Origin: Listeria welshimeri serovar 6b str. SLCC5334
Lineage (GTDB): Bacteria > Bacillota > Bacilli > Lactobacillales > Listeriaceae
Assembly: GCF_000060285.1 (NCBI RefSeq)
Contig: NC_008555.1
Location: 248,001-312,000 of the forward strand
Length of the DNA stretch: 64,000 nt
Direction: 5' to 3'
The notes beneath the pieces are model-generated. The model worked only from the letters and a program-made list of their open reading frames with translations. It did not search any database and was not told where the DNA came from. Made by a program: the position numbers and the translations under genes. Positions 1 to 64,000 of the stretch are shown piece after piece. Numbering within the stretch: the first letter of the stretch is position 1; each line of letters opens with the position of its first letter.

Positions 1-728
1 AACTTAAAGAAAATGTAGAACTTATTAGTGACGATGAAAATTACTATAAAAATAGCGAGAATCCGTCTTTTTATTTAGCAGACAATATAGTTTTAACACA
101 AGAGAAAATAACCCAAATAGAGTCTTGGGGTTATAAGATTCGTACTAGTGATACTTTGGAACCAAATCAGATAGAAGTAGATTTTAATCCTGCTTTATAT
201 TCGAAAATTTTAGCAAAAATCAATCAAAGTGATGTTTTGATTACAGAAGCTCGTGTTAAATTAAAAGAAAAAGCTTCATTTTATGACTTTGTAGCAGATA
301 ACAAATTATACGCTAAAAAAATGTTTATTAAAGGATATGAGCCTGAGTTATTAAATGCAGAGATTAATCAATATAGTAATACAATGAATTTAATAAAAAA
401 AGTATTACTTATTATTAGTTTGCTATTATTATTGCTCCTAATTTTACTATTCATGTATGAGGCTAATTACAAGAATAGTTATAGTACTTTGGCTTATTAC
501 GGTTACAATAAGAAAGAGTTACTTGAACATAGAAAAAAAGCATACCTAACAACAAAATTCAAAATTTTTTCAATCATTACTACGTTTATTTATATGATAA
601 TAATGTGGATTTTTGTTCATTCGTTAATTAACATAACAATTATAGGCGTGACAACTTTATTCTACGCACTTGTGTATATCATTACCCCTTCAACCATTAA
701 ATACAACATCAGAAAGGCAATTATATGA
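1..728 (+). CDS. FtsX-like ABC permease, 5' end cut by window
   Basis: The reading frame is open from base 3 without a stop, so the gene begins before the window; the in-frame TTG near 156 is internal. About 240 codons are visible. A hydrophilic, probably extracytoplasmic stretch is followed by a transmembrane helix rich in Leu/Ile, a cytoplasmic loop reading YYGYNKKELLEHRKKAY, and two more helices at the C-terminus. That loop after a helix is how FtsX/MacB-type permeases end. The stop overlaps the next gene's start (ATGA), so the two are translationally coupled and probably form one transporter. Substrate unknown; family assignment rests on topology and the loop motif, not on a close match. 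Confidence 0.65.
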   Translation, partial: LKENVELISDDENYYKNSENPSFYLADNIVLTQEKITQIESWGYKIRTSDTLEPNQIEVDFNPALYSKILAKINQSDVLITEARVKLKEKASFYDFVADNKLYAKKMFIKGYEPELLNAEINQYSNTMNLIKKVLLIISLLLLLLLILLFMYEANYKNSYSTLAYYGYNKKELLEHRKKAYLTTKFKIFSIITTFIYMIIMWIFVHSLINITIIGVTTLFYALVYIITPSTIKYNIRKAII

Positions 729-2503
729 CTAAAATAAATAAATTTAGTATTTTTTCTATCAAAGAACCAGGAATATATACTATTGGCGGAGTTAACGGAA
801 GTGGAAAAACAACTTTTATTGAAAATGAATTAAAAGATAATACAACAAAAGCAAAAGATGTAGCTTATTTTTCACAAAAAAACTGGAAATATAAAACAAC
901 AGTAGAGAAATATTTGCATTTTCCAAAAACAAACCCTCAGTTGGTAGAAAAGTATTGTGAGGCGTTCTCAATTGATAGTTATTGCTTAGACAAAGATATT
1001 CAATCATTAAGTGGCGGCGAGTTTGTTAAAGTAGAGTTAGTTAGAACATTATCTTTAGATGCCCCCATACTAGTTTTCGATGAGCCTACTAATAACCTAG
1101 ATAATGGTTCTTCGGAGACGTTGGCCAACATCTTAAGCGAACTATCTAAAACGAAAATAATTTATTTAGTGAGCCATGATGCACGCCTTGGAAACTTATT
1201 TGAGAAAACTATTCTTATAAATAAACTAGAAATTGAAGTTTCACCTTTAATTCCATTAAAGAATAAGGACATACCGATAAGGGAAAAGAATGTAGTAGCG
1301 AATCGGAGAATTATCACCTACTTATTAAAATCAAAATTTAATTTTTTGATGTTGGCTTTGATTATAGTTTTGTCTATCTTATTAACTATTATCGTCTCTA
1401 CTATTATTGCTCGCTCAGTTCCAATGGATGAGGAATTAGCAAGTGATTATAATTTTGAAATGTTGGATGTTGCGGAGAATTATTCTAGATATTTTAATAT
1501 TGAAATGACTGATAATGAAATTGAAGATGAATTCCAAAAACCTAATCATCTCACTACAAATGAATTAATAAAACTGCAAGAAAAAAAATATGTTGAGCAA
1601 ATTTATGTTGTAGATGAAAATTATATAAATGGACTTACTTTAGATGATTCCAAGTTCGAAGTTCTTGGGCTTCCGGAAATAATAACCAATTCACCTAGTT
1701 ATATTAATGCATTCCCTGTGACTAAAATTCATTTAATCAAAGGACGTTTTCCAAAAGATGGTGCAAAGGAAATTGCATTATCTTATGGTAATTTAAAAAA
1801 GTTTTTCCAAGATGATTCAAGTGAAGAATCGTTTATAGGAAAGAAAGTGAAATTTGAAGGAGATTATTATAAGATTGTAGGTATTGTTAACTCACCTGTA
1901 GCTGCAATCTCTTACTCAAAACAAGCACAAAAATATGGTGCGGTGGAAGTTACGGATAAATCTGCTGAGAAGCTTAATAGTATATTGACAAATTTGGAAA
2001 AGCAAGGATATGACAATCCTAATTTCTATATTATTTCTATGAAGCTAGCTGATAAAGACCAACATGAACTATTAAGTTATTTAAAAAAACATGGACCTAG
2101 TTATCAATATAGTTCTAATTATATATATGGTGAGTTACAACTATCTTTCTATAAAGAAAACTTGAAAAAAATCATTCCTTTATCAGTAGTGTTTTCTCTT
2201 ATTGTGGCTGGATTAATTCTCATCTTTGGAAGAAAATCATTTAGTTTAATTAATGGATTTTTAAATGATATGTCCAATTTGAATTTTAGACCTAGGGTGA
2301 ACAAGGGGTTTATTTATTTGATAATGTTATTCGATTTTTTAATATGTATACCAGCATGTCTATTAGTAAATCAACTTATTATTGGACATAGTATTGGGAT
2401 GATTATGCTACTGCCAACTTTAGTAATTTCGTTAATCATTTTTATGCTAACATTGCTATTCATGAGCTACCGGGATAAAAAGAATGATTTTAGAAATTTA
2501 TAA
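725..2503 (+). CDS. ABC transporter: ATPase fused to FtsX-like permease
   Basis: A 592-residue fusion. Residues 1-190 are an ABC ATPase with Walker A GGVNGSGKTT, signature LSGGEFVKVELVR, Walker B ILVFDEPTNNLD and the switch VSHD. A helix follows near 208-230, then an extracytoplasmic domain to about 485, then three helices to the C-terminus, the MacB/FtsX layout. The ATPase is short and lacks an obvious Q-loop spacing of importers, which fits an exporter or mechanotransmission pump. It starts by ATGA overlap with the upstream permease and its 3' end overlaps the metalloprotease gene by 20 bases, so the three genes form one unit. Likely role: exporting or extracting a peptide or lipoprotein, or self-protection; the substrate gene is not visible. 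Confidence 0.8.
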   Translation: MTKINKFSIFSIKEPGIYTIGGVNGSGKTTFIENELKDNTTKAKDVAYFSQKNWKYKTTVEKYLHFPKTNPQLVEKYCEAFSIDSYCLDKDIQSLSGGEFVKVELVRTLSLDAPILVFDEPTNNLDNGSSETLANILSELSKTKIIYLVSHDARLGNLFEKTILINKLEIEVSPLIPLKNKDIPIREKNVVANRRIITYLLKSKFNFLMLALIIVLSILLTIIVSTIIARSVPMDEELASDYNFEMLDVAENYSRYFNIEMTDNEIEDEFQKPNHLTTNELIKLQEKKYVEQIYVVDENYINGLTLDDSKFEVLGLPEIITNSPSYINAFPVTKIHLIKGRFPKDGAKEIALSYGNLKKFFQDDSSEESFIGKKVKFEGDYYKIVGIVNSPVAAISYSKQAQKYGAVEVTDKSAEKLNSILTNLEKQGYDNPNFYIISMKLADKDQHELLSYLKKHGPSYQYSSNYIYGELQLSFYKENLKKIIPLSVVFSLIVAGLILIFGRKSFSLINGFLNDMSNLNFRPRVNKGFIYLIMLFDFLICIPACLLVNQLIIGHSIGMIMLLPTLVISLIIFMLTLLFMSYRDKKNDFRNL

Positions 2504-2897
2504 GAGTTGGATTATAGTGCTTGTATTGCACGAACTGACGCACATATTCTTTGTGGTTCTTTTCAGAGGGAAAATAGATAAAGTGATAATTGGCAACTTT
2601 ATTTTCCTTCACATAAAAAAAGTGGCTATTTCGCCCATTGTTATCAATTGTTCGGTGTCATTTGAAGAAGATAAGAATTGGGGTATAGTTAAACAAGCGC
2701 TTATTTTACTAATGCCAGCTATTGTGAATTTAACAATGGGTATATTGTTGGGCTATAATTTTATATTCATAAAAATTTTCAGCATATTTATTGGGATAAA
2801 TTCATTGCTGCCAATTCCTTACTTACAAACAGATGGCTTTCTTATGTTTGAAGAGCTACAGAAAATTTATAAAAGACGTAAAAAAAGCCAGCAATAA
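2484..2897 (+). CDS. small M50-like membrane metalloprotease
   Basis: A 137-residue membrane protein. The first helix carries VLHELTHIFF, an HExxH zinc-binding motif, and near residue 118 the segment LPIPYLQTDGF resembles the N/LxxPxxxxDG motif of site-2 proteases, which supplies the third zinc ligand. It is much shorter than canonical M50 enzymes, giving a minimal core. The start overlaps the ABC fusion gene. M50-like proteins beside ABC exporters are known in peptide systems such as the yyd operon of Bacillus subtilis, so processing of an exported peptide is a reasonable inference. No precursor peptide gene is seen in the window. The ribosome binding site is weak. Confidence 0.6.
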   Translation: MILEIYKSWIIVLVLHELTHIFFVVLFRGKIDKVIIGNFIFLHIKKVAISPIVINCSVSFEEDKNWGIVKQALILLMPAIVNLTMGILLGYNFIFIKIFSIFIGINSLLPIPYLQTDGFLMFEELQKIYKRRKKSQQ

Positions 2898-2989
2898 ATT
2901 TGTGAGCCTTTATTACACTTCTTTCTTTGTTTCCTCAAAAAAAATTAGGGAAAATATATGATGAATGATATAGAAAGAAGGCGTAAAAT

Positions 2990-4129
2990 ATGGATCAACA
3001 AAAAAAGATTCAAATTTTAAAGGACATGGTAAATATTGATTCGACTAATGGGCATGAAGAACAGGTTGCGAATTATTTACAGAAGTTGTTAGCTGAATAT
3101 GGGATTGAATCTGAGAAAGTGCTGTATGATGAAGACAGGGCAAGTCTTGTTAGTGAAATAGGTTCTAGCGATGAGCAAGTTTTGGCTTTTTCAGGGCATA
3201 TGGATGTGGTTGATGCAGGAGATGTGTCAAAATGGAAGTTTCCTCCTTTTGAAGCAACGGAGCAGGAAGGGAAAATATACGGCCGTGGTGCCACGGATAT
3301 GAAGTCAGGTTTAGCAGCGATGGTCATTGCAATGATTGAGCTGCAAGAAGAAAAGCAAAAACTAAATGGGAAAATTAGATTATTAGCTACAGTTGGTGAA
3401 GAAGTTGGCGAACTTGGAGCAGAACAACTAACTCAAAAAGGTTATGCAGATGACTTAGATGGTTTAATTATTGGGGAACCAAGTGGACACCGAATTGTAT
3501 ATGCGCATAAAGGTTCGATTAATTATACCGTTAAATCTACTGGTAAAAATGCGCATAGTTCGATGCCAGAATATGGTGTGAATGCAATTGATAATTTGAT
3601 GCTATTTTATAATGAAATAGAAAAATATGTTGCTTCCATCCACACTACAAATGAAATACTAGGTGATTTTATCCATAATGTCACAGTAATAAGTGGTGGA
3701 AACCAAGTCAATAGTATCCCAGAAAAAGCAGAACTACAAGGTAATATCCGTTCTATTCCAGAAGTAGATAACGAAACTTTGAAACGGCGAATTGTTGATA
3801 TTGTAAATGAATTAAATAAAAAAGAACATGTACAGCTAGAGTTAATATTTGATTACGATAAACAACCTGTATTTAGTGACAGAAATTCAAGATTAGTTCA
3901 TGTTGCGCGTGATGTTGCGAAAGGTATTATCAAGGAAGAGATACCGTTACTTGGAATTTCTGGAACAACAGATGCAGCCGAGTTTACTAAAGCTAAACAT
4001 AAGTTCCCAGTAATTATCTTCGGCCCAGGGAATGAAACGCCACATCAAATAAATGAAAATGTCTCCATAGATAATTATTTAGAAATGGTAGATGTATATA
4101 AAAAAATTGCAGTAGAATATTTAAGTTAA
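2990..4129 (+). CDS. dapE: ArgE/DapE family metallopeptidase (succinyl-diaminopimelate desuccinylase-like)
   Basis: A 379-residue M20-family amidohydrolase. Visible motifs: SGHMDVVDAGD (metal His/Asp), GRGATDMKSG (bridging Asp), GEEVGELGAEQ (catalytic Glu pair), EPSGHR, and a C-terminal GPGNETPHQINE with the last metal His. A lid domain lies at about 180-290. DapE removes succinate from N-succinyl-LL-diaminopimelate in lysine and cell-wall precursor synthesis; many Firmicute members of this family act on other N-acyl amino acids, so the exact substrate is open. A GAAAGAAGGCG ribosome binding site precedes the ATG. It has its own strong terminator and looks monocistronic. It matches lmo0265 of L. 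monocytogenes by position. Confidence 0.85.
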   Translation: MDQQKKIQILKDMVNIDSTNGHEEQVANYLQKLLAEYGIESEKVLYDEDRASLVSEIGSSDEQVLAFSGHMDVVDAGDVSKWKFPPFEATEQEGKIYGRGATDMKSGLAAMVIAMIELQEEKQKLNGKIRLLATVGEEVGELGAEQLTQKGYADDLDGLIIGEPSGHRIVYAHKGSINYTVKSTGKNAHSSMPEYGVNAIDNLMLFYNEIEKYVASIHTTNEILGDFIHNVTVISGGNQVNSIPEKAELQGNIRSIPEVDNETLKRRIVDIVNELNKKEHVQLELIFDYDKQPVFSDRNSRLVHVARDVAKGIIKEEIPLLGISGTTDAAEFTKAKHKFPVIIFGPGNETPHQINENVSIDNYLEMVDVYKKIAVEYLS

Positions 4130-4133
4130 TTAT

Positions 4134-4170
4134 AAAAAACCAATTTGATTTTGTGTCAAATTGGTTTTTT
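4134..4170 (+). terminator. rho-independent terminator after dapE-like gene
   Basis: A 12-bp perfect stem (AAACCAATTTGA / TCAAATTGGTTT) with a 7-base loop, followed by a T run, just after the stop codon. Confidence 0.9.
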
Positions 4171-4194
4171 ATTAGTTTCAATAAGTGAAAATAC

Positions 4195-4223
4195 TTGCTT
4201 TTTAAACAGTTTAGTACTAAACT
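4195..4223 (+). promoter_or_regulatory. promoter and palindromic operator of the marR gene
   Basis: TTGCTT (4195-4200), a 17-base spacer and TAAACT (4218-4223) form a promoter. A perfect 16-bp palindrome AGTTTAGTACTAAACT covers 4208-4223 and overlaps the -10. Placement fits autorepression by the MarR protein encoded just downstream; the link is inference. Confidence 0.65.
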
Positions 4224-4248
4224 AAAATTATAAGAGGAGGCGACAACA

Positions 4249-4665
4249 ATGGTAAGAAAAGAAGAACGGTTAGGAGTTTTACTTTGGTTTCGATTTAGTC
4301 GGTTTTATAATCGTAATATAAAGTTGACCAATCAAAACTTACGAGCAGCGGGGCTTTCAACAGCACAATTTGACTGCATTGCCCAAATAGGTTTGGACAA
4401 CGAAATTACACAACAACAACTTGCCGAAAAATTAGTTGTGACAAAGGGAAATGTTACCCAACTCCTCGCGAAATTAGAGCAATTAGGTTATATAACGCGA
4501 ACAAAGACAGGACGCGAAAAACATATTGCACTCACAGATAAAGGCCAAGCGTGTTACCGCGAAAATGTACCAAAACAAGAAGCTTTTCAACAATCTCAAT
4601 TTGATAAATTAACAAGAGACGAACAAAAAGAACTACTTAAGCTATTAAAAAAACTAGGAGAGTGA
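4249..4665 (+). CDS. MarR family transcriptional regulator
   Basis: A 138-residue winged helix-turn-helix protein. The DNA-binding part spans about 30-110: LSTAQFDCIAQIG, QQQLAEKLVVTKGNVTQLLAKLE as recognition region, and the wing YITRTKTGREKHIALTDKG. Flanking helices form the dimer interface. It is followed after 6 bases by a ring-cleaving dioxygenase gene, the arrangement of B. subtilis mhqR-type regulators that sense quinones and electrophiles and repress dioxygenase genes. A perfect palindrome overlaps its own promoter. The AGAGGAGGCG ribosome binding site supports the ATG. There is one Cys near residue 44 (FDCIAQ) that could be redox-sensitive. Confidence 0.88.
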   Translation: MVRKEERLGVLLWFRFSRFYNRNIKLTNQNLRAAGLSTAQFDCIAQIGLDNEITQQQLAEKLVVTKGNVTQLLAKLEQLGYITRTKTGREKHIALTDKGQACYRENVPKQEAFQQSQFDKLTRDEQKELLKLLKKLGE

Positions 4666-4671
4666 TTATTT

Positions 4672-5631
4672 ATGAAATTATCAGGAATTCATCACGTATC
4701 TATTTTTACAGCGAATGCACGAGCTAACTTTGACTTCTATACAAAAATAATGGGACTGCGACTAGTCAAAAAATCGGTCAACCAAGATGATCCATATACC
4801 TACCATTTATACTACGGAGATGAAATTGGTTCTCCAGGGACAGCATTAACTTTTTTTGAAGTTCCAAATATGGCTAAAAACCATCCATCCCGCAATGCGA
4901 TTTCTGAGATTAGCTTACGTGTGCCAAGTGATGAAGCCTTAAATTATTGGGATAAAAGACTTGATGAACATCGGATTTTTCATAGTAAAGCAATCGAACA
5001 ATTTGGACGCAAAATTATTCGTTTAAAAGATACAGATGGCTTGCCAATTAATTTGATTTCTGATGAAACAAGTACTCAAGTAACAGACGTTTCCGCGTGG
5101 AAAGACAGTCCGGTTCCTGTAGAATATGCGATTCGTGGTCTCGGTCCGGTACGCTTCTCTGTATTCAAAAAAGAAAAAACAGACAATCTTTTGACCAAAG
5201 TATTAGGATTTGAACGAGTTGGTGCGTATGAGGAAAATGATAAATTGCTCACTGTTTTTAAAACGGGAGAAGTGGGACTTGGTGGTGAAGTGCATGTGGA
5301 ATCGCGACCAGATTTAGACCAGGGAAATCTAGGTGCAGGTGGAATTCATCATGTAGCTTTCCGCGTTCCAACAGATAGTGATTTAATCGGCTGGACAGAA
5401 ATGATACAAGACCTTGGCTACAAAAATTCAGGTTATGTGGATCGATTTTATTTTCATTCCCTTTATTTCCGCGAAAGTAATGGTATTTTAATCGAACTTG
5501 CAACGGACGAACCGGGTTTCCAAACAGATTTTTCAAAAGAACATGGCACTTATGTTGATTTACCACCACACTTAGAAAACCGCCGTGAAGATATTTTAGC
5601 GCATTTAAAACCACTTGATACAGATAAATAA
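4672..5631 (+). CDS. VOC-family ring-cleaving dioxygenase (MhqO/MhqA type)
   Basis: A 319-residue protein with two vicinal oxygen chelate modules. Each begins with GIHH: GIHHVSIFTANARANFDFY at residue 4 and GGIHHVAFRVPTDSD near 223; acidic ligands lie in ALTFFEVP and in NGILIELATDEPGF. Length and motifs match Firmicute MhqO/MhqA-type dioxygenases that open hydroquinone or catechol rings and confer resistance to quinone-like electrophiles. Cotranscribed with the upstream MarR regulator (6-base gap, ribosome binding site inside the end of the regulator gene). Metal is probably Fe(II). No terminator is obvious; the next gene has its own promoter. Confidence 0.85.
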   Translation: MKLSGIHHVSIFTANARANFDFYTKIMGLRLVKKSVNQDDPYTYHLYYGDEIGSPGTALTFFEVPNMAKNHPSRNAISEISLRVPSDEALNYWDKRLDEHRIFHSKAIEQFGRKIIRLKDTDGLPINLISDETSTQVTDVSAWKDSPVPVEYAIRGLGPVRFSVFKKEKTDNLLTKVLGFERVGAYEENDKLLTVFKTGEVGLGGEVHVESRPDLDQGNLGAGGIHHVAFRVPTDSDLIGWTEMIQDLGYKNSGYVDRFYFHSLYFRESNGILIELATDEPGFQTDFSKEHGTYVDLPPHLENRREDILAHLKPLDTDK

Positions 5632-5642
5632 ATAAGAAAACC

Positions 5643-5695
5643 TTGAAAATATGCCTATTCATGATACAATTTTAGAAGAATGTGTAATTAGGAGG
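5643..5695 (+). promoter_or_regulatory. promoter and ribosome binding site of the phosphatase gene
   Basis: TTGAAA (5643-5648), 16-base spacer, TACAAT (5665-5670). AGGAGG at 5690-5695 lies 7 bases before a TTG codon and fixes that unusual start. Confidence 0.65.
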
Positions 5696-5702
5696 CAGAA
5701 TT

Positions 5703-6338
5703 TTGGCAGAAGGTTTACGTACGATTTATTTTGTAAGGCACGGTAAAACAGAATGGAATATGACTGGACAAATGCAAGGCTGGGGAGATTCTCCTTTAGT
5801 TGCAGAAGGTATTGATGGCGCTAAAGCAGTCGGTGAAGTGTTGAAGGATACGAAGATTGACGCAGTTTATACAAGTACAAGTAAGCGCACGAAAGATACA
5901 GCAGCTTATATTCTTGGCAACCGCGAAATCGAAGTTCAACCACTGGAAGAGCTAAAAGAGATGAGCTTTGGAACGTGGGAAGGTATTACTGTAACGGAAA
6001 TTGACGAAAAACATCCCGAAGAACGAGCAAAAATTCTTCATAGTCCAGAAACCTACAAAGCAGAAGTTAATGGTGGCGAGACTTATTATGAGCTTGCAGA
6101 ACGACTACTTCAAGGTGTCGAAAAAATCATCGCTGAAAATCCAAGTGGGAATATTCTTGTAGTTTCTCACGGAATGTCGCTTACTTTATTATTATACTTG
6201 CTGCAAGGTGGAACCATTGAAGATCATCGCAAAGAAGCCCCAAGAATTTTGAACACAAGTATTAGCATCGTAGAATACCAAAACGGCGAATTCTCTCTTA
6301 AACAATTAAATGAAACTGGTCATTTAGACTTAAAATAA
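5703..6338 (+). CDS. histidine phosphatase superfamily (phosphoglycerate mutase-like)
   Basis: A 211-residue protein with the phosphohistidine motif YFVRHGKTEWN near residue 9, a catalytic acid region (LKEMSFGTWEG) and the second His in VVSHGMS. This is the cofactor-dependent phosphoglycerate mutase fold, but short members like this (compare PhoE/YhfR) are usually broad phosphatases rather than glycolytic mutases. Translation starts at a TTG codon placed by a perfect AGGAGG. It stands alone between its own promoter and a weak hairpin (6349-6374). By position it is lmo0268. True substrate unknown. Confidence 0.87.
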   Translation: MAEGLRTIYFVRHGKTEWNMTGQMQGWGDSPLVAEGIDGAKAVGEVLKDTKIDAVYTSTSKRTKDTAAYILGNREIEVQPLEELKEMSFGTWEGITVTEIDEKHPEERAKILHSPETYKAEVNGGETYYELAERLLQGVEKIIAENPSGNILVVSHGMSLTLLLYLLQGGTIEDHRKEAPRILNTSISIVEYQNGEFSLKQLNETGHLDLK

Positions 6339-6417
6339 GTAATATCTTGGGCATATCTCATTTGGGGTATGTCCTAGATTTATAAGAGAGAGCTAGAAAA
6401 AGGGAGAAATAATACAT

Positions 6418-8304
6418 ATGAAAAGAATTGTCAAAATTTTTCTACATTATCTTTTAGGAATTTTAGGAATTATTTTAATCAGTTGTGTTCCCGCAATATT
6501 TAGTAAAGTAACATCGTGGTCATCAAGCACTTATTTGGAAGCCCTCAAGTCTATTTTTACTGCGATTTTACATCCGACCAAATGGGAAATTAGTTACCAA
6601 GGAAGTGCAGAAGTTTTTCATATATCTTTGCGTGATTTTATTACAGGCCCCTATTTTTACTCGATGAAAATAATTATCGCGAGCTTGCTTATATCTTTAA
6701 TCATCGCATACATATTAGTTATAGCAACATTTCGTGGACCAAAGTGGTTGCGCCGTGGATTAAGCGGATTCCTATCAATACTTCAAGCATTTCCAGATTT
6801 TTCTTTTGTTTTTCTTATTCAAATGGCTGTTGTTTATATATACCAACAAACCGGAGTATTTACATTGAATTTTTACAGTTTAAACGGCGAGCAAATTTAT
6901 GCTGCTCCAATCGTTTGCTTATCAATCATACCAATCGTACTCTTTTACAAAATGATGATGCTCCTCATGGAAAATGAATGGCAGGCTGATTATGTTCAAT
7001 TAGCGCGAGGGAAAGGTTTAACCGATAGAGCTATATTAATGCGTCACGCTACACCCAATATGATGCAAAGCCTATTTTACCAATCAAAAACCATCGTTTG
7101 GTTTATATTAAGCGCCTATCTCGTTGTAGAATTTTTATTTGGCATCGAAGGCGTGCTTTATTATTTGCTAGCAGGATTTAGTCCATTAAATATTTTCCTA
7201 GTATTAGTGCTTGTTTTCACTCCATTTTACTTCTTTTACGCACTAATTGACCTATGGATTAGCCACGGGAAAAACACAGAAAGCGCAAATGTTACCAGAA
7301 TTCCGTTACACTGGAATAGTTTTGAGCGTACTTTTACGGAAAAAGTAGATCTTAAAAGCAAATGGCAAAACATTGTAGTAACGACCGGGCAGCTCCTAAA
7401 ACGCCCATCCTTCAGCATTCCGCTGGTAACGCTTAGCATCTTACTAATCGCAAGCCTCATTTACGGACTCATGGGAGACAAAATCAATTCGCTTAAATTC
7501 ATTAGTGATGCGACCGGAAGAGTAACCGATATGGCGCCATTCAAGCCAAACGCACAAGTATGGTTAGGCACCGACCAAGCCGGCAACTCCATTCTCGACC
7601 AACTACTAGTCGGCATCAAATACACGCTACTTATCGCCGTCATCATCGCCACGCTTCGTGTTGTTATTGGCTACATTTTGGCAGTGCCGCTTGCGTTTTT
7701 CAGTAAGCCGCGAACCCGGAATTTTGTTCAAAGCATAGCTGACGGGATGCATTATTTACCACTTTCGCTACTTGTATTCATTATCATGGTCAATGAATTC
7801 ATTAGCTACACAGGTGTTTTCGAAACCAGCTTATTTACTCGGATTAGTTTTCAAGTGTTAATCATGGTTGTCATCGTTTTACCAATTACAATTAATCGAA
7901 TTAGCAGTGAAATTTCCCAAGTATTGAAAAAAGAATTCGTTCTGAGTGCGCTGGTTTTTGGTGGCAACGCACGCTGGATTTTATCGAAGCATATCAATCC
8001 GCAAATCTGGTCAAAATTAATTTTAATCTGGATTGAGCAACTCATTCAGACATTGCAGATGTTCGTGCACTTAGCTATCTTTGGGATTTTCATTGGTGGG
8101 GCAATCATGGGCGCTGATGACGGTATGCTTAACCCAGTTATCCCCGAATTATCTGGCTTAATCGCAAATGCCAAATTCGTTTTTGCTAACCACCAATTCT
8201 GGATAATTTTACCACCATTAATCGTATTTATGATTTTAATTCTCTGTTTCCAAGTGATGGCAAATTCGCTGTTGAAACGGGAAGAAGACAGTAAAAAAGC
8301 TTAG
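6418..8304 (+). CDS. fused OppB/OppC-type ABC transporter permease
   Basis: A 628-residue membrane protein with two binding-protein-dependent permease domains in one chain. The first half (about 1-290) contains the EAA-like loop QLARGKGLTDRAILMRHATP; the second half (about 335-625) has LSALVFGGNARWILSKHINP in the equivalent place. Peptide/nickel permeases are normally two separate proteins (OppB plus OppC), so this is a fusion. No ATPase and no substrate-binding protein gene lies next to it, so partners must be encoded elsewhere. A GGGAGAAAT ribosome binding site precedes the ATG. By position this is lmo0269. Substrate unknown. Confidence 0.82.
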   Translation: MKRIVKIFLHYLLGILGIILISCVPAIFSKVTSWSSSTYLEALKSIFTAILHPTKWEISYQGSAEVFHISLRDFITGPYFYSMKIIIASLLISLIIAYILVIATFRGPKWLRRGLSGFLSILQAFPDFSFVFLIQMAVVYIYQQTGVFTLNFYSLNGEQIYAAPIVCLSIIPIVLFYKMMMLLMENEWQADYVQLARGKGLTDRAILMRHATPNMMQSLFYQSKTIVWFILSAYLVVEFLFGIEGVLYYLLAGFSPLNIFLVLVLVFTPFYFFYALIDLWISHGKNTESANVTRIPLHWNSFERTFTEKVDLKSKWQNIVVTTGQLLKRPSFSIPLVTLSILLIASLIYGLMGDKINSLKFISDATGRVTDMAPFKPNAQVWLGTDQAGNSILDQLLVGIKYTLLIAVIIATLRVVIGYILAVPLAFFSKPRTRNFVQSIADGMHYLPLSLLVFIIMVNEFISYTGVFETSLFTRISFQVLIMVVIVLPITINRISSEISQVLKKEFVLSALVFGGNARWILSKHINPQIWSKLILIWIEQLIQTLQMFVHLAIFGIFIGGAIMGADDGMLNPVIPELSGLIANAKFVFANHQFWIILPPLIVFMILILCFQVMANSLLKREEDSKKA

Positions 8305-8329
8305 TTCTGAAAACGAATTAAGCTTTTTA
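8293..8329 (+). terminator. terminator overlapping the permease stop codon
   Basis: AAAAAGCTTAGTT and AATTAAGCTTTTT form a stem around a 9-base loop; the stop codon lies within the 5' arm. T-rich on the distal side. Confidence 0.8.
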
Positions 8330-8426
8330 TTCATTCACATTCTTCAATGTATTGGTCTAAATATCTTTTCTTTTTAAAATGGTGATTTTGGATTCTATCT
8401 AGCTGATGTTGGTATTTAGTTAACAT

Positions 8427-8488
8427 TTATAATTCTACTCCATTTGTTTCAATCATTTTTTTATACCAGCAAAAGCTGAAATCAGGGT
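8427..8488 (-). pseudogene. remnant of the 3' end of a bglH-like gene
   Basis: Read on the minus strand, 8427-8488 encodes DFSFCWYKKMIETNGVEL followed by TAA. The intact bglH at 16700-18136 ends [21 protein letters not shown]. At DNA level 8427-8470 matches 16700-16743 with about four mismatches, including the stop codon, and homology fades further upstream. A 12-mer, AATGTATTGGTC, is also shared downstream of both copies (8346-8357 and 16431-16442). Only the last 18 or so codons survive. It marks the left boundary of the xylose operon and implies duplication or gene replacement at this site. Confidence 0.75.
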
Positions 8489-8576
8489 GTTGTGATAAAG
8501 ACGAAAGCAGCTACCAGCTTTGTATAAACTGGAGGGGGAAATTGTGTTTCTTTTGGTGGAAATATGAAATAAATTA

Positions 8577-8613
8577 AAAAGATAAGGAAACGATAAAAGT
8601 TTCCTTATCTTTT
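8577..8613 (-). terminator. terminator of xylR (may act in both directions)
   Basis: A 15-bp stem AAAAGATAAGGAAAC / GTTTCCTTATCTTTT with a 7-base loop; A-rich and T-rich flanks on either side. Immediately beyond the xylR stop codon on the minus strand. Confidence 0.85.
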
Positions 8614-9750
8614 TTAGGAGGCTAAAAAACGTTGGATAATAAGATATCCTGCCCCATATAAAATAGCTTCTTCGCCTAGATGAGATTCTTTTATGGCGAT
8701 ATTTTTTGATGTAAAGGAGGTTAGCCTTGATTCGATTTGTTTTGTGAAATCTGGGATGAGGCGTGAAATCTCACTGTTAATAAAAATAATTTCTGGGTTA
8801 TAGAGTGCGGTTAAATTTTGGATGCCAGTAGCTAAATAGCGAACCATATCATTAATCACTGCCATCGCTTCCTCTTCTTTTTCTGTAAAAGCACGACATA
8901 AATCAGTAACAAGCGCATTTTTATTTCCGGTGCGCGTTTGATAGGTATCTAAAATGTTTTTTTCGGAAGCGTAGCATTCAAGGCAGCCAGAAGCGCCGCA
9001 TGGACAAGGTCGACCATTCTCAGTCACAATTTGCATATGTCCAATTTCTCCAGCATAGCCATTAATTCCAGTATAAAGCTCGTTGTTTAAAATAACACCA
9101 CTACCAATTCCTGAATGAATACTGATGCTCACGAGGTTTGCATAGCTTTCTTCTTTTGTATGGTCAGAAACTGCTAAAAGATTGGCTTCATTTTCCAAAT
9201 AAACCGGGCAGGCAAATTGTTCATGCAATGCACTTGAAAAATCCAAACCTGCTAAATCATAGGCCGGCGTAAATTGAATTTGATTGTCCAAAACAACACC
9301 ATGAATGGCAATTAAAATACCAACAATGCCAAAAGGTGACTTCGGTAGGCTTGAGAGGAATACATCAAGTATATCTGAGATTTCTTGGATAATTGTTTCT
9401 CTCTTGATTACGATAAAGGGAAATAGTTCGCGCTTATAGGCGGTGCCGTCTAGGCGTTGTGCCATAACATCAATGTAATTATAGCCAATATCAACACTTA
9501 CAGAAAAACCAGCTTTTGCATTAAGTTCAAGCATAATGGGTTTTCGTCCGCCCAGGTTTGTACTTTCACCAATGCCAACTTCATTTATTAATTTTTGCGC
9601 TATTAATTTTTTAACGATATCAGAAATGGTCGCTTTATTTAACCCAATAGTATCTGAAAGTAGAGCACGTGAGTGTGGTCCTTTTTGCGCAATTGTATTT
9701 AAAACGATTCGTTCGTTTGATTCTCGAATTACTGTACGATTAGTAAACAT
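8614..9750 (-). CDS. xylR: ROK-family xylose repressor
   Basis: A 378-residue repressor. Residues 1-75 are a winged helix-turn-helix (SRALLSDTIGLNKATISDIVKKL), the remainder a ROK sugar-binding domain with GVVLDNQ, IGSGVILNNELYTGINGYAG, EIGHM and the zinc motif CPCGASGCLECYA. Transcribed divergently from xylQ-xylP-xylA-xylB across a region with a long inverted repeat of the XylR-operator type. Expected role: represses the xyl genes without xylose and releases DNA when xylose binds. The kinase-type catalytic Asp of ROK sugar kinases is not needed in this subgroup. The divergent context makes the assignment firm. Confidence 0.92.
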   Translation of the reverse strand: MFTNRTVIRESNERIVLNTIAQKGPHSRALLSDTIGLNKATISDIVKKLIAQKLINEVGIGESTNLGGRKPIMLELNAKAGFSVSVDIGYNYIDVMAQRLDGTAYKRELFPFIVIKRETIIQEISDILDVFLSSLPKSPFGIVGILIAIHGVVLDNQIQFTPAYDLAGLDFSSALHEQFACPVYLENEANLLAVSDHTKEESYANLVSISIHSGIGSGVILNNELYTGINGYAGEIGHMQIVTENGRPCPCGASGCLECYASEKNILDTYQTRTGNKNALVTDLCRAFTEKEEEAMAVINDMVRYLATGIQNLTALYNPEIIFINSEISRLIPDFTKQIESRLTSFTSKNIAIKESHLGEEAILYGAGYLIIQRFLAS

Positions 9751-9790
9751 ATGTTTCCCTCGCTTTCTCTTATTAGTTTAGCAAAAATAC

Positions 9791-9853
9791 TTGACAAAAG
9801 AAACCGTATTCCTTTATATTATTGTTAGTTAGTTTATTATACTAACAAACTAA
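9791..9853 (+). promoter_or_regulatory. xyl operon promoter with XylR operator
   Basis: TTGACA (9791-9796), an 18-base spacer and TATATT (9815-9820). Just downstream, TTAGTTAGTT (9825-9834) and AACAAACTAA (9844-9853) form an inverted repeat with a 9-base centre, close to the XylR operators of Bacillus and lactobacilli. It would cover the transcription start. A partial cre-like match (9799-9812, three deviations from consensus) lies in the spacer and may add CcpA control. Confidence 0.8.
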
Positions 9854-9895
9854 AAATAAAACTTTTGCAAATCTTAATGAATGGGAGGAAGAATC

Positions 9896-12157
9896 ATGAA
9901 ATTTACAGATGGTATTTGGCTCGTTAAAGAAGGTTACACAATCCATACACCAAAAGAAATTTTTGATTACAAAATGAAAGCGGATTCAATCGAGGTTTTT
10001 GCACCATTTAAAAAAATCGTTACTAGAGGCGATACGTTAAATTTAGGGATGATAACAACAAGCATTGAAGCACCTCAAAAAGATATTTTAAAAATTACCT
10101 TAACTCATCATGATGGTGAAAAAAAGAAGGGACCTGAATTTCCGGTTACAAAAAATAAAGTGGCGTTACAAACGACAGACGAAGAAGAGAAAATTATTAT
10201 TCAGTCAGGTAACTTAAAAGCTGAACTTCATAAAAAGGAATATCAAATTTCATTTTTTGGAGATGATAGATTACTTACTTCATCTGATATAGGCGGTGCA
10301 GGATATGTTGAGTCTAATGAAGGAGCATTTATGCGGGAACGTCTGAACCTTTCTGTTGGGGAAAATATTTATGGTTTAGGTGAACGATTTACCAATTTTG
10401 TCAAAAACGGACAGACGGTTGATATTTGGAATAAGGACGGGGGAACAAGTAGTGACCAGTCATACAAAAATGTTCCTTTTTTCATTAGCAATAAAGGTTA
10501 TGGTGTTTTTGTCAACCATCCGGAGCGTGTGTCTTTTGAAATCGGTACAGAACATGTTTCAAAAAATCAATTTAGTGTGGCGGGCGAAACATTAGAGTAT
10601 TACATTATTTATGGTCCGACGATGGCTAACATTATACAAAAATATACTGATATTATGGGAAAACCGGCCTTACCGCCAGCTTGGTCGTTTGGTTTATGGC
10701 TAAGCACCTCGTTTTGTACGGATTACGATGAGGAAACGGTCAATCGCTTCATTGATGGAATGGGAGAGCGCGATATTCCGCTTGAAGTTTTCCATTTTGA
10801 TTGTTTTTGGATGAAAGATTTTGAATGGTGTAATTTTGAATGGGATAAACGCGTTTTCCCGAATCCTGAAGCGATGTTAAAACGTTTGAAGGAAAAAGGC
10901 TTGAAAATATGTGTTTGGATAAACCCGTATATTGCACAAAAATCGCCTTTATTTTTAGAGGGAAAAGAAAACGGTTACTTTATTAAACGACATGATGGAT
11001 CTGTATGGCAATGGGATTTGTGGCAGGGTGGACAAGCGGTTGTTGATTTTACAAATCCGGATGCTAAGGCTTGGTATTTATCAAAACTTGAAGCGCTAAT
11101 GGATATGGGTGTTGATGCATTTAAAACGGATTTTGGTGAGCGAATTCCAACAGATGTAATTTATTTTGACGGTTCTGATCCAGAGAAAATGCACAATTAT
11201 TATGCTTATCAGTATAACGAGGCAGTTTATGAACTTTTAGAACGTAAAAAGCCTGGAGAAGCGGTTGTTTTTGCAAGAGCAGCTACGGCGGGAAGTCAAA
11301 AATTCCCAGTTCATTGGGGCGGCGATTGTCTATCAACCTATGAGTCCATGGCAGAATCACTGCGTGGTGGTTTATCCTTTATGTTATCTGGTTTTAGTTT
11401 TTGGAGTCATGATATTGGCGGGTTTGAAGAAGGTGCGACACCAGATATCTATAAAAGATGGACCCAATTTGGACTTTTATCCTCCCATAGTCGTTACCAC
11501 GGCAATGTAGAATACCGTGTTCCATGGGTGTTTGATGATGAAGCGACAGAAGTAACGCGCAAATTCACCAAACTAAAATTGCGCTTGATGCCGTATTTAT
11601 ATGCACATGCTGTATCTGCTCATCAAACGGGCGTTCCAATGATGCGTCCGATGGTGATGAGTTTCCCAGAAGATTTAACGGCTGGATCACTTGATAGACA
11701 ATATATGCTTGGTGATTCTCTTCTTGTGGCACCTATTTTTAATCCTGTCGGTAGAGGCGAATTTTACTTACCAGAAGGAAAATGGACGAACATTCTAACA
11801 GAAAAAACTTATGAAGGAGAAAAATGGTATAGCGAAATTCACGATTATATGTCATTTCCGCTCCTAGCTAAAGAAAATAGCGTCATTGTGATGGGGACGG
11901 AAGACGAGCATGCTGAATACGATTATGCGGCAAATCCTGAAATTCATGTATATGGTTTTCTTGGCGAAGATATTTCTGTTGCGAAGGATATTTATTCCAA
12001 AACAGGAGAAAAAGTGGCTTATATTAAAGTGAGTAAAGAAGGGGAAAAAGTCTCTTTAGAAGTAGAAAATATAGAAAATTATTCGGTTGTATGGCATAAG
12101 CAAGTCTCAGATGAGATCGAGCGTTTTGAGGGGACAAAAAATCTTCGTTTACAATAA
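9896..12157 (+). CDS. xylQ: GH31 alpha-xylosidase
   Basis: A 753-residue glycoside hydrolase of family 31 (YicI/XylQ type) that releases xylose from alpha-xylosides such as isoprimeverose. The nucleophile Asp lies in VDAFKTDFGERIPTD and the acid/base Asp in HWGGDCLSTYESM; FGLWLSTSF and SGFSFWSHDIGGF are further active-site motifs. N-terminal beta-sandwich, (beta/alpha)8 barrel, C-terminal beta domains. An in-frame ATG at 9881 exists, but GGGAGGAAG lies between it and 9896, so 9896 is the start. First gene of the operon after the XylR operator. No signal peptide, so it acts on imported disaccharide. Confidence 0.92.
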   Translation: MKFTDGIWLVKEGYTIHTPKEIFDYKMKADSIEVFAPFKKIVTRGDTLNLGMITTSIEAPQKDILKITLTHHDGEKKKGPEFPVTKNKVALQTTDEEEKIIIQSGNLKAELHKKEYQISFFGDDRLLTSSDIGGAGYVESNEGAFMRERLNLSVGENIYGLGERFTNFVKNGQTVDIWNKDGGTSSDQSYKNVPFFISNKGYGVFVNHPERVSFEIGTEHVSKNQFSVAGETLEYYIIYGPTMANIIQKYTDIMGKPALPPAWSFGLWLSTSFCTDYDEETVNRFIDGMGERDIPLEVFHFDCFWMKDFEWCNFEWDKRVFPNPEAMLKRLKEKGLKICVWINPYIAQKSPLFLEGKENGYFIKRHDGSVWQWDLWQGGQAVVDFTNPDAKAWYLSKLEALMDMGVDAFKTDFGERIPTDVIYFDGSDPEKMHNYYAYQYNEAVYELLERKKPGEAVVFARAATAGSQKFPVHWGGDCLSTYESMAESLRGGLSFMLSGFSFWSHDIGGFEEGATPDIYKRWTQFGLLSSHSRYHGNVEYRVPWVFDDEATEVTRKFTKLKLRLMPYLYAHAVSAHQTGVPMMRPMVMSFPEDLTAGSLDRQYMLGDSLLVAPIFNPVGRGEFYLPEGKWTNILTEKTYEGEKWYSEIHDYMSFPLLAKENSVIVMGTEDEHAEYDYAANPEIHVYGFLGEDISVAKDIYSKTGEKVAYIKVSKEGEKVSLEVENIENYSVVWHKQVSDEIERFEGTKNLRLQ

Positions 12158-12182
12158 AACTTAAAAAAGTGAGGGTAATAAA

Positions 12183-13571
12183 ATGGAAGCAACAGAACGT
12201 ATAAAAGAAGCGGCGCCGTTAAAAGCAATGGTTCCTTGGAAAGAAAGAATTAGTTATGGCTTAAGTGACACAGCATGTAATTTAGCATTTCAAGTTATCG
12301 GAACATATTTAATGTTTTTTTATACTGATGTTTATGGCATAAGTGCGGCGGCGGTTGGGACACTATTTTTAGTCGCACGTGTGATTGATGCCTTTGACGG
12401 ACCAATTATTGGGATTTTTATTGACCGTACACATACAAAATGGGGAAAAAGTAGGCCGTTTTTCTTATGGTTTTCCATTCCGTTTGGCTTAATGTGTGTC
12501 TTAACTTTTACAACCCCTGATTTAACGGACGGCGGAAAAATTGTTTGGGCTTATGTGACATATATTTTAGTTGGAATTTTCTATTCATGTGTAAATTTAC
12601 CAATAACCTCTATTTTACCTAGTTTAACGAATAATCCAAAAGAACGGACTGTACTAGGCACCATTCGGCAATTTGGTGGCACGATAGGCCAAATCATCGT
12701 GACCGTTTTCACCTTGCCAATTGTGGCACTTTTAGGTTCAGGGGATCAGCAAAAAGGATTTTTCTTAACCATTTTACTTTTCTCAATAGTAGCGGTTGTT
12801 CTACTTTTAAATACTTTCGTAAATACCAAAGAGCGTATCACAAATGTTCAAAAAGTGGTGCGAGTGAAGGATAGCGTAAAAGCAATGAAACGTAACTGGC
12901 CTTGGATGATTATGATTTTAATGAACTTTATCTATTGGATGGCCATGACAATGAAAAATCAAACGACGGTTTATTTCTTTAAGTATAATCTTGGCCGGGA
13001 AGATTTAGTGCCGATTATTATGGCTCTTGCATTTGGATCACTTCTCACTCTGCTCTTTACACCAGCAGTAGCGAATCGTATGGGTAAAAGAAATACAATG
13101 GTCATGGGCTTAGTGCTTGCGATTATTGGTCAAATTATTATGGGCATTGGGGCGCATAACTTGAGCATTTCCATTATTATTTTTGGCGTTGTCATCAATG
13201 CGTTTGGAACTGGCTTTATCTCTGGATTATTGTCTGTTATGTTAGCCGACACAGTAGATTACGGTGAATGGAAAAACGGAGTACGCGCTCAAGGACTACT
13301 AACTTCTGCTTCTAGTTTTGGGGCGAAATTTGGTATGGGTATCGGTGGTGCGATGACGGCTGGAATTTTGGCTATGGGCGGTTATCAAGCAAACAAGACT
13401 CAAACTGCCGAGTCGCTTCGTGCTATTGAATTTAATTTCGTTTGGATTCCGATTATTGGCTTTGTAATTGCAGCGATTGCTCTATTTTTCTATCGTGCAG
13501 ATAAACAAGAAAAACAATATTTAGTAGAGTTAGAAGAACGAAATCGTACGTTTCGGGAAAATGAAAAATAA
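12183..13571 (+). CDS. xylP: GPH-family xyloside:cation symporter
   Basis: A 462-residue carrier with about 12 helices of the melibiose-type GPH family. Visible signatures are [19 protein letters not shown] at the N-terminus, the loop [16 protein letters not shown], and a C-terminal loop [19 protein letters not shown]. In Lactobacillus pentosus the XylP homologue encoded beside alpha-xylosidase XylQ transports isoprimeverose; the same pairing here suggests that this protein imports xyloglucan-derived disaccharide and perhaps xylose. It follows xylQ by 25 bases with GTGAGGG as ribosome binding site. The exact substrate is inference. Confidence 0.88.
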
Positions 13572-13582
13572 AGGAGAGTATT

Positions 13583-14890
13583 ATGACATATTTTAAACAA
13601 ATTGAAAAAATAAATTATGAAGGTGTACAGTCAGGAAATCGGTTCGCCTTTAGACATTACAATCCGGAAGAAGTAGTTTTAGGGAAATCGATGAAGGAAC
13701 ATTTGCGCTTTGCAGTTGCTTATTGGCATACCATGACTCAAGATGGATCTGACCCGTTTGGTGCTGCGACGAATGTTCGCGATGTTTCTGGCAAAACAGA
13801 AATGGAGCTTGCGCGAAATCGTGTAGAGATGTTTTTTGAAATTTTAGAGAAGCTTGGCGTGGAATATTTTTGCTTTCATGACGTGGATATTGCGCCAGAA
13901 GGAAATTCTTTGCAAGAGTTTATGCGTAATTTGGATGAAATAACGGATTTAATTCAAGACAAAATGAAACAAACGGGGATTAAATTGTTATGGAATACGG
14001 CGAACCTTTTTACACATCCACGCTTTTTAAATGGTGCTGCTTCGACAAATAATGCAGATGTATACGCATTTTCAGCTGCTCAAATTAAAAAGGGACTCGA
14101 TATTAGTAAAAAATTAGGTGGGAAAAATTATGTTTTTTGGGGTGGAAGAGAAGGTTATGAATCCCTCCTTAATACAGACATGGAGTTTGAACAAGCGAAT
14201 ATGGCACGAATGTATAAAATGGCGATTCGTTACGCAAACGAAATTGAACACGAGGTGCAGTTTCTAATTGAGCCGAAGCCAAAAGAACCAACAAAACATC
14301 AATACGATTTTGATGCCGCTACAACGATGGCTTTTTTACAAAAATACGGTCTTGAAAATGATTTTAAACTAAATTTAGAAGCGAATCACGCTACACTTGC
14401 TGGACACACATTTGAACATGAATTAAATGTGGCTAGAACTTATAATGCACTAGGGTCCATTGATGCCAACCAAGGGGACCTGCTTCTAGGCTGGGATACA
14501 GATGAATTTCCAACAAATATTTACGATACAACGCTTACTATGTATGAAATTCTTCAAAATGGCGGTATCGCACCAGGTGGAATTAATTTTGATGCCAAAG
14601 TTAGACGTACATCTTTTGAAATGGAAGACTTGTTACTGGCGCATATTGCTGGCATGGACACATATGCAAGAGGCTTAAAGGCAGCGGCAAAACTAACAGA
14701 AGATCACTTTTTTGATAAAATAAAAGAAGAACGGTATAGAAGTTTTAAGAAGGGAATTGGTGCACGCATTTTAGATAATCAGGAGGATTTTAAATCGCTA
14801 ACTGAATATGCGTTAGCACATGATTCTATCCAAAACGAATCTAGCCATATCGAATATGTGAAGTCACGCTTGAACGATTATTTAGTATAA
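13583..14890 (+). CDS. xylA: xylose isomerase
   Basis: A 435-residue isomerase converting D-xylose to D-xylulose. Typical blocks are present: [12 protein letters not shown] with catalytic His, [42 protein letters not shown] with metal Glu, [18 protein letters not shown], and [10 protein letters not shown] with metal Asp. Length is standard for type II isomerases (about 440). Starts 11 bases after xylP with AAAGGAG as ribosome binding site. Needs two divalent ions. Cytoplasmic. Confidence 0.96.
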
Positions 14891-14901
14891 AGGAGAAAAA
14901 A

Positions 14902-16392
14902 ATGGCTTATGTGTTAGGGTTAGATTTAGGAACAAGCGCACTAAAAGCAGTGTTGATGACTGAAATAGGCGAATGGATAGCCGAGGCATCAAGTGATTAT
15001 CCATTAATTAGTGAAAAAAAAGGATATAGCGAGCAAAATCCGGCTGAGTGGGTTAAAGCGTTACATGTGGTTTTTGAGGTGCTACACCAAAAAGTCCCAG
15101 ATTTAAAAGAAAAACTTGCTGGAATTAGCTTTTCAGGTCAAATGCACAGTTTAGTCGTAATGGATAGCGAGATGAAAGTGATCCGTCCTGCAATTTTATG
15201 GAATGATGTGCGCACAACGAAAGCATGTCAATTTATTCGAGAGACAATGCCGGATATTCAGATGATTACGCGAAATCCAGTTTTAGAAGGCTTTACGCTT
15301 CCAAAATTAGTTTGGATTATGCAAAATGAACCAGAAACTTGGCGACAGGCGGCGCATTTTTGTTTGCCAAAAGATTATTTAGCTTATATTTTAACAGGAG
15401 AGTTATGTACCGATTACTCGGATGCAGCAGGAACGCTACTTTTGAATGTCACAAAGAAAGTTTATTCAGATGAAATTTTAGACACGTTCCAAATTCCTAA
15501 AAAGGCACTTCCAAAACTTGTTTCATCCACGACGTGTATTGGAGTAGTAACGGTTGAAGCGGCGCAAAAGATTGGGATTAAAACGGACGTCAAAGTGTTT
15601 ATGGGCGGGGCAGATAATGCAGTAGCCGCAATTGGGGCAGGAATTACTCGACCAGGTCTTGCTCTTTCAAGTATTGGAACGAGTGGCGTCTTCTTAAATT
15701 TCGAATCAAACTTTTTGGAAGCCGACGCAGCACCACTACATTTCTTTAACCATATAGAGGAAGAGGCTTTTTATTCCATGGGTGTCACGCTTTCGGCGGG
15801 CAATAGCTTGAATTGGTTTAAACGGGAATTTGCACCAGAAGAAAGTTTTGACGAGCTTTTTTCTAGTGCGAGCCGTATTCCAGTTGGCGCGGAGGGGTTA
15901 CTTTTTACCCCGTATATAAACGGCGAGCGGACGCCATATACAGATAGCGAAATTCGTGGCTCTTTTATTGGTATTGATAGCAGACATACGCGAAGTCACT
16001 TTATGCGAGCCGTTTTAGAAGGTATTACGTTTTCTTTGCGAGATACTTTTGAGCTTTTAAAAATAGCAGGACGTGATGCGGCGGAGATCATTGCAGTTGG
16101 CGGCGGGGCCAGAAACCCTTTATGGCTTCAAATACAGGCAGACATTTATAATCGAAATGTACGAACGTTGACGAATGAACAAGGGCCGGGTGTTGGTGCA
16201 GCAATGATTGCGGCTACAGGATTAAACTATTTTTCAAATTTAAATGATTGTGCGGCGCTTTTCGTCAACTATAGCGATAAAATTTATATACCAAACGAAC
16301 AAAATGTGCGTGCATACGAAAAAATGTACACGATTTATCGTGAAATTTACAAGTCAACTAAACTACTTTCAATGAGTCTAGCCAAGCTATAA
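14902..16392 (+). CDS. xylB: xylulokinase
   Basis: A 496-residue FGGY-family kinase phosphorylating D-xylulose for the pentose phosphate pathway. The N-terminus reads YVLGLDLGTSALKAVLM, with QMHSLVVMD as sugar-binding motif, GGADNAVAAIGAGITRPG and SIGTSGVF in the hinge region, and AVGGGARNPLWLQIQADI as ATP-binding motif. Last gene of the operon, starting 11 bases after xylA with AAAGGAG. No clear terminator directly follows; the next hairpin is at 16537. Confidence 0.95.
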   Translation: MAYVLGLDLGTSALKAVLMTEIGEWIAEASSDYPLISEKKGYSEQNPAEWVKALHVVFEVLHQKVPDLKEKLAGISFSGQMHSLVVMDSEMKVIRPAILWNDVRTTKACQFIRETMPDIQMITRNPVLEGFTLPKLVWIMQNEPETWRQAAHFCLPKDYLAYILTGELCTDYSDAAGTLLLNVTKKVYSDEILDTFQIPKKALPKLVSSTTCIGVVTVEAAQKIGIKTDVKVFMGGADNAVAAIGAGITRPGLALSSIGTSGVFLNFESNFLEADAAPLHFFNHIEEEAFYSMGVTLSAGNSLNWFKREFAPEESFDELFSSASRIPVGAEGLLFTPYINGERTPYTDSEIRGSFIGIDSRHTRSHFMRAVLEGITFSLRDTFELLKIAGRDAAEIIAVGGGARNPLWLQIQADIYNRNVRTLTNEQGPGVGAAMIAATGLNYFSNLNDCAALFVNYSDKIYIPNEQNVRAYEKMYTIYREIYKSTKLLSMSLAKL

Positions 16393-16465
16393 AGCAAAAA
16401 ACGCCCATTTTTTCTCTTTTAAAATGTGGAAATGTATTGGTCATTTCTCATGGTATGATGTGAAC

Positions 16466-16573
16466 ATTACTCTTATATCTTCTTGGTGGATACAAAATGG
16501 TCGATTATAGATTAGAAGATGAGTGTATTAAAAATGAAAGGTATTTGTTTTTACGCAAGTACCTTTTATTTTT
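16466..16573 (+). ncRNA. candidate small RNA downstream of xylB
   Basis: An extended -10 element (TGGTATGAT, -10 at 16454-16459) is followed about 80 bases later by a rho-independent terminator: GAAAGGTATTTG and CAAGTACCTTT pair across a 8-base loop and run into TATTTTT (16537-16573). That makes a transcript of roughly 108 bases between xylB and bglH. No convincing -35, no ORF with ribosome binding site. The hairpin could instead be the xyl operon terminator. Confidence 0.35.
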
Positions 16574-16602
16574 CTGCTGGATACATGACTATTGTCGCAT
16601 TC

Positions 16603-16654
16603 AAAAAGCATCTGCTATTAAATTCGTTTTACTCGAATTCGACAGCAGATGCTT
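16603..16654 (-). terminator. terminator of bglH
   Basis: Inverted repeat AAGCATCTGCT / AGCAGATGCTT with an inner AAATTCG / CGAATTC stem; on the minus strand it runs into TTTTT. Lies about 45 bases beyond the bglH stop. Confidence 0.8.
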
Positions 16655-16699
16655 CTTTAATTTTGTCTCATATTCATGGGTGGTTAGTTTCCCATTTTT

Positions 16700-18136
<1,437 letters not shown>

Positions 18137-18213
18137 TTAAAACCCTCCTCAGTACTTAACTCATAAAACACATTACTTCTTTATTTTAAAGTATATTCTT
18201 TTAAAAAGATAGT

Positions 18214-18249
18214 TAAAAAACGCAGATTCGAAAAGGAATCTGCGTTTTT
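18214..18249 (-). terminator. terminator of the HAD phosphatase gene
   Basis: AAAAACGCAGATTC / GAATCTGCGTTTTT with a 6-base loop, between bglH and the HAD gene, both on the minus strand. Symmetric A/T flanks would allow both directions. Confidence 0.88.
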
Positions 18250-18252
18250 GAT

Positions 18253-19065
18253 TTATTTATCGAGCACGAATTTTTGGATAGCTTTTGCGACACCACTATC
18301 ATTATTTGATGCAGTTGTATAGTCAGCTAATTCTTTGATATGATCCGGCGCATTGCCCATTGCAATACCAAGTCCCGCAAATTCAAGCATCGTTACGTCA
18401 TTTTCTTGGTCGCCAATACAGATGACTTCACTTTGCTTAATGCCAAGTTTTTCAGATAATTCTTTTACTGCGTTACCTTTACTAGCATCACGATTCAGAA
18501 TTTCTAAATAAAATGGCGTGCTACGAACTAAATGATATTTTTCTTTGAATGATTCCGGCATTTTTGCAATACCAGCCTCAAGTTCTGGTGCTTCTTCAAT
18601 AAACATTGCTTTCGACATAATAAAATCTTCTGGCACGTTTTCGATTTCTTTAAAAATCAATTGGCTACCAGTGAGATATGCTTCTACAATTGTATATTTT
18701 CCGATTTCTCGGTTTGGTGTGTAAAGTGCTTTGTCATCAAAGAAATGCATGTGCAAATTACTATCTAAGCTCACTTGGTAAATTTCTTTTAAATCATCTA
18801 TGCCAAGCGTTAAGTGAGAAATAACTTCTTTCGTATACGTATCTTGAACAAACGCACCATTAAAGCTAATCACATAATCGCCTTCCTCGCGTAATTCAAG
18901 GTCAGTTAAATAATTTTCTACCCCAACAAGAGGTCGTCCTGTACAAAGCACGACTTTTACACCTTTTATTTTGGCTTGGCGAATGGCTTCTTTTACTTCA
19001 TCTGTAACCTTATGATCATCTGTTAGCAGTGTTCCATCAATATCAATCGCAATTAATTTATACAA
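18253..19065 (-). CDS. Cof-type HAD-IIB sugar phosphatase
   Basis: A 270-residue haloacid dehalogenase-like hydrolase. Motif I IDIDGTLLTDD supplies the nucleophile Asp, motif II LCTGRPL, motif III SKGNAVKELSEKLG with Lys, and motif IV GDQENDVTMLEFAGLGIAMGNA. The cap of about 110 residues is of the Cof type. Such enzymes dephosphorylate sugar phosphates or FMN; the substrate is not predictable. Starts at TTG with AAAGGAGC 8 bases before. It has its own extended -10 promoter (TGCTATACT on the minus strand near 19095) and terminator. Confidence 0.9.
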   Translation of the reverse strand: MYKLIAIDIDGTLLTDDHKVTDEVKEAIRQAKIKGVKVVLCTGRPLVGVENYLTDLELREEGDYVISFNGAFVQDTYTKEVISHLTLGIDDLKEIYQVSLDSNLHMHFFDDKALYTPNREIGKYTIVEAYLTGSQLIFKEIENVPEDFIMSKAMFIEEAPELEAGIAKMPESFKEKYHLVRSTPFYLEILNRDASKGNAVKELSEKLGIKQSEVICIGDQENDVTMLEFAGLGIAMGNAPDHIKELADYTTASNNDSGVAKAIQKFVLDK

Positions 19066-19201
19066 TATACTAGCTCCTTTTCCATCATAAACTCATTCTA
19101 GTATAGCATAAATTAAGACGGATTTGCGGCTATCTATTGAAACAACTGGGAATTTATGGCATGATTGATTTGGAAACTTGATAAAAGAAAAGAGTGAAAT
19201 A

Positions 19202-19705
19202 ATGAAACGTAATTATCATGTGAAATTTTTAAATGAAAAAGATGTGGAACTTGCAGAGGCAGTTTGCATGGCATCAGAAGATTATTATTTAATTGAACAA
19301 GATAAGCCTGCATCGAAAAATGATGCGTTAAAAATTATTACAGAAATTCCAGACGGGAAAACAAGATTCGATAAATTCGTGCTGGCTGTGTTGGATGAAC
19401 ATGAAAAACCAATCGGCTTAGTGGATATTGTTTCGGATTATCCAAGAAAAGGTCGTTGGTTTATTGGTTTGCTTCTTTTAACTCCAGATGCTCGCAACAA
19501 CGGTCTTGGAAAAGTGCTTCATCAAACTATTAAGGAATGGGCAAATGACGGTGGTGCAGATTCTTTAGCTATAGCCGTTTTAGAAGAAAATGAAAAAGGT
19601 CGCGGATTTTTTGAACATTTAGGTTATACGAAACAAGAAACTAAAGAAGCAACATACGGCGAGAAAAAACAACAGGTTGCGATTTTTGTGTTAGATATTA
19701 AGTGA
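19202..19705 (+). CDS. GNAT family N-acetyltransferase
   Basis: A 167-residue acetyltransferase. Acetyl-CoA binding is indicated by LLLTPDARNNGLGKVLHQTIKEWA, the R/QxxGxG/A loop appearing here as RNNGLG, followed by LAIAVLEENEKGRGFFEHLGY. Substrate unknown. A TTG codon lies in frame 8 codons earlier, but AAAGAGTG precedes the ATG at 19202, the more likely start. Monocistronic, with a terminator at 19728-19763. Confidence 0.85.
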   Translation: MKRNYHVKFLNEKDVELAEAVCMASEDYYLIEQDKPASKNDALKIITEIPDGKTRFDKFVLAVLDEHEKPIGLVDIVSDYPRKGRWFIGLLLLTPDARNNGLGKVLHQTIKEWANDGGADSLAIAVLEENEKGRGFFEHLGYTKQETKEATYGEKKQQVAIFVLDIK

Positions 19706-19727
19706 AAAAGATATAGTTGTATAAATT

Positions 19728-19763
19728 AAAACAGTAATTCCTTAAAAAAGGAATTGCTGTTTT
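19728..19763 (+). terminator. terminator of the acetyltransferase gene
   Basis: AAACAGTAATTCC / GGAATTGCTGTTT (one G-T pair) with an 8-base loop and T-rich tail. Confidence 0.85.
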
Positions 19764-20081
19764 GTTGTTTATTTGGCTTTTTTTATAAGGAATGTGAAGA
19801 AATTAAAGAATTCAAAAAATTGCCATATTTCTTTTGCTTTAATTGCTACTATTGACTACCTTGTCTTATTTCCTATGTTATAATATTTGTGATTTGCTGG
19901 AAAATGACATAATAAAAGTAGTTAAAAACTAGCAATCGAATATGAATGGAAAAATATAAGGAGATGGAAGTTAAAACTTATTGAGGGGGATTAATAGAAA
20001 GTTTTAGCTAAGAGAAAAGATGGATTCAAAATGGAGAAGTTAATCATTTATAAGGGAGTTTACAACAGGGAGGAAGACAGA
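19764..20081 (+). promoter_or_regulatory. promoter and long leader of the lipoprotein gene
   Basis: Gene-free stretch of about 320 bases. An extended -10 TGTTATAAT (-10 at 19879-19884) predicts a 190-base untranslated leader. Two purine-rich stretches resemble ribosome binding sites upstream of very short frames. No known riboswitch motif is recognised. Confidence 0.5.
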
Positions 20082-21137
20082 ATGAAAAAATTAGTCACAT
20101 TATTAACCATATTTTGTTTAGCTTTATTAGTAGGATGTGGAGGAACAGGGACATCTGATTCGGATAAAAAGAAAGTAAAAGTAGAACCAAAAGCTTCGAA
20201 TGATTCGGTAAAAGTAGAAGTAAAATCGGGAGAATATTCAGTAATTCCTGAAGTAACTAAAGACGATTCAAGTACACTCGCGTTAACAATAAATGTGAGC
20301 AATACTGGTAAAGAAAAAATAGTTGTTGATTCTTATGCATTTGAGCTTTATGAAGAAGATAATGGTGAAAAAATAAAAGCAGAAGATGTATACAATAGAG
20401 ATATTAATACTTTTGAAACTGAACGATTAAGTGCAGGTAAAAATGTAACAGGAACAATCTTTTTTAATATTGATCCAAAAAAAGATTATAAGTTAGTATA
20501 TTCCCAAGAATCTTATGGTGATTCAGCAGAAGATGAAGATATTGAATTAGACTTAGATTTATCTAAATATGCAGATTCAACAAAAGTATTTGATGAAAGC
20601 CAAAAAGCTGCAACTGCATTTATAGATGTTCAGTTTTTAGGAAAAGAAAATGAAGATTATGACAAGCTAGTTGGTAATAATAAAGATGAAACTAAAAAAG
20701 AAATACTTGAGGAATATCAAAAAGAAAATGAAGATATGTTATTCTCAGAATTAGATCTCAAAGATGAAGATTATAAAAAAAGTTTTGATAGTTTTACCTT
20801 AGTACAAGGCAAGCGAGCTAAGTTCGATAAAGATCTATATGCTCAATTTGATGATCAAGCGGTTGTAAGTATTGATATAGAAGAAGCATTATCTGATTAT
20901 GCTATAGAAGAACTATTTTATGAATATGAAGAGAAGTATATGGATTCTTCGGAGGACTATGAGGGTGCAGAAAAATATGCGTACTCTAAATATAAAGAAA
21001 TTCTGGAAAAATCGAAGTTGAAAGGTGAGTCAGAAGATCTTTTACTATATCTTGAAAAGAAAGATGGTAAATGGAATGTAGACTTAAGCCTAGATGATAA
21101 TAAATATGTAATCTCAGCTTTTATTGGAGATATTTAA
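20082..21137 (+). CDS. lipoprotein with DUF5105-type domain
   Basis: A 351-residue predicted lipoprotein: MKKLVTLLTIFCLALLVGC ends in a lipobox LVGC, so it is anchored outside the membrane. Residues 50-150 look like an immunoglobulin-like or DUF4352-like beta domain (LALTINVSNTGKEKIVVDSY). The rest is acidic and helical, as in the DUF5105 proteins common in Listeria and Enterococcus. An in-frame ATG at 20031 is rejected because AGGGAGGAAG lies between it and 20082 and only the later start gives a signal peptide. Strongly acidic composition. Function unknown. Confidence 0.8.
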   Translation: MKKLVTLLTIFCLALLVGCGGTGTSDSDKKKVKVEPKASNDSVKVEVKSGEYSVIPEVTKDDSSTLALTINVSNTGKEKIVVDSYAFELYEEDNGEKIKAEDVYNRDINTFETERLSAGKNVTGTIFFNIDPKKDYKLVYSQESYGDSAEDEDIELDLDLSKYADSTKVFDESQKAATAFIDVQFLGKENEDYDKLVGNNKDETKKEILEEYQKENEDMLFSELDLKDEDYKKSFDSFTLVQGKRAKFDKDLYAQFDDQAVVSIDIEEALSDYAIEELFYEYEEKYMDSSEDYEGAEKYAYSKYKEILEKSKLKGESEDLLLYLEKKDGKWNVDLSLDDNKYVISAFIGDI

Positions 21138-21150
21138 TAGTAATAAGTAG

Positions 21151-21198
21151 CCAGTTCTCAAGCAATAGTTCAAAATCTATTATTTGAGAACTGGTTTT
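21151..21198 (+). terminator. terminator after the lipoprotein gene
   Basis: CCAGTTCTCAA / TTGAGAACTGG with an inner AATAG / CTATT pairing, then TTTT. It lies 20 bases before the next gene's start, so it may attenuate rather than separate the two. Confidence 0.75.
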
Positions 21199-21216
21199 CA
21201 GATAGGAGATTAAGTT

Positions 21217-22317
21217 GTGAAACATAAAAAATGGTTAGTCATTGGCGGAATAGTATTTATATTGATTTGTGTCTTTTTCATTTGGGGAATGTTAACCCAT
21301 TCTAAATCAGACTATTATAGCAATTTTAAGCATGCACTTGAAAATAATAATGCAGAAGAAATGAAGACACTCTTAACAACAAATGATGATTCTTTTAAAA
21401 TAGATAAAACTGGTAGCCAGGCATTTATTAATTATTTAAATAATAATCCGGCAGATAAAGCACAATTTTTAAAAACATTAAAAAGGGAAACTGAAGGAGA
21501 AGAAAATAGCTATTCAATTGAGTTTCCTTATACATTTGTAAAGGATGGAAAAGATATGGTTTTCTTTCCTCATTATGCTTTGAGCATTAAGCCGTTATAC
21601 TTTACAGTGACTACGGATGCAGACAAAACATCACTTTCTACAAATAAAAAAGAAATACCTTATGTGAAAAAAGCAGATAAGTATGGTCCGCTTATGCCTG
21701 GTGTTTACGATGTTGCTGTTTCCTTAACTAGCTCTATAGACATACCGATAGTACACTTCGAGAACGAACAGCTTGTGAAAAAAGATTCCAATTTAGATCT
21801 ACAAGTTGGGGATGTCTTATCTAAAGACAAATCGTTTCAATCAACTTTCAGTAAAAATATTGATGGATGTATGACTGAGTTTGCTCAATATTGGGGAGGG
21901 GGGCTTGATAATACAAAGCTTATCAATGTAACTGATAACTACAGAGAATCGGCTCTTTTGCAAACGAACTTGCTTTTACCATATTTAGCCAAAACTAATC
22001 TAAAATATTATGAACTACAAGTTAATAATGATAGCATTGAAATTGAAAAGAATGTAGATGCTTGGGAAGCAACGGTAGAGGCAGATATTAATATGGAAGG
22101 TAACGTCCAAACTATAGAAGAAAATAGTTTTCCAGTAGAACTTCAACTTGCTGGAGTTCGAGAGCTTGTTTTTGTATATGATACTAAGCTTGATAAATGG
22201 TTGCTTGATTCAGCTGCTGAATCCTATAGTGATGCTAAGTGGAAGAATATCAGCAAAATAACACACAAAAACCCCGTTAATTACGAATGGACCTTAAAAA
22301 AAGAAGAAGATATATAA
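21217..22317 (+). CDS. TcaA/YvbJ-like membrane-anchored protein
   Basis: A 366-residue protein with a short basic N-terminus and one transmembrane helix (about 6-27), then a long extracytoplasmic part. The segment DYYSNFKHALENNNAEEMKTLLTTND followed by AFINYLNNN resembles the repeat after the helix in TcaA/YvbJ proteins linked to cell-envelope stress and glycopeptide response; the usual N-terminal zinc ribbon is absent. GTG start with GGAG 6 bases before. Follows the DUF5105 lipoprotein gene behind a hairpin. Assignment is by pattern and moderately sure. Confidence 0.6.
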   Translation: MKHKKWLVIGGIVFILICVFFIWGMLTHSKSDYYSNFKHALENNNAEEMKTLLTTNDDSFKIDKTGSQAFINYLNNNPADKAQFLKTLKRETEGEENSYSIEFPYTFVKDGKDMVFFPHYALSIKPLYFTVTTDADKTSLSTNKKEIPYVKKADKYGPLMPGVYDVAVSLTSSIDIPIVHFENEQLVKKDSNLDLQVGDVLSKDKSFQSTFSKNIDGCMTEFAQYWGGGLDNTKLINVTDNYRESALLQTNLLLPYLAKTNLKYYELQVNNDSIEIEKNVDAWEATVEADINMEGNVQTIEENSFPVELQLAGVRELVFVYDTKLDKWLLDSAAESYSDAKWKNISKITHKNPVNYEWTLKKEEDI

Positions 22318-22340
22318 ATATTAATAGTTATTAACATATT

Positions 22341-22386
22341 AAAAAAGCCAAAGAAAGAGTTTTCGCTCTCATCTTTGGCTTTTTTT
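22341..22386. terminator. bidirectional terminator
   Basis: AAAAAGCCAAAGA-type stem with an inner GAGTTTTCGCTC hairpin and T7 tail, between convergent genes ending at 22317 and 22388. Confidence 0.9.
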
Positions 22387-22387
22387 A

Positions 22388-23230
22388 TTATCTACCGATT
22401 GAATAAGAAGATCCATTGCCAGTTACAACAACTGTTTTGTTTCTGTCTGTTCGGTATACTTTGGCTTTTGCTTTAGTTAATGTATTTACTGTTTGTGAGG
22501 TAGGGTGGCCGTAGCCGTTTTTACCAACACTTATAATGGCATATTTAGGTTTTACAACATTGACAAAAGCCTTGCTAGTAGCTGCTTTAGAACCTTGTGT
22601 GCTTACTTTTAAAACGTCAGCTCTAAGTTTTTTCTTCGCTTTTATCATATCATTTTCGGCTTTTGTTTGTGCATCACCTGTGAATAGGAAAGTGTTTTTC
22701 TTATAAGTAACTTGAAGCACTGCGCTCCAATTGTTTCGATCTGTTTTCCCATAAGTTTTCACAGGACCAACAAATTGAGCTGTAACACCTTTTATTGGAA
22801 GTTTTACGCCTGCTTTTGCATTTATAATAGTTAATTTTTTCTTTTTGGCTGTATTTACAAAGTTTTTATACGCAGCTGTTGTATTACTATTTTGAGGAGC
22901 ATAAAGACTTTTGACTTTAATGCTGTTCATAACTTCTGGTAATCCGCCGATATTATCTGCGTCAGAATGAGAAGCAATCATAATTTCAATGTCTTTTACT
23001 TTCATTTTCTTTAAATAGTTAACAACGGTTTTCCCTTTTCCTTTATTGCCAGCATCGATTAGAATATCTTCGCCACTTGGTGCTTTGATGTAAATCGCAT
23101 CTCCCTGACCTACATCGATGAAATGTACTTTGATGGTTGGTGTTGCTGCTTCTGCTTGAATAGCGTTAGGAACTGATAATCCTGTCACTAATGCAAAAAC
23201 TAAAAACACCTTTAAAAACCCTTTTTTCAT
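22388..23230 (-). CDS. secreted ComEC-like metallo-beta-lactamase-fold hydrolase
   Basis: A 280-residue protein with a cleavable signal peptide (hydrophobic core LKVFLVFALVTGLSV, AxA site before ATPTIK). The rest matches the C-terminal hydrolase domain of ComEC: VHFIDVGQGDAIYIKAP, ILIDAGN, ASHSDADNIGG (the HxHxDH motif appears as SHSDADN), FLFTGDAQ and ISVGKNGYGHPTS. Such standalone domains are predicted nucleases or phosphodiesterases outside the cell. Start supported by GAGGAAAAGGG. Downstream of, and probably cotranscribed with, the HAD gene (16 bases). Very basic, as for a nucleic-acid binder. The first motif His is replaced by Ser, so activity needs checking. Confidence 0.83.
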   Translation of the reverse strand: MKKGFLKVFLVFALVTGLSVPNAIQAEAATPTIKVHFIDVGQGDAIYIKAPSGEDILIDAGNKGKGKTVVNYLKKMKVKDIEIMIASHSDADNIGGLPEVMNSIKVKSLYAPQNSNTTAAYKNFVNTAKKKKLTIINAKAGVKLPIKGVTAQFVGPVKTYGKTDRNNWSAVLQVTYKKNTFLFTGDAQTKAENDMIKAKKKLRADVLKVSTQGSKAATSKAFVNVVKPKYAIISVGKNGYGHPTSQTVNTLTKAKAKVYRTDRNKTVVVTGNGSSYSIGR

Positions 23231-23246
23231 CCCTTTTCCTCTTCTC

Positions 23247-24068
23247 TTATGAAATGAATTCCTTTAGAAACTTGTACACCCCGTCTGCTTCATTCGTGTC
23301 TGTAATATGATTTGCTGCGGCTTTAACATTATCGCTAGCATTAGCCATAGCAACTCCTGTACCAGCATATTGTAGCATGCCGATATCATTTTCACCATCA
23401 CCAAATGTAATAATTCTTTCACGCGGAATATTGTAGTGTTTGCTAAGTATTTCCACGGCTGTTTTTTTATCCGAATTAGCTGGTAAAATTTCTAAATTGT
23501 TGTGATGCGAGGAAAGAACTCGGATTCCACTTGCTTCATTTAAAGCATTACGAACATCGGTTAGCTGTGAAGCATCTTCTTCAGCAACAACAATCGCATT
23601 TAAAAATTGGTGCATATTTTCATCAAAAGCATCTTTATCATTAATAGAAACAAGCGAAAAACTATTGTGCCCAGTGTCAAGACGACTTTTATCCGCTAAG
23701 TTTTGAAAAAAAGCGGGCGGCTCTTTTGTATAAAAAAGAGAATTGGTAGAGAAGAAGAAAAGTGGCAAATTAAATTCGCGCATAATAGCATAAGTATCAC
23801 GAATAGCGTGTTCTTCTAATGTGGTTTTTAGGATTTCTTCATCGCGAATGGCAGCGTAGGAACCATTAGAAGCAATCACATGGCCAGATTGACTCACTTT
23901 GTGGCCGACTTCGCGAGCAGAACGATACATACGTCCAGTGGAAATAGAAAAAATATGACCGTCATTTTCTAACTTTTGAATTAAATCGCGCGTTTTTTCA
24001 GATACAGTTTGATCTTGGTGCAGTAAAGTGCCATCAATATCAGAGCAAATTAAATATTTTTTATTCAA
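23247..24068 (-). CDS. Cof-type HAD-IIB phosphatase
   Basis: A 273-residue HAD hydrolase: motif I CSDIDGTLLHQDQ, motif II SISTGRMYRSA, Lys motif NSDKKTAVEILSKHY and motif IV GDGENDIGMLQYAGTGVAMANA. Paralogous in type to the gene at 18253 but not closely similar. TTG start with AAAGGATGA before it. Its stop is 16 bases from the secreted hydrolase gene, with which it probably forms an operon. Substrate unknown. Confidence 0.9.
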   Translation of the reverse strand: MNKKYLICSDIDGTLLHQDQTVSEKTRDLIQKLENDGHIFSISTGRMYRSAREVGHKVSQSGHVIASNGSYAAIRDEEILKTTLEEHAIRDTYAIMREFNLPLFFFSTNSLFYTKEPPAFFQNLADKSRLDTGHNSFSLVSINDKDAFDENMHQFLNAIVVAEEDASQLTDVRNALNEASGIRVLSSHHNNLEILPANSDKKTAVEILSKHYNIPRERIITFGDGENDIGMLQYAGTGVAMANASDNVKAAANHITDTNEADGVYKFLKEFIS

Positions 24069-24229
24069 ATAAAATCATCCTTTTTAGTTTATAGCATAAG
24101 TATACCATGTACGAATGGAATAGTTATTATAATTCAATATTTTAAAGGGAATTTTTACGCTTTCTTTGCTAGCTTAGAATGATCTTTTTAAGAAGAGAGC
24201 AGAGGGATTATGAATTTTGGGGAAATAAG

Positions 24230-24257
24230 AAAAAACCGCCAAATTTGGCGGTTTTTC
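24230..24257 (-). terminator. terminator of the sugar ABC ATPase gene
   Basis: AAAAACCGCC / GGCGGTTTTT with the loop AAATTT, immediately beyond the ATPase stop on the minus strand; symmetric flanks. Confidence 0.9.
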
Positions 24258-24264
24258 AAGTATA

Positions 24265-25365
24265 TTAATCAGTTAAGTTATCTTCAGTTTCTGGATCAAA
24301 GAAGTGAGATTTAGCCATTTCGAAAGCTAAAGTTAGTACTTCGTTTGGTTGATGTTCCGAGCGAGCATCAACACGTGCTACGAATTCATGTGTACCAACA
24401 CGGCTATGAAGCATAAATTCAGCACCAGTAAGTTCAGCAACAATTGTCGTTGCTTTGAACGTATAACCAGGATTTGCTTCGATAACAATTGGTTCATCGT
24501 GAATGTCTTCAGGACGGATACCGAAAACGATATCTTTACCGTCAAAGCCTTTGTCTTTAAGCAGTTTCAATTTGCCTTCTGGAACAGCGATAGTGAAATC
24601 ATCACCAATAAAGTTTGATCCATCTAAACGACCTTTGAAGAAGTTCATTGCGGGACTACCAATAAAGCCAGCTACAAACATATTCACAGGATGGTCATAC
24701 ACTTGTTTTGGAGAACCAACTTGTTGGATAACGCCATCTTTCATGATGACAATACGAGTAGCCATTGTCATTGCTTCTGTTTGGTCATGGGTTACGTAAA
24801 TCATTGTAGTATCTAGTTGTTGATGCAATTTGGTAATTTCCGCACGCATTTGAACACGTAATTTTGCATCCAAGTTAGAAAGTGGTTCATCCATTAGAAA
24901 GACTTTTGCGTCACGGACAATCGCACGACCTAATGCAACACGTTGACGTTGACCACCTGAAAGTGCACTTGGTTTACGTTTTAAGTATTCAGTTAAGCCA
25001 AGAATATTTGCTGCATGCTCCACGCGTTTTTTAATATCATCTTTAGGCATTTTACGAAGTTTTAAACCGAATGCCATATTATCATATACAGTCATATGTG
25101 GATATAATGCGTAGTTTTGGAATACCATTGCGATATCACGGTCTTTTGGCGCAACATTATTCATTACCTTGCCGTCAATAGAAAGTTCACCTTTAGAAAT
25201 TTCTTCTAGTCCAGCAATCATACGTAAAGTTGTAGATTTACCACAACCAGATGGTCCTACAAAAACGATGAATTCTTTGTCATCGATTTCTAAATTAAAA
25301 TCAGATACCGCAGTTACTTTGTTATCGTATATTTTATAAATATGTTCAAGTGATAATTGTGCCAA
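24265..25365 (-). CDS. sugar ABC importer ATPase (MsmX/UgpC/MalK type)
   Basis: A 366-residue ATPase. Walker A is [11 protein letters not shown]-loop [11 protein letters not shown], signature [14 protein letters not shown], Walker [13 protein letters not shown], switch THDQTEAM. Residues 240-360 form the OB-type regulatory domain with FGIRPEDI. In Firmicutes a single such ATPase (MsmX in B. subtilis) energises several sugar importers; no permease or binding protein is adjacent here, which fits that multipurpose role. TTG start with AAGAGGCG before it. By position it is lmo0278. A cre-like site upstream suggests catabolite control. Confidence 0.92.
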
Positions 25366-25408
25366 TTCGTTCGCCTCTTTCTATTTTTTAACTTGTGTTC
25401 ATTGTATA

Positions 25409-25422
25409 TGAAAACGCTTTAC
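25409..25422 (-). promoter_or_regulatory. candidate cre (CcpA site) upstream of the ATPase
   Basis: TGAAAACGCTTTAC fits the TGWAANCGNTNWCA consensus at all but the last two positions, 44 bases before the start of the ATPase gene. Confidence 0.5.
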
Positions 25423-25585
25423 AAAAACTATGGCAATTTGCACAAAGAAAAAAATCATCTGTTGGGCAACATGCCTAATTACCAAAAAAATAAATAGAAG
25501 TAAAGTGACAAAAGACCTTTTATGTGAAGTATTTTTCATGACAATTAATTCTTTAGTCCCAATTCAGAAAAAACCTCAGATATCA

Positions 25586-25641
25586 TTACAAAAAAACTTC
25601 ATATTGTGTTATATTATTAAAGCAGACACAATATATAGTTA
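25586..25641 (+). promoter_or_regulatory. nrdDG promoter with two NrdR boxes
   Basis: TTACAA (25586-25591), an 18-base spacer and TATATT (25610-25615). Two NrdR-box-like 16-mers, ACTTCATATTGTGTTA (25596-25611) and ACACAATATATAGTTA (25626-25641), begin 30 bases apart, close to three helical turns as in known NrdR tandem sites. The first overlaps the -10. NrdR represses ribonucleotide reductase genes when dATP is high. Confidence 0.75.
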
Positions 25642-25654
25642 GTGGGGGATTATC

Positions 25655-27805
25655 ATGTACGTGGAACAACTTAATGAACAAATGGTGATAAAAAGGGACG
25701 GCCGCAAAGCGAACTTCGATTTAATTAAAATCCGTAATGCTGTCGAAGCATCTATGAAAGCAATTGATTTAGAGGATGAAACTTTCTTAGAAGAGATTTT
25801 GCTTGAGGTTGTAAGTGAATTACCTAACAAGACAGATATGACCATCGATGAAATCCAGCATTGCGTCGAAAACACCTTAATGAAATCGACGTATCCTGAT
25901 GTAGCGAGGGCTTACATAGAGTACCGCCATGACCGGGACCATGAGCGTGAAAACATCACAGATATGCACAAAAGCGTAGAAAAATTATTACAAAAAGATA
26001 AAACAGTAGTCAACGAAAATGCCAACAAAGACGCAACAGTCTTTAACACCCAACGCGATTTGACAGCAGGAGCCGTAGCAAAAAGTTACGCATTAAAATA
26101 CATGCTACCAAAACACGTATCGAACGCTCATTTAAAAGGAGAAATTCATTTTCACGATTTAGACTACAGCCCATACCATGCAATGACTAACTGTTGCTTA
26201 ATTGATATTGAAGGCATGCTGAAAAAAGGATTTACGATTGGAAACGCTAATGTAGAAAGTCCAAAATCCATCCAAACAGCTACAGCGCAAATTGCTCAAA
26301 TAATCGCAAACGTAGCAAGTTCGCAGTATGGCGGCTGTTCAGTTGACCGAATTGATGAAGTATTATCCGTTTATGCGCGCCTGAACTTTGAAAAACACAA
26401 AAAAGACGCAGTAGAATGGGTCGTTCCAGAGAAACAAGAAGGCTATGCAGCGGAGAAAACACGTAAAGATATTTATGATGCCATGCAAAGCTTAGAATAC
26501 GAAATCAATACTTTATATACAAGTAATGGACAAACACCATTCGTAACACTGGGCTTCGGTCTTGGGCAAGATTGGTTCGCTCGTGAAATTCAAAAAGCAA
26601 TCCTAAAAGTTCGGATTGGCGGGGTTGGAAAAGATAAACATACAGCGATTTTCCCGAAATTAGTATTTTCGATTCGTCGTGGCACTAACTTAAATGCGGC
26701 AGATTCAAACTATGATATTAAACAACTGGCGCTAGAATGCTCCTCTAAACGGATGTATCCAGATGTACTCAACTATGATTCACTGGTTCGTTTAACAGGT
26801 GATTTCAAAGTGCCAATGGGCTGTCGTTCCTTTTTACCGGCTTGGAAAAATGAGAACGGAGAGCATGTGAACGCGGGAAGAAACAATCTTGGAGTCGTAA
26901 CGCTAAATATTCCACGTATTGCTATTCAAAGTGGTGGTAACAAAGATCGTTTCTGGGAAATTTTCCATGAACGTATGAAAACCGTCAAAGATGCACTACT
27001 TTTCCGTTTAAATCGTGTACGTCAAGCACGCCCAGAAAATGCGCCAATTTTATATAAATACGGTGCTTTTGGCAAACGACTACAAGATGGCGAAAATGTC
27101 GACCAACTTTTCAATAAAGAACGCTCCACGATTTCTATCGGCTATATTGGTCTATATGAAGCGGCAACTGTGTTTTATGGTGGCGAATGGGAAGGCGATG
27201 CAGAAGCAAAAAACTTCACCCTTGATATTGTAAAAGAATTAAAAACGTATGCGGATGACTGGAAAGAAAAATATGGCTATTGGTTCAGTGTATATTCCAC
27301 ACCAAGTGAAAGCTTAACAGATCGTTTCAACCGTTTAGATAAAGAAAAATATGGCGTCATTAAAGACATCACGGATAAAGACTATTATCAAAACTCTTTC
27401 CACTATGATGTTCGTAAAAAAATCACTCCATTTGAGAAAATTGATTTTGAAAAAGACTATCCAGAATTTTGCTCTGGCGGATTCATTCATTATTGTGAGT
27501 ATCCAAAAATGGTTCACAACACGAAAGCGCTGGAAGCTGTATGGGATTACTCTTATGATCGCGTAGCTTATCTTGGTACAAATACACCGATTGATAAATG
27601 TTACGAATGTGATTTTGAAGGGGAATTTGTGCCAACAGAAGAAGGCTTTAAGTGTCCAAGTTGTGGGAATACAGACCCTGAAAAAGCAGACGTAGTTAAA
27701 CGTACTTGTGGTTACTTAGGGAATCCAATGAAACGTCCGATGGTTCATGGACGTCATGTAGAAATTAGCAATCGTGTGAAACATATGGAGGATTTAGGTG
27801 AATAA
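25655..27805 (+). CDS. nrdD: anaerobic (class III) ribonucleoside-triphosphate reductase
   Basis: A 716-residue glycyl-radical enzyme making dNTPs from NTPs without oxygen. Residues 1-95 hold an ATP-cone (VIKRDGRKANFDLIKIRNAV). Active-site cysteines are in MTNCCLID and MGCRSFLPAW. The C-terminus has the zinc site CYECDFEG...CPSCGN and the glycyl-radical motif RTCGYLG. All of these look intact. GGGGGAT precedes the ATG. Its stop overlaps the GTG start of nrdG. Controlled by the NrdR-box promoter upstream. Confidence 0.96.
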   Translation: MYVEQLNEQMVIKRDGRKANFDLIKIRNAVEASMKAIDLEDETFLEEILLEVVSELPNKTDMTIDEIQHCVENTLMKSTYPDVARAYIEYRHDRDHERENITDMHKSVEKLLQKDKTVVNENANKDATVFNTQRDLTAGAVAKSYALKYMLPKHVSNAHLKGEIHFHDLDYSPYHAMTNCCLIDIEGMLKKGFTIGNANVESPKSIQTATAQIAQIIANVASSQYGGCSVDRIDEVLSVYARLNFEKHKKDAVEWVVPEKQEGYAAEKTRKDIYDAMQSLEYEINTLYTSNGQTPFVTLGFGLGQDWFAREIQKAILKVRIGGVGKDKHTAIFPKLVFSIRRGTNLNAADSNYDIKQLALECSSKRMYPDVLNYDSLVRLTGDFKVPMGCRSFLPAWKNENGEHVNAGRNNLGVVTLNIPRIAIQSGGNKDRFWEIFHERMKTVKDALLFRLNRVRQARPENAPILYKYGAFGKRLQDGENVDQLFNKERSTISIGYIGLYEAATVFYGGEWEGDAEAKNFTLDIVKELKTYADDWKEKYGYWFSVYSTPSESLTDRFNRLDKEKYGVIKDITDKDYYQNSFHYDVRKKITPFEKIDFEKDYPEFCSGGFIHYCEYPKMVHNTKALEAVWDYSYDRVAYLGTNTPIDKCYECDFEGEFVPTEEGFKCPSCGNTDPEKADVVKRTCGYLGNPMKRPMVHGRHVEISNRVKHMEDLGE

Positions 27806-28349
27806 CCCAAAACCGTGTGAATGGAAGTCGAATGAATTATCCAGAGGGTATATCGCTGACTATAAAGCATTTAATTTTGTTGACGGGGAGGGCGTTCGGT
27901 GCAGTTTATATGTATCTGGATGTCCTTTCCACTGCGAGGGCTGCTACAACAAGGCTGCGCAGTCATTTAAATATGGCAAACCTTACACAAAAGAATTAGA
28001 AGACGATATCCTAAAAGACATCGGACATGAGAGCGTCCAAGGCCTAACGTTACTTGGTGGAGAACCATTTTTAAACACCGCTACTTGCTTATCTGTCGTG
28101 AAACGAATCCGCGCGACATATGGTGACACAAAAGATATTTGGTCATGGACAGGCTACACTTGGGATGAAATGATGCAAGAAACAACCGACAAACTCGAAC
28201 TTTTATCCTTAATAGATGTCCTTGTAGACGGGCGCTTTGAACAAAAACTATTCGATTCAAACCTAGCATTCCGCGGTTCCAGCAATCAACGAATTATCGA
28301 CGTACAAAAATCACTTGCCACAAAAGAAGTAGTATTATATCAATTGTGA
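27798..28349 (+). CDS. nrdG: anaerobic ribonucleotide reductase activating protein
   Basis: A 183-residue radical SAM protein that installs the glycyl radical on NrdD. The iron-sulfur motif is CPFHCEGC (CxxxCxxC), preceded by FVDGEGVRCSLYVSG, and LLGGEPF is the SAM-binding GGE motif. Starts at GTG, overlapping the nrdD stop by eight bases, with TGGAGG 8 bases before, so it is translationally coupled. Confidence 0.95.
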   Translation: MNNPKPCEWKSNELSRGYIADYKAFNFVDGEGVRCSLYVSGCPFHCEGCYNKAAQSFKYGKPYTKELEDDILKDIGHESVQGLTLLGGEPFLNTATCLSVVKRIRATYGDTKDIWSWTGYTWDEMMQETTDKLELLSLIDVLVDGRFEQKLFDSNLAFRGSSNQRIIDVQKSLATKEVVLYQL

Positions 28350-28350
28350 A

Positions 28351-28385
28351 AAGAAGTCCTCTTGTGATAGGGGGCTTCTTTATTT
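28351..28385 (+). terminator. terminator of nrdDG
   Basis: AAGAAGTCC / GGGGCTTCTT stem (one G-T pair), then a T-rich tail. Confidence 0.75.
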
Positions 28386-28411
28386 TCATTAAGAAAAAAT
28401 AAGCTATAAAC

Positions 28412-28444
28412 AAAAATCCGCCCTTCGAAAAGAGCGGATTTTTA
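28412..28444 (-). terminator. terminator of the Crp/Fnr-type regulator gene
   Basis: AAAAATCCGC / GCGGATTTTT stem around a CCTTCGAAAAGA loop, just beyond the regulator stop codon on the minus strand; the flanks are symmetric. Confidence 0.85.
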
Positions 28445-29116
28445 TTAAACATCAAGTAACCTATTTTTCGTATAATCATACAAATCTTTATTATTAACAA
28501 CCCAGCGATTATCATGTTTTTGAATTTTTCCTTCTTCTTTCAGTTGCATCAATTGTTTATAAAAACTACTTTTAGAAAGGTTGCTATATGCTGCTATAAC
28601 ACTAGTGCGCATTTCTTTAGGTAAAATAACACGGTTTTTTTCAAATGGAATTCCATGTAGCTTTGCGATATTAGCAAAAGAAAGTTCTAATTTATTAACA
28701 GAACTGTATTCACTAAAAAGACTCTTAAAAAAAGAATGGCGCGCTAAATCTTTCATTATAAAGAATTGGAAACCAAAGTTTTCAGGAAACATGGATAGAA
28801 AATACTCTAAATCTTTAAAGGAATATTTGTATATAAGACAAGACGAAATTGTTTTAAAATCAAAGTTATATACATTTCTTTGAAACAAGCTGTAATAATT
28901 TACAAAAGAACCTTTTCCAAGTATGGTATAAATGCTTTTTGAGGTTGGGGTCATTGAGATGGAAACAAAGCCTTCAATGATTAAATATACATAATTATCT
29001 CTGTCAGAAGAAAGACTAATTAGTTCCGTGTTCTTCGGGACTTTTATTTTTTCGAATTTGATATTGCCCTCATGCGAAAGCCGGACGAACTCTTGATAAC
29101 TAAATATTGTATCCAT
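28445..29116 (-). CDS. Crp/Fnr-family transcriptional regulator (PrfA-like group)
   Basis: A 223-residue protein. Residues 15-115 look like a cyclic-nucleotide-binding beta-roll (YVYLIIEGFVSISMTP, then LGKGSFVNYYSLF), a long dimer helix follows, and residues 165-210 form a winged helix-turn-helix (MRTSVIAAYSNLSKSSFYKQ). Listeria carries many such regulators besides PrfA; the key cAMP residues are not evident. A GTG six codons earlier is possible, but GAAGGTG nine bases before the ATG supports the shorter form. It sits alone between terminators; target genes unknown. Confidence 0.78.
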   Translation of the reverse strand: MDTIFSYQEFVRLSHEGNIKFEKIKVPKNTELISLSSDRDNYVYLIIEGFVSISMTPTSKSIYTILGKGSFVNYYSLFQRNVYNFDFKTISSCLIYKYSFKDLEYFLSMFPENFGFQFFIMKDLARHSFFKSLFSEYSSVNKLELSFANIAKLHGIPFEKNRVILPKEMRTSVIAAYSNLSKSSFYKQLMQLKEEGKIQKHDNRWVVNNKDLYDYTKNRLLDV

Positions 29117-29208
29117 GCTTAAAAACACCTTCACTTCTTTAGTTAACTTAAAAATAATGTTAACAAAAATATCACCAATTCAATTATATCAGAGAACATG
29201 GATTAAGG

Positions 29209-29988
29209 TTAATATAGTTCAGGACGTCTATCAGTAAAAACTGGAATAATGCCTCTAGTTTCGGTAACTAAACTTAAGTCGATTTCCGCATAAATATTTC
29301 CTTCTTCTTCACCACCATGAGCAACTATATTTCCAAGTGGATCAATTACAAGTGAATGTCCGTTAAAATGATTGTTAGGATCATCTCCCACACGGTTGAC
29401 AGCAACAACAAAAGCTTGGTTTTCAATTGCACGTGCGATAAGAAGCTGTTCCCACTGTGTGATTCGTTCAGCTGGCCACTGTGCGGAAATAAATAGTACC
29501 TCTGAACCTTCTGAAGTATGTTTACGAATCCATTCTGGGAATCTAATATCATAACAAATAAAACCTGCACAAGACACTCCATCTAGGCGGAAAAGGTTTG
29601 TATCATTTCCTGCATCTAAATATAAATGCTCATTCATCAGCTGAAATAAGTGAACCTTTTTATATGAAGAAAGTAGGCCACCGTATTTGTCAAAAGCATA
29701 CATCGTATTAGAATATTTGCTTCCTTCTGAAATAGCAACCGAACCGCCCACAATAGCAATTTGATGTTTTTCGGACAAACTGGCTAAAAATTCTTTTGTT
29801 CTTTCCCCATTTAAATCAGCAACTCCAGCTAACTCATTTAAAGCATAACCTGTATTCCACATTTCCGGTAAAACAGCTATATCTGCCCCATTTTTTGCAG
29901 CTTCGACAATAGCTTTTTCAATCCGTGCATAGTTTGCATCAGGATATTTAAAAACTACATCGGTTTGACATAATGCCAACTTCCACAT
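29209..29988 (-). CDS. nitrilase-superfamily amidase (MtnU-like omega-amidase)
   Basis: A 259-residue carbon-nitrogen hydrolase with the catalytic triad Glu in AVLPEMWNTGY, Lys in YKKVHLFQL and Cys in GFICYDIRFPEW. Length and motifs fit the YafV/MtnU type, which hydrolyses alpha-ketoglutaramate or alpha-keto-4-methylthiobutyramide. It lies downstream of the methionine importer operon and near an aminotransferase gene, so a role in methionine salvage is plausible but inferred. A hairpin at 30024-30065 separates it from metP. Confidence 0.8.
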   Translation of the reverse strand: MWKLALCQTDVVFKYPDANYARIEKAIVEAAKNGADIAVLPEMWNTGYALNELAGVADLNGERTKEFLASLSEKHQIAIVGGSVAISEGSKYSNTMYAFDKYGGLLSSYKKVHLFQLMNEHLYLDAGNDTNLFRLDGVSCAGFICYDIRFPEWIRKHTSEGSEVLFISAQWPAERITQWEQLLIARAIENQAFVVAVNRVGDDPNNHFNGHSLVIDPLGNIVAHGGEEEGNIYAEIDLSLVTETRGIIPVFTDRRPELY

Positions 29989-30023
29989 GTTCTTCGCTCC
30001 CTTTTTCTTTTAAAAATAACATA

Positions 30024-30065
30024 AGCTTGGTGGCGAGTCCATACTGGAATACTTCGCACCAAGCT
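30024..30065 (-). terminator. stem-loop between metP and the amidase gene
   Basis: AGCTTGGTG and CACCAAGCT pair, with further CGA pairing inside. On the minus strand it is followed by TATGTTATTTTT, a loose T tract, so termination may be partial. Confidence 0.55.
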
Positions 30066-30077
30066 CTGAGTAGTGAA

Positions 30078-30740
30078 TTAATCTTTTTTTAAACGTCTAG
30101 ATAAGAAATTTCCAAACGATTGTAATGCTTGAACCATAATAATTAAAATAATAATGGTTGTATACATCACAGTCGGTTCAAATCGTTGGAAACCATATTG
30201 ATAAGCAATTGTCCCAAGCCCGCCTGCACCAACAAGTCCAGCCATTGCGGTTGCGCCGATTAGACCGATTGTCGCGATAGTTAAACCGAGAACGATACCA
30301 GAACGCGCCTCACGAATGACAACGCTCCAAATAATTTTTGGTGTGGAAATTCCCATTGCTTGGTAAGCTTCGATAACTCCACGGTCTACTTCCAAGAGGG
30401 CAGATTCCATCAAACGAGCAATATAAGGTGCCGTAAATACAACAAGTGGCATAATAACACCTTGAATCCCAATAGTAGTCCCAACAACAAAACGTGTGAC
30501 CGGAATCATTAAGAATAACAAAATAATAAATGGCAATGAACGTAAAATATTAATTACCCAGTTTAAAATACTGTAGACAACTGGATTTTCAGATTGACCA
30601 CCTTTACGCGTTAAAGTTAAAAACACACCAAGAGGTAAACCAATTGCAAGTGAAATAACAAGCGTAATCCCAGTCATCGTCAGTGTTTCTAGAAATCCTT
30701 GCCAAAGTATCGGTCCCCATTCTTCAAAAAACAAACTCAT
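30078..30740 (-). CDS. metP: methionine ABC importer permease
   Basis: A 220-residue permease with about five helices. The cytoplasmic EAA loop reads YQAMGISTPKIIWSVVIREA, the signature of MetI/MetP permeases. It partners MetN (gene overlap of four bases) and lipoprotein MetQ to import methionine. Third gene of the SAM-riboswitch-controlled operon metQ-metN-metP, in the unusual order with the binding protein first. Confidence 0.93.
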   Translation of the reverse strand: MSLFFEEWGPILWQGFLETLTMTGITLVISLAIGLPLGVFLTLTRKGGQSENPVVYSILNWVINILRSLPFIILLFLMIPVTRFVVGTTIGIQGVIMPLVVFTAPYIARLMESALLEVDRGVIEAYQAMGISTPKIIWSVVIREARSGIVLGLTIATIGLIGATAMAGLVGAGGLGTIAYQYGFQRFEPTVMYTTIIILIIMVQALQSFGNFLSRRLKKD

Positions 30741-31753
30741 AGTAACTCGACCTCCTCAACAACGACTCCAGATTCTTTCAAATAAGCGATGGCTTTGCTA
30801 TATTCCTCTTCATTCCCTTTTAAATGAACGAGCAGTTTTCCAAGGGTGCCGTTTTTTAAATGATCAATGCCGCCAGCCAAAATGCTTGGAAGAACATCAA
30901 ATTTGCGTGATACAAGAGCGAGTGCAGGTTCATCTGCTTCGTCCCCAATAAAATGCAAGGAAACCAATTTTCCAGTTGCAACATATTTTTCAAGTAAATC
31001 TTGTGGGATATCGAAACTAGCTTCCGACCCGACAAAACGTTTTGTTGTCGCGTGTTTTGCTTTAGTGAAAATATCAAGAACAGTACCTTGCTCCACTAAA
31101 TGCCCATTTTCCATTACAGCAACCCGGTCGCAAATACGTTGAATGACATCAAGTTCATGTGTAATTAAGAAAATCGTAATCCCAAGCTCAGCGTTAATTT
31201 TAAGTAACAACTGTAAAATTGCTTCGGTTGTCTCAGGGTCCAAGGCACTTGTTGCTTCATCGCTAAGTAGAATTTCTGGTTCATGTGCAAGAGCACGAGC
31301 AATTGCGACACGTTGTTTTTGACCGCCAGAAAGTTGGCTTGGATAGTTGTTTCGTTTATCCTCTAAGCCAACAATTGACAAGTACTTATTCACACGTGTC
31401 TCAATTTCGTCTTTTGGGACGCCTTCTAATTTTAACGGTTTGGCAATGTTATCATAAACAGTTGCGGTTTTAAGTAAATTATACCCTTGAAAAATCATCC
31501 CGATTTTCCGACGAGCCACACGAAGTTCTTTGCTTGATAGGGTAGATAAATTCTTCCCATCAATCAAAACTTGACCAGCGTCTGGACGTTCAAGTAAGTT
31601 GATGCAACGAACGAGCGTACTTTTTCCGGCGCCACTATAACCAACGACACCGAAAATTTCTCCTTTTTCGACTGTAATAGAAACATTTTTCACGGCTTCT
31701 ACGGTTTTTCCATTTACATTAAATGATTTTGAAACTTGATGTAATTCGATCAA
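30737..31753 (-). CDS. metN: methionine ABC importer ATPase
   Basis: A 338-residue ATPase: Walker A GYSGAGKSTLVR, Q-loop IFQGYNLL, signature LSGGQKQRVAIARA, Walker B ILLSDEATSALDP, switch THELDV. Residues 265-335 form the NIL domain that binds methionine and causes trans-inhibition in MetN. TTG start with GGGAG upstream; metP begins within its stop region. Follows metQ by 14 bases. Confidence 0.94.
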   Translation of the reverse strand: MIELHQVSKSFNVNGKTVEAVKNVSITVEKGEIFGVVGYSGAGKSTLVRCINLLERPDAGQVLIDGKNLSTLSSKELRVARRKIGMIFQGYNLLKTATVYDNIAKPLKLEGVPKDEIETRVNKYLSIVGLEDKRNNYPSQLSGGQKQRVAIARALAHEPEILLSDEATSALDPETTEAILQLLLKINAELGITIFLITHELDVIQRICDRVAVMENGHLVEQGTVLDIFTKAKHATTKRFVGSEASFDIPQDLLEKYVATGKLVSLHFIGDEADEPALALVSRKFDVLPSILAGGIDHLKNGTLGKLLVHLKGNEEEYSKAIAYLKESGVVVEEVELL

Positions 31754-31767
31754 AATAAAACAACTCC

Positions 31768-32589
31768 CTAGAATGCAGGTACTACAGACCCATTAAATTC
31801 TTTTTCAATAAATGCTTTTACATCATCAGAATGGTAATATTTTTCTAATGTTTTAACGACTTCATCATCTTTATTTTCGCTGCGAACAACAAATACATTT
31901 GGATATGGATTGTCTTTTGTTGGTTCGTGGTAAATTGCGTCTTTATTAATAGAAAGTCCAGCACCCATTGCGAAGTTAGTATTGATAGCTGCCGCTGCAA
32001 CTTCATCTAATTGTGCAGGGATTTGAGAAGCTTCAAGTTCAACAATTTCAAGGTCAAGCGGATTTTCGGCAACGTCTTTTTTCGTCGCTTTTTCTTCCAC
32101 GCCATCTTTTAGTTTAATAATGCCTGCATCTTCAAAAAGTTTTAAGCCACGATATTCGTTACTTGGATCGTTTGGAACGGCAATTTTGTCGCCTTTTTTC
32201 AGGTTTTTTAAGTCTTTAATATCGTTGGAGTAAACACCCATTGGGAAAGCTACTGTTTTAAAAGCAACATCTAATTTGTAGCCTTTATCTTTCTTTTGTT
32301 GCTCTAAGAACGGGATTGTTTGGTAGTTATTCGCATCAAGGTCACCGTCGTTTAAAGCTGTATTTGGTGTATTATAATCATCAAATGTTTTGATTTTAAT
32401 TTCAAGTCCGTCTTTTTTCGCTAATTTTTGAACTTCTTCAGCGATTTGTTGGTGAGGTCCTGCTGTTGTTCCAATAGTAATTTCTTTTGTACTTAAGGCT
32501 TTATCATCACTTCCGCCTCCACATGCTGCTAACCCTAAAATAAGGCTTGATGCAAGTAAAATTCCTAACCCTTTTGTTAATTTTCTCAT
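31768..32589 (-). CDS. metQ: methionine-binding lipoprotein
   Basis: A 273-residue NlpA/MetQ family lipoprotein. The signal MRKLTKGLGILLASSLILG ends in the lipobox LAAC, and the mature part begins GGGSDDKALSTKEITIGTT. Periplasmic-binding fold motifs include YNTPNTALNDGDLDANNYQ and NTNFAMGAGLS. It captures methionine for MetNP. First gene after the SAM riboswitch; AGGGAGG precedes the ATG. Confidence 0.94.
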   Translation of the reverse strand: MRKLTKGLGILLASSLILGLAACGGGSDDKALSTKEITIGTTAGPHQQIAEEVQKLAKKDGLEIKIKTFDDYNTPNTALNDGDLDANNYQTIPFLEQQKKDKGYKLDVAFKTVAFPMGVYSNDIKDLKNLKKGDKIAVPNDPSNEYRGLKLFEDAGIIKLKDGVEEKATKKDVAENPLDLEIVELEASQIPAQLDEVAAAAINTNFAMGAGLSINKDAIYHEPTKDNPYPNVFVVRSENKDDEVVKTLEKYYHSDDVKAFIEKEFNGSVVPAF

Positions 32590-32644
32590 CTTTTTTTCCT
32601 CCCTAGTATGTTGATTATTTATCCAGATTTATTCATGAAAGCAA

Positions 32645-32825
32645 TAAAAAAACTTCTCTATTTAGAATAGAGAAGTGGAAAGTCGAACATATCCAGCTCC
32701 TCTCATCTACCAAAACGGAATACACCATTTTGCTGGAATTAGCACCTTCACTTTACGCTTAAATAAAGTTAGGTTGCCGGGCTTCATCGGGCCAGTCCCT
32801 CTGCCGCTCTCGATAAGAGAAAATA
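32645..32825 (-). promoter_or_regulatory. SAM-I (S-box) riboswitch with terminator
   Basis: Minus strand carries the S-box core: CTTATCGAGAGCGGCAGAGG, ACTGGCCCGATGAAGCCCGG, CAACC and AGGTGCTAATTCCAGC. P1 is closed by TCTTATC with GATGAGA. A terminator hairpin ACTTCTCTATT / AATAGAGAAGT plus T7 lies at 32645-32676. SAM binding should stop transcription before metQ. Its promoter is TTGACA (32873-32878) and TATATT (32850-32855) with a 17-base spacer. Confidence 0.95.
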
Positions 32826-32849
32826 TTTTAGAAAAACCTGTTAGTTAAA

Positions 32850-32936
32850 AATATACGCATTTTACCTAAATTTGTCAATGCTTTTTTAAGTTTAAAAAAA
32901 ATCATACTGGACAAATACTTCAGAAAACTTTACTAT
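32850..32936. promoter_or_regulatory. divergent promoters of metQNP and the aminotransferase
   Basis: Minus strand: TTGACA-17-TATATT driving the riboswitch RNA. Plus strand: TGGACA (32908-32913), 17-base spacer, TACTAT (32931-32936) driving the aminotransferase gene. Confidence 0.7.
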
Positions 32937-32971
32937 TTTAATCAATGAAACTTGTAAAGGACGGGTGTAAA

Positions 32972-34153
32972 ATGAAAATTTCCAAACGCTTACAAAATTT
33001 ACCAGATCAGTTTTTCTCTAGCCTTGTAGAAAAAGTTGGAAAAAAGGTGGCAGAAGGGCATGACGTGATTAACTTAGGTCAAGGAAACCCAGACCAGCCA
33101 ACACCCAAACATATCGTTCAAGCAATGAAAACCGCTTCAGAAAACCCTATGAACCACAAATATTCCTTGTTTCGTGGAAAAAGGGAGCTAAAACAAGCTG
33201 CAGCTGATTTTTATGCGCGCGAATATAATGTGACTATTGATCCAGATACAGAAGTAGCGATTTTATTTGGTACTAAAACGGGCCTAGTGGAACTGCCGAT
33301 GTGTTTAATGGATCCAGGTGATGTGATGCTTTTACCAGACCCGGGTTATCCAGATTATTTGTCGGGCGCTGTCTTAGGCGAGGTTCAATTTGAAACAATG
33401 CCACTTATTGATGAAAATAACTTTTTACCAGATTTCTCTAAAATTCCACCAGAAATTGCTGAAAAAGCGGAATTAATGTATTTAAATTATCCGAATAACC
33501 CAACTGGTGCAGTTGCAACAGCTGACTTTTTTGAAGAAACGGTTGCTTTTGCCAAAGAAAATAATGTAACAATTGCGCACGATTTTGCTTATGGTGGTAT
33601 TGGATTTGATGGTAAGAAACCGATTAGTTTTTTAGAAACACCTGGTGCAAAAGAAGTAGGTATTGAATTATACACACTTTCTAAAACCTATAATATGGCA
33701 GGATGGCGTGTAGGTTTTGCCGTTGGAAATAAAGAAGTGGTTGAAGCAATAAACCTTCTTCAAGATCATATGTATGTAAGTCTTTTTCCTGGAATTCAAG
33801 ATGCTGCAATCGAAGCGCTCATTGGTAATCAAACATGCGTGACAGAATTAAATGCTCGTTATGAAAGTCGCAGAAATGCTTTTATCTCGGCTTGTGATAA
33901 AATTGGCTGGAAAACAGTTGCACCAGCTGGTTCCTTCTTCGCCTGGATGCCCGTGCCTGAGCAGTTTACTAGTAGCGAGTTTGCAGATTATTTATTGAAT
34001 GAAGTAAGTGTGGCGGTCGCTGACGGAAGTGGCTTTGGCAAATTTGGGGAAGGTTATGTGAGGGTAGGCCTTTTAATGGATGAGGAACGATTAGAAGAAG
34101 CTGTAACGCGAATTTCTAAACTTCATTTATTTGATAAAGTGCCACAAAACTAA
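32972..34153 (+). CDS. class I/II PLP-dependent aminotransferase
   Basis: A 393-residue fold-type I aminotransferase. LGQGNPDQPTP near the N-terminus, YLNYPNNPTGAV and the PLP-binding LYTLSKTYNMAGWRVGFAVGN with catalytic Lys are clear, and YVRVGLL contributes the carboxylate Arg. Closest types are PatA/MtnE-like enzymes, so transamination to or from methionine or aromatic amino acids is possible. Divergent from the methionine importer. An in-frame ATG at 32945 is less likely, because AAAGGACGG lies between it and 32972. By position lmo0286. Confidence 0.88.
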   Translation: MKISKRLQNLPDQFFSSLVEKVGKKVAEGHDVINLGQGNPDQPTPKHIVQAMKTASENPMNHKYSLFRGKRELKQAAADFYAREYNVTIDPDTEVAILFGTKTGLVELPMCLMDPGDVMLLPDPGYPDYLSGAVLGEVQFETMPLIDENNFLPDFSKIPPEIAEKAELMYLNYPNNPTGAVATADFFEETVAFAKENNVTIAHDFAYGGIGFDGKKPISFLETPGAKEVGIELYTLSKTYNMAGWRVGFAVGNKEVVEAINLLQDHMYVSLFPGIQDAAIEALIGNQTCVTELNARYESRRNAFISACDKIGWKTVAPAGSFFAWMPVPEQFTSSEFADYLLNEVSVAVADGSGFGKFGEGYVRVGLLMDEERLEEAVTRISKLHLFDKVPQN

Positions 34154-34214
34154 GCAAATAGGTTATTTTAAAAGGAAATAGCTTGTAATAATTCAGATAA
34201 TTACTTGTATGTGT

Positions 34215-34364
34215 TATAATTGATTAGTAAGTCTATTCTTAGCATGTTGTTTTATGAAGACAGGCCGGAATTTAAAGTGTTCAGTGGGATTTTTATGCAT
34301 TAAATAAAAAATATCTGTCCCGGTTAAAGCCGGCGAAATCCAGGAATGAGAGGACTGTAAAAAA
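34215..34364 (+). promoter_or_regulatory. walR promoter and structured leader
   Basis: Extended -10 TGTTATAAT (-10 at 34215-34220) predicts a leader of about 140 bases. It contains GC-rich complementary pieces unlike its AT-rich surroundings: CCGG-TTAAAG-CCGG at 34320-34333, GCCGG near 34263, and an ATTTTTAT / ATAAAAAAT pairing flanked by GGGA and TCCC (34287-34321). No known riboswitch class is recognised. Confidence 0.45.
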
Positions 34365-35078
34365 ATGGCAGAAAAGAAAATTCTTGTAGTAGATGACGAA
34401 AAACCGATTGCGGATATAGTTAAGTTTAATCTAAATAAAGAAGGCTTTGATGTATATTGCGCTTACGATGGCGATGAAGCGTTAGAACTTGTAGAAGAAG
34501 TTCAGCCAGACTTGATTTTACTGGATATCATGCTTCCAGGTCGCGATGGCATCGAGGTATGTCGTGAAGTGCGTAAAAAATATGATATGCCAATAATTAT
34601 GGTAACAGCAAAGGATTCCGAAATTGACAAAGTTATCGGGCTAGAACTTGGTGCCGATGATTATGTTACAAAACCGTTTAGTAATCGCGAACTAATCGCT
34701 CGTGTGAAAGCCAACTTGCGCCGTCATAGCCAAGTAAGCTCAAATGCAGCAGAGGAAGAAGAAAACAGTGAACTAGAAATTGGTTCATTGATTATTCATC
34801 CAGATGCTTATGTTGCATCTAAACGCGGCGAAACAATCGAACTAACGCATCGTGAATTCGAGTTACTCCACTATTTAGCGAAACATATGGGACAAGTAAT
34901 GACAAGGGAGCATTTACTCCAAACAGTTTGGGGCTATGACTACTTTGGTGATGTACGTACTGTGGATGTTACAGTTCGCCGTTTACGTGAAAAAATTGAA
35001 GATAATCCAAGTCATCCAGCGTGGTTAGTAACAAGACGCGGAGTCGGGTATTATTTACGCAATCCAGAACAAGAATAA
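34365..35078 (+). CDS. walR: essential response regulator WalR (YycF)
   Basis: A 237-residue OmpR/PhoB-type regulator. The receiver has VVDDEKP, phosphoacceptor Asp about residue 54 in [10 protein letters not shown], Thr in MVTAK and Lys in YVTKPFS. The C-terminal winged helix has [22 protein letters not shown]-type motif and [15 protein letters not shown] as recognition helix. WalR controls cell-wall hydrolase genes with kinase WalK. First gene of walRKHIJ-htrA. Unlike B. subtilis it is separated from walK by 180 bases with a hairpin. Confidence 0.97.
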
Positions 35079-35084
35079 ATAATA

Positions 35085-35128
35085 AAAAATGGTCGCTAAG
35101 GTGAAAACTTTGGAGGCCATTTTTTTAG
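35085..35128 (+). terminator. hairpin between walR and walK
   Basis: AAAAAATGG and CCATTTTTTT pair at the base, with imperfect inner pairing. Typical terminator shape just after walR; probably partial, letting some transcript into walK. Confidence 0.6.
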
Positions 35129-35187
35129 GTATATCCGCTTATACTATATTTTGTTCTATAAATAAATGGGCCCAAATAATAAGAAAA

Positions 35188-35219
35188 ACCATATCTCTTA
35201 CTGGAACATATGGTATACT
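35188..35219 (+). promoter_or_regulatory. internal promoter of walK with inverted repeat
   Basis: Extended -10 TGGTATACT (-10 at 35214-35219) and an inverted repeat ACCATAT-N13-ATATGGT at 35188-35214 overlapping it. It could give walK expression independent of walR and bind a regulator. Confidence 0.45.
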
Positions 35220-35258
35220 AATCTCAATATATGACCCCGAATAGGAGTAGAAAGACTT

Positions 35259-37091
35259 ATGCATAAAATGAGATTTTTTCAGTCTGTACAATTTAAGTTA
35301 GTTATTATGTATTTGCTATTAATTATTGTAGCGATGCAAGTAATCGGTGCGTATTTTGTGCGTGAGCTTGAAGGACAATTAGAGAAGAATTTCCAGAATT
35401 CTATTACAAACAGCATAACGCTGCTAGATTATAATGCCAGAGAAGAAATCATTAAAAATAGCGATAACTCAGTGAAATTACAAAATGATATCCGAGAACT
35501 TTTAGTCGATTTTTCGCGTGCAAGTAGTAATTTAATAGAAGTAAGAATAGTAGATGAAAAAGGTAAAATTCTTGGCACATCTAATTTAAACAATCAAGGT
35601 ATCGTTGGACAAAAGAGCAACGATCCGCTTGTTAAACGAACGTTATCTCTTGGAACAACTTCCGAAGATAAAATTTATAAAGACGAATCAAATAAAAATA
35701 ACCGTGTTTGGGTTAACGTATCCTCTATCAAAAATAAAGGCGAAGTGATAGGGGCTATTTATCTTGTCGCTGATATTGAAAGTGTTTATAAACAAGTGGA
35801 CGATATCACGAATATTTTCATCACAGGAACTTTGATTGCGATGGTTATTACTGCAATTCTAGGTATTTTACTATCAAGAACAATTACGAAACCAATTGTC
35901 GAAATGAAACGCCAAGCTTATGCAATGGCTCGCGGGAATTACAGCCGCAAAGTTAAAGTTTACGGTGTAGATGAAATTGGGGAACTTGCTGATTCCTTTA
36001 ATACGCTAACGAAACGTGTTCAGGAAGCACAAGCCATGACAGAAGGGGAAAGGCGCAAACTTTCCTCCGTATTAGCCTATATGACCGACGGCGTAATCGC
36101 TACAGACCGGCGTGGAAAAGTTATTCTAATTAATACTCCAGCAGAAAAAATGCTACGAGTTAAACACGAAAGCGCAAATGGACGTTCTATCATTGATGTG
36201 TTGGATATTGGAGATAGCTACCAATTTGAAGATTTAATGGAAGTTGACGGGTCGCTAACGATGGACCGCAGCACGCTTGATAAGCCTTATATTCTTCGTG
36301 CCAATTTTTCCGTTATTCAACGTGAAACTGGCTTCAATAATGGTGTTATCGCAGTTTTACATGATATTACAGATCAAGAAAAAGTGGATCAAGAACGCCG
36401 CGATTTTGTATCCAACGTATCGCATGAATTAAGAACCCCACTTACAAGTATGCACAGCTATTTGGAAGCACTAAGCGACGGAGCTTGGGAAGATAAAGAA
36501 ATTGCACCACGCTTCCTTGAAGTAACACAAAATGAAACAGAACGAATGATTCGCCTTGTCAATGATTTGCTTAAACTCTCTAGAATGGACGGCGGTAGAG
36601 AACACTTAGAAAAAAGTTTCGTGAATTTCACGGACTTCTTTAACCATATTATCGATCGGTTTGAAATGATGAAAAAAGAAACGATTATGTTCAAACGGCA
36701 TATTCCAAAAGAGCCAGTTATTATTGAAATTGATGAAGATAAAGTGATGCAAGTGCTAGATAATATCATATCTAATGCGAATAAATATTCACCAGATGGG
36801 GGAAGAATTTCGTTTTATTTGAAGAAGTTTGAAGATGAAATTGAAATTAGTATCGCTGATGAAGGTTTAGGTGTACCAGAAGAAGATTTAGCAAATGTAT
36901 TCGACCGATTCTTCCGCGTAGATAAAGCTCGTTCGCGGGAAATGGGAGGAACAGGGTTAGGACTGGCTATAGCTCGAGAAGTCATCGAAGCGCATGGCGG
37001 TCGAATTTGGGCAGAACGTAACAAGTCCAAAGGTACAGTTATTAAATTCACCCTGCCATATAGTGACTTACCGGAGGATGATTGGGAATGA
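35259..37091 (+). CDS. walK: sensor histidine kinase WalK (YycG)
   Basis: A 610-residue membrane kinase. Helix 1 (about 12-33), an extracellular PAS-like domain, helix 2 (about 184-204), HAMP, a cytoplasmic PAS (about 262-370), the phosphoacceptor His about residue 389 in FVSNVSHELRTPLTS, and the ATPase domain with N-box NIISNANKYSP, G1 DEGLGVPEED and G2 GGTGLGLAIARE. Phosphorylates WalR in response to cell-wall state. AGGAG precedes the ATG. Its stop overlaps the start of walH (ATGA). Confidence 0.97.
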   Translation: MHKMRFFQSVQFKLVIMYLLLIIVAMQVIGAYFVRELEGQLEKNFQNSITNSITLLDYNAREEIIKNSDNSVKLQNDIRELLVDFSRASSNLIEVRIVDEKGKILGTSNLNNQGIVGQKSNDPLVKRTLSLGTTSEDKIYKDESNKNNRVWVNVSSIKNKGEVIGAIYLVADIESVYKQVDDITNIFITGTLIAMVITAILGILLSRTITKPIVEMKRQAYAMARGNYSRKVKVYGVDEIGELADSFNTLTKRVQEAQAMTEGERRKLSSVLAYMTDGVIATDRRGKVILINTPAEKMLRVKHESANGRSIIDVLDIGDSYQFEDLMEVDGSLTMDRSTLDKPYILRANFSVIQRETGFNNGVIAVLHDITDQEKVDQERRDFVSNVSHELRTPLTSMHSYLEALSDGAWEDKEIAPRFLEVTQNETERMIRLVNDLLKLSRMDGGREHLEKSFVNFTDFFNHIIDRFEMMKKETIMFKRHIPKEPVIIEIDEDKVMQVLDNIISNANKYSPDGGRISFYLKKFEDEIEISIADEGLGVPEEDLANVFDRFFRVDKARSREMGGTGLGLAIAREVIEAHGGRIWAERNKSKGTVIKFTLPYSDLPEDDWE

Positions 37092-38410
37092 TGAAAAAAA
37101 CAGGATTTCGTTCATTTTTATTAACAATTTTAGTTATACTCAGCATCGTCTTAAGCTACTTTATTTGGAAAGGACAACCCGATTACGAAGCCATTAATGT
37201 GAAGGAAGTAGAAAAAACCACCATTGATAAAACGATGACCACTTCTCAGGTTTTCAAGCCGTATAAACTAGTTGTCAATTCAAACGGAAATAATTACCAA
37301 AGTTTAAATGAAAGTTTATTAAATGAAATAATGGCTCAAGGCAAAGCATTCAGTTTCTCAGAAGTAGTCCTAGCTAATAAAAAAAATAGTGAGGAATACG
37401 AGAAAGTAGTTCATAAAAACGGTACTATCGAAATCGTTTTTCCAAATAATATTCCATTTTCGATTTTTTCACAAATTTTTCAAGTAGAAGGAGACGGAAT
37501 AGAATCAGCTTTCTTTAACCGAATTGTCTTGGATATTAACAATACCGATACTGGGCTGCATTCAGTATATTTTGCGAATGATGATCAGGAAAATATTTAC
37601 CAAAGTTCGTTGCAAAATAAAGATATAGACAAAATTGAAAAAATCATTAAAAAGAATCAAAATAAATTAACACAGAATAATAAATTAATCTTAAATAAAC
37701 GCAATATGTTCTTAAGTTCAGAGGAAACAAAACTGAACCGCAAAAAATATATTATCGACTCTCTAGAAATAAACTTATTTACATCGGCTTTATTCCAAGA
37801 TTCTGGTACTGTTAAAAGCGAAGGAAATACGTATACAGATGGTTCTAGTGTTATTGAAATGGATACAGATAATAAAGTGTTAGAATATGTGAATCCATCT
37901 CAAGAACGAACGAATCCAGAAGATCTTAGTAGCGCAAAAAGAGCTGGACTTATTCAAGATAGCTTCAATTTTATTAATGATCATGCTGGCTGGACCGGAG
38001 ACGGTTCGTACTATTTCACAGGTTATACTGGTGAAAGTGCGACAACCAATTTCAGTTTGTTTATTGATAATTTACAAGTCTACAATGAAAATGGAATGGC
38101 AGATATTTCTGTTACAGAAGGTCTTGAAGCTGTATACAAATATATGCGCCCATTTTTCCGCCTAGATACAGATGTGCCAGGTGAGAAAAAAGAAGTCACA
38201 TTGCCATCTTCCTATTCGGTTTATAAACAACTTTCGGCTAATCCAAATGTGAAAGCAGAAGAAATAGAAGACATAGTTCCTGGCTACCATATGACGAGAA
38301 GTGAGTCATCAGGAATGAACCGAATCGTGACCCTAGAACCAACGTGGCTATATAAATATCACGATAAATGGTTTATCTTCCAACCAGAAACGAAAAAGGA
38401 GGGTCAATAA
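37088..38410 (+). CDS. walH: WalK-modulating protein WalH (YycH)
   Basis: A 440-residue YycH protein: one N-terminal helix (SFLLTILVILSIVLSYFIW) and a large extracytoplasmic part with sections such as NDHAGWTGDGSYYFTGYTG. YycH and YycI bind WalK through their membrane helices and adjust its activity. The ATG at 37088 overlaps the walK stop and sits 10 bases after GGAGG; a TTG at 37082 is too close to that site. Confidence 0.93.
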   Translation: MMKKTGFRSFLLTILVILSIVLSYFIWKGQPDYEAINVKEVEKTTIDKTMTTSQVFKPYKLVVNSNGNNYQSLNESLLNEIMAQGKAFSFSEVVLANKKNSEEYEKVVHKNGTIEIVFPNNIPFSIFSQIFQVEGDGIESAFFNRIVLDINNTDTGLHSVYFANDDQENIYQSSLQNKDIDKIEKIIKKNQNKLTQNNKLILNKRNMFLSSEETKLNRKKYIIDSLEINLFTSALFQDSGTVKSEGNTYTDGSSVIEMDTDNKVLEYVNPSQERTNPEDLSSAKRAGLIQDSFNFINDHAGWTGDGSYYFTGYTGESATTNFSLFIDNLQVYNENGMADISVTEGLEAVYKYMRPFFRLDTDVPGEKKEVTLPSSYSVYKQLSANPNVKAEEIEDIVPGYHMTRSESSGMNRIVTLEPTWLYKYHDKWFIFQPETKKEGQ

Positions 38411-38412
38411 AA

Positions 38413-39252
38413 ATGGATTGGCGTAAAACACAACTGATTTTTATTTTAACACTCCTCATATTAAATATATTTTTAACTGTTATTTTCTTTACGAAACAAC
38501 TATCAGATGATCCTGATACACTTGGGAATGAAACACTAGAAGAACGTTTAAAAGCTGATAATATAACTCATCCAGAATTATCTTCTAAACCAACTAGTGG
38601 AGCTATTTTCACGACAGAAAGAGCAGCATTCACTCCAAAAGATGTAAGTGATTTAACTGGACAATCCCTTACGTTAAAAGATAACAACAAACAAATTTTT
38701 TCCGTATTGCAAAGTCCGGTTAAAGCTGGGAAAAAAGGTAATAATCCAGAATTCCAGAAATTCTTGGAAACAGAAGTTTATCGAGGAGAGTCTTATGAAT
38801 TTTGGGATTACGATAAAGAAGCGCAAACATTAACATTTAACCAGCTAATTAATAATAATATGGTTTTATTTGATGAAGCAGGTCAAATCACATTTTATTT
38901 GGATGAAGATGATAGAGTGGTGTCTTATGAACAAACTTGGATGTCCAAACAAGATGATTTAAAAGAAAAAACGAACTTAATGTCAGCAACGGACGCTTTA
39001 GAAGCAGTGTATCAACATGGCGAATTAAAACAAGATAGTGATGTGGTTTCCGCAACATTTGGCTACTATACAACCGTGCAACTACCATCAGGAAATGTTT
39101 ATTTTCCCGTATGGTGCTTTGAAGTGAAGCATTCTGGAAAAATAAACTATGTTTTAGTTAACGCCAAAGATGAGCAAGTAATTAATCAATCAGAGAACAA
39201 AACAACAACAGAGCAAGGCGCAGAATTATCTAGCCGTCAAAAAACAAAGTAG
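38413..39252 (+). CDS. walI: WalK-modulating protein WalI (YycI)
   Basis: A 279-residue YycI protein with an N-terminal helix (TQLIFILTLLILNIFLTVIFF) and an extracytoplasmic domain structurally related to the C-terminal part of YycH. AAGGAGG lies before the ATG at 38413 and overlaps the end of walH; earlier in-frame codons inside walH are unlikely starts. A terminator follows at 39260, before walJ. Confidence 0.93.
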   Translation: MDWRKTQLIFILTLLILNIFLTVIFFTKQLSDDPDTLGNETLEERLKADNITHPELSSKPTSGAIFTTERAAFTPKDVSDLTGQSLTLKDNNKQIFSVLQSPVKAGKKGNNPEFQKFLETEVYRGESYEFWDYDKEAQTLTFNQLINNNMVLFDEAGQITFYLDEDDRVVSYEQTWMSKQDDLKEKTNLMSATDALEAVYQHGELKQDSDVVSATFGYYTTVQLPSGNVYFPVWCFEVKHSGKINYVLVNAKDEQVINQSENKTTTEQGAELSSRQKTK

Positions 39253-39259
39253 GACATGG

Positions 39260-39295
39260 GCCAACCTAATTGAAACAAAATTAGGTTGGCTTTTT
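39260..39295 (+). terminator. terminator after walI
   Basis: GCCAACCTAAT / ATTAGGTTGGC stem, loop TGAAACAAA, then TTTTT. It separates walRKHI from walJ-htrA, unless read-through is substantial. Confidence 0.9.
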
Positions 39296-39369
39296 CAAAC
39301 GATGGCACATGCAATTTTGCCAGATTAGCGTTACAATAGAAGATATATAAGCCTTTAGGGGGATAAAAA

Positions 39370-40200
39370 ATGTTCGCAAATAAAATTCTAACTGAAAAAG
39401 ATACGGATCAAATCCGATTTAGTATATTAGCTAGTGGGAGTTCGGGAAACGCTACACTTATCGAAACCGGGGATCAAAAAATCCTTGTAGACTGCGGTTT
39501 AAGTGGCAAAAAGATGGAAGGTCTGTTTGCACAAGTTGGTCGTAATATGAATGATTTAGACGCGATTTTAATTACGCACGAGCATTCGGATCATATTAAA
39601 GGTTTAGGAGTTCTTGCTCGAAAATACAAACTCCCTATATATGCGAATGCAAAAACGTGGAAAGCAATGGACAATATGATTGGTGAAGTTTCTTCTGATC
39701 AGAAGTTTCAATTCGATATGGAAACAGTGAAATCTTTTGGAAGTATGCAAGTAGAGTCCTTTGGTGTTTCTCATGACGCGATTGAGCCAATGTTTTACAT
39801 ATTCCATAACGGGAATAAAAAATTTGTAATGATTACTGATACTGGTTATGTGAGTGATCGTATGAAAGGGCATATTGCTGGTGCGGATGCCTATCTTTTT
39901 GAAAGTAATCATGATGTAGAAATGCTTCGAATGGGACGCTATCCTTGGAACGTAAAACGCAGAATTTTAGGCGACGAGGGACATGTGAGCAATGAAGATG
40001 CCGCAATAGCTATGAGCGAAGTAATTACGGATCAAACGAAACGAATTTATTTAGGTCATCTTAGTAAAGACAATAATATGAAAGAATTAGCGAGAATGAG
40101 CGTAACACAAACACTTATTTCAGAAGGAATTGATGTTGGCGGTAAACTAGAAATTTTTGATACAGACCCTGACAACGCAACATCCATCTTTACGATTTAA
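39370..40200 (+). CDS. walJ: metallo-beta-lactamase-fold exonuclease WalJ (YycJ)
   Basis: A 276-residue hydrolase. The HxHxDH motif is [10 protein letters not shown], preceded by [13 protein letters not shown] and [12 protein letters not shown]; further metal ligands are in [10 protein letters not shown] and YLGHLSKDN. YycJ proteins are 5'-3' exonuclease-like enzymes proposed to act in DNA replication or mismatch repair. GGGGGAT precedes the ATG. Downstream of walI behind a terminator. Confidence 0.92.
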
Positions 40201-40221
40201 GTTTCACCATTTTTTTAAAGC

Positions 40222-40240
40222 TTTTTCATCGTTTTTTCAT
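40222..40240 (+). promoter_or_regulatory. direct repeats in the htrA promoter region
   Basis: TTTTTCAT occurs at 40222-40229 and 40233-40240, starts 11 bases apart (one helical turn), with a related TTTCACCAT at 40202-40210. Spacing suits an OmpR-type response regulator. Similar TTTTCA-type octamers serve CssR at htrA promoters in B. subtilis; the regulator here is not identified. Confidence 0.4.
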
Positions 40241-40297
40241 ATTTAAAGTTTACTATGGAAGTATATAAATGCGAATTTTGCAGAGAGGAAGGAAGAC

Positions 40298-41800
40298 ATG
40301 GACGAGAAAGAAAAAGATTTAAATGAAAACAGCGAGAATGAGAGCACGCCAAAAAGAGAGGTCGAGGAAACTTTACATACCCCTGAGAGCTCGCAACCTG
40401 TCCAAGAATCTCCTATAGTAGAAGGCGTGACTCCAGAAGGAGAGAAATTTGCCGGAGCAACGGAGGAAGCTGCTGAGGCAAGTTCTACTAATGCATTTTT
40501 TGAAGAAGCAAGTAACAAAGAACCAGAGGCAACAAGACCAGCTCCAGGACCAAGACGCACGGGTGTAACTGGTGGCGGAGCAATTCCTCCAAATAGAGTG
40601 AATAATGGCGGAAGTGGTAACGGGAACGGAGAACCACCGAAGCGAGGCAAACACTTTATTGGCTACTTTTTAACTGCACTTATTGGTGTTATTATCGGCG
40701 GGCTAATCATTTTCTTTGTAGCATGGGATAGTGGTGATAACGCTGATACAACTACTAACACAAATAATAAAGCTAGCAAAGTAGAAAAAGTTTCTGTAAA
40801 TACAACATCAGATGTAACTAAAGCAGTAAATAAAGTACAAGATGCGGTAGTCAGTGTACTAAATTACCAATCATCTTCTTCACTTGATGGCTCCACTGGT
40901 TCTGAACAAGAAGCATCATCAGGATCCGGTGTTATTTACAAAAAAGCTAATGGAAAAGCATATATAGTAACAAATAATCACGTTGTTGCCGATGCAAATA
41001 AATTAGAAGTCACTTTTTCAAGTGGTAAAAAATCAGAAGCGAAATTACTTGGAACAGACGAATGGAACGATTTAGCTGTTCTAGAAATTGATGATAAGAA
41101 TGTCAGCACCGTTGCTACATTTGGCGATTCTGATGCATTAAAACTTGGTGAACCAGCAATTGCAATTGGTAGCCCACTTGGAACTGAATTTTCCGGTTCT
41201 GTAACACAAGGTATTATTTCCGGTTTAAACCGTGCAGTCCCAGTTGATACAAATGGCGACGGAACAGAAGACTGGGAAGCTGATGTTATCCAAACAGACG
41301 CAGCAATCAACCCAGGTAATAGTGGTGGAGCTTTAATTAATATTGAAGGCCAAGTAATTGGTATTAACTCAATGAAAATTTCAATGGAAAATGTAGAGGG
41401 TATTAGCTTTGCAATTCCAAGTAATACCGTAGAACCAATCATTGAACAACTAGAAACTAAGGGTGAAGTTGAACGTCCATCTCTAGGTGTTTCCTTACGT
41501 GACGTTGACACAATTCCTGAAACACAACAAAAAAATATCTTGAAATTACCAGATAGTGTAGATTACGGCGCAATGGTACAACAAGTAGTATCAGGTTCTG
41601 CTGCAGCTAAAGCAGGATTAAAACAATATGATGTGATTGTTGAACTAAATGGTGAAAAAGTAACGAATTCTATGACATTACGCAAAATTTTATATGGTAA
41701 TGATGTGAAAATTGGCGATAAAGTCAAAGTGAAATACTATCGTGATGGGAAAGAAAAAACGACAGATATTAAATTAGAAGCAGCAAAAATAACTACATGA
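40298..41800 (+). CDS. htrA: membrane-anchored serine protease/chaperone HtrA
   Basis: A 500-residue DegP/HtrA protease. An acidic, proline-rich cytoplasmic tail (1-115) is followed by one helix (about 119-141), then a trypsin-like domain with the triad His228 (TNNHVVADA), Asp258 (NDLAVLEID) and Ser342 (NPGNSGGAL), and one PDZ domain (about 390-490, GVSLRDVD to KVKYYRDGKEK). It degrades or refolds misfolded envelope proteins and supports stress tolerance in Listeria. GAGAGGAAGG precedes the ATG. Confidence 0.96.
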   Translation: MDEKEKDLNENSENESTPKREVEETLHTPESSQPVQESPIVEGVTPEGEKFAGATEEAAEASSTNAFFEEASNKEPEATRPAPGPRRTGVTGGGAIPPNRVNNGGSGNGNGEPPKRGKHFIGYFLTALIGVIIGGLIIFFVAWDSGDNADTTTNTNNKASKVEKVSVNTTSDVTKAVNKVQDAVVSVLNYQSSSSLDGSTGSEQEASSGSGVIYKKANGKAYIVTNNHVVADANKLEVTFSSGKKSEAKLLGTDEWNDLAVLEIDDKNVSTVATFGDSDALKLGEPAIAIGSPLGTEFSGSVTQGIISGLNRAVPVDTNGDGTEDWEADVIQTDAAINPGNSGGALINIEGQVIGINSMKISMENVEGISFAIPSNTVEPIIEQLETKGEVERPSLGVSLRDVDTIPETQQKNILKLPDSVDYGAMVQQVVSGSAAAKAGLKQYDVIVELNGEKVTNSMTLRKILYGNDVKIGDKVKVKYYRDGKEKTTDIKLEAAKITT

Positions 41801-41805
41801 TAATG

Positions 41806-41844
41806 AAAAGTCATTCTCTTATAAAAAGAGAGTGACTTTTTTTC
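41806..41844 (+). terminator. terminator of htrA
   Basis: AAAAGTCATTCTCTT / AAGAGAGTGACTTTT stem with loop ATAAA, followed by T-rich sequence. Confidence 0.92.
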
Positions 41845-42370
41845 TGTGGAAAACTTGTGGATATTAATTTTTTTCGGATATAGATATGGTAGAGAACAGG
41901 AATTCTGCTACTAAATATAGAAGTGATTTGTGGATATGTGGATAACTTCTGTGGATAACCTGTGTGTAAGCAGTGAATATCTTGTGGAAAAGAACAATTT
42001 TGATAATTTACTCAATAAACACAGATTTATTTTTGGAAAAAACATATTTTTTGCGAAAATATAGGACAAAAAGGAAAAATGTGGATAGAAAGCCATTTAT
42101 CCACAATTTCCGTTTTGACAACTCGAATATCTGACAAGGAAAATAGCTTTACGCATGTGAGTTGGAACGCGGGAACAGTTGTAGGAGAAGGGATGACCTG
42201 TTTTTTTGAAGAATGACTTCAAGATATTAAAAGGACAGTTTAGCCTGTGGATAACCTGTGGATAGTGAAAATTCTATATCATATATATTGTATGGAATAT
42301 ATGTTCGGACACAAAATAGGGAATGGCACTGTGGATATGTGGATAGTTTTTGTGGATAACTTGTGTATAA
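41845..42370. other. cluster of DnaA-box-like sequences
   Basis: Six full matches to TGTGNATAA (or its complement TTATNCACA): 41937, 41950, 42097 (complement), 42246, 42351 and 42362. Nine more have one mismatch: 41845, 41856, 41929, 41961, 41983, 42080, 42257, 42330, 42338. Fourteen of fifteen point the same way and several come in close pairs (41929/41937, 42246/42257, 42330/42338, 42351/42362). Chance expectation in 530 bases is below one full match. No ORF with a ribosome binding site lies here. Probably a DnaA-titrating or regulatory cluster. Confidence 0.8.
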
Positions 42371-42477
42371 GAGTGGGATAACTTGTGGAGTATTTTTTAG
42401 TAGTAATTATTATTTGCAATAAAGCTGGGTAAAAGTAATAAGAAAAAGATAGTTATATCCGCCTAGAAAAAACATCA

Positions 42478-42506
42478 TTGACAGAAAGCGCTTTATCTTG
42501 TATCAT
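42478..42506 (+). promoter_or_regulatory. promoter of the bgl-licT-bglP operon with cre
   Basis: TTGACA (42478-42483), 17-base spacer, TATCAT (42501-42506). The spacer carries AAAGCGCTTT (42485-42494), the palindromic centre of a CcpA cre site, implying repression on preferred sugars. Confidence 0.8.
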
Positions 42507-42520
42507 AATGATTAATTAAA

Positions 42521-42616
42521 GGATTGTTACTGATTCGATCAGGCATGACCCGGAATAAGATAGAAACTTATCGAAAGAAATTTCGTGAGCTTTTGTCTAA
42601 TTTCGGGTCATTTTTT
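42521..42616 (+). promoter_or_regulatory. RAT antiterminator and overlapping terminator (first copy)
   Basis: 42521-42550 reads GGATTGTTACTG-ATTCGAT-CAGGCATGACC, a ribonucleic antiterminator of the LicT/BglG kind. Its 3' end overlaps the 5' arm of a terminator, TGACCCGGAAT (42546) pairing with ATTTCGGGTCA (42600-42610) before T6. LicT bound to the RAT should prevent this hairpin. Confidence 0.92.
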
Positions 42617-42622
42617 GTGTAA

Positions 42623-44065
<1,443 letters not shown>

Positions 44066-44111
44066 CTTAACTTTCCTAGATATAAACTAAACTATTGAAG
44101 AGGAATAAAAG

Positions 44112-44957
44112 ATGATAATAAAAAAAGTTTTTAATAATAATGTTGTTTTAGTCATTGAAAATCCTACAGAAGAAAAAATTTTGATGGGAAAAGGTATTGG
44201 TTTTCAAAAGTTTCCAGGCGACCCGGTTGATTTAGCGAATGTAGAAAAAACATTTGTATTGAATGATGAGGCAACAGAAGGGAAATTGGATGCTTTTTTT
44301 GAGGAAGTTCCTTTAGAGGTTATTCAAATGTGTGCTCATTTGTTGAAAAGCGGCAAAAAAGTACTCGGACCACATATTACAGATAATTTACTCATTCCAC
44401 TTGCCGACCATATTAATTTTGCAATAACACGTGTAAAAGAAGGAATTCAAATCGAGTATCCTTTAAAATGGGAAATTCGTCATATGTATCCAGAAGAAGT
44501 TGCCTTTGCAGAATCAGTAATCAAATGGATGAAAGACAAAGAAAATATTGAACTACCTAAAGAAGAAGTGGTTCCAATCGCCATGCATTTTGTTAATGCT
44601 AGGATTGGTACAGCAGAAGTTAACCAAGCTTTTGAAATGACAACTTTGGTTGCAAAAATTTTAGATATTATTAATTATCATTATCTTATTCAAGTAGATG
44701 AAGATTCATTAAATTATGCACGCTTAATGACACATTTGCGTTATTTCATTTTAAGGCAAATGAAAAAAGAATCAGACATAGTAGAGGAAGCCATTCTTTA
44801 TGATGTAGTAAAAAGTAAATATCCAAAAGCCTTTGAGTGTGCTTTAAAAGTCAAGAAATTACTCGAAGAAACAATGGGTTGGATTGTTAATCATGATGAG
44901 GTGCTATACCTCACACTGCACATCCACAGGGTTACTACTAGAGAAAAAACAAAATAA
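44112..44957 (+). CDS. licT: LicT/BglG-type transcription antiterminator
   Basis: A 281-residue RNA-binding antiterminator. Residues 1-55 form the CAT domain (IIKKVFNNNVVLVI, MGKGIGFQKFPGD). PRD1 (about 65-170) contains the regulatory His pair around DHINFAITR, and PRD2 (about 175-278) has LRYFILRQM and LTLHIHRV. PTS phosphorylation of the PRDs sets activity. Two RAT sites flank its own gene, one before the glucosidase and one before the transporter gene. Unusual order: the regulator is in the middle of the operon. Confidence 0.94.
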   Translation: MIIKKVFNNNVVLVIENPTEEKILMGKGIGFQKFPGDPVDLANVEKTFVLNDEATEGKLDAFFEEVPLEVIQMCAHLLKSGKKVLGPHITDNLLIPLADHINFAITRVKEGIQIEYPLKWEIRHMYPEEVAFAESVIKWMKDKENIELPKEEVVPIAMHFVNARIGTAEVNQAFEMTTLVAKILDIINYHYLIQVDEDSLNYARLMTHLRYFILRQMKKESDIVEEAILYDVVKSKYPKAFECALKVKKLLEETMGWIVNHDEVLYLTLHIHRVTTREKTK

Positions 44958-44965
44958 TTTATTGT

Positions 44966-45054
44966 AGGATCGTTACTGTTCGGCAGGCGTGACCTAAATA
45001 AAAGATAGCGACACTTAATTTTAAGTAGTTATATCTTTTATTTGGGTCTTTTTT
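44966..45054 (+). promoter_or_regulatory. RAT antiterminator and overlapping terminator (second copy)
   Basis: 44966-44994 reads AGGATCGTTACTG-TTCGG-CAGGCGTGACC, a second RAT. The terminator pairs GACCTAAATAAAAGATA (44991-45007) with TATCTTTTATTTGGGTC (45032-45048), 17 bp, then T6. This gives a separate switch just in front of the transporter gene. Confidence 0.92.
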
Positions 45055-45079
45055 ATTACAAATGAACTGGAGGAGAACA

Positions 45080-46954
45080 ATGAATAATCAAGAATTAGCA
45101 AAAGAGATACTCGCTCTTGTTGGTGGGGAAGAGAACGTCACAGAAGTCATGCATTGTTTCACAAGACTAAGATTTCACTTGAAGAAGATAGATCTGGCGG
45201 ATGTAGAAAAAATTGAAGCATTACCAGGCGTTATAAATGTTCAAATTCAAAGTGGACAATTTCAAGTAGTTATTGGTAATAAAGTTTCTAAAGTATACAA
45301 AGAATTAATAAAGCTTGGAGATTTTAAGCAAGGAGATAGTTCGGAAATTGAGCAAGATAAGAAAAAAGGCAATCTCATAGGTCGTTTTTTTGAAGTGATT
45401 TCTACTATATTCTCGCCAATAATTCCTGCGATTGCTGGTGCGGGGATGCTTAAAGGTCTTTTAGGGTTAGTAACTGCACTTGGCTTGGTTGAACAAACTA
45501 GTAGTGTAGTAACGATGCTTCAAATTGTATCAGATTGTGTATTTTACTTTTTACCGTTTTTCTTAGCAGTTTCAGCAGCTCGGATTTTCAAAACGAATGA
45601 ATTTATTGCAGTGGCTGTAGCTGGGGGAATGATGTACCCAATTATTGTAGAAGGAGCAAAAGCTATTGCAAATGGTGGTCCAACTGGCTTAGACTTGTTT
45701 GGAGTTCCTGTTCCTTTTATTAATTATAGTTCAACCGTTATTCCGATTATTTTAGCAGTTTGGATTTTAAGTTATGTTTATCGTTGGGTAGATAGCTGGA
45801 TGCCAGATTCTTTAGGTATTGTATTTACACCGACTGTTGTATTATTAATTATAATTCCAGTTCAATTAATTGTTATTGGACCACTAGGCTCTTACTTAGG
45901 TATTTGGATTGCAGAAGGAGTGACATGGTTATTTGCACATGGTGGGATTATAGCTGGTGGACTTCTTGGAGCTACAAGACCGTTACTAGTTATGGTTGGA
46001 ATGCACTATGGTTTAATGCCAATTGCGATTCAAAATATCGCTGTATTAGGCCATGACTACTTACTACCAGTATTCTTAATGGCAAACATGGGACAAGCAG
46101 CAGCGGCATTAGCAGTATTTTTAAAAACAAAAAACAAAGATTTAAAAGCAATCGCGGGATCATCAACAATTGCTGGATTTTTAGGAATTACTGAACCAGC
46201 GATGTACGGTGTTAACTTAAAACTGAAAAAACCATTTATCGCAGCTTTAATTGGTTCAGGTGTTGGTGGTGCTTTTGTAACAGGCCTTGGAGTTACAGGT
46301 AACGCATTTGTTTTACCAGGAATAATGAGTTTGCCAGTATTCATGGGACCAAAATTTATTTATCTTATTATTGGGCTGATAATTACAATCACTATTACGA
46401 TTGTTTTAACATTCCTGATGAAATTTGAAGATGGTCCAACTGTGGGCACTACAACGAAGAAAAAGCAAAATAAAGCTTCATCAATAGAACATACAACCAT
46501 TTTAAGCCCTGTAGTGGGAACAACAGTTGCTCTCAAAGATGTACCAGATAAGACATTTGCAGAAGAAATTATGGGAAAAGGGATGGCTATAAATCCAACT
46601 GTGGGAGAAATTTATGCCCCTTTTACTGGTGAAATCGCTACATTCTTTAAAACGGGTCACGCGATTGGCTTGCGATCAGACGAAGGGGTAGAATTGCTTA
46701 TCCACGTCGGAATTGATACAGTCAATTTAAATGGGGCTCATTTCCACCCTCAAGTGAAACAAGGAGATCAAGTTAAAACTGGGGATCTATTATTGACATT
46801 TGATATCGCAGAAATAAAGAAAGCTGGATATGAAACAGTCACCCCGGTTATTGTAACGAATACAGAGAATTATTTGGATGTTATTGCAACCGATGAAAAC
46901 CAGACAATCGGACGAGAAGATTGGCTGATTCAAGTTATTAATAAAATGAAATGA
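45080..46954 (+). CDS. bglP: beta-glucoside PTS transporter EIIBCA
   Basis: A 624-residue three-domain permease. EIIB (1-85) has the phospho-Cys in EVMHCFTRLRF. EIIC (about 105-455) has about ten helices. EIIA (about 480-624) has the phospho-His in LLIHVGIDTVNL and the second His in TGHAIGLRSDEG. It imports and phosphorylates beta-glucosides and also signals to LicT. An in-frame ATG at 45062 is rejected, since CTGGAGGAG lies between it and 45080. Terminator at 46958. Confidence 0.95.
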   Translation: MNNQELAKEILALVGGEENVTEVMHCFTRLRFHLKKIDLADVEKIEALPGVINVQIQSGQFQVVIGNKVSKVYKELIKLGDFKQGDSSEIEQDKKKGNLIGRFFEVISTIFSPIIPAIAGAGMLKGLLGLVTALGLVEQTSSVVTMLQIVSDCVFYFLPFFLAVSAARIFKTNEFIAVAVAGGMMYPIIVEGAKAIANGGPTGLDLFGVPVPFINYSSTVIPIILAVWILSYVYRWVDSWMPDSLGIVFTPTVVLLIIIPVQLIVIGPLGSYLGIWIAEGVTWLFAHGGIIAGGLLGATRPLLVMVGMHYGLMPIAIQNIAVLGHDYLLPVFLMANMGQAAAALAVFLKTKNKDLKAIAGSSTIAGFLGITEPAMYGVNLKLKKPFIAALIGSGVGGAFVTGLGVTGNAFVLPGIMSLPVFMGPKFIYLIIGLIITITITIVLTFLMKFEDGPTVGTTTKKKQNKASSIEHTTILSPVVGTTVALKDVPDKTFAEEIMGKGMAINPTVGEIYAPFTGEIATFFKTGHAIGLRSDEGVELLIHVGIDTVNLNGAHFHPQVKQGDQVKTGDLLLTFDIAEIKKAGYETVTPVIVTNTENYLDVIATDENQTIGREDWLIQVINKMK

Positions 46955-46957
46955 TTT

Positions 46958-46993
46958 TAAAACACTATTCTTTAACGAGGATAGTGTTTTTTT
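46958..46993 (+). terminator. terminator of the bgl-licT-bglP operon
   Basis: AAAACACTAT / ATAGTGTTTT stem with loop TCTTTAACGAGG, then T-rich tail. Confidence 0.88.
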
Positions 46994-47075
46994 ATTTAGA
47001 ATTATAGATTTTGGTAGTGTTGGATGTGTTCTTTGATGTATGATAAATGTATCAATAAAGATAAGGGTGACGTAT

Positions 47076-47555
47076 ATGAATATCCAAATTATAACGGTGG
47101 GCAAACTAAAAGAAAAATATTTAGTTCAAGGAATTGCCGAGTATTTAAAACGACTTACTGCATATGCAAAAGTGACGATTGTTGAAGTTCCGGATGAAAA
47201 AGCACCAGAAGTGTTAAGTGATGCGGAAATGAAGCAAGTGAAAGATAAAGAAGGTGTGCGGATTTTAGCAAAGATTCCAGATGACACCCATGTGATTGCA
47301 CTAGCTATTGATGGGAAAATGAAGTCGAGTGAGGAGTTTGCAGCGGATTTGGATAAGCTGGCGACGTATGGTAAAAGTAAGGTGGCGTTTGTGATTGGTG
47401 GATCGCTGGGGCTTAGTGAGTCGGTGTTGAAGCGGAGTGATGAGCAGATTTCGTTTGGTCGGTTAACGTTACCACATCAGTTGATGAGATTGGTGCTGGT
47501 GGAGCAGGTTTACCGGGCATTTCGGATTGTTCGGGGAGAGCCTTATCATAAATAG
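47076..47555 (+). CDS. rlmH: 23S rRNA pseudouridine-1915 N3-methyltransferase
   Basis: A 159-residue SPOUT methyltransferase that modifies helix 69 of 23S rRNA. The N-terminus reads [19 protein letters not shown]-binding knot motifs are [30 protein letters not shown] and [19 protein letters not shown], ending in EPYHK. An upstream in-frame ATG (47040) is rejected because AAGGGTGA precedes 47076 and the family starts here. In relatives rlmH follows htrA directly; here a bgl operon lies between. Confidence 0.97.
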
Positions 47556-47582
47556 AACTTTTTTATCAAAGGAGAATTCAAA

Positions 47583-48233
47583 ATGAAATTTCTAAAAAAA
47601 TATGGTTTTTACTTTTTAATACTGGCGGTTTTAAGTGACTTTCTAACGCCTTATATACTCGGAATATTTTATCCTGGATTAAACCAAATGACACGGGTTA
47701 TGAGTGTGTTTGGGGATGTGGCTAGTCCGGTTCGAGGGGCATTTTTGGTTTGGTCGGTGGTGTCGGGCGTACTGTTTGTGCTTTCGTTACCGGCGATTTA
47801 TCAGAGCGCTATTAAGCAATCGCGAACTTTGGCAATTTTGCTCGTTTCTGCGATTGGTTTGTATGGAATTGGTGATTGTATTTTCACAGGATTGTTTAGT
47901 ATTGATACGGAGCAGTCGAGTTGGACATTTTCCACTTGGGTTCACAATATTGGCTCGGGGCTTGGTTACGCGGGATTTTTAATTTTTCCATTATTTTTGG
48001 TTATCTTATACAGGAAAAAAGCTGAGAAAACACTAAGTAATCTGTATCTTGTATTGTTGATTGTCAGTTTGCTATCTGCGGGCATTTATGGACTTGCGCG
48101 GATTCCTGCTGTGAATTACTTACCAGTTTTAGATAAAATTGGCTTTTGTCAGCGGATTAGTTTCTTTTTTAATTACTTGCCCATGGTTGTTTTTGGAGTT
48201 GACCAGATTAGAAGAGGATATAGAAAACCCTAG
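47583..48233 (+). CDS. DUF998-type membrane protein
   Basis: A 216-residue integral membrane protein with about six helices, starting YGFYFLILAVLSDFLTPYILG. The periodic helices with GDCIFTGLFSID and WVHNIGSGLGYAGF between them match the DUF998 family of unknown function. It begins 27 bases after rlmH with AAAGGAG and may be cotranscribed. Its stop lies inside the following bidirectional terminator. Confidence 0.7.
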   Translation: MKFLKKYGFYFLILAVLSDFLTPYILGIFYPGLNQMTRVMSVFGDVASPVRGAFLVWSVVSGVLFVLSLPAIYQSAIKQSRTLAILLVSAIGLYGIGDCIFTGLFSIDTEQSSWTFSTWVHNIGSGLGYAGFLIFPLFLVILYRKKAEKTLSNLYLVLLIVSLLSAGIYGLARIPAVNYLPVLDKIGFCQRISFFFNYLPMVVFGVDQIRRGYRKP

Positions 48234-48257
48234 ATTTTCAGGAATCTAGGGTTTTTT
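48224..48257. terminator. bidirectional terminator between convergent genes
   Basis: AAAACCCTAGATT / AATCTAGGGTTTT with a short loop, between the DUF998 gene and the PRD regulator gene. Confidence 0.92.
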
Positions 48258-50109
48258 GTTCGCAGAGTTCGATGAATTGCTGGAAATCTTCTTGTTTGGC
48301 TAGTTTTTTTACGAAGCTGCGTTCATTTAGAATCGTTACTAATTGGCCGAATAGTTCTTCAAACGAGTTGTCGCGTTCTTCTTTCATTGTGAGTAGGAGG
48401 ACGAGTTTGACGCGGTTGCCACCCCAGTCAATCGGCTTATCAAGTGCGCAAACGGCAACAGCATTTTTTTTCGCGCTTCGCTGGATGGCATGTGGAATTG
48501 CGTAGTAGTTGCCATAACATGTGCTCGATAATTGCTCGCGTTCAAACACTTTTGATACGTAATCGGAGTCGCAGTAATCGAATGCAGTTAATTGATTGCA
48601 AAGAAAGGTAATGGTGTCTTCTTTTGATTTGAAGTTTTGTTTTGGAAAGAACAGTTCTTTTTTGAAAAACTTTCTGGAAATTGATTCGGTTTTTGGCTTA
48701 GTTTCTAAAATGTGCTTAATTTTCTGTAAATCGCTTTCTGTTAGAAGTAAATCATAGTGATAGACTGGAATATCTGTTGTTAAATTTAATGGCTCGGTGG
48801 TTAGAATTAGATGAATTTCTTTGTCTAGAGTGAATTGCTTTAAGTCAAAAATAGATGGAGAAACAAGTAAATCAATTGAAAAATCGACTATTTTTTTCAG
48901 TTGATTATGAACTAAACGTTGGCTACCGGCGCCATACGGGGAAACTAAGAGAATCTTTCTTTTTTTTCCATGATTGATGGTTTCCGAAGCAGATAAAAAG
49001 TGTAGCGCGATATAAGCAATTTCGTCATCTGGAAAAGTGATTGCGAGCTCTTTTTGGATAAAGGCTGAAGCGTAAACACTAACATTGTAAATAAATGGAA
49101 ACTTATTTTTTAATTCTTCGGTGAGTGGATTGGTTAAATATTGTTTATGATTGGCTCTTTTGTAAAGGGCTGATATGTGTGCCACTAAATAGGTCGCTAT
49201 TTTTTCGTCAGCAGAAAAGTCAATATGGAAGTTTTGGTCAACTTCTTCTAGGAGCCGAGCAACAACGCTACCAAAAACCTTTGAATCAATGGTTGAAGTT
49301 GTCACTAATTTACCGGAATATAGCCGGGCGATATAGCTTAGTTCTTGTGTTGGAATATTGATTTGTAGTTCTTCTTCTAACATTTCAGATAGCTGTCCCG
49401 CCATTTCGAGGCTAGTTTTATCTTGCTCGGTTAAAGCTGTTCTTTGAATATAACTGCCCATATTAATCCGTTCAAGCAAAACAGCTATATGAAGAATGAA
49501 CGAAATTGTCGAGAAGTCATTCATAAAAAACGCATTCTTTTTATGGTATGTAACAATAAGTGTCGAAAGTTGTTTTAAATTACAGTAATCGAAGTAATCT
49601 GCGTATTTATCTAGACTTAATTGATGGTTTTCGATTTCTTGGTTGAGGAACAGGTTGAAAATCCGGCGTTTTTCTTCTTCGCCTCCCTCGGTTAATAGTT
49701 CATTATTTTTCCGAATGATACATAGTGATTCATCTTTTTCAGCGATGACGGTGTTAAGTTCTTTAATAATGCGAGATAATGTTGATTCACTAATAAAAAA
49801 TTGATCGGCTAAATCATAGAAATTCGTTTTTTCGTGTTCGATAATATAGCGCAATAACTCAAAATGCAGATTTTCGTTGTTTTTAGTTAAATTAATTTGT
49901 GAAAGTTGCTCATTTGGTATTAAAAAATAGCCTTTTCCAGCTTTTGATGCAATGATGGTCGCATTAAATGACTGGTTAATTTGAATAATATCATTTCGAA
50001 TTGTTTTGGAAGAAACGCCTAACATTTCTGAAAGTGCTTTTGCTGTTACTGTCTTTTGGCTGTCGTTAAGCTTTTCTAACAAGGAACGTTGCCTTTCTGA
50101 AATGGTCAT
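48238..50109 (-). CDS. PRD-containing transcriptional activator (LicR/MtlR type)
   Basis: A 623-residue multi-domain regulator: N-terminal HTH (TISERQRSLLEKLNDS, ALSEMLGVSSKTIRNDI), a second HTH (FYDLADQFFISESTLSRIIKEL), two PRDs with His in FILHIAVLLERIN and VAHISALY and IALHFL, an EIIB-like segment (ILLVSPYGAGSQRLV) in which the usual Cys is missing, and a C-terminal EIIA-like domain with AIPHAIQ. It should activate the cellobiose-type PTS operon upstream on the same strand. GGGGGG precedes the ATG. By position lmo0297. Confidence 0.9.
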   Translation of the reverse strand: MTISERQRSLLEKLNDSQKTVTAKALSEMLGVSSKTIRNDIIQINQSFNATIIASKAGKGYFLIPNEQLSQINLTKNNENLHFELLRYIIEHEKTNFYDLADQFFISESTLSRIIKELNTVIAEKDESLCIIRKNNELLTEGGEEEKRRIFNLFLNQEIENHQLSLDKYADYFDYCNLKQLSTLIVTYHKKNAFFMNDFSTISFILHIAVLLERINMGSYIQRTALTEQDKTSLEMAGQLSEMLEEELQINIPTQELSYIARLYSGKLVTTSTIDSKVFGSVVARLLEEVDQNFHIDFSADEKIATYLVAHISALYKRANHKQYLTNPLTEELKNKFPFIYNVSVYASAFIQKELAITFPDDEIAYIALHFLSASETINHGKKRKILLVSPYGAGSQRLVHNQLKKIVDFSIDLLVSPSIFDLKQFTLDKEIHLILTTEPLNLTTDIPVYHYDLLLTESDLQKIKHILETKPKTESISRKFFKKELFFPKQNFKSKEDTITFLCNQLTAFDYCDSDYVSKVFEREQLSSTCYGNYYAIPHAIQRSAKKNAVAVCALDKPIDWGGNRVKLVLLLTMKEERDNSFEELFGQLVTILNERSFVKKLAKQEDFQQFIELCEQKTLDS

Positions 50110-50151
50110 TATATCCCCCCCTAATTCTCCCTTAACCTATTGTTATTATAC

Positions 50152-50207
50152 AACACCAAATAGAGAAAGAGACGAGTTTTTTTGTCCCAATCTCTATTTA
50201 AGTGGCT
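50152..50207 (-). terminator. hairpin between EIIC gene and regulator gene
   Basis: On the minus strand AAATAGAGA pairs with TCTCTATTT around a 24-base loop containing A7. It has no clean T tract; TTGTATAAT just beyond may be the regulator's own -10. Confidence 0.45.
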
Positions 50208-50208
50208 A

Positions 50209-51522
50209 TTAATTAGCAGCGATGTTTTCTTCTTCGGCTTCTTTTTCTAAAGCAACGAGATTTTTTTCATAAACTTTCAAGAATGGGTAGTACATCAGAC
50301 CGTTTAAGAAAATCAGAATGAATACGAGAACGATGGCTCGCCAGTCCATGGTGGATAGAAATGCTCCAATTGGTGCAGGCATTTGCCAAGAGAAGACGGC
50401 GAACGTTTTTCCGACAATCCCGAAATACATACAAAGATACGTGATGACACCATTGAATACGGATGTGAAAATGAACGGGAAGAAGAAAATCGGATTCAGC
50501 ATAAGTGGTGTTCCGAAAATTAACGGCTCAGAAATTCCGAATATGGAAGGTAAGAAGCCGACTTTCCCGACGGTACTTAGTTGTTTGGACTTGGAACGCA
50601 TCATTAAAAAGGCAAGTGCGAGAACGGAACCAGAACCACCGATGATAACGAAATACGTCCAGAATGGTGTCGTGAAAATATTCGTCAAATCTTGGCCAGC
50701 CATTTTTTCAGCGGCGTTGATAGAAAGGTTCCCATCACGAATCGGGCCAAGAATTCCAGCAAGTGCGGCATCGTGCACACCGAAGAACCAGAATAAGTGA
50801 ACTAGGAAAATACTTAGAATCGTGAATGGTAAGCTATCGGCCGCTTTGAAGCTCGGCGCCATTTTTTCATATAAGAATTGGATGGCAGTTGTGTCTAGGA
50901 GGTTGAAAATGATAAAGATAATCGAGAAAAAGGTCATTAAAATAATACCAGGAACGAGAGCTGCGAATGTTTCGGATAGTGAGGCTGGGACGCTATCGGG
51001 CATGGTTATTCTGCCAACGTTTTTCTTGCGCATCCAGTGATAACCTTCTACGGTAACGATGGCGACGAAAATCGAAAGTAATATTCCGCGTCCATCAAGG
51101 AAACTAATGTCTACTTCTTTGCCGTCCCAACCCATTTTGATTGGATTAAGTACGAGCATAAAGAAACCAGCGATAGAAAACATGAGTGGGCGTAAGAAAT
51201 CTTCGTGATAATGTTTGCATAAATAATACGTGATACCGACGCAAATATACAACGACATGGCGCCAAGTGTGATTCCGCTAATCCAGTTTAGGATTAAATC
51301 ATATTTTTCAGCGAAGTTAGCCCAGCCAAGCAGGAACCCATTTTTGGTATCATCTGTTACTGGAGCCGCTTTCAAAATAATCGGAATGGAACCAAATAAT
51401 GTAATTGGCAGCATGGACATAAATGCATCTCTGGTTGCTTTCAAATGGCGTTGCTGGCTAAGTTTGTTAGCCAGCGGGGAAATATATTGATCCATTTTTT
51501 CGCTAATGGTATTAAATCGCAT
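50209..51522 (-). CDS. cellobiose/beta-glucoside PTS EIIC
   Basis: A 437-residue EIIC permease of the lactose/cellobiose family, about ten helices. MDQYISPLANKLSQQRHLKATRDAFMS is the family's amphipathic start, and FGISEPLIFGTPLMLNPIFF is the conserved sugar-binding loop. Works with the EIIB and EIIA encoded in the same operon to import beta-glucosides such as cellobiose. ATAGGAGG precedes the ATG, four bases past the EIIB stop. By position lmo0298. Confidence 0.93.
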   Translation of the reverse strand: MRFNTISEKMDQYISPLANKLSQQRHLKATRDAFMSMLPITLFGSIPIILKAAPVTDDTKNGFLLGWANFAEKYDLILNWISGITLGAMSLYICVGITYYLCKHYHEDFLRPLMFSIAGFFMLVLNPIKMGWDGKEVDISFLDGRGILLSIFVAIVTVEGYHWMRKKNVGRITMPDSVPASLSETFAALVPGIILMTFFSIIFIIFNLLDTTAIQFLYEKMAPSFKAADSLPFTILSIFLVHLFWFFGVHDAALAGILGPIRDGNLSINAAEKMAGQDLTNIFTTPFWTYFVIIGGSGSVLALAFLMMRSKSKQLSTVGKVGFLPSIFGISEPLIFGTPLMLNPIFFFPFIFTSVFNGVITYLCMYFGIVGKTFAVFSWQMPAPIGAFLSTMDWRAIVLVFILIFLNGLMYYPFLKVYEKNLVALEKEAEEENIAAN

Positions 51523-51526
51523 GTTT

Positions 51527-51817
51527 TTATCCTCCTATTAATTTCTGAATGTCTTCGTAAACCCCTTTGCCGTCCATGATACCGTATTTTACTGGTGAAA
51601 TGGCATGGACCGGGACGCTGACGGCCTGTTTTATTTGTGGCATAAGGAAACGGATTTGTGGGCCGATAAGAACGAGGTCAACACCGTCCAAATAATCGGT
51701 ATACTCAGATTCACTATAAGCAGTGACGTTTAATGTGTTGCCAGAAGCGGCTTCAATTTTTTTCGCTAGCATTCCTGTAGACATACCAGCATTACAAACT
51801 AACATGATATTTTTCAT
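51527..51817 (-). CDS. cellobiose/beta-glucoside PTS EIIB
   Basis: A 96-residue EIIB with the phospho-Cys in MLVCNAGMSTGMLAKKI (Cys7) and the P-loop around it. The fold continues to VHAISPVKYGIMDGK near the C-terminus. Upstream in-frame codons would add a poor 19-residue extension overlapping the glucosidase gene; AAGGAGCAGG before 51817 fixes the start. Second-last gene of the operon. Confidence 0.93.
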   Translation of the reverse strand: MKNIMLVCNAGMSTGMLAKKIEAASGNTLNVTAYSESEYTDYLDGVDLVLIGPQIRFLMPQIKQAVSVPVHAISPVKYGIMDGKGVYEDIQKLIGG

Positions 51818-51833
51818 TTTCCTGCTCCTTTTT

Positions 51834-53225
51834 TTAAAATTCTCTCCGTTTGATGAGTTTTCCCTGACTTTCAATCATTTCTTTGAACCAGTAGTAAGAT
51901 GCTTTTGGTTTTCTGATTTGGTTGTTTTCGAAATCAACTGCAACAAGTCCGTAACGCTTTTCGACACCATTTTTCCAAGAGTATAGGTCGAACGGGGACC
52001 AAGCGTAGTAGCCGCGAACGTCACAACCAGCATCGATGGCGTTAAAAATAGCGTTAATATGGTCATTCATAAAAGCGATTCGGTAGGCATCATCTACTTG
52101 CGAAACCGAAACATCTTCGCGAACACCAATGCCATTTTCTGTCACATAAAGTGGTAATTGATAGCGTTCGTAAGCCTCGATTAAGCCATCTTGTAAGCCT
52201 TTTGGATAAATTTCTGTATCCCATTCGGTTGTTTCGTTGGCAGGATCTTTCACTTGTTCGAACCAGTTTTTTATAAGAACTTTACTTTCGCCTTTTTTAC
52301 CGCTGTGGTTAAATTGTAGCTGGGTTTCGCCGCCTGTGTAAGGTTTTACGAGCGTGCGCGAATAGTAATTTAAACCGATGAAGTCGACGGTGTTTTGTTT
52401 AATTGTTTGTAGTTCGGCTGTTTTCATAAAGCTGATGTCGTGCGATTTTGCTAGTTCAGCAATGAGGTCGACCGGGAATTTGCCAAGTGCGGCTGTGTCA
52501 AGAATCCAGTTGTTGCAATAGTTATCAGCGTAGCGCATCGCAATTTTCGTTTCGATACTTTCGTCGACACCATTAACCGGCGTGTAGCTGTGGACGATAC
52601 CGATTTGCCCAGGATAGCCGCCTTCTTTAAAAGCTTTCACGCCCAGAGCGCTCGCGTACATCACATTATAAGCCGCGATCATCGTTTTTTGCGTATCTTG
52701 ATAACCGGGCGGATAGTTGCCGATTTTATATCCGTTAGCAACAAACCACTTAGGCTCATTAAAAGTAGTCCAATTCGTGATTTTATCGCCAAAATGGTCG
52801 TAACAAACTTTGGCATAATGCTCGAATGCGGCACAAACGTCGTGATCCAACCAACCACCAGTTTCTTCCCAATATTGCGGTAAATCCCAATGATAAAGTG
52901 TCACAAAAGGCTCAATATCATATTTTTTACACGTATCTAGCAAGTTTTGGTAAAATTCAATCCCTTTTAAGTTGATGTCACCTTGCCTATTTTTAATAAT
53001 TCGCGGCCAAGATAAGGAAAAACGATAAGAATTTTGTCCGCCTTCTTTCATCATTCGAATGTCTTCCTCGTAGCGATGGTAGTGGTCACTTGCCACATCA
53101 CCATTCTCAAGGCCTGCTTCATGCAAATAATAATCCCACATGGATTCCGCCTTATCATCCACATTCCAAGCACCTTCACATTGATAAGAGGCCGTCGCTC
53201 CACCCCATAAAAAGTTATTATTCAT
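51834..53225 (-). CDS. 6-phospho-beta-glucosidase (GH1)
   Basis: A 463-residue family 1 hydrolase. FLWGGATASYQCEGAW, acid/base Glu in WTTFNEPKWF, nucleophile Glu in YVTENGIG, and the phosphate-site stretch SWKNGVEKRYGLVAVD. Encoded between EIIA and EIIB genes, so it cleaves the phosphorylated product of this PTS. Its ATG overlaps the EIIA stop by eight bases. By position lmo0300. Confidence 0.94.
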   Translation of the reverse strand: MNNNFLWGGATASYQCEGAWNVDDKAESMWDYYLHEAGLENGDVASDHYHRYEEDIRMMKEGGQNSYRFSLSWPRIIKNRQGDINLKGIEFYQNLLDTCKKYDIEPFVTLYHWDLPQYWEETGGWLDHDVCAAFEHYAKVCYDHFGDKITNWTTFNEPKWFVANGYKIGNYPPGYQDTQKTMIAAYNVMYASALGVKAFKEGGYPGQIGIVHSYTPVNGVDESIETKIAMRYADNYCNNWILDTAALGKFPVDLIAELAKSHDISFMKTAELQTIKQNTVDFIGLNYYSRTLVKPYTGGETQLQFNHSGKKGESKVLIKNWFEQVKDPANETTEWDTEIYPKGLQDGLIEAYERYQLPLYVTENGIGVREDVSVSQVDDAYRIAFMNDHINAIFNAIDAGCDVRGYYAWSPFDLYSWKNGVEKRYGLVAVDFENNQIRKPKASYYWFKEMIESQGKLIKRREF

Positions 53226-53559
53226 TAGATAAACTCCATTTCCATTGATAAATTTCTCCTAGTTCCCGAATCATATCTACAGCAATGTCCGTAGAAGATA
53301 AGTGACCTTCTGCATGAACAAGTAGTAAATCCACCTCTTTCATCCGGTTTTCCGAAGATAATTTTCGTAAAAGCTCCGCGTGCGCTCGGTGCGCCAATTT
53401 AATTTCTTCTTTTGCTTCAGTAATTTTTCGCGTGAATGCTTCTGTATTTCGCTCTTTCACTTCTTTCAGCGCCTCAAAAGCGCAACTTTTTGCATTCCCG
53501 GCGTGTAAGATGATTGCCATGGAATCGAGTTCTGTCGTTAGTTCATTGTTATCTGCCAC
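53218..53559 (-). CDS. cellobiose/beta-glucoside PTS EIIA
   Basis: A 113-residue helical EIIA of the lactose/cellobiose type. The phospho-His is in LLLVHAEGHLSSTD, and IILHAGNAKSCAFEALKE is the N-terminal helix motif. GTG start with AAGGAGGTC upstream. First gene of the operon EIIA-glucosidase-EIIB-EIIC-regulator on the minus strand. By position lmo0301. Confidence 0.94.
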   Translation of the reverse strand: MADNNELTTELDSMAIILHAGNAKSCAFEALKEVKERNTEAFTRKITEAKEEIKLAHRAHAELLRKLSSENRMKEVDLLLVHAEGHLSSTDIAVDMIRELGEIYQWKWSLSNE

Positions 53560-53824
53560 TTAAAGACCTCCTTTGTGATTTGTCTTTACTATATCTGGAA
53601 ATGTGAGGGAGGTGAAATTAATATTTGCCACTTTGGAAGTGGAAATTAATTTTTGCTTGAGTATTGTATTTTTTTTACTGGCTAATTCAAGAAATATAGG
53701 GCTTTTTTGGCGAATTTAAATGAAAATATATGAAATAAATTGAAATAAAATGAAAAAATATGATTGTAAGCGATTGATTTCTGTGATATGCTTATTTCAA
53801 CTTATAAAATATGGAGGGAATTAA
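53560..53824. promoter_or_regulatory. divergent promoter region of two sugar PTS operons
   Basis: An inverted repeat near 53619-53654, CCACTT-TGG-AAGTGG flanked by AAATTAAT-like arms, lies upstream of the EIIA gene and may bind the PRD activator. For the plus-strand operon, TTGTAA (53764-53769), 17-base spacer and TATGCT (53787-53792, with TG before it) form a promoter; a cre-like TGTAAGCGATTGAT (53765-53778) covers its -35. Confidence 0.55.
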
Positions 53825-54760
53825 ATGAAGTTAGCTACAAGAATCAATTCGTTTTTATCAGTTTATGATAATGATTTAAAAAATGTTTTTGGAGAATTTA
53901 AGAAGTTAGGTTTAGGCTACATTGACTTGAACTATCCAGAGCATATTGAAAAATTTAAAGCACCTGAAATGAAAGCGTTAATCCAAGAAAATGACTTGAA
54001 ATTGAACGGAGTAGCTTTAAGATTTAGAAGTGAATTTATTAATGGAGAATTAGGGAATTCTGACCCGAAAATTTCTGCCAATGCTTTAAAACTATGCAAA
54101 GACGCTGCTGATTATTGTCGTGAGGCTGGCGGGAAAGTAGTAACCATTTGGCTTGGATTTGATGGTTTTGACTACAGTTTTCAAATTAATTACAAAAAAG
54201 TTTGGGAACAATTAAGAAATGCTTTCACAGAAATTGCAGATTATGCACCAGATTTAAAAATCAGTATTGAATATAAACCATTTCAGCCTAGAGCATATGC
54301 TTTTATTGATAGTATGGGACTGACGGGCATGATGTTAAATGACATTAATCGAGACAATGTAGGTGTAACGTTAGATTATTGTCATATGTTAATGAAGCAT
54401 GAGAATCCAGCTTTCGGAGCAGATATTTTTGGAAGCCAAGGGAAACTATACGGTGTGCATTTGAATGATGGATATGGTTTGAATGATGATGGATTAATGA
54501 TAGGTTCAGCAACTCCTTTTAAAACATTAGAATTTCTATACTATGTAAAAAAACATAACTATGATGGCGTTATTTACTTTGATACATTCCCAATCATTGA
54601 GCACGCGGCTAAAGAATGTGAACAAAATATTCGAATGATTACAGCATTAAATGCCATGATTGATAACGTTGGTTTAGCTTATATTCAAACAATTATTGAT
54701 AAAAATGATGCTGTTGAGGCTAATAAATTAATGCTTCAATTTTTAACTAGCTCCAACTAA
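53825..54760 (+). CDS. TIM-barrel sugar (phosphate) isomerase/epimerase
   Basis: A 311-residue AP-endonuclease-2-like TIM barrel, the fold of IolE, hydroxypyruvate isomerase and ketose 3-epimerases. Likely metal residues are Glu in KISIEYKPF, Asp and His in GVTLDYCHMLM, His and Asp in YGVHLNDGYG, and the late acidic residue in VIYFDTFP. First gene of an operon with a PTS EIIBC and EIIA, where a phosphoglycosidase would be usual. It probably isomerises or epimerises the imported sugar phosphate. GGAGGG precedes the ATG. Confidence 0.82.
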   Translation: MKLATRINSFLSVYDNDLKNVFGEFKKLGLGYIDLNYPEHIEKFKAPEMKALIQENDLKLNGVALRFRSEFINGELGNSDPKISANALKLCKDAADYCREAGGKVVTIWLGFDGFDYSFQINYKKVWEQLRNAFTEIADYAPDLKISIEYKPFQPRAYAFIDSMGLTGMMLNDINRDNVGVTLDYCHMLMKHENPAFGADIFGSQGKLYGVHLNDGYGLNDDGLMIGSATPFKTLEFLYYVKKHNYDGVIYFDTFPIIEHAAKECEQNIRMITALNAMIDNVGLAYIQTIIDKNDAVEANKLMLQFLTSSN

Positions 54761-54791
54761 TAACTTACTTTTAAAAAAGGATGTGTACAGA

Positions 54792-56165
54792 ATGGACTAT
54801 AAATTAATGGCAAAAGAAATTCTCGAACATATTGGCGGAGCGGAAAACGTGGCTAATATGACGCATTGTGCTACAAGATTAAGACTTACTTTAAAAGATA
54901 CATCAAAAGCTGATGATGAGGCAGTTAAAGGCATTAATGGTGTTATTAATGTAGTGAATAAAGCAGGTCAATATCAACTGCTTATTGGCACAGAAGTACC
55001 AAAGCTTTATGATGAATTTGAGAATTTAGTAAAAGGGACTAGCAACTCTAATTTTGAAGAAAAAAACACAGATTCTTCAGAAAGTATCATTAGTAAAATT
55101 TTCTCTTCTGTTTCTGCAATCTTTGCACCCTTACTACCAGCACTTGCTGGATCTGGTATATTACGCGGCTTATTAATTTTATGTGTGCAGTTAGGTTGGA
55201 TTAGTGAAGATAGTGGAACATATTCTATTCTCTTTGTCACATCTATGAGCGTGTTTTATTTCTTACCAGTGTTACTAGCTTTTACATCAGCAAGACGCTT
55301 TGGAGCAAGTCCATACATTTCAGCTCTAATTGGAGCAGCCTTAATTCATCCGGATTTCATTGCATTAATTGGTAACGCAGGCAATGGTGCGACGACGGAA
55401 TTTTTCGGTATGCCAGTTGTTTTAATGAACTATAATTCGACAGTAGTTCCAATCATCTTATCTATTTGGGCGTTTTCTTATCTATACAAATTCCTTGATA
55501 AAAAGGTCCCGGAAAATCTTAAATTAGTAATTATCCCACTTGTTTCGTTGGCAATTATGGTTCCATTAACCGTAATCATTATTGGACCACTTGGTGTGTA
55601 TAGTGGAGAATTAGTAGCAAATGGAGTTAACTGGTTAATTGAAAGAAGTGGTATTTTAACAGGAATAATTGTTGGTGGCGGATGGAGTGTACTTGTTAGC
55701 CTAGGCATTCACTGGGCAGTAAATCCAATCATGATTAATAATATTTCAATGCATGGATTTGATTACATAGTACCGTTTACTTTTGCTTGTAACTTTGCTG
55801 TTATGGGAACAACAATTGGTGTTTATTTAAAAGCAAAAAACTCACAATTACGTAGTTTTGCAATGACAGGCTTCATCACAATAGCTCTCTCTGCAATTAT
55901 TGAGGCAACTTTATTTGGGCTATTAGTGAAAAATAAAAAGCTATTTTTAGCTCAAATAATCGGCGGAGCAGCTGGTGGTGCTTACCTTGGCTTAATGCAG
56001 GTTGTAGCCAATTCATTTGTATTCGGTAGTGTGATAACATTACCAGCATTTGTTGGTGATAATCCAAACAATTTCATTCAAGCAATTATTGGGTTACTCA
56101 TTTCGATGATGGTTTCAGCGATATTAGCATATTCCTTTACTAGTAGGGATGAGAGATTAGCGTAG
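54792..56165 (+). CDS. PTS EIIBC, glucoside/sucrose family
   Basis: A 457-residue transporter. EIIB (1-80) has the phospho-Cys in NMTHCATRLRLTL; EIIC (about 100-455) has about ten helices, with PALAGSGILRGLL at its start and NYNSTVVPIILSIW mid-way. Unlike BglP it has no fused EIIA; a separate EIIA gene follows. A GTG three codons upstream is possible. Substrate unknown; the neighbouring TIM-barrel enzyme suggests something other than a simple beta-glucoside. Confidence 0.9.
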   Translation: MDYKLMAKEILEHIGGAENVANMTHCATRLRLTLKDTSKADDEAVKGINGVINVVNKAGQYQLLIGTEVPKLYDEFENLVKGTSNSNFEEKNTDSSESIISKIFSSVSAIFAPLLPALAGSGILRGLLILCVQLGWISEDSGTYSILFVTSMSVFYFLPVLLAFTSARRFGASPYISALIGAALIHPDFIALIGNAGNGATTEFFGMPVVLMNYNSTVVPIILSIWAFSYLYKFLDKKVPENLKLVIIPLVSLAIMVPLTVIIIGPLGVYSGELVANGVNWLIERSGILTGIIVGGGWSVLVSLGIHWAVNPIMINNISMHGFDYIVPFTFACNFAVMGTTIGVYLKAKNSQLRSFAMTGFITIALSAIIEATLFGLLVKNKKLFLAQIIGGAAGGAYLGLMQVVANSFVFGSVITLPAFVGDNPNNFIQAIIGLLISMMVSAILAYSFTSRDERLA

Positions 56166-56181
56166 GAAAGAAGGAATTAAC

Positions 56182-56643
56182 TTGAATTTTTTTAAGAAAA
56201 AGACAATTATTTATTCTCCCGGAAATGGATTAATAAAATCTATTGATAAAGTACATGATGAACTTTTTTCAACTAAAGCTTTAGGTGATGGTTTTGTATT
56301 AGAGCCAAATGAAAGTAGTATTTTTGCTCCAGTTGAAGGAACCATTACTTCCATTTTCCCTACAAAACATGCTATTTCTATTAAAACAGCGAGTAATTTA
56401 GAGGTTTTAATCCATATTGGGATTGATACAGTGGAATTGGATGGGAAGGGCTTTAATCTAAAAGTAAAAGAAGGAACAAAAGTCACCAAAGAAACAGAAA
56501 TTGTAGAAGTTGATTTTCCTTTTTTAGAATCAAATGGAAAAGATACGGATGTTATTGTTATTTTCACAAATTTAAAAGAAAAACCATTAGCGATTACAGA
56601 AGGCCTTATGAAAGTAAATCAAGAAATAGGTACAATTAAATAA
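56182..56643 (+). CDS. PTS EIIA, glucose family
   Basis: A 153-residue Crr-like EIIA. The phospho-His is in VLIHIGIDTVEL and the second His in PTKHAISIKT; it starts NFFKKKTIIYSPGNG with SPGNG replacing the usual SPvxG. TTG start with AGAAGGAATT before it. Phosphate donor to the EIIBC encoded 16 bases upstream. Last gene of the operon; a terminator follows. Confidence 0.92.
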   Translation: MNFFKKKTIIYSPGNGLIKSIDKVHDELFSTKALGDGFVLEPNESSIFAPVEGTITSIFPTKHAISIKTASNLEVLIHIGIDTVELDGKGFNLKVKEGTKVTKETEIVEVDFPFLESNGKDTDVIVIFTNLKEKPLAITEGLMKVNQEIGTIK

Positions 56644-56647
56644 TTAA

Positions 56648-56684
56648 TAAAAAATACTCTTAGAAATTCTAGGAGTATTTTTTT
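56648..56684 (+). terminator. terminator of the TIM-barrel PTS operon
   Basis: AAAAATACTC and GAGTATTTTT close an inner TTAGAA/CTAG hairpin; T7 tail. Confidence 0.9.
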
Positions 56685-56690
56685 GCTAGT

Positions 56691-56720
56691 TTGACTAAGT
56701 TTGAAAATAAATGATAAAAT
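56691..56720 (+). promoter_or_regulatory. promoter of the DeoR regulator gene
   Basis: TTGACT (56691-56696), 18-base spacer, TAAAAT (56715-56720), just after the previous operon's terminator. Confidence 0.65.
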
Positions 56721-56779
56721 GTAAATGAATTTAAAATAGGATGACATTTATGAATGAGTTAAATTATTTGGAGGTATTT

Positions 56780-57520
56780 ATGATTCCGTATAAAAGACAA
56801 GAAAAAATCATGGAATTTTTAGGGTCAGAAGAGGTTATAAAAATTGAAGATCTTCAAAAAATCATTCCAAATACATCTATATCAACATTAAGAAGAGATT
56901 TAAAAGAACTGGAAAGGCTTGGAAAAGTGAATATGCTTACAGGAGGAGCCGTTAAAATTTCCTCTAGTACTAGCGAATTGCCAATTTCAACTAAAAGTGT
57001 CCTTCAAACAGAAGAAAAAGAGATTATTGCCAGTTTAGCTGCTAAAGAAATCAATGAAGGCGACGTTATTTATTTGGATTCTGGTTCTACTTGTACAGCT
57101 TTATTAAATAAAATTTTAAATAAAAAAATTAGTATTTTCACAACGAATACAAGTATATTTAACATTTCCACAGAAATTAAGGCAGAAATAACTATTTTAG
57201 GTGGAAGGTACAGTCCTTTTATCTCATCTATTAATGGTCCTTTAACAGACAGCAACATTAAACTTTTCAATTTCGAAAAAGCCTTTTTAGGTGCAAATGG
57301 AATTGATTTGGCAAGAGGTGTAAGCACACCAAACTTAGTAGAAGCCAACAAGAAAAAAGAAATCTTACAAGCCTCACAAAAAGCATTCTTACTATGCGAC
57401 AGCTCAAAAATCCACAAGTCTTCCGCAGTTAAAGCCTTTGAACTAAATCAAGTCACATTAATTACGGATAAGTACGACGTGGACATTGCTGGGTTGACGA
57501 GTTTGATTGTACCGGATTGA
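56780..57520 (+). CDS. DeoR-family transcriptional regulator
   Basis: A 246-residue regulator. Residues 1-55 are the DeoR helix-turn-helix (KRQEKIMEFLGSEEVIKIEDLQ, ISTLRRDLKELERLGKV, LTGGAVK), and residues 70-235 the sugar-phosphate sensor with EGDVIYLDSGSTC, TNTSIF, LGGRYSP and LGANGIDLARGVSTPN. Probably represses the adjacent TIM-barrel PTS operon. GGAGG five bases before the ATG at 56780 fixes that start over two earlier in-frame ATGs. Confidence 0.9.
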   Translation: MIPYKRQEKIMEFLGSEEVIKIEDLQKIIPNTSISTLRRDLKELERLGKVNMLTGGAVKISSSTSELPISTKSVLQTEEKEIIASLAAKEINEGDVIYLDSGSTCTALLNKILNKKISIFTTNTSIFNISTEIKAEITILGGRYSPFISSINGPLTDSNIKLFNFEKAFLGANGIDLARGVSTPNLVEANKKKEILQASQKAFLLCDSSKIHKSSAVKAFELNQVTLITDKYDVDIAGLTSLIVPD

Positions 57521-57548
57521 GTTAGTTGATTATGGGAGGAGAAACGAA

Positions 57549-57830
57549 ATGATGAAAAAAACAGTACACGGATGGGAAATAATATCTAGTTTAGATGTAC
57601 GAGTATACCAAGATGAAGCTGGCGGGGTTGCGATTTTGGTGGATAAAGATGATTTTGGTGATCAAGTGCCAGTATTATTGGATTTTTATGGGGAGGCAGT
57701 TGAAGTAAAAACTCTTTCACATTTGGCGAGAAGTATTCAGATTTCGACTGATAAGAAGGTACGGATTAATTGGCGAGATGAATATTTTGGAGAGAGGACG
57801 CAAGCGATGGAGTCTATTATGGATATTTAA
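57549..57830 (+). CDS. small conserved-looking protein of unknown function
   Basis: A 93-residue soluble protein, not recognised. It has no signal or helix. Sequence reads as alternating beta strands and one helix: WEIISSLDVRVYQDEAGG, VAILVDKDDFG, PVLLDFYGEAVEV, LSHLARSIQISTDKKVRINW. GGAGGAG six bases before the ATG at 57549 supports coding; the frame upstream of that overlaps the DeoR gene end. It starts 28 bases after the DeoR stop and may be cotranscribed. Confidence 0.6.
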   Translation: MMKKTVHGWEIISSLDVRVYQDEAGGVAILVDKDDFGDQVPVLLDFYGEAVEVKTLSHLARSIQISTDKKVRINWRDEYFGERTQAMESIMDI

Positions 57831-58039
57831 AATTATATTTAAATATTTTTGTGAAAAAAGTTCATATTTTGGTTAATAAATTATTATTGAAGATTGAATG
57901 AAACTGTTTTATAAATGATAAATAGTAAAGAAAGTTATACAGAAAACAAGTTTTTTTATATAAATAATACTGAAAATTTAAAATAATTCACAAAACGGGG
58001 GTGCAAGGTCTAGGGCATTGTTCACTAGGTCTTTAATTA

Positions 58040-60691
58040 ATGAATAAAAAAGAAATATATATATATAATAAAATGGTGTATATAAAAGATGAATTAAAAA
58101 ATAATATTGAAAAAGTTTTCAATACAGGAGAGCGATATTATGTATTATATAAAGGTTCTAAGACAGAGTATCTTTATAATAAAGAGGATATTTTAATTAA
58201 AAGCAAGGTGGAATTAACAAGCGAGATTAGAAAAACGATGGACTATTTTACAAATATTGCCAAACATAAAGATTTAGAGAGTGATTTGGGCCAAAACAAA
58301 GGTAAGAAATCTTATTTCTATAAACAACAAATGGAAAAATTAGAAGGTATGAATAAAGGCAGTGCGCTATACTCTTATTTAAATAAAACAAATGAACAAC
58401 GAGAAGAAGTAAAACAATTAATTTTTCCTTTTGGATTGAATTATAGTCAAATGCAGGCGGTTAAGAACTCTTTTTCTTATCAAATAAGTGTTATTCAAGG
58501 GCCGCCGGGAACTGGAAAAACACAAACAATCTTAAATATTATTGCAAATGCAGTTAAAAATCAAAAAAATATTGCTGTAGTGTCCCCAAATAACAAAGCT
58601 ACTACTAATGTTTATGAAAAATTAGAAAAAGAAGGTTTTAAATTTATTGCTGCACAATTAGGTAATTCGAATAATAGGAAGAATTTTTATCTGAAAATTA
58701 GTGAGATACCTAAAGAAATAAAAAGTTGGTTTATACAAGAAGAGCAATTATTAAAATTAGAACAAGATTTAGTTCAAAAACAAAAAAAGATAGTTGAGTT
58801 ATTAAAAGAAAAAAATAAAATAGCTACTCTCAAACATAAGCTAAGAGAATGGGAGTTAGAGCAAAAATATTTTAAAGATTATCAAAACGAGTTTTCGTTA
58901 GTTGATAATTCTAAAGTAAAAATCAAAAAAATGTCATCAATAGATTTTAATCTTGTAAAAAAGCAAAAATTCATTATTGATTTGATGACGTATAATCCTG
59001 AAATACCACATCTTTTTTATAGATTTAAGTACTTTTTTAAATATGGAATTTATCATATGAATGGAGTTAAATCAGCATTAGGTAGGATGGAAGTTATAAA
59101 TAAGAATAGAGAAGAATATTATAGTGATAAAATTGAGGCTATAAAAAATGAAATAAATAGAAGTGAATCTTTTTTAGCAAAAAACCAGTATGAAAGCACA
59201 ATAAAAGAGATTGAACTATGCTCAAAACAGATTTTTAAACATAATTTATGTATTCGATATCAAGCTAAGAATGAAAGAGAGTTTTCTACAGACAGTCATA
59301 AAAATGAATTTGAAAAGTTCAGTGCAAGTTTTCCGGTAATATTGAGTACATGTGATTCAATTATGGAGTGTATCTCTAATGAGCAAACTTTTGATTATGT
59401 TGTTGTGGATGAATCATCTATGGCAAGTTTAGTACCAGGCATTTTCTCGCTAGCTAAAGCAAAAAATATTATTATTGTTGGGGATGATAAACAATTACCG
59501 TCAATACAAATTGACAAGAAAAAAATAAATGAGCTTTCAACAATCCCAGCTGAATATGATTACTTCGAAAACAATTTGTTAACGTCTTTAATAGAAGTAT
59601 ATGGAGAAAAACTGCCTAGTACTATGCTAAGAGAACATTACAGATGCCATCCGATGATTATAAATTTTTGCAATAAGCAATACTATAATGACGAGTTAGT
59701 TATTATGACTGAAAATAAAGGTATCAAAAACCCTCTCGTGAGAATAAAAACTAGTGAAGGTAACCATATGAAATTTGACCAAGATGCTAAAATCTTTAAC
59801 CAGAGGGAAATAGACACTTTTCTAAGCAAAGAATTTACGGAAAAAGTTCCAGAAATAATGGGGATTGAGTCACTTGGATTTGTTTCTCCTTATCGTAGGC
59901 AAGTGGACATAGCAGAAGAACAGGTGCAAGCTAAGTATGAACAAGCGATTGTTGATACAGTGCATAAATTCCAAGGGCGAGAATGTGATGCTATTATTTT
60001 TTCGACAGTACTAGATCAAAAAGGAGTAAACCGACTTGGCTTTGTGGATAGTTCTTGTTTATTAAATGTGGCAGTTTCTCGAGCAAAAAAAATATTGGTT
60101 TTAAATACCTCTGAGGAAGTATTTATGAACAACGATAAAGATATTGCAGCTTTAATCCGATATATAAAATATTATGGAGAACATAGTATAGTTTATCAGA
60201 GCAAAGTACGTTCAATTTTTGATTTATTACAACAAGAATTTTCAGCAGAACTAGAAAAGAAATTATCAAAAATAAAGAAAAAACATTCTAAGTATAATTC
60301 TGAAAACTTAACAAGACTGTTGATTGATGAAATTCTAAAAGAGCCAGAATTCAAGCATTTATCTTATCAACCAGAATACGAAATTCGTTTACTAGCAAAA
60401 GATTTATCGATTTTAAGCGATGAGCAAAAAAAGTATGTTACAAATGGAGCTAGTTTAGATTTTATCTTTTTTAACAAAATGGACAAAGAGCCGATTGCTG
60501 CAATCGAGGTAGATGGGCATAAATTTCATAAGTATGATCGTCAGAAGTTAAAAGATAGTTGTAAAAAAGATATTATCAATACTTTGGGAATTAAGTTTGA
60601 GGCATTATCAACAAATGGTAGTGGAGAAGAAGATAAAATTCGCGCGCTTTTAAAAAGTACTCTTATACAAAATGCAGAAGGAGAGAAATAA
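58040..60691 (+). CDS. superfamily 1 helicase fused to DUF2726 nuclease-like domain
   Basis: An 883-residue protein. The helicase has Walker A IQGPPGTGKTQTIL (about 152-165), Walker B VVVDESSMASL (about 455-465, DESS in place of DEAx), GDDKQLPS, LREHYRCHP, GFVSPYRRQV, VHKFQGRECDAIIFST and NVAVSRAKK, all marks of Dna2/Upf1-type SF1 helicases. Between motifs Ia and II is a coiled-coil-rich insert (about 225-430). The C-terminus (about 755-875) is DUF2726 with GASLDFIFF and AAIEVDGHKFH, a PD-(D/E)xK-like D...ExD arrangement. AT-rich, weak ribosome binding site, and an (AT)6.5 run just after the start. It is one base from the 5'-nucleotidase gene. Confidence 0.85.
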   Translation: MNKKEIYIYNKMVYIKDELKNNIEKVFNTGERYYVLYKGSKTEYLYNKEDILIKSKVELTSEIRKTMDYFTNIAKHKDLESDLGQNKGKKSYFYKQQMEKLEGMNKGSALYSYLNKTNEQREEVKQLIFPFGLNYSQMQAVKNSFSYQISVIQGPPGTGKTQTILNIIANAVKNQKNIAVVSPNNKATTNVYEKLEKEGFKFIAAQLGNSNNRKNFYLKISEIPKEIKSWFIQEEQLLKLEQDLVQKQKKIVELLKEKNKIATLKHKLREWELEQKYFKDYQNEFSLVDNSKVKIKKMSSIDFNLVKKQKFIIDLMTYNPEIPHLFYRFKYFFKYGIYHMNGVKSALGRMEVINKNREEYYSDKIEAIKNEINRSESFLAKNQYESTIKEIELCSKQIFKHNLCIRYQAKNEREFSTDSHKNEFEKFSASFPVILSTCDSIMECISNEQTFDYVVVDESSMASLVPGIFSLAKAKNIIIVGDDKQLPSIQIDKKKINELSTIPAEYDYFENNLLTSLIEVYGEKLPSTMLREHYRCHPMIINFCNKQYYNDELVIMTENKGIKNPLVRIKTSEGNHMKFDQDAKIFNQREIDTFLSKEFTEKVPEIMGIESLGFVSPYRRQVDIAEEQVQAKYEQAIVDTVHKFQGRECDAIIFSTVLDQKGVNRLGFVDSSCLLNVAVSRAKKILVLNTSEEVFMNNDKDIAALIRYIKYYGEHSIVYQSKVRSIFDLLQQEFSAELEKKLSKIKKKHSKYNSENLTRLLIDEILKEPEFKHLSYQPEYEIRLLAKDLSILSDEQKKYVTNGASLDFIFFNKMDKEPIAAIEVDGHKFHKYDRQKLKDSCKKDIINTLGIKFEALSTNGSGEEDKIRALLKSTLIQNAEGEK

Positions 60692-60692
60692 A

Positions 60693-61625
60693 ATGGCATT
60701 TAATTTAAAAGATAAACTAGTAATTGCAGTAGCATCAAGTGCATTGTTTGACTTAACAGATTCTGACAAAGTCTTTAGAGAACAACATGAGAGTGCTTAC
60801 AGAATGTACCAAAGAGAGAATGAAAAAACTCCGCTTGAAAAAGGGGTAGCTTTTTCGCTTATAAAGAGGTTATTAAGTTTAAATACAGCGGACGATCATT
60901 TAATTGAAGTGATATTATTATCTAGAAATGATCCAGATACAGGTTTAAGGGTATTTAATTCTATAGCTACATATGGGTTAGATATTTCTAGAGCAATTTT
61001 TACGGCAGGCGAAAATCCATTTAAATACATAGATCCTTTAAATGCTTCTCTTTTTTTGTCTGGTAATATTGATGATGTAAAGGAAGCGATAAGTTATAAA
61101 TGTCCAGCTGGATATGTTGCTAATAAGAAATATGAGGATGACGGGGACGAAGAGTTAAGAATAGCATTTGACTTTGATGGTGTTATTGCAGACGATGAAT
61201 CTGAATCTGTATATCAGAATAATGGTGGATTGGAGAGGTATCAAGAATATGAAAAAGAACATGCAGATGATAAAATGGGAGAAGGTCCTTTGTTTGAATT
61301 TTTCAATCAGCTTGCTGAAATTCAAAAGAAAGAACTAAAGAAGGCGGACGAAGATTCATCCTATAATCCCATCATAAGAATAGCAATTTGTACTGCGAGA
61401 AATGCACCTGCACATGAACGTGCAATTAAATCTTTACGAAGATGGGATTTGAGAGTAGATGAAGCTTTCTTTTTAGGTGGGATTGATAAGAGAACTGTTC
61501 TTGATGTATTTAAACCGCATATCTTCTTTGATGACCAAGAATGTCATATTGAATCAGTAGGAGAATCATTTCCATCTGCACATATTCCGTATGGTGTTAC
61601 GAATCAGAAAAAGGATGAGGTATAG
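60693..61625 (+). CDS. cytosolic 5'-nucleotidase (cN-I-like HAD)
   Basis: A 310-residue HAD phosphatase of the 5'-nucleotidase (cN-I) family. Motif I is IAFDFDGVIADDESESVY, where DDESE is typical of cN-I; motif II ICTARNAPAHERAIKSLRRW; motif IV IFFDDQECH. The N-terminal part (KDKLVIAVASSALFDL, LIEVILLSRNDPDTGLRVFNSI) is also characteristic. Expected reaction: dephosphorylation of (deoxy)nucleoside monophosphates. It starts one base after the helicase stop with AAGGAGAG inside the helicase end, so both are made from one message. Cytoplasmic. Confidence 0.85.
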   Translation: MAFNLKDKLVIAVASSALFDLTDSDKVFREQHESAYRMYQRENEKTPLEKGVAFSLIKRLLSLNTADDHLIEVILLSRNDPDTGLRVFNSIATYGLDISRAIFTAGENPFKYIDPLNASLFLSGNIDDVKEAISYKCPAGYVANKKYEDDGDEELRIAFDFDGVIADDESESVYQNNGGLERYQEYEKEHADDKMGEGPLFEFFNQLAEIQKKELKKADEDSSYNPIIRIAICTARNAPAHERAIKSLRRWDLRVDEAFFLGGIDKRTVLDVFKPHIFFDDQECHIESVGESFPSAHIPYGVTNQKKDEV

Positions 61626-61671
61626 GGGTTAGATAACACAAAAAATTTGATCGTAAAAGGAGTGAATCTAA

Positions 61672-62760
61672 ATGACAAACACGCTAAAAACCAGCTACCA
61701 AAAAACACCTTATAAACTAGGCGGAAACGGTACGCGGAATATTGGTGTTCTTACAGAAGCGCTTCAAAATATAGATAATAACCTAGAAAGCGATATATAC
61801 GGAAGCGGCCCAATTATTGAAGATTTTGAAACGAAAATCGCGAAAATTCTTGGTAAACAATCTGCGGTATTTTTTCCGAGTGGGACTATGGCTCAACAAA
61901 TCGCGTTAAGAATTTGGGCTGACCGGAAAGAGAATCAACTCGTGGCATATCATCCACTTTCGCATTTGGAGATTCATGAGCAAGACGGGCTAAAAGAATT
62001 GCAGCAAATCACGCCAATATTACTTGGAACGGCGAATCGACTTGTGACGATTGATGATATTAAAGATCTTCGCGAGCCAGTTGCTAGTGTGCTTATTGAA
62101 CTGCCGCAACGAGAAATTGGTGGGCAACTTCCTTCTTTTGAAGAGCTTGAGGAGATTTCGGAGTATTGTCATGAACAGGGTATTTCATTGCATCTGGACG
62201 GAGCGAGGTTATGGGAAATTACACCTTTTTATCAGAAGTCTGCGGAAGAAATTTGCGCTTTATTTGATAGTGTATATGTGTCGTTTTATAAAGGAATTGG
62301 CGGGATTGCTGGGGCGATTTTGGCTGGGTCTGATGATTTTGTGCAAGAGGCAAAAATCTGGAAACGTCGATATGGTGGTGATTTGATTAGCCTGTACCCG
62401 TATATTTTGTCCGCGGATTATTATTTTGAAAAACGGATTGGGAAGATGGCGGAGTATTTTGAGGCGGCAAAAGGATTGGCTGAGCGATTTAATTCGTGTT
62501 CGGGCGTGAAGACTGTGCCGGAAGTACCGGTTTCTAATATGTTTCATGTTTACTTTGAGAAGTCGGCTGATGAGGTTGGGACGATTTTGACGAAGATTCA
62601 GGATGAAACTGGTGTGGGGATTTCGGGTTATTTGCAAGAGAAATCGGCGGATGTTTGTGCGTTTGAGGTTTCGATTGGGGATGCGTATGCGGAGATACCT
62701 GTGGAGGTTTTGGATGTTGTGTTTAAACAATTAGAGGTAGGCTCCCCATGCCAAAACTAA
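61672..62760 (+). CDS. low-specificity L-threonine aldolase
   Basis: A 362-residue PLP enzyme of the threonine aldolase/beta-eliminating lyase family that cleaves L-threonine or L-allo-threonine to glycine and acetaldehyde. FPSGTMAQQIALRIW, LIELPQREIGGQ, SLHLDGARLWE and YVSFYKGIGGIAGA (PLP Lys) are visible. AAAGGAGTGA precedes the ATG. Its last 13 bases overlap the chbG start. The last quarter is distinctly richer in G than its neighbours. By position lmo0305. Confidence 0.92.
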   Translation: MTNTLKTSYQKTPYKLGGNGTRNIGVLTEALQNIDNNLESDIYGSGPIIEDFETKIAKILGKQSAVFFPSGTMAQQIALRIWADRKENQLVAYHPLSHLEIHEQDGLKELQQITPILLGTANRLVTIDDIKDLREPVASVLIELPQREIGGQLPSFEELEEISEYCHEQGISLHLDGARLWEITPFYQKSAEEICALFDSVYVSFYKGIGGIAGAILAGSDDFVQEAKIWKRRYGGDLISLYPYILSADYYFEKRIGKMAEYFEAAKGLAERFNSCSGVKTVPEVPVSNMFHVYFEKSADEVGTILTKIQDETGVGISGYLQEKSADVCAFEVSIGDAYAEIPVEVLDVVFKQLEVGSPCQN

Positions 62761-63533
62761 TCATCGACGCAGACGATTTCGGTCTATCCAAAGCCATCAA
62801 CCACGGCATCATCGAAAGCTACAAAACCGGCATTACCACATCCACCTTACTCATGCCGAACCTGGAAACTGCCGAACACGCAATCGCTCTCGCAAAAGAG
62901 CACCCTGACTTATTCATCGGTCAGCACACAAACTTCTTACTTGGAAAACCGTGCGCGGATCCGGCGGAAATCCCGTCACTCGTCGACGAAAATGGGGAAT
63001 TCCATCGTTCCAAATATTATCGCGCCAACCCAGAAATCAAATTTCAATACGAAGATGTGCGTACGGAAACGATTGCTCAAATGGAACGGTTCAAAGAGCT
63101 AACTGATCACTACCCAAAACACATCGACTGCCACTCAATCGGTGATGAAACGGTTGACCAAGTTTTCTTTGATATCGCGCGCGAGTTTGGGATTCACACG
63201 ACTTTAAAATACAGCGGTGATAAAAAATGGCCAGATCAGGAAGGTTATTTACCAATCACTAAACTGCTGGAGTCGGGCGCACTTCCCTACACAAGCGGCG
63301 GCGTTTCGGTTGAGAACTTCCTTAATGATGATTTTGGCTTGCTAAAATTAGCGCCAGACGAAATTGCAGAGATGCATTTTGATGTCGGTTTTTTGGATCA
63401 ATTTGTGCTGGATAATTCTTCTTACACGTTGATGCGGTGCCGGGAACTTGCGACGATTTGTGACGTGCGGGTGCGGGATTGGCTTAGCGAAAATGAGTTT
63501 GAGCTCATTTCATTTGATGATTTACAACATTAA
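62748..63533 (+). CDS. chbG: ChbG/YdjC-type carbohydrate deacetylase
   Basis: A 261-residue YdjC-family deacetylase. Metal and catalytic residues are in LIIDADDFGLSKAINHGI, LFIGQHTNFLLGKPC and HIDCHSIGD; HFDVGFLD lies near the end. ChbG removes an acetyl group from chitobiose and relatives so that they can be used as carbon source. Start overlaps the aldolase stop with a poor ribosome binding site, so translation is probably coupled. Higher C content than neighbouring genes. Confidence 0.88.
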   Translation: MPKLIIDADDFGLSKAINHGIIESYKTGITTSTLLMPNLETAEHAIALAKEHPDLFIGQHTNFLLGKPCADPAEIPSLVDENGEFHRSKYYRANPEIKFQYEDVRTETIAQMERFKELTDHYPKHIDCHSIGDETVDQVFFDIAREFGIHTTLKYSGDKKWPDQEGYLPITKLLESGALPYTSGGVSVENFLNDDFGLLKLAPDEIAEMHFDVGFLDQFVLDNSSYTLMRCRELATICDVRVRDWLSENEFELISFDDLQH

Positions 63534-63549
63534 ATCTCTATGCTATGAT
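63521..63549 (+). promoter_or_regulatory. promoter of the thi operon
   Basis: TTTACA (63521-63526, inside the end of chbG), 17-base spacer, TATGAT (63544-63549) with TG before it. Confidence 0.7.
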
Positions 63550-63570
63550 AAACACAACTTAATAAGAAAA

Positions 63571-63732
63571 ACTGGGGGGGCCGATTCTGGCTGAGATAGG
63601 AAGGTAATGCTTTCTGACCCTTTGAACCTGTTTGTTAGTGCAAGCGTAGGGAAGTGAATGTGAAAGTAACCGGAAAATTTATCGCGGCTGCTGTTTCTTT
63701 GCTTATGCTAAGAGACAGTGGGCGCTTTTTTT
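63571..63732 (+). promoter_or_regulatory. TPP riboswitch (thi box) with terminator
   Basis: The aptamer spans 63571-63658: ACTGGGGGGG, CTGAGATAGGAAG, the conserved GACCCTTTGAACCTG and GTGCAAGCGTAGGGAAGTG. A terminator stem (63684-63699 with 63710-63725) and T7 follow before tenA. Thiamine pyrophosphate should cause early termination. Confidence 0.96.
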
Positions 63733-63756
63733 ATTGTTTAAAAAGGAGGAGTTTGA

Positions 63757-64000
63757 GTGTTTGTACATGGTTTTCAAGAAGAAGTAGGAGATTTATGGCA
63801 AGAAACGTTGTGTCATCCATTTGTTCAGAGTTTGGCGGATGGGACGCTTGAGAAGGAGGCGTTTTATTATTATTTGCTTCAAGATGATTATTATTTATCG
63901 CATTTTGAGAAGGTGATTGAGAAAAGTGTAGTGCAAGCGGGGACGGAGGAACTTGCTGCTGAGATGAGGCAAGTGCGGGAGAGGCTTCGGCAGTCGGAAT
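63757..64000 (+). CDS. tenA: TenA/thiaminase II, 3' end cut by window
   Basis: The first 81 codons of a TenA-family aminopyrimidine aminohydrolase that salvages thiamine breakdown products. The frame reads VFVHGFQEEVGDLWQETLCHPF, then LLQDDYYLSHFEKVIEK, both typical of TenA. GTG start with AAGGAGGA six bases before. Controlled by the TPP riboswitch directly upstream; thiM, thiD and thiE genes are expected beyond the window. By position lmo0315. Confidence 0.92.
   Translation, partial: MFVHGFQEEVGDLWQETLCHPFVQSLADGTLEKEAFYYYLLQDDYYLSHFEKVIEKSVVQAGTEELAAEMRQVRERLRQSE

Follow-up and report, generated by a model that had tools for sequence, protein, structure and literature searches.

In Listeria welshimeri serovar 6b str. 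SLCC5334, a gene for a helicase with a C-terminal nuclease domain lies one base from a gene for a cN-I type 5'-nucleotidase, and the two are probably separately mobile defence-type genes that stand side by side, and are likely co-transcribed, in a Listeria defence hotspot. We consider their adjacency to be best read as opportunistic stacking rather than as a conserved system. The four alternative explanations discussed below overlap with this reading and with one another and are not mutually exclusive.

Layout of the Locus

Both open reading frames are present at the positions given in Table 1, where the window is the whole stretch of 64,000 nucleotides that was analysed; a single base (60692) separates them, and they are probably read from one transcript. 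An earlier note on this DNA had described them as an SF1 helicase with a C-terminal nuclease-like domain and a cN-I-type nucleotidase, in AT-rich DNA with weak initiation signals. Profile searches bear out both assignments, and the GC content (28.6% for the helicase and 34.2% for the nucleotidase, against 36.0% for the whole window) agrees with the description. By visual inspection only the helicase has poor start signals, and the remark on weak initiation does not extend to the nucleotidase.

Table 1. Features of the helicase/nucleotidase locus, in positions of the window
Feature	Position	Strand	Basis
Helicase of 883 aa, SF1 (UPF1/SMUBP2-like), with a nuclease domain at the C terminus	58040..60691	+	ORF, profile matches
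Walker A GPPGTGKT, helicase residues 154-161	58499..58522	+	invariant in 21/21 aligned relatives
Helicase Walker B / motif II DESS, residues 457-460 (D457, E458, S460 invariant)	59408..59419	+	alignment
DUF2726 nuclease domain, helicase residues 801-871; D807, E823-x-D825, H830, Q835, D839, K842 invariant	60440..60652	+	profile and alignment
GGAG ribosome-binding site of the nucleotidase, within the final helicase codons	60680..60683	+	sequence
cN-I type 5'-nucleotidase, PF06189, PADLOC PDC-S08, 310 aa	60693..61625	+	ORF, profile matches
HAD motif I AFDFDGV, nucleotidase residues 158-164, catalytic D160 and D162	61164..61184	+	invariant in 32/32 aligned sequences
Stretch without DNA match in sister genome G005, contains the nucleotidase	60662..61649	+	blastn
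Small conserved gene, upstream hotspot edge; DUF6661 below cut-off	57507..57830	+	homology comparison, profile search
Presumed threonine-aldolase-like gene, downstream hotspot edge	61672..62760	+	ORF, blastn

The Helicase Is a Predicted Helicase-Nuclease with Defence-Associated Relatives

The helicase matches Pfam families AAA_12 (2.1e-27), AAA_11 (1.1e-23) and, at residues 801-871, DUF2726 (6.2e-08; 32.9 bits against a cut-off of 24.7), a domain termed a REase-fold DNase in the available text of PMC3710099. SF1 motifs are invariant among the aligned relatives and, with the AAA_11 and AAA_12 matches and the solved relatives named below, place the protein in the UPF1-like class of SF1. Catalytic residues are constant in all 21 intact relatives of the alignment, which omits L038 and copies that are split or cut off, including L020, L033, L035, L037, L170, L171 and L172; of these, L020, L033, L037, L170 and L172 are split ORFs. 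In the DUF2726 domain, D807, E823, D825, Q835, D839 and K842 are invariant in 21/21 and, in a second alignment, in 7/7 sequences; residues of about 210-430 are poorly conserved in the alignment of 21. We predict from the sequence that the protein is a self-contained helicase-nuclease. No PADLOC model covers the whole of it in the profile search.

We then consider its distribution. The earlier note had named a core pair, conserved in all Listeria, as an observation against its proposal; the pair is not core, since among 25 genomes of the genus, counting that of the window, three have the helicase and one has cN-I. Helicase relatives occur in 13/395 genomes of an order sample and 13/398 of a phylum sample (the two overlap slightly) and in 643 of 5426 E. 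coli genomes, with near full-length copies in plasmid records of Bacteroides, Parabacteroides, Caballeronia, Arthrobacter and Escherichia. Among phage records, a single one has a helicase match within E 1e-20, with 58% coverage. An alignment scan of viral contigs gave 46 helicase loci, of which eight span nearly the full length and represent about five distinct ones, and a single-protein scan of viral contigs gave no match. cN-I was found in 3 of 50,697 phage records and at five viral loci. After these scans we rejected a phage-borne origin.

At least seven of 23 helicase neighbourhoods hold a named defence gene within 5 kb, and at 16 of the 23 loci we named none. Across these neighbourhoods, nine of 96 ORFs within about 2.6 kb (hand-picked for that distance from 169, a few being omitted) match ResIII, and strong PADLOC matches are also present, although their counts are inflated because SF1/SF2 helicases cross-match many PADLOC models. 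Two sets of ten neighbour proteins were identified individually, chosen mostly because they looked defence-related or recurred, and they serve as cases, not as a rate. At L162 the helicase follows a complete Shango SngA/B/C about 80 bp behind, and at L163 an Mrr-type type IV enzyme (1.9e-88) lies about 35 bp upstream. Matches to mREase_IV lie near the helicase at L161 and L169 and, more weakly, at L168; LmuB and PDC-S28 at L028; type II restriction-modification (R-M) genes in G005 and at L026; and apparent prophage integrases adjoin it at L189-L191. Helicase relatives lie near known defence genes more often than expected when set against cN-I neighbours, a comparison set chosen by another rule and not of random genes. 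Defence-like neighbours were seen at only one (L022) of four plasmid loci inspected. The invariant catalytic residues in 21/21 sequences, together with relatives close to genes of Shango, of type IV and Lamassu-type systems and of type II R-M, or to prophage integrases, give the helicase the look of a defence gene that is widespread and acts on its own.

A reading without any defence role, in which an ordinary DNA repair helicase stands beside an ordinary enzyme of nucleotide metabolism, would account for the closest solved relatives of the helicase, namely SMUBP-2 (the best PDB sequence match, 4.9e-24) followed by SEN1, DNA2 and UPF1, for several helicase loci surrounded by housekeeping genes, and for the neighbours of cN-I described below. 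We regard it as improbable given the patchy presence of both genes within the genus and of the helicase in the order and phylum samples, and given the R-M hotspot, prophage edges and defence neighbours.

The Nucleotidase Is a Full-Length cN-I Enzyme with Mixed Links to Defence

The nucleotidase matches PF06189 over its full length (1-302 of 302, E 1.5e-121) and the PADLOC model PDC-S08 over positions 15-319 of 323 (E 1.6e-133). Residues D160, D162, T234, R236, K266, D280 and D281 are invariant in 32/32 aligned sequences. The DDESE motif (167-171) that the earlier note had singled out comes after the HAD nucleophile motif, which is FDFDGV (D160, D162); its D168 and E171 are nonetheless also invariant. 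A PDB search retrieved no sequence related to cN-I at E up to 1, and in Foldseek the best matches to the whole cN-I model are meaningless (TM about 0.2), with only the HAD half matching. That this HAD enzyme acts as a 3'-phosphatase on nucleic-acid ends, and not on free nucleotides, we consider very improbable. PDC-S08 itself labels a single-gene phage-defence candidate without a helicase, to which the available text of PMC10855318 assigns no function; the same text reports P. aeruginosa carriers evenly split between phage-resistant and susceptible.

To survey the neighbours of cN-I, we used the best 80 of at least 581 loci, to which all counts of nearest ORFs and families given here refer; at least 4 kb was available on both sides in 59 and on at least one side in 75. 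A called cN-I ORF was absent in 17 of the 80, and tblastn positions were then used for all. The nearest ORFs showed no PADLOC enrichment (26 families, each in 1/126 ORFs), while a far control gave 47 PADLOC families among 109 ORFs. A conserved operon partner was sought and rejected, as none recurs: Pfam families reach at most three members among the 126 nearest ORFs, and the four that do are regulator or signalling domains. Most families beside these close relatives are those of regulators, transporters and metabolic enzymes, which would suit an ordinary metabolic role.

One E. coli lineage looks different. In E. coli, cN-I was found in 67 genomes, and eight loci, all from this lineage, were inspected; every one has type I R-M genes on one side of cN-I and an integrase on the other. 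A tRNA is visible in six, and two of these eight copies are annotated as frameshifted. Of eight plasmid loci inspected besides these, two (L042, L043) had R-M-type genes nearby. A different E. coli cN-I (L023), which is carried on a plasmid and shares 51% identity with the window's, lies outside any such island. The link of cN-I to defence is thus mixed, with E. coli R-M/integrase islands on one side and closest relatives without an excess of defence neighbours on the other.

The Pair Does Not Recur in the Genomes Surveyed

The earlier note had joined the two genes into one candidate defence system, of which part stands: both are accessory, a link to defence genes holds at least for the family of the helicase, and the nucleotidase corresponds to PDC-S08. 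The single two-gene system finds no support here. Its author had named in advance a lack of co-occurrence elsewhere as an observation against it, and this is what we found as far as the search went. No helicase of the window's family occurs at the best 80 of at least 581 cN-I loci, and no cN-I at 37 helicase loci. Both genes occur together only in the window's genome in the order sample (395 genomes), and in two genomes of the phylum sample (398), where they are adjacent only in the window's; this co-occurrence of 2/398 has a hypergeometric p of 0.07 including the window and, without it, of 0.33 (1/397). The sister genome G005, from the same genus, lacks cN-I but has a helicase of 96% identity. 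Because the surveys gave no second adjacent pair and G005 has the helicase without cN-I, a two-gene helicase/cN-I "system" is not supported. We found no description of the pair in the literature searched, a search that left most subscription papers outside its scope and may have missed the primed spelling of 5'-nucleotidase.

In a true two-gene unit, the helicase-nuclease would degrade phage (or host) DNA and cN-I would dephosphorylate the released 5'-dNMPs, blocking their rephosphorylation and reuse. Phage T5 encodes DNase A1 and the dNMP phosphatase Dmp, with which DNA is degraded and the dNMPs are then dephosphorylated. That logic is the same, but it is phage-encoded and on the opposite side of the conflict. 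A phage Dmp is mentioned in the available text of PMC12265719. The one-base gap and the placement of the nucleotidase's ribosome site within the helicase gene also speak for such a unit, as does G213, the nearest cN-I relative among the matches listed (68% identity), where cN-I again follows a nuclease gene (Mrr with Zn-ribbon, 16 bp upstream). HsdS lies in the upstream neighbourhood of cN-I at L173, and a protein of 560-569 aa follows the helicase at L164 and cN-I at L173 (E 8e-33). Set against the lack of a second pair in the surveys and the solitary helicase of G005, these points leave a two-gene unit rather unlikely. Only slightly more doubtful is a "shred and starve" unit that would deny the released dNMPs to phage and host alike and be built by modular pairing of cN-I with nucleases, which would be helicase-DUF2726 here, Mrr in G213 and type I R-M at L173 and in E. 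coli.

The Locus Resembles a Known Listeria Hotspot

The flanking genes are metabolic, as the earlier note had it, yet the interval fits a Listeria R-M hotspot. An "immigration control region" of L. monocytogenes has been described as an R-M hotspot with putative DNA helicase genes, and 20 of 30 such genes have type II R-M on their flanks (Brown et al., 2023, PMC10059834, available text). Our locus appears to be this region. Its flanks are common to G005 and its cargo differs: DNA homology to G005 ends at 60661 and resumes at 61650, and in G005 type II R-M genes flank the helicase, as in the published region. The helicases are thereby likened by description and site and, unlike the window, the available text of PMC10059834 has no occurrence of a nucleotidase.

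Among known systems, type III-B CoCoNuT offers a comparable architecture. Its CnuH, as the available text of PMC11090510 describes it, belongs to the UPF1-like SF1 helicases, has a large helical insertion that follows Walker A, and is joined without a break to a Vsr-like PD-(D/E)XK nuclease; its predicted targets are RNA. Like CnuH, the window's protein is a UPF1-like SF1 helicase with a fused nuclease, DUF2726 here; its match to MTES_1575 stays below cut-off. A stripped CnuH relative acting on RNA and not DNA would suit this likeness and the RNA helicases among the PDB relatives, and would be compatible with the stand-alone reading. However, CoCoNuT is a McrBC system, and a search for McrC (PF10117) gave no match in the window's own genome; of 24 genomes with helicase relatives, a single one (G403) has PF10117 next to the helicase. 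The sensitivity of this search is uncertain, as its positive control registered in just one of 14 known genomes. We think such a relative decidedly unlikely. The helicase core is also common to Mokosh (MkoA, E 9.3e-57), but the best MkoA stretch covers model positions 576-1098 of 1112, leaving 1-575 unmatched and DUF2726 outside, and the best MkoC stretch covers 620-971 of 1136, so that neither Mokosh model is matched over its full length.

Under the favoured reading of two separately mobile genes, the SF1 core of the helicase should load onto nucleic acid that invades the cell or replicates abnormally, most probably DNA, and open its strands, while the DUF2726 domain would cut it. The nucleotidase would turn (d)NMPs into nucleosides, so that nucleotide supply might fall during infection.

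That the pair is unseen in the other genomes examined keeps a false two-gene "system" off lists of defence systems. Because cN-I adjoins restriction genes in certain lineages, the idea that nucleotides are cleaned up once DNA has been cleaved becomes testable. For the so far unexplained "DNA helicase" genes in the immigration control region of Listeria, the helicase-DUF2726 protein offers a concrete candidate.

Features of the two adjacent genes

As the earlier note had stated, the genes for the SF1 helicase and the cN-I type 5'-nucleotidase lie on the same strand, separated by a single base, in DNA that is indeed AT-rich (28.6% and 34.2% GC, respectively, against 36.0% for the window). In a family profile search the helicase matched AAA_12 (2.1e-27) and AAA_11 (1.1e-23), followed by DUF2726 at residues 801-871 (6.2e-08), a domain described as a REase-fold DNase in the accessible part of PMC3710099; its closest solved relatives in a PDB sequence comparison are SMUBP-2, SEN1, DNA2 and UPF1. 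The second gene matches the cN-I family over its full length (E 1.5e-121). An in-frame stop at 58034 lies two codons ahead of the helicase ATG, where no good ribosome site was recognized by eye, whereas a GGAG is located nine bases 5' of the cN-I start; the weak initiation signals proposed for the locus therefore hold for the helicase and not for cN-I. As this GGAG falls inside gene 1, both genes are likely translated from one message. A promoter scan of 57400-61900 gave 21 matches compared with 22.3 in shuffled sequences, i.e., no excess.

Features of the locus in the window and defence genes near relatives of the helicase or of cN-I in other genomes
Locus	Feature	Position	Strand	Size, distance or E value
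Window	Gene 1, SF1 helicase	58040-60691	+	883 aa
Window	Gene 2, cN-I type 5'-nucleotidase	60693-61625	+	310 aa
L162	Whole Shango: SngA, SngB, SngC			4e-122, 7.7e-198, 4.8e-254; helicase ~80 bp downstream
L163	Mrr-type type IV enzyme, upstream of helicase			~35 bp
L161, L169	Type IV enzymes and adjoining NUDIX gene, near helicase
L028	LmuB and PDC-S28, near helicase
L168	Type IV-like helicase, near SF1 helicase
L026 (G005)	Type II R-M, near helicase
L173	HsdS, near cN-I (single case)
L178	DndD/PbeC-like, near cN-I (single case)
L118	Wadjet JetC, near cN-I (single case)			~2 kb
L047	Type III REase, near cN-I (single case)			~2 kb
G213	Mrr, near cN-I (single case)

Distribution of the helicase and cN-I

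Conservation in all Listeria, which the earlier note had weighed against a defence role, was not observed: including the window's own genome, the helicase occurs in 3/25 and cN-I in 1/25 same-genus genomes, the third helicase (G024) being 35-42% identical and split across two contigs. In the order sample, 13 of 395 genomes carry the helicase (E up to 1e-60) and two carry cN-I, with both genes in the window's genome alone. The phylum sample of 398 genomes yielded 13 with the helicase, 14 with cN-I (E up to 1e-30) and two with both; in the second of these, G403, they are on separate contigs. cN-I was absent from all 37 loci with a helicase match (23 neighbourhoods included), and the best 80 of at least 581 cN-I loci, from named genomes, contained no helicase relative except one weak SF1 match of 24% identity. 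Of 5426 E. coli genomes, 643 carry the helicase and 67 carry cN-I (query from the E. coli locus L044), and the two were not adjacent in the two helicase and eight cN-I loci viewed. The proposed two-gene defence system thus found no second adjacent pair in any of these helicase or cN-I loci or in the order and phylum genomes: within the genomes sampled, neither gene is core and they are not paired beyond the window's genome. No description of the pair was found in the literature searched, most subscription papers lying outside its scope.

The helicase as a candidate defence gene

Walker A, motif II and motif VI are invariant in 21 aligned intact relatives of 31-96% identity, as are the nuclease residues D807, E823, D825, H830, Q835, D839 and K842; some copies with split ORFs or contig-end cuts were omitted from the alignment. 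The 96 ORFs within about 2.6 kb of the helicase at 23 loci included ResIII (9), DEAD (9), DUF3427 (3), NUDIX (2) and BrxC/D (1), and gave numerous strong PADLOC matches, with helicases cross-matching many models. Known defence genes within 5 kb could be named in 7/23 loci (see table); the remaining 16 were not named individually, and several (e.g., L030, L031, L032 and L038) look housekeeping-like. No PADLOC family recurred among the ORFs nearest cN-I. The helicase signal is therefore more than a plain artefact of the scan, as judged from two ORF sets picked by differing rules rather than against random genes. Of four plasmid loci viewed, L022 carries an N-6 methylase, an SNF2 protein and a TIR gene upstream, and L019, L020 and L021 showed no evident defence gene. 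Of 46 helicase loci on viral contigs, eight span nearly the full length, about five of them distinct; what appears from its sequence to be a tyrosine integrase adjoins the helicase in L189, L190 and L191.

Among described architectures, the nearest found is that of CnuH from type III-B CoCoNuT, in which a Vsr-like nuclease is joined to a UPF1-like helicase (PMC11090510). The window's helicase may work like CnuH, yet we do not assign it to CnuH because an McrC partner was found neither in the window's genome nor beside the helicase in 23/24 relatives' genomes, the control of the latter search having matched in 1/14 known genomes. A weak McrBC match adjoins the helicase in G403. The match to Mokosh models (PADLOC) is limited to the helicase part of gene 1.

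Several other arrangements were noted. A NUDIX (MutT-like) gene and a type IV-like DUF3427 helicase adjoin the SF1 helicase in two genomes (L161:11952-15464 and L169:6916-10361). Helicase relatives in three genera (L029, L030, L031) adjoin SufB/D-type Fe-S assembly genes (SUFBD_core, 3/96 neighbours), possibly a shared insertion site. Uncharacterised proteins of 560-569 aa that match each other (E 8e-33) follow the helicase by ~15 bp in L164 (11348-13030) and cN-I by ~26 bp in L173 (2246-3955), and gave no hits to PADLOC models (E up to 1e-5).

Lineage-dependent association of cN-I with defence islands

The whole cN-I matches PADLOC PDC-S08, a label given without function in the accessible part of PMC10855318, where half of its carriers are phage-resistant strains and half are susceptible ones. 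Its catalytic residues are invariant in 32/32 aligned sequences, and the catalytic half of the fold model, which is of good quality (pLDDT 89.6), matches the HAD phosphatases Pnkp1, T4 Pnkp, AphA and a deoxyribonucleotidase-like protein. In one E. coli lineage cN-I regularly forms part of integrase islands, lying between whole or remnant type I R-M genes and a whole or remnant integrase in 8/8 loci viewed; the variable slot next to the R-M genes holds Dsr1, SIR2, AAA + HNH and others. Six of these loci, as viewed, include a tRNA (Leu, Sec, Phe or Thr), with none listed in L044 and L183, and cN-I itself is annotated as frameshifted in L159 and L181. Elsewhere, HsdM/HsdS-type genes lie near cN-I in a Klebsiella record, R-M-type genes were near in 2/8 other plasmid loci viewed (L042 and L043 alone), the nearest-neighbour ORFs of the best 80 of at least 581 relatives showed no defence-gene excess over ORFs 7.5 kb off, and several Bacillota-type relatives have housekeeping surroundings. 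Membership of cN-I in defence islands therefore differs between lineages.

The eight E. coli loci (L157, L158, L159, L160, L044, L181, L182, L183) share the order type I R-M, variable slot, cN-I, integrase; in five, a phosphorothioate-DNA restriction enzyme lies between cN-I and the integrase, and the defence genes of the slot differ. In L047 (1237-2659) cN-I is immediately 5' of an rlmH-like gene, which we take to be the SCC integration site, with the type III enzyme further on. The Zymomonas plasmid pZMOB01 (L042) has a cN-I without annotation, which clusters with other genes that act on nucleotides, as it adjoins SIR2, a non-canonical purine NTP pyrophosphatase and adenosine deaminase.

A probable Listeria hotspot and the meaning of the adjacency

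In the same-genus sister genome G005, DNA homologous to the window (blastn) begins within the small upstream gene at 57549 (88.3%), continues across the helicase (96.8% over 2520 bases), ends at 60661 and restarts at 61650, immediately 5' of the threonine-aldolase-like gene, the corresponding place being divided over two contigs. To judge from their sequence, lipoprotein-like and MFS-like genes occupy the counterpart of 60661-61650, and past the aldolase-like gene comes a type II R-M pair (PADLOC; MTase 3.6e-186, REase 9e-106). From the gene order and these R-M genes we infer that the window's interval is the same as the lmo0301-lmo0305 region, lmo0305 presumably being the aldolase. According to Brown et al. 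(2023; PMC10059834), most of 872 L. monocytogenes genomes carry R-M systems in this 'immigration control region'. Some carry 'putative DNA helicase genes' there, whose function is unknown, and type II R-M flanks 20/30 of these; the word 'nucleotidase' is absent from the paper's main text.

The helicase would bind and unwind foreign or stalled nucleic acid, the DUF2726 domain would cut the unwound nucleic acid, and cN-I would reduce (d)NMPs. Disposal of helicase-nuclease products by cN-I is an unproven idea but an attractive one: a nuclease again lies just upstream of cN-I in G213, the genome with the nearest relative found, and T5-type Dmp is reportedly a phage precedent for such clean-up. Dmp is discussed in PMC12265719, and the two-gene defence system DS-9 includes a HAD phosphatase (PMC13092281). 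The pair is a single case within the genomes searched, and the adjacency of helicase and cN-I is best read as stacking within the hotspot.
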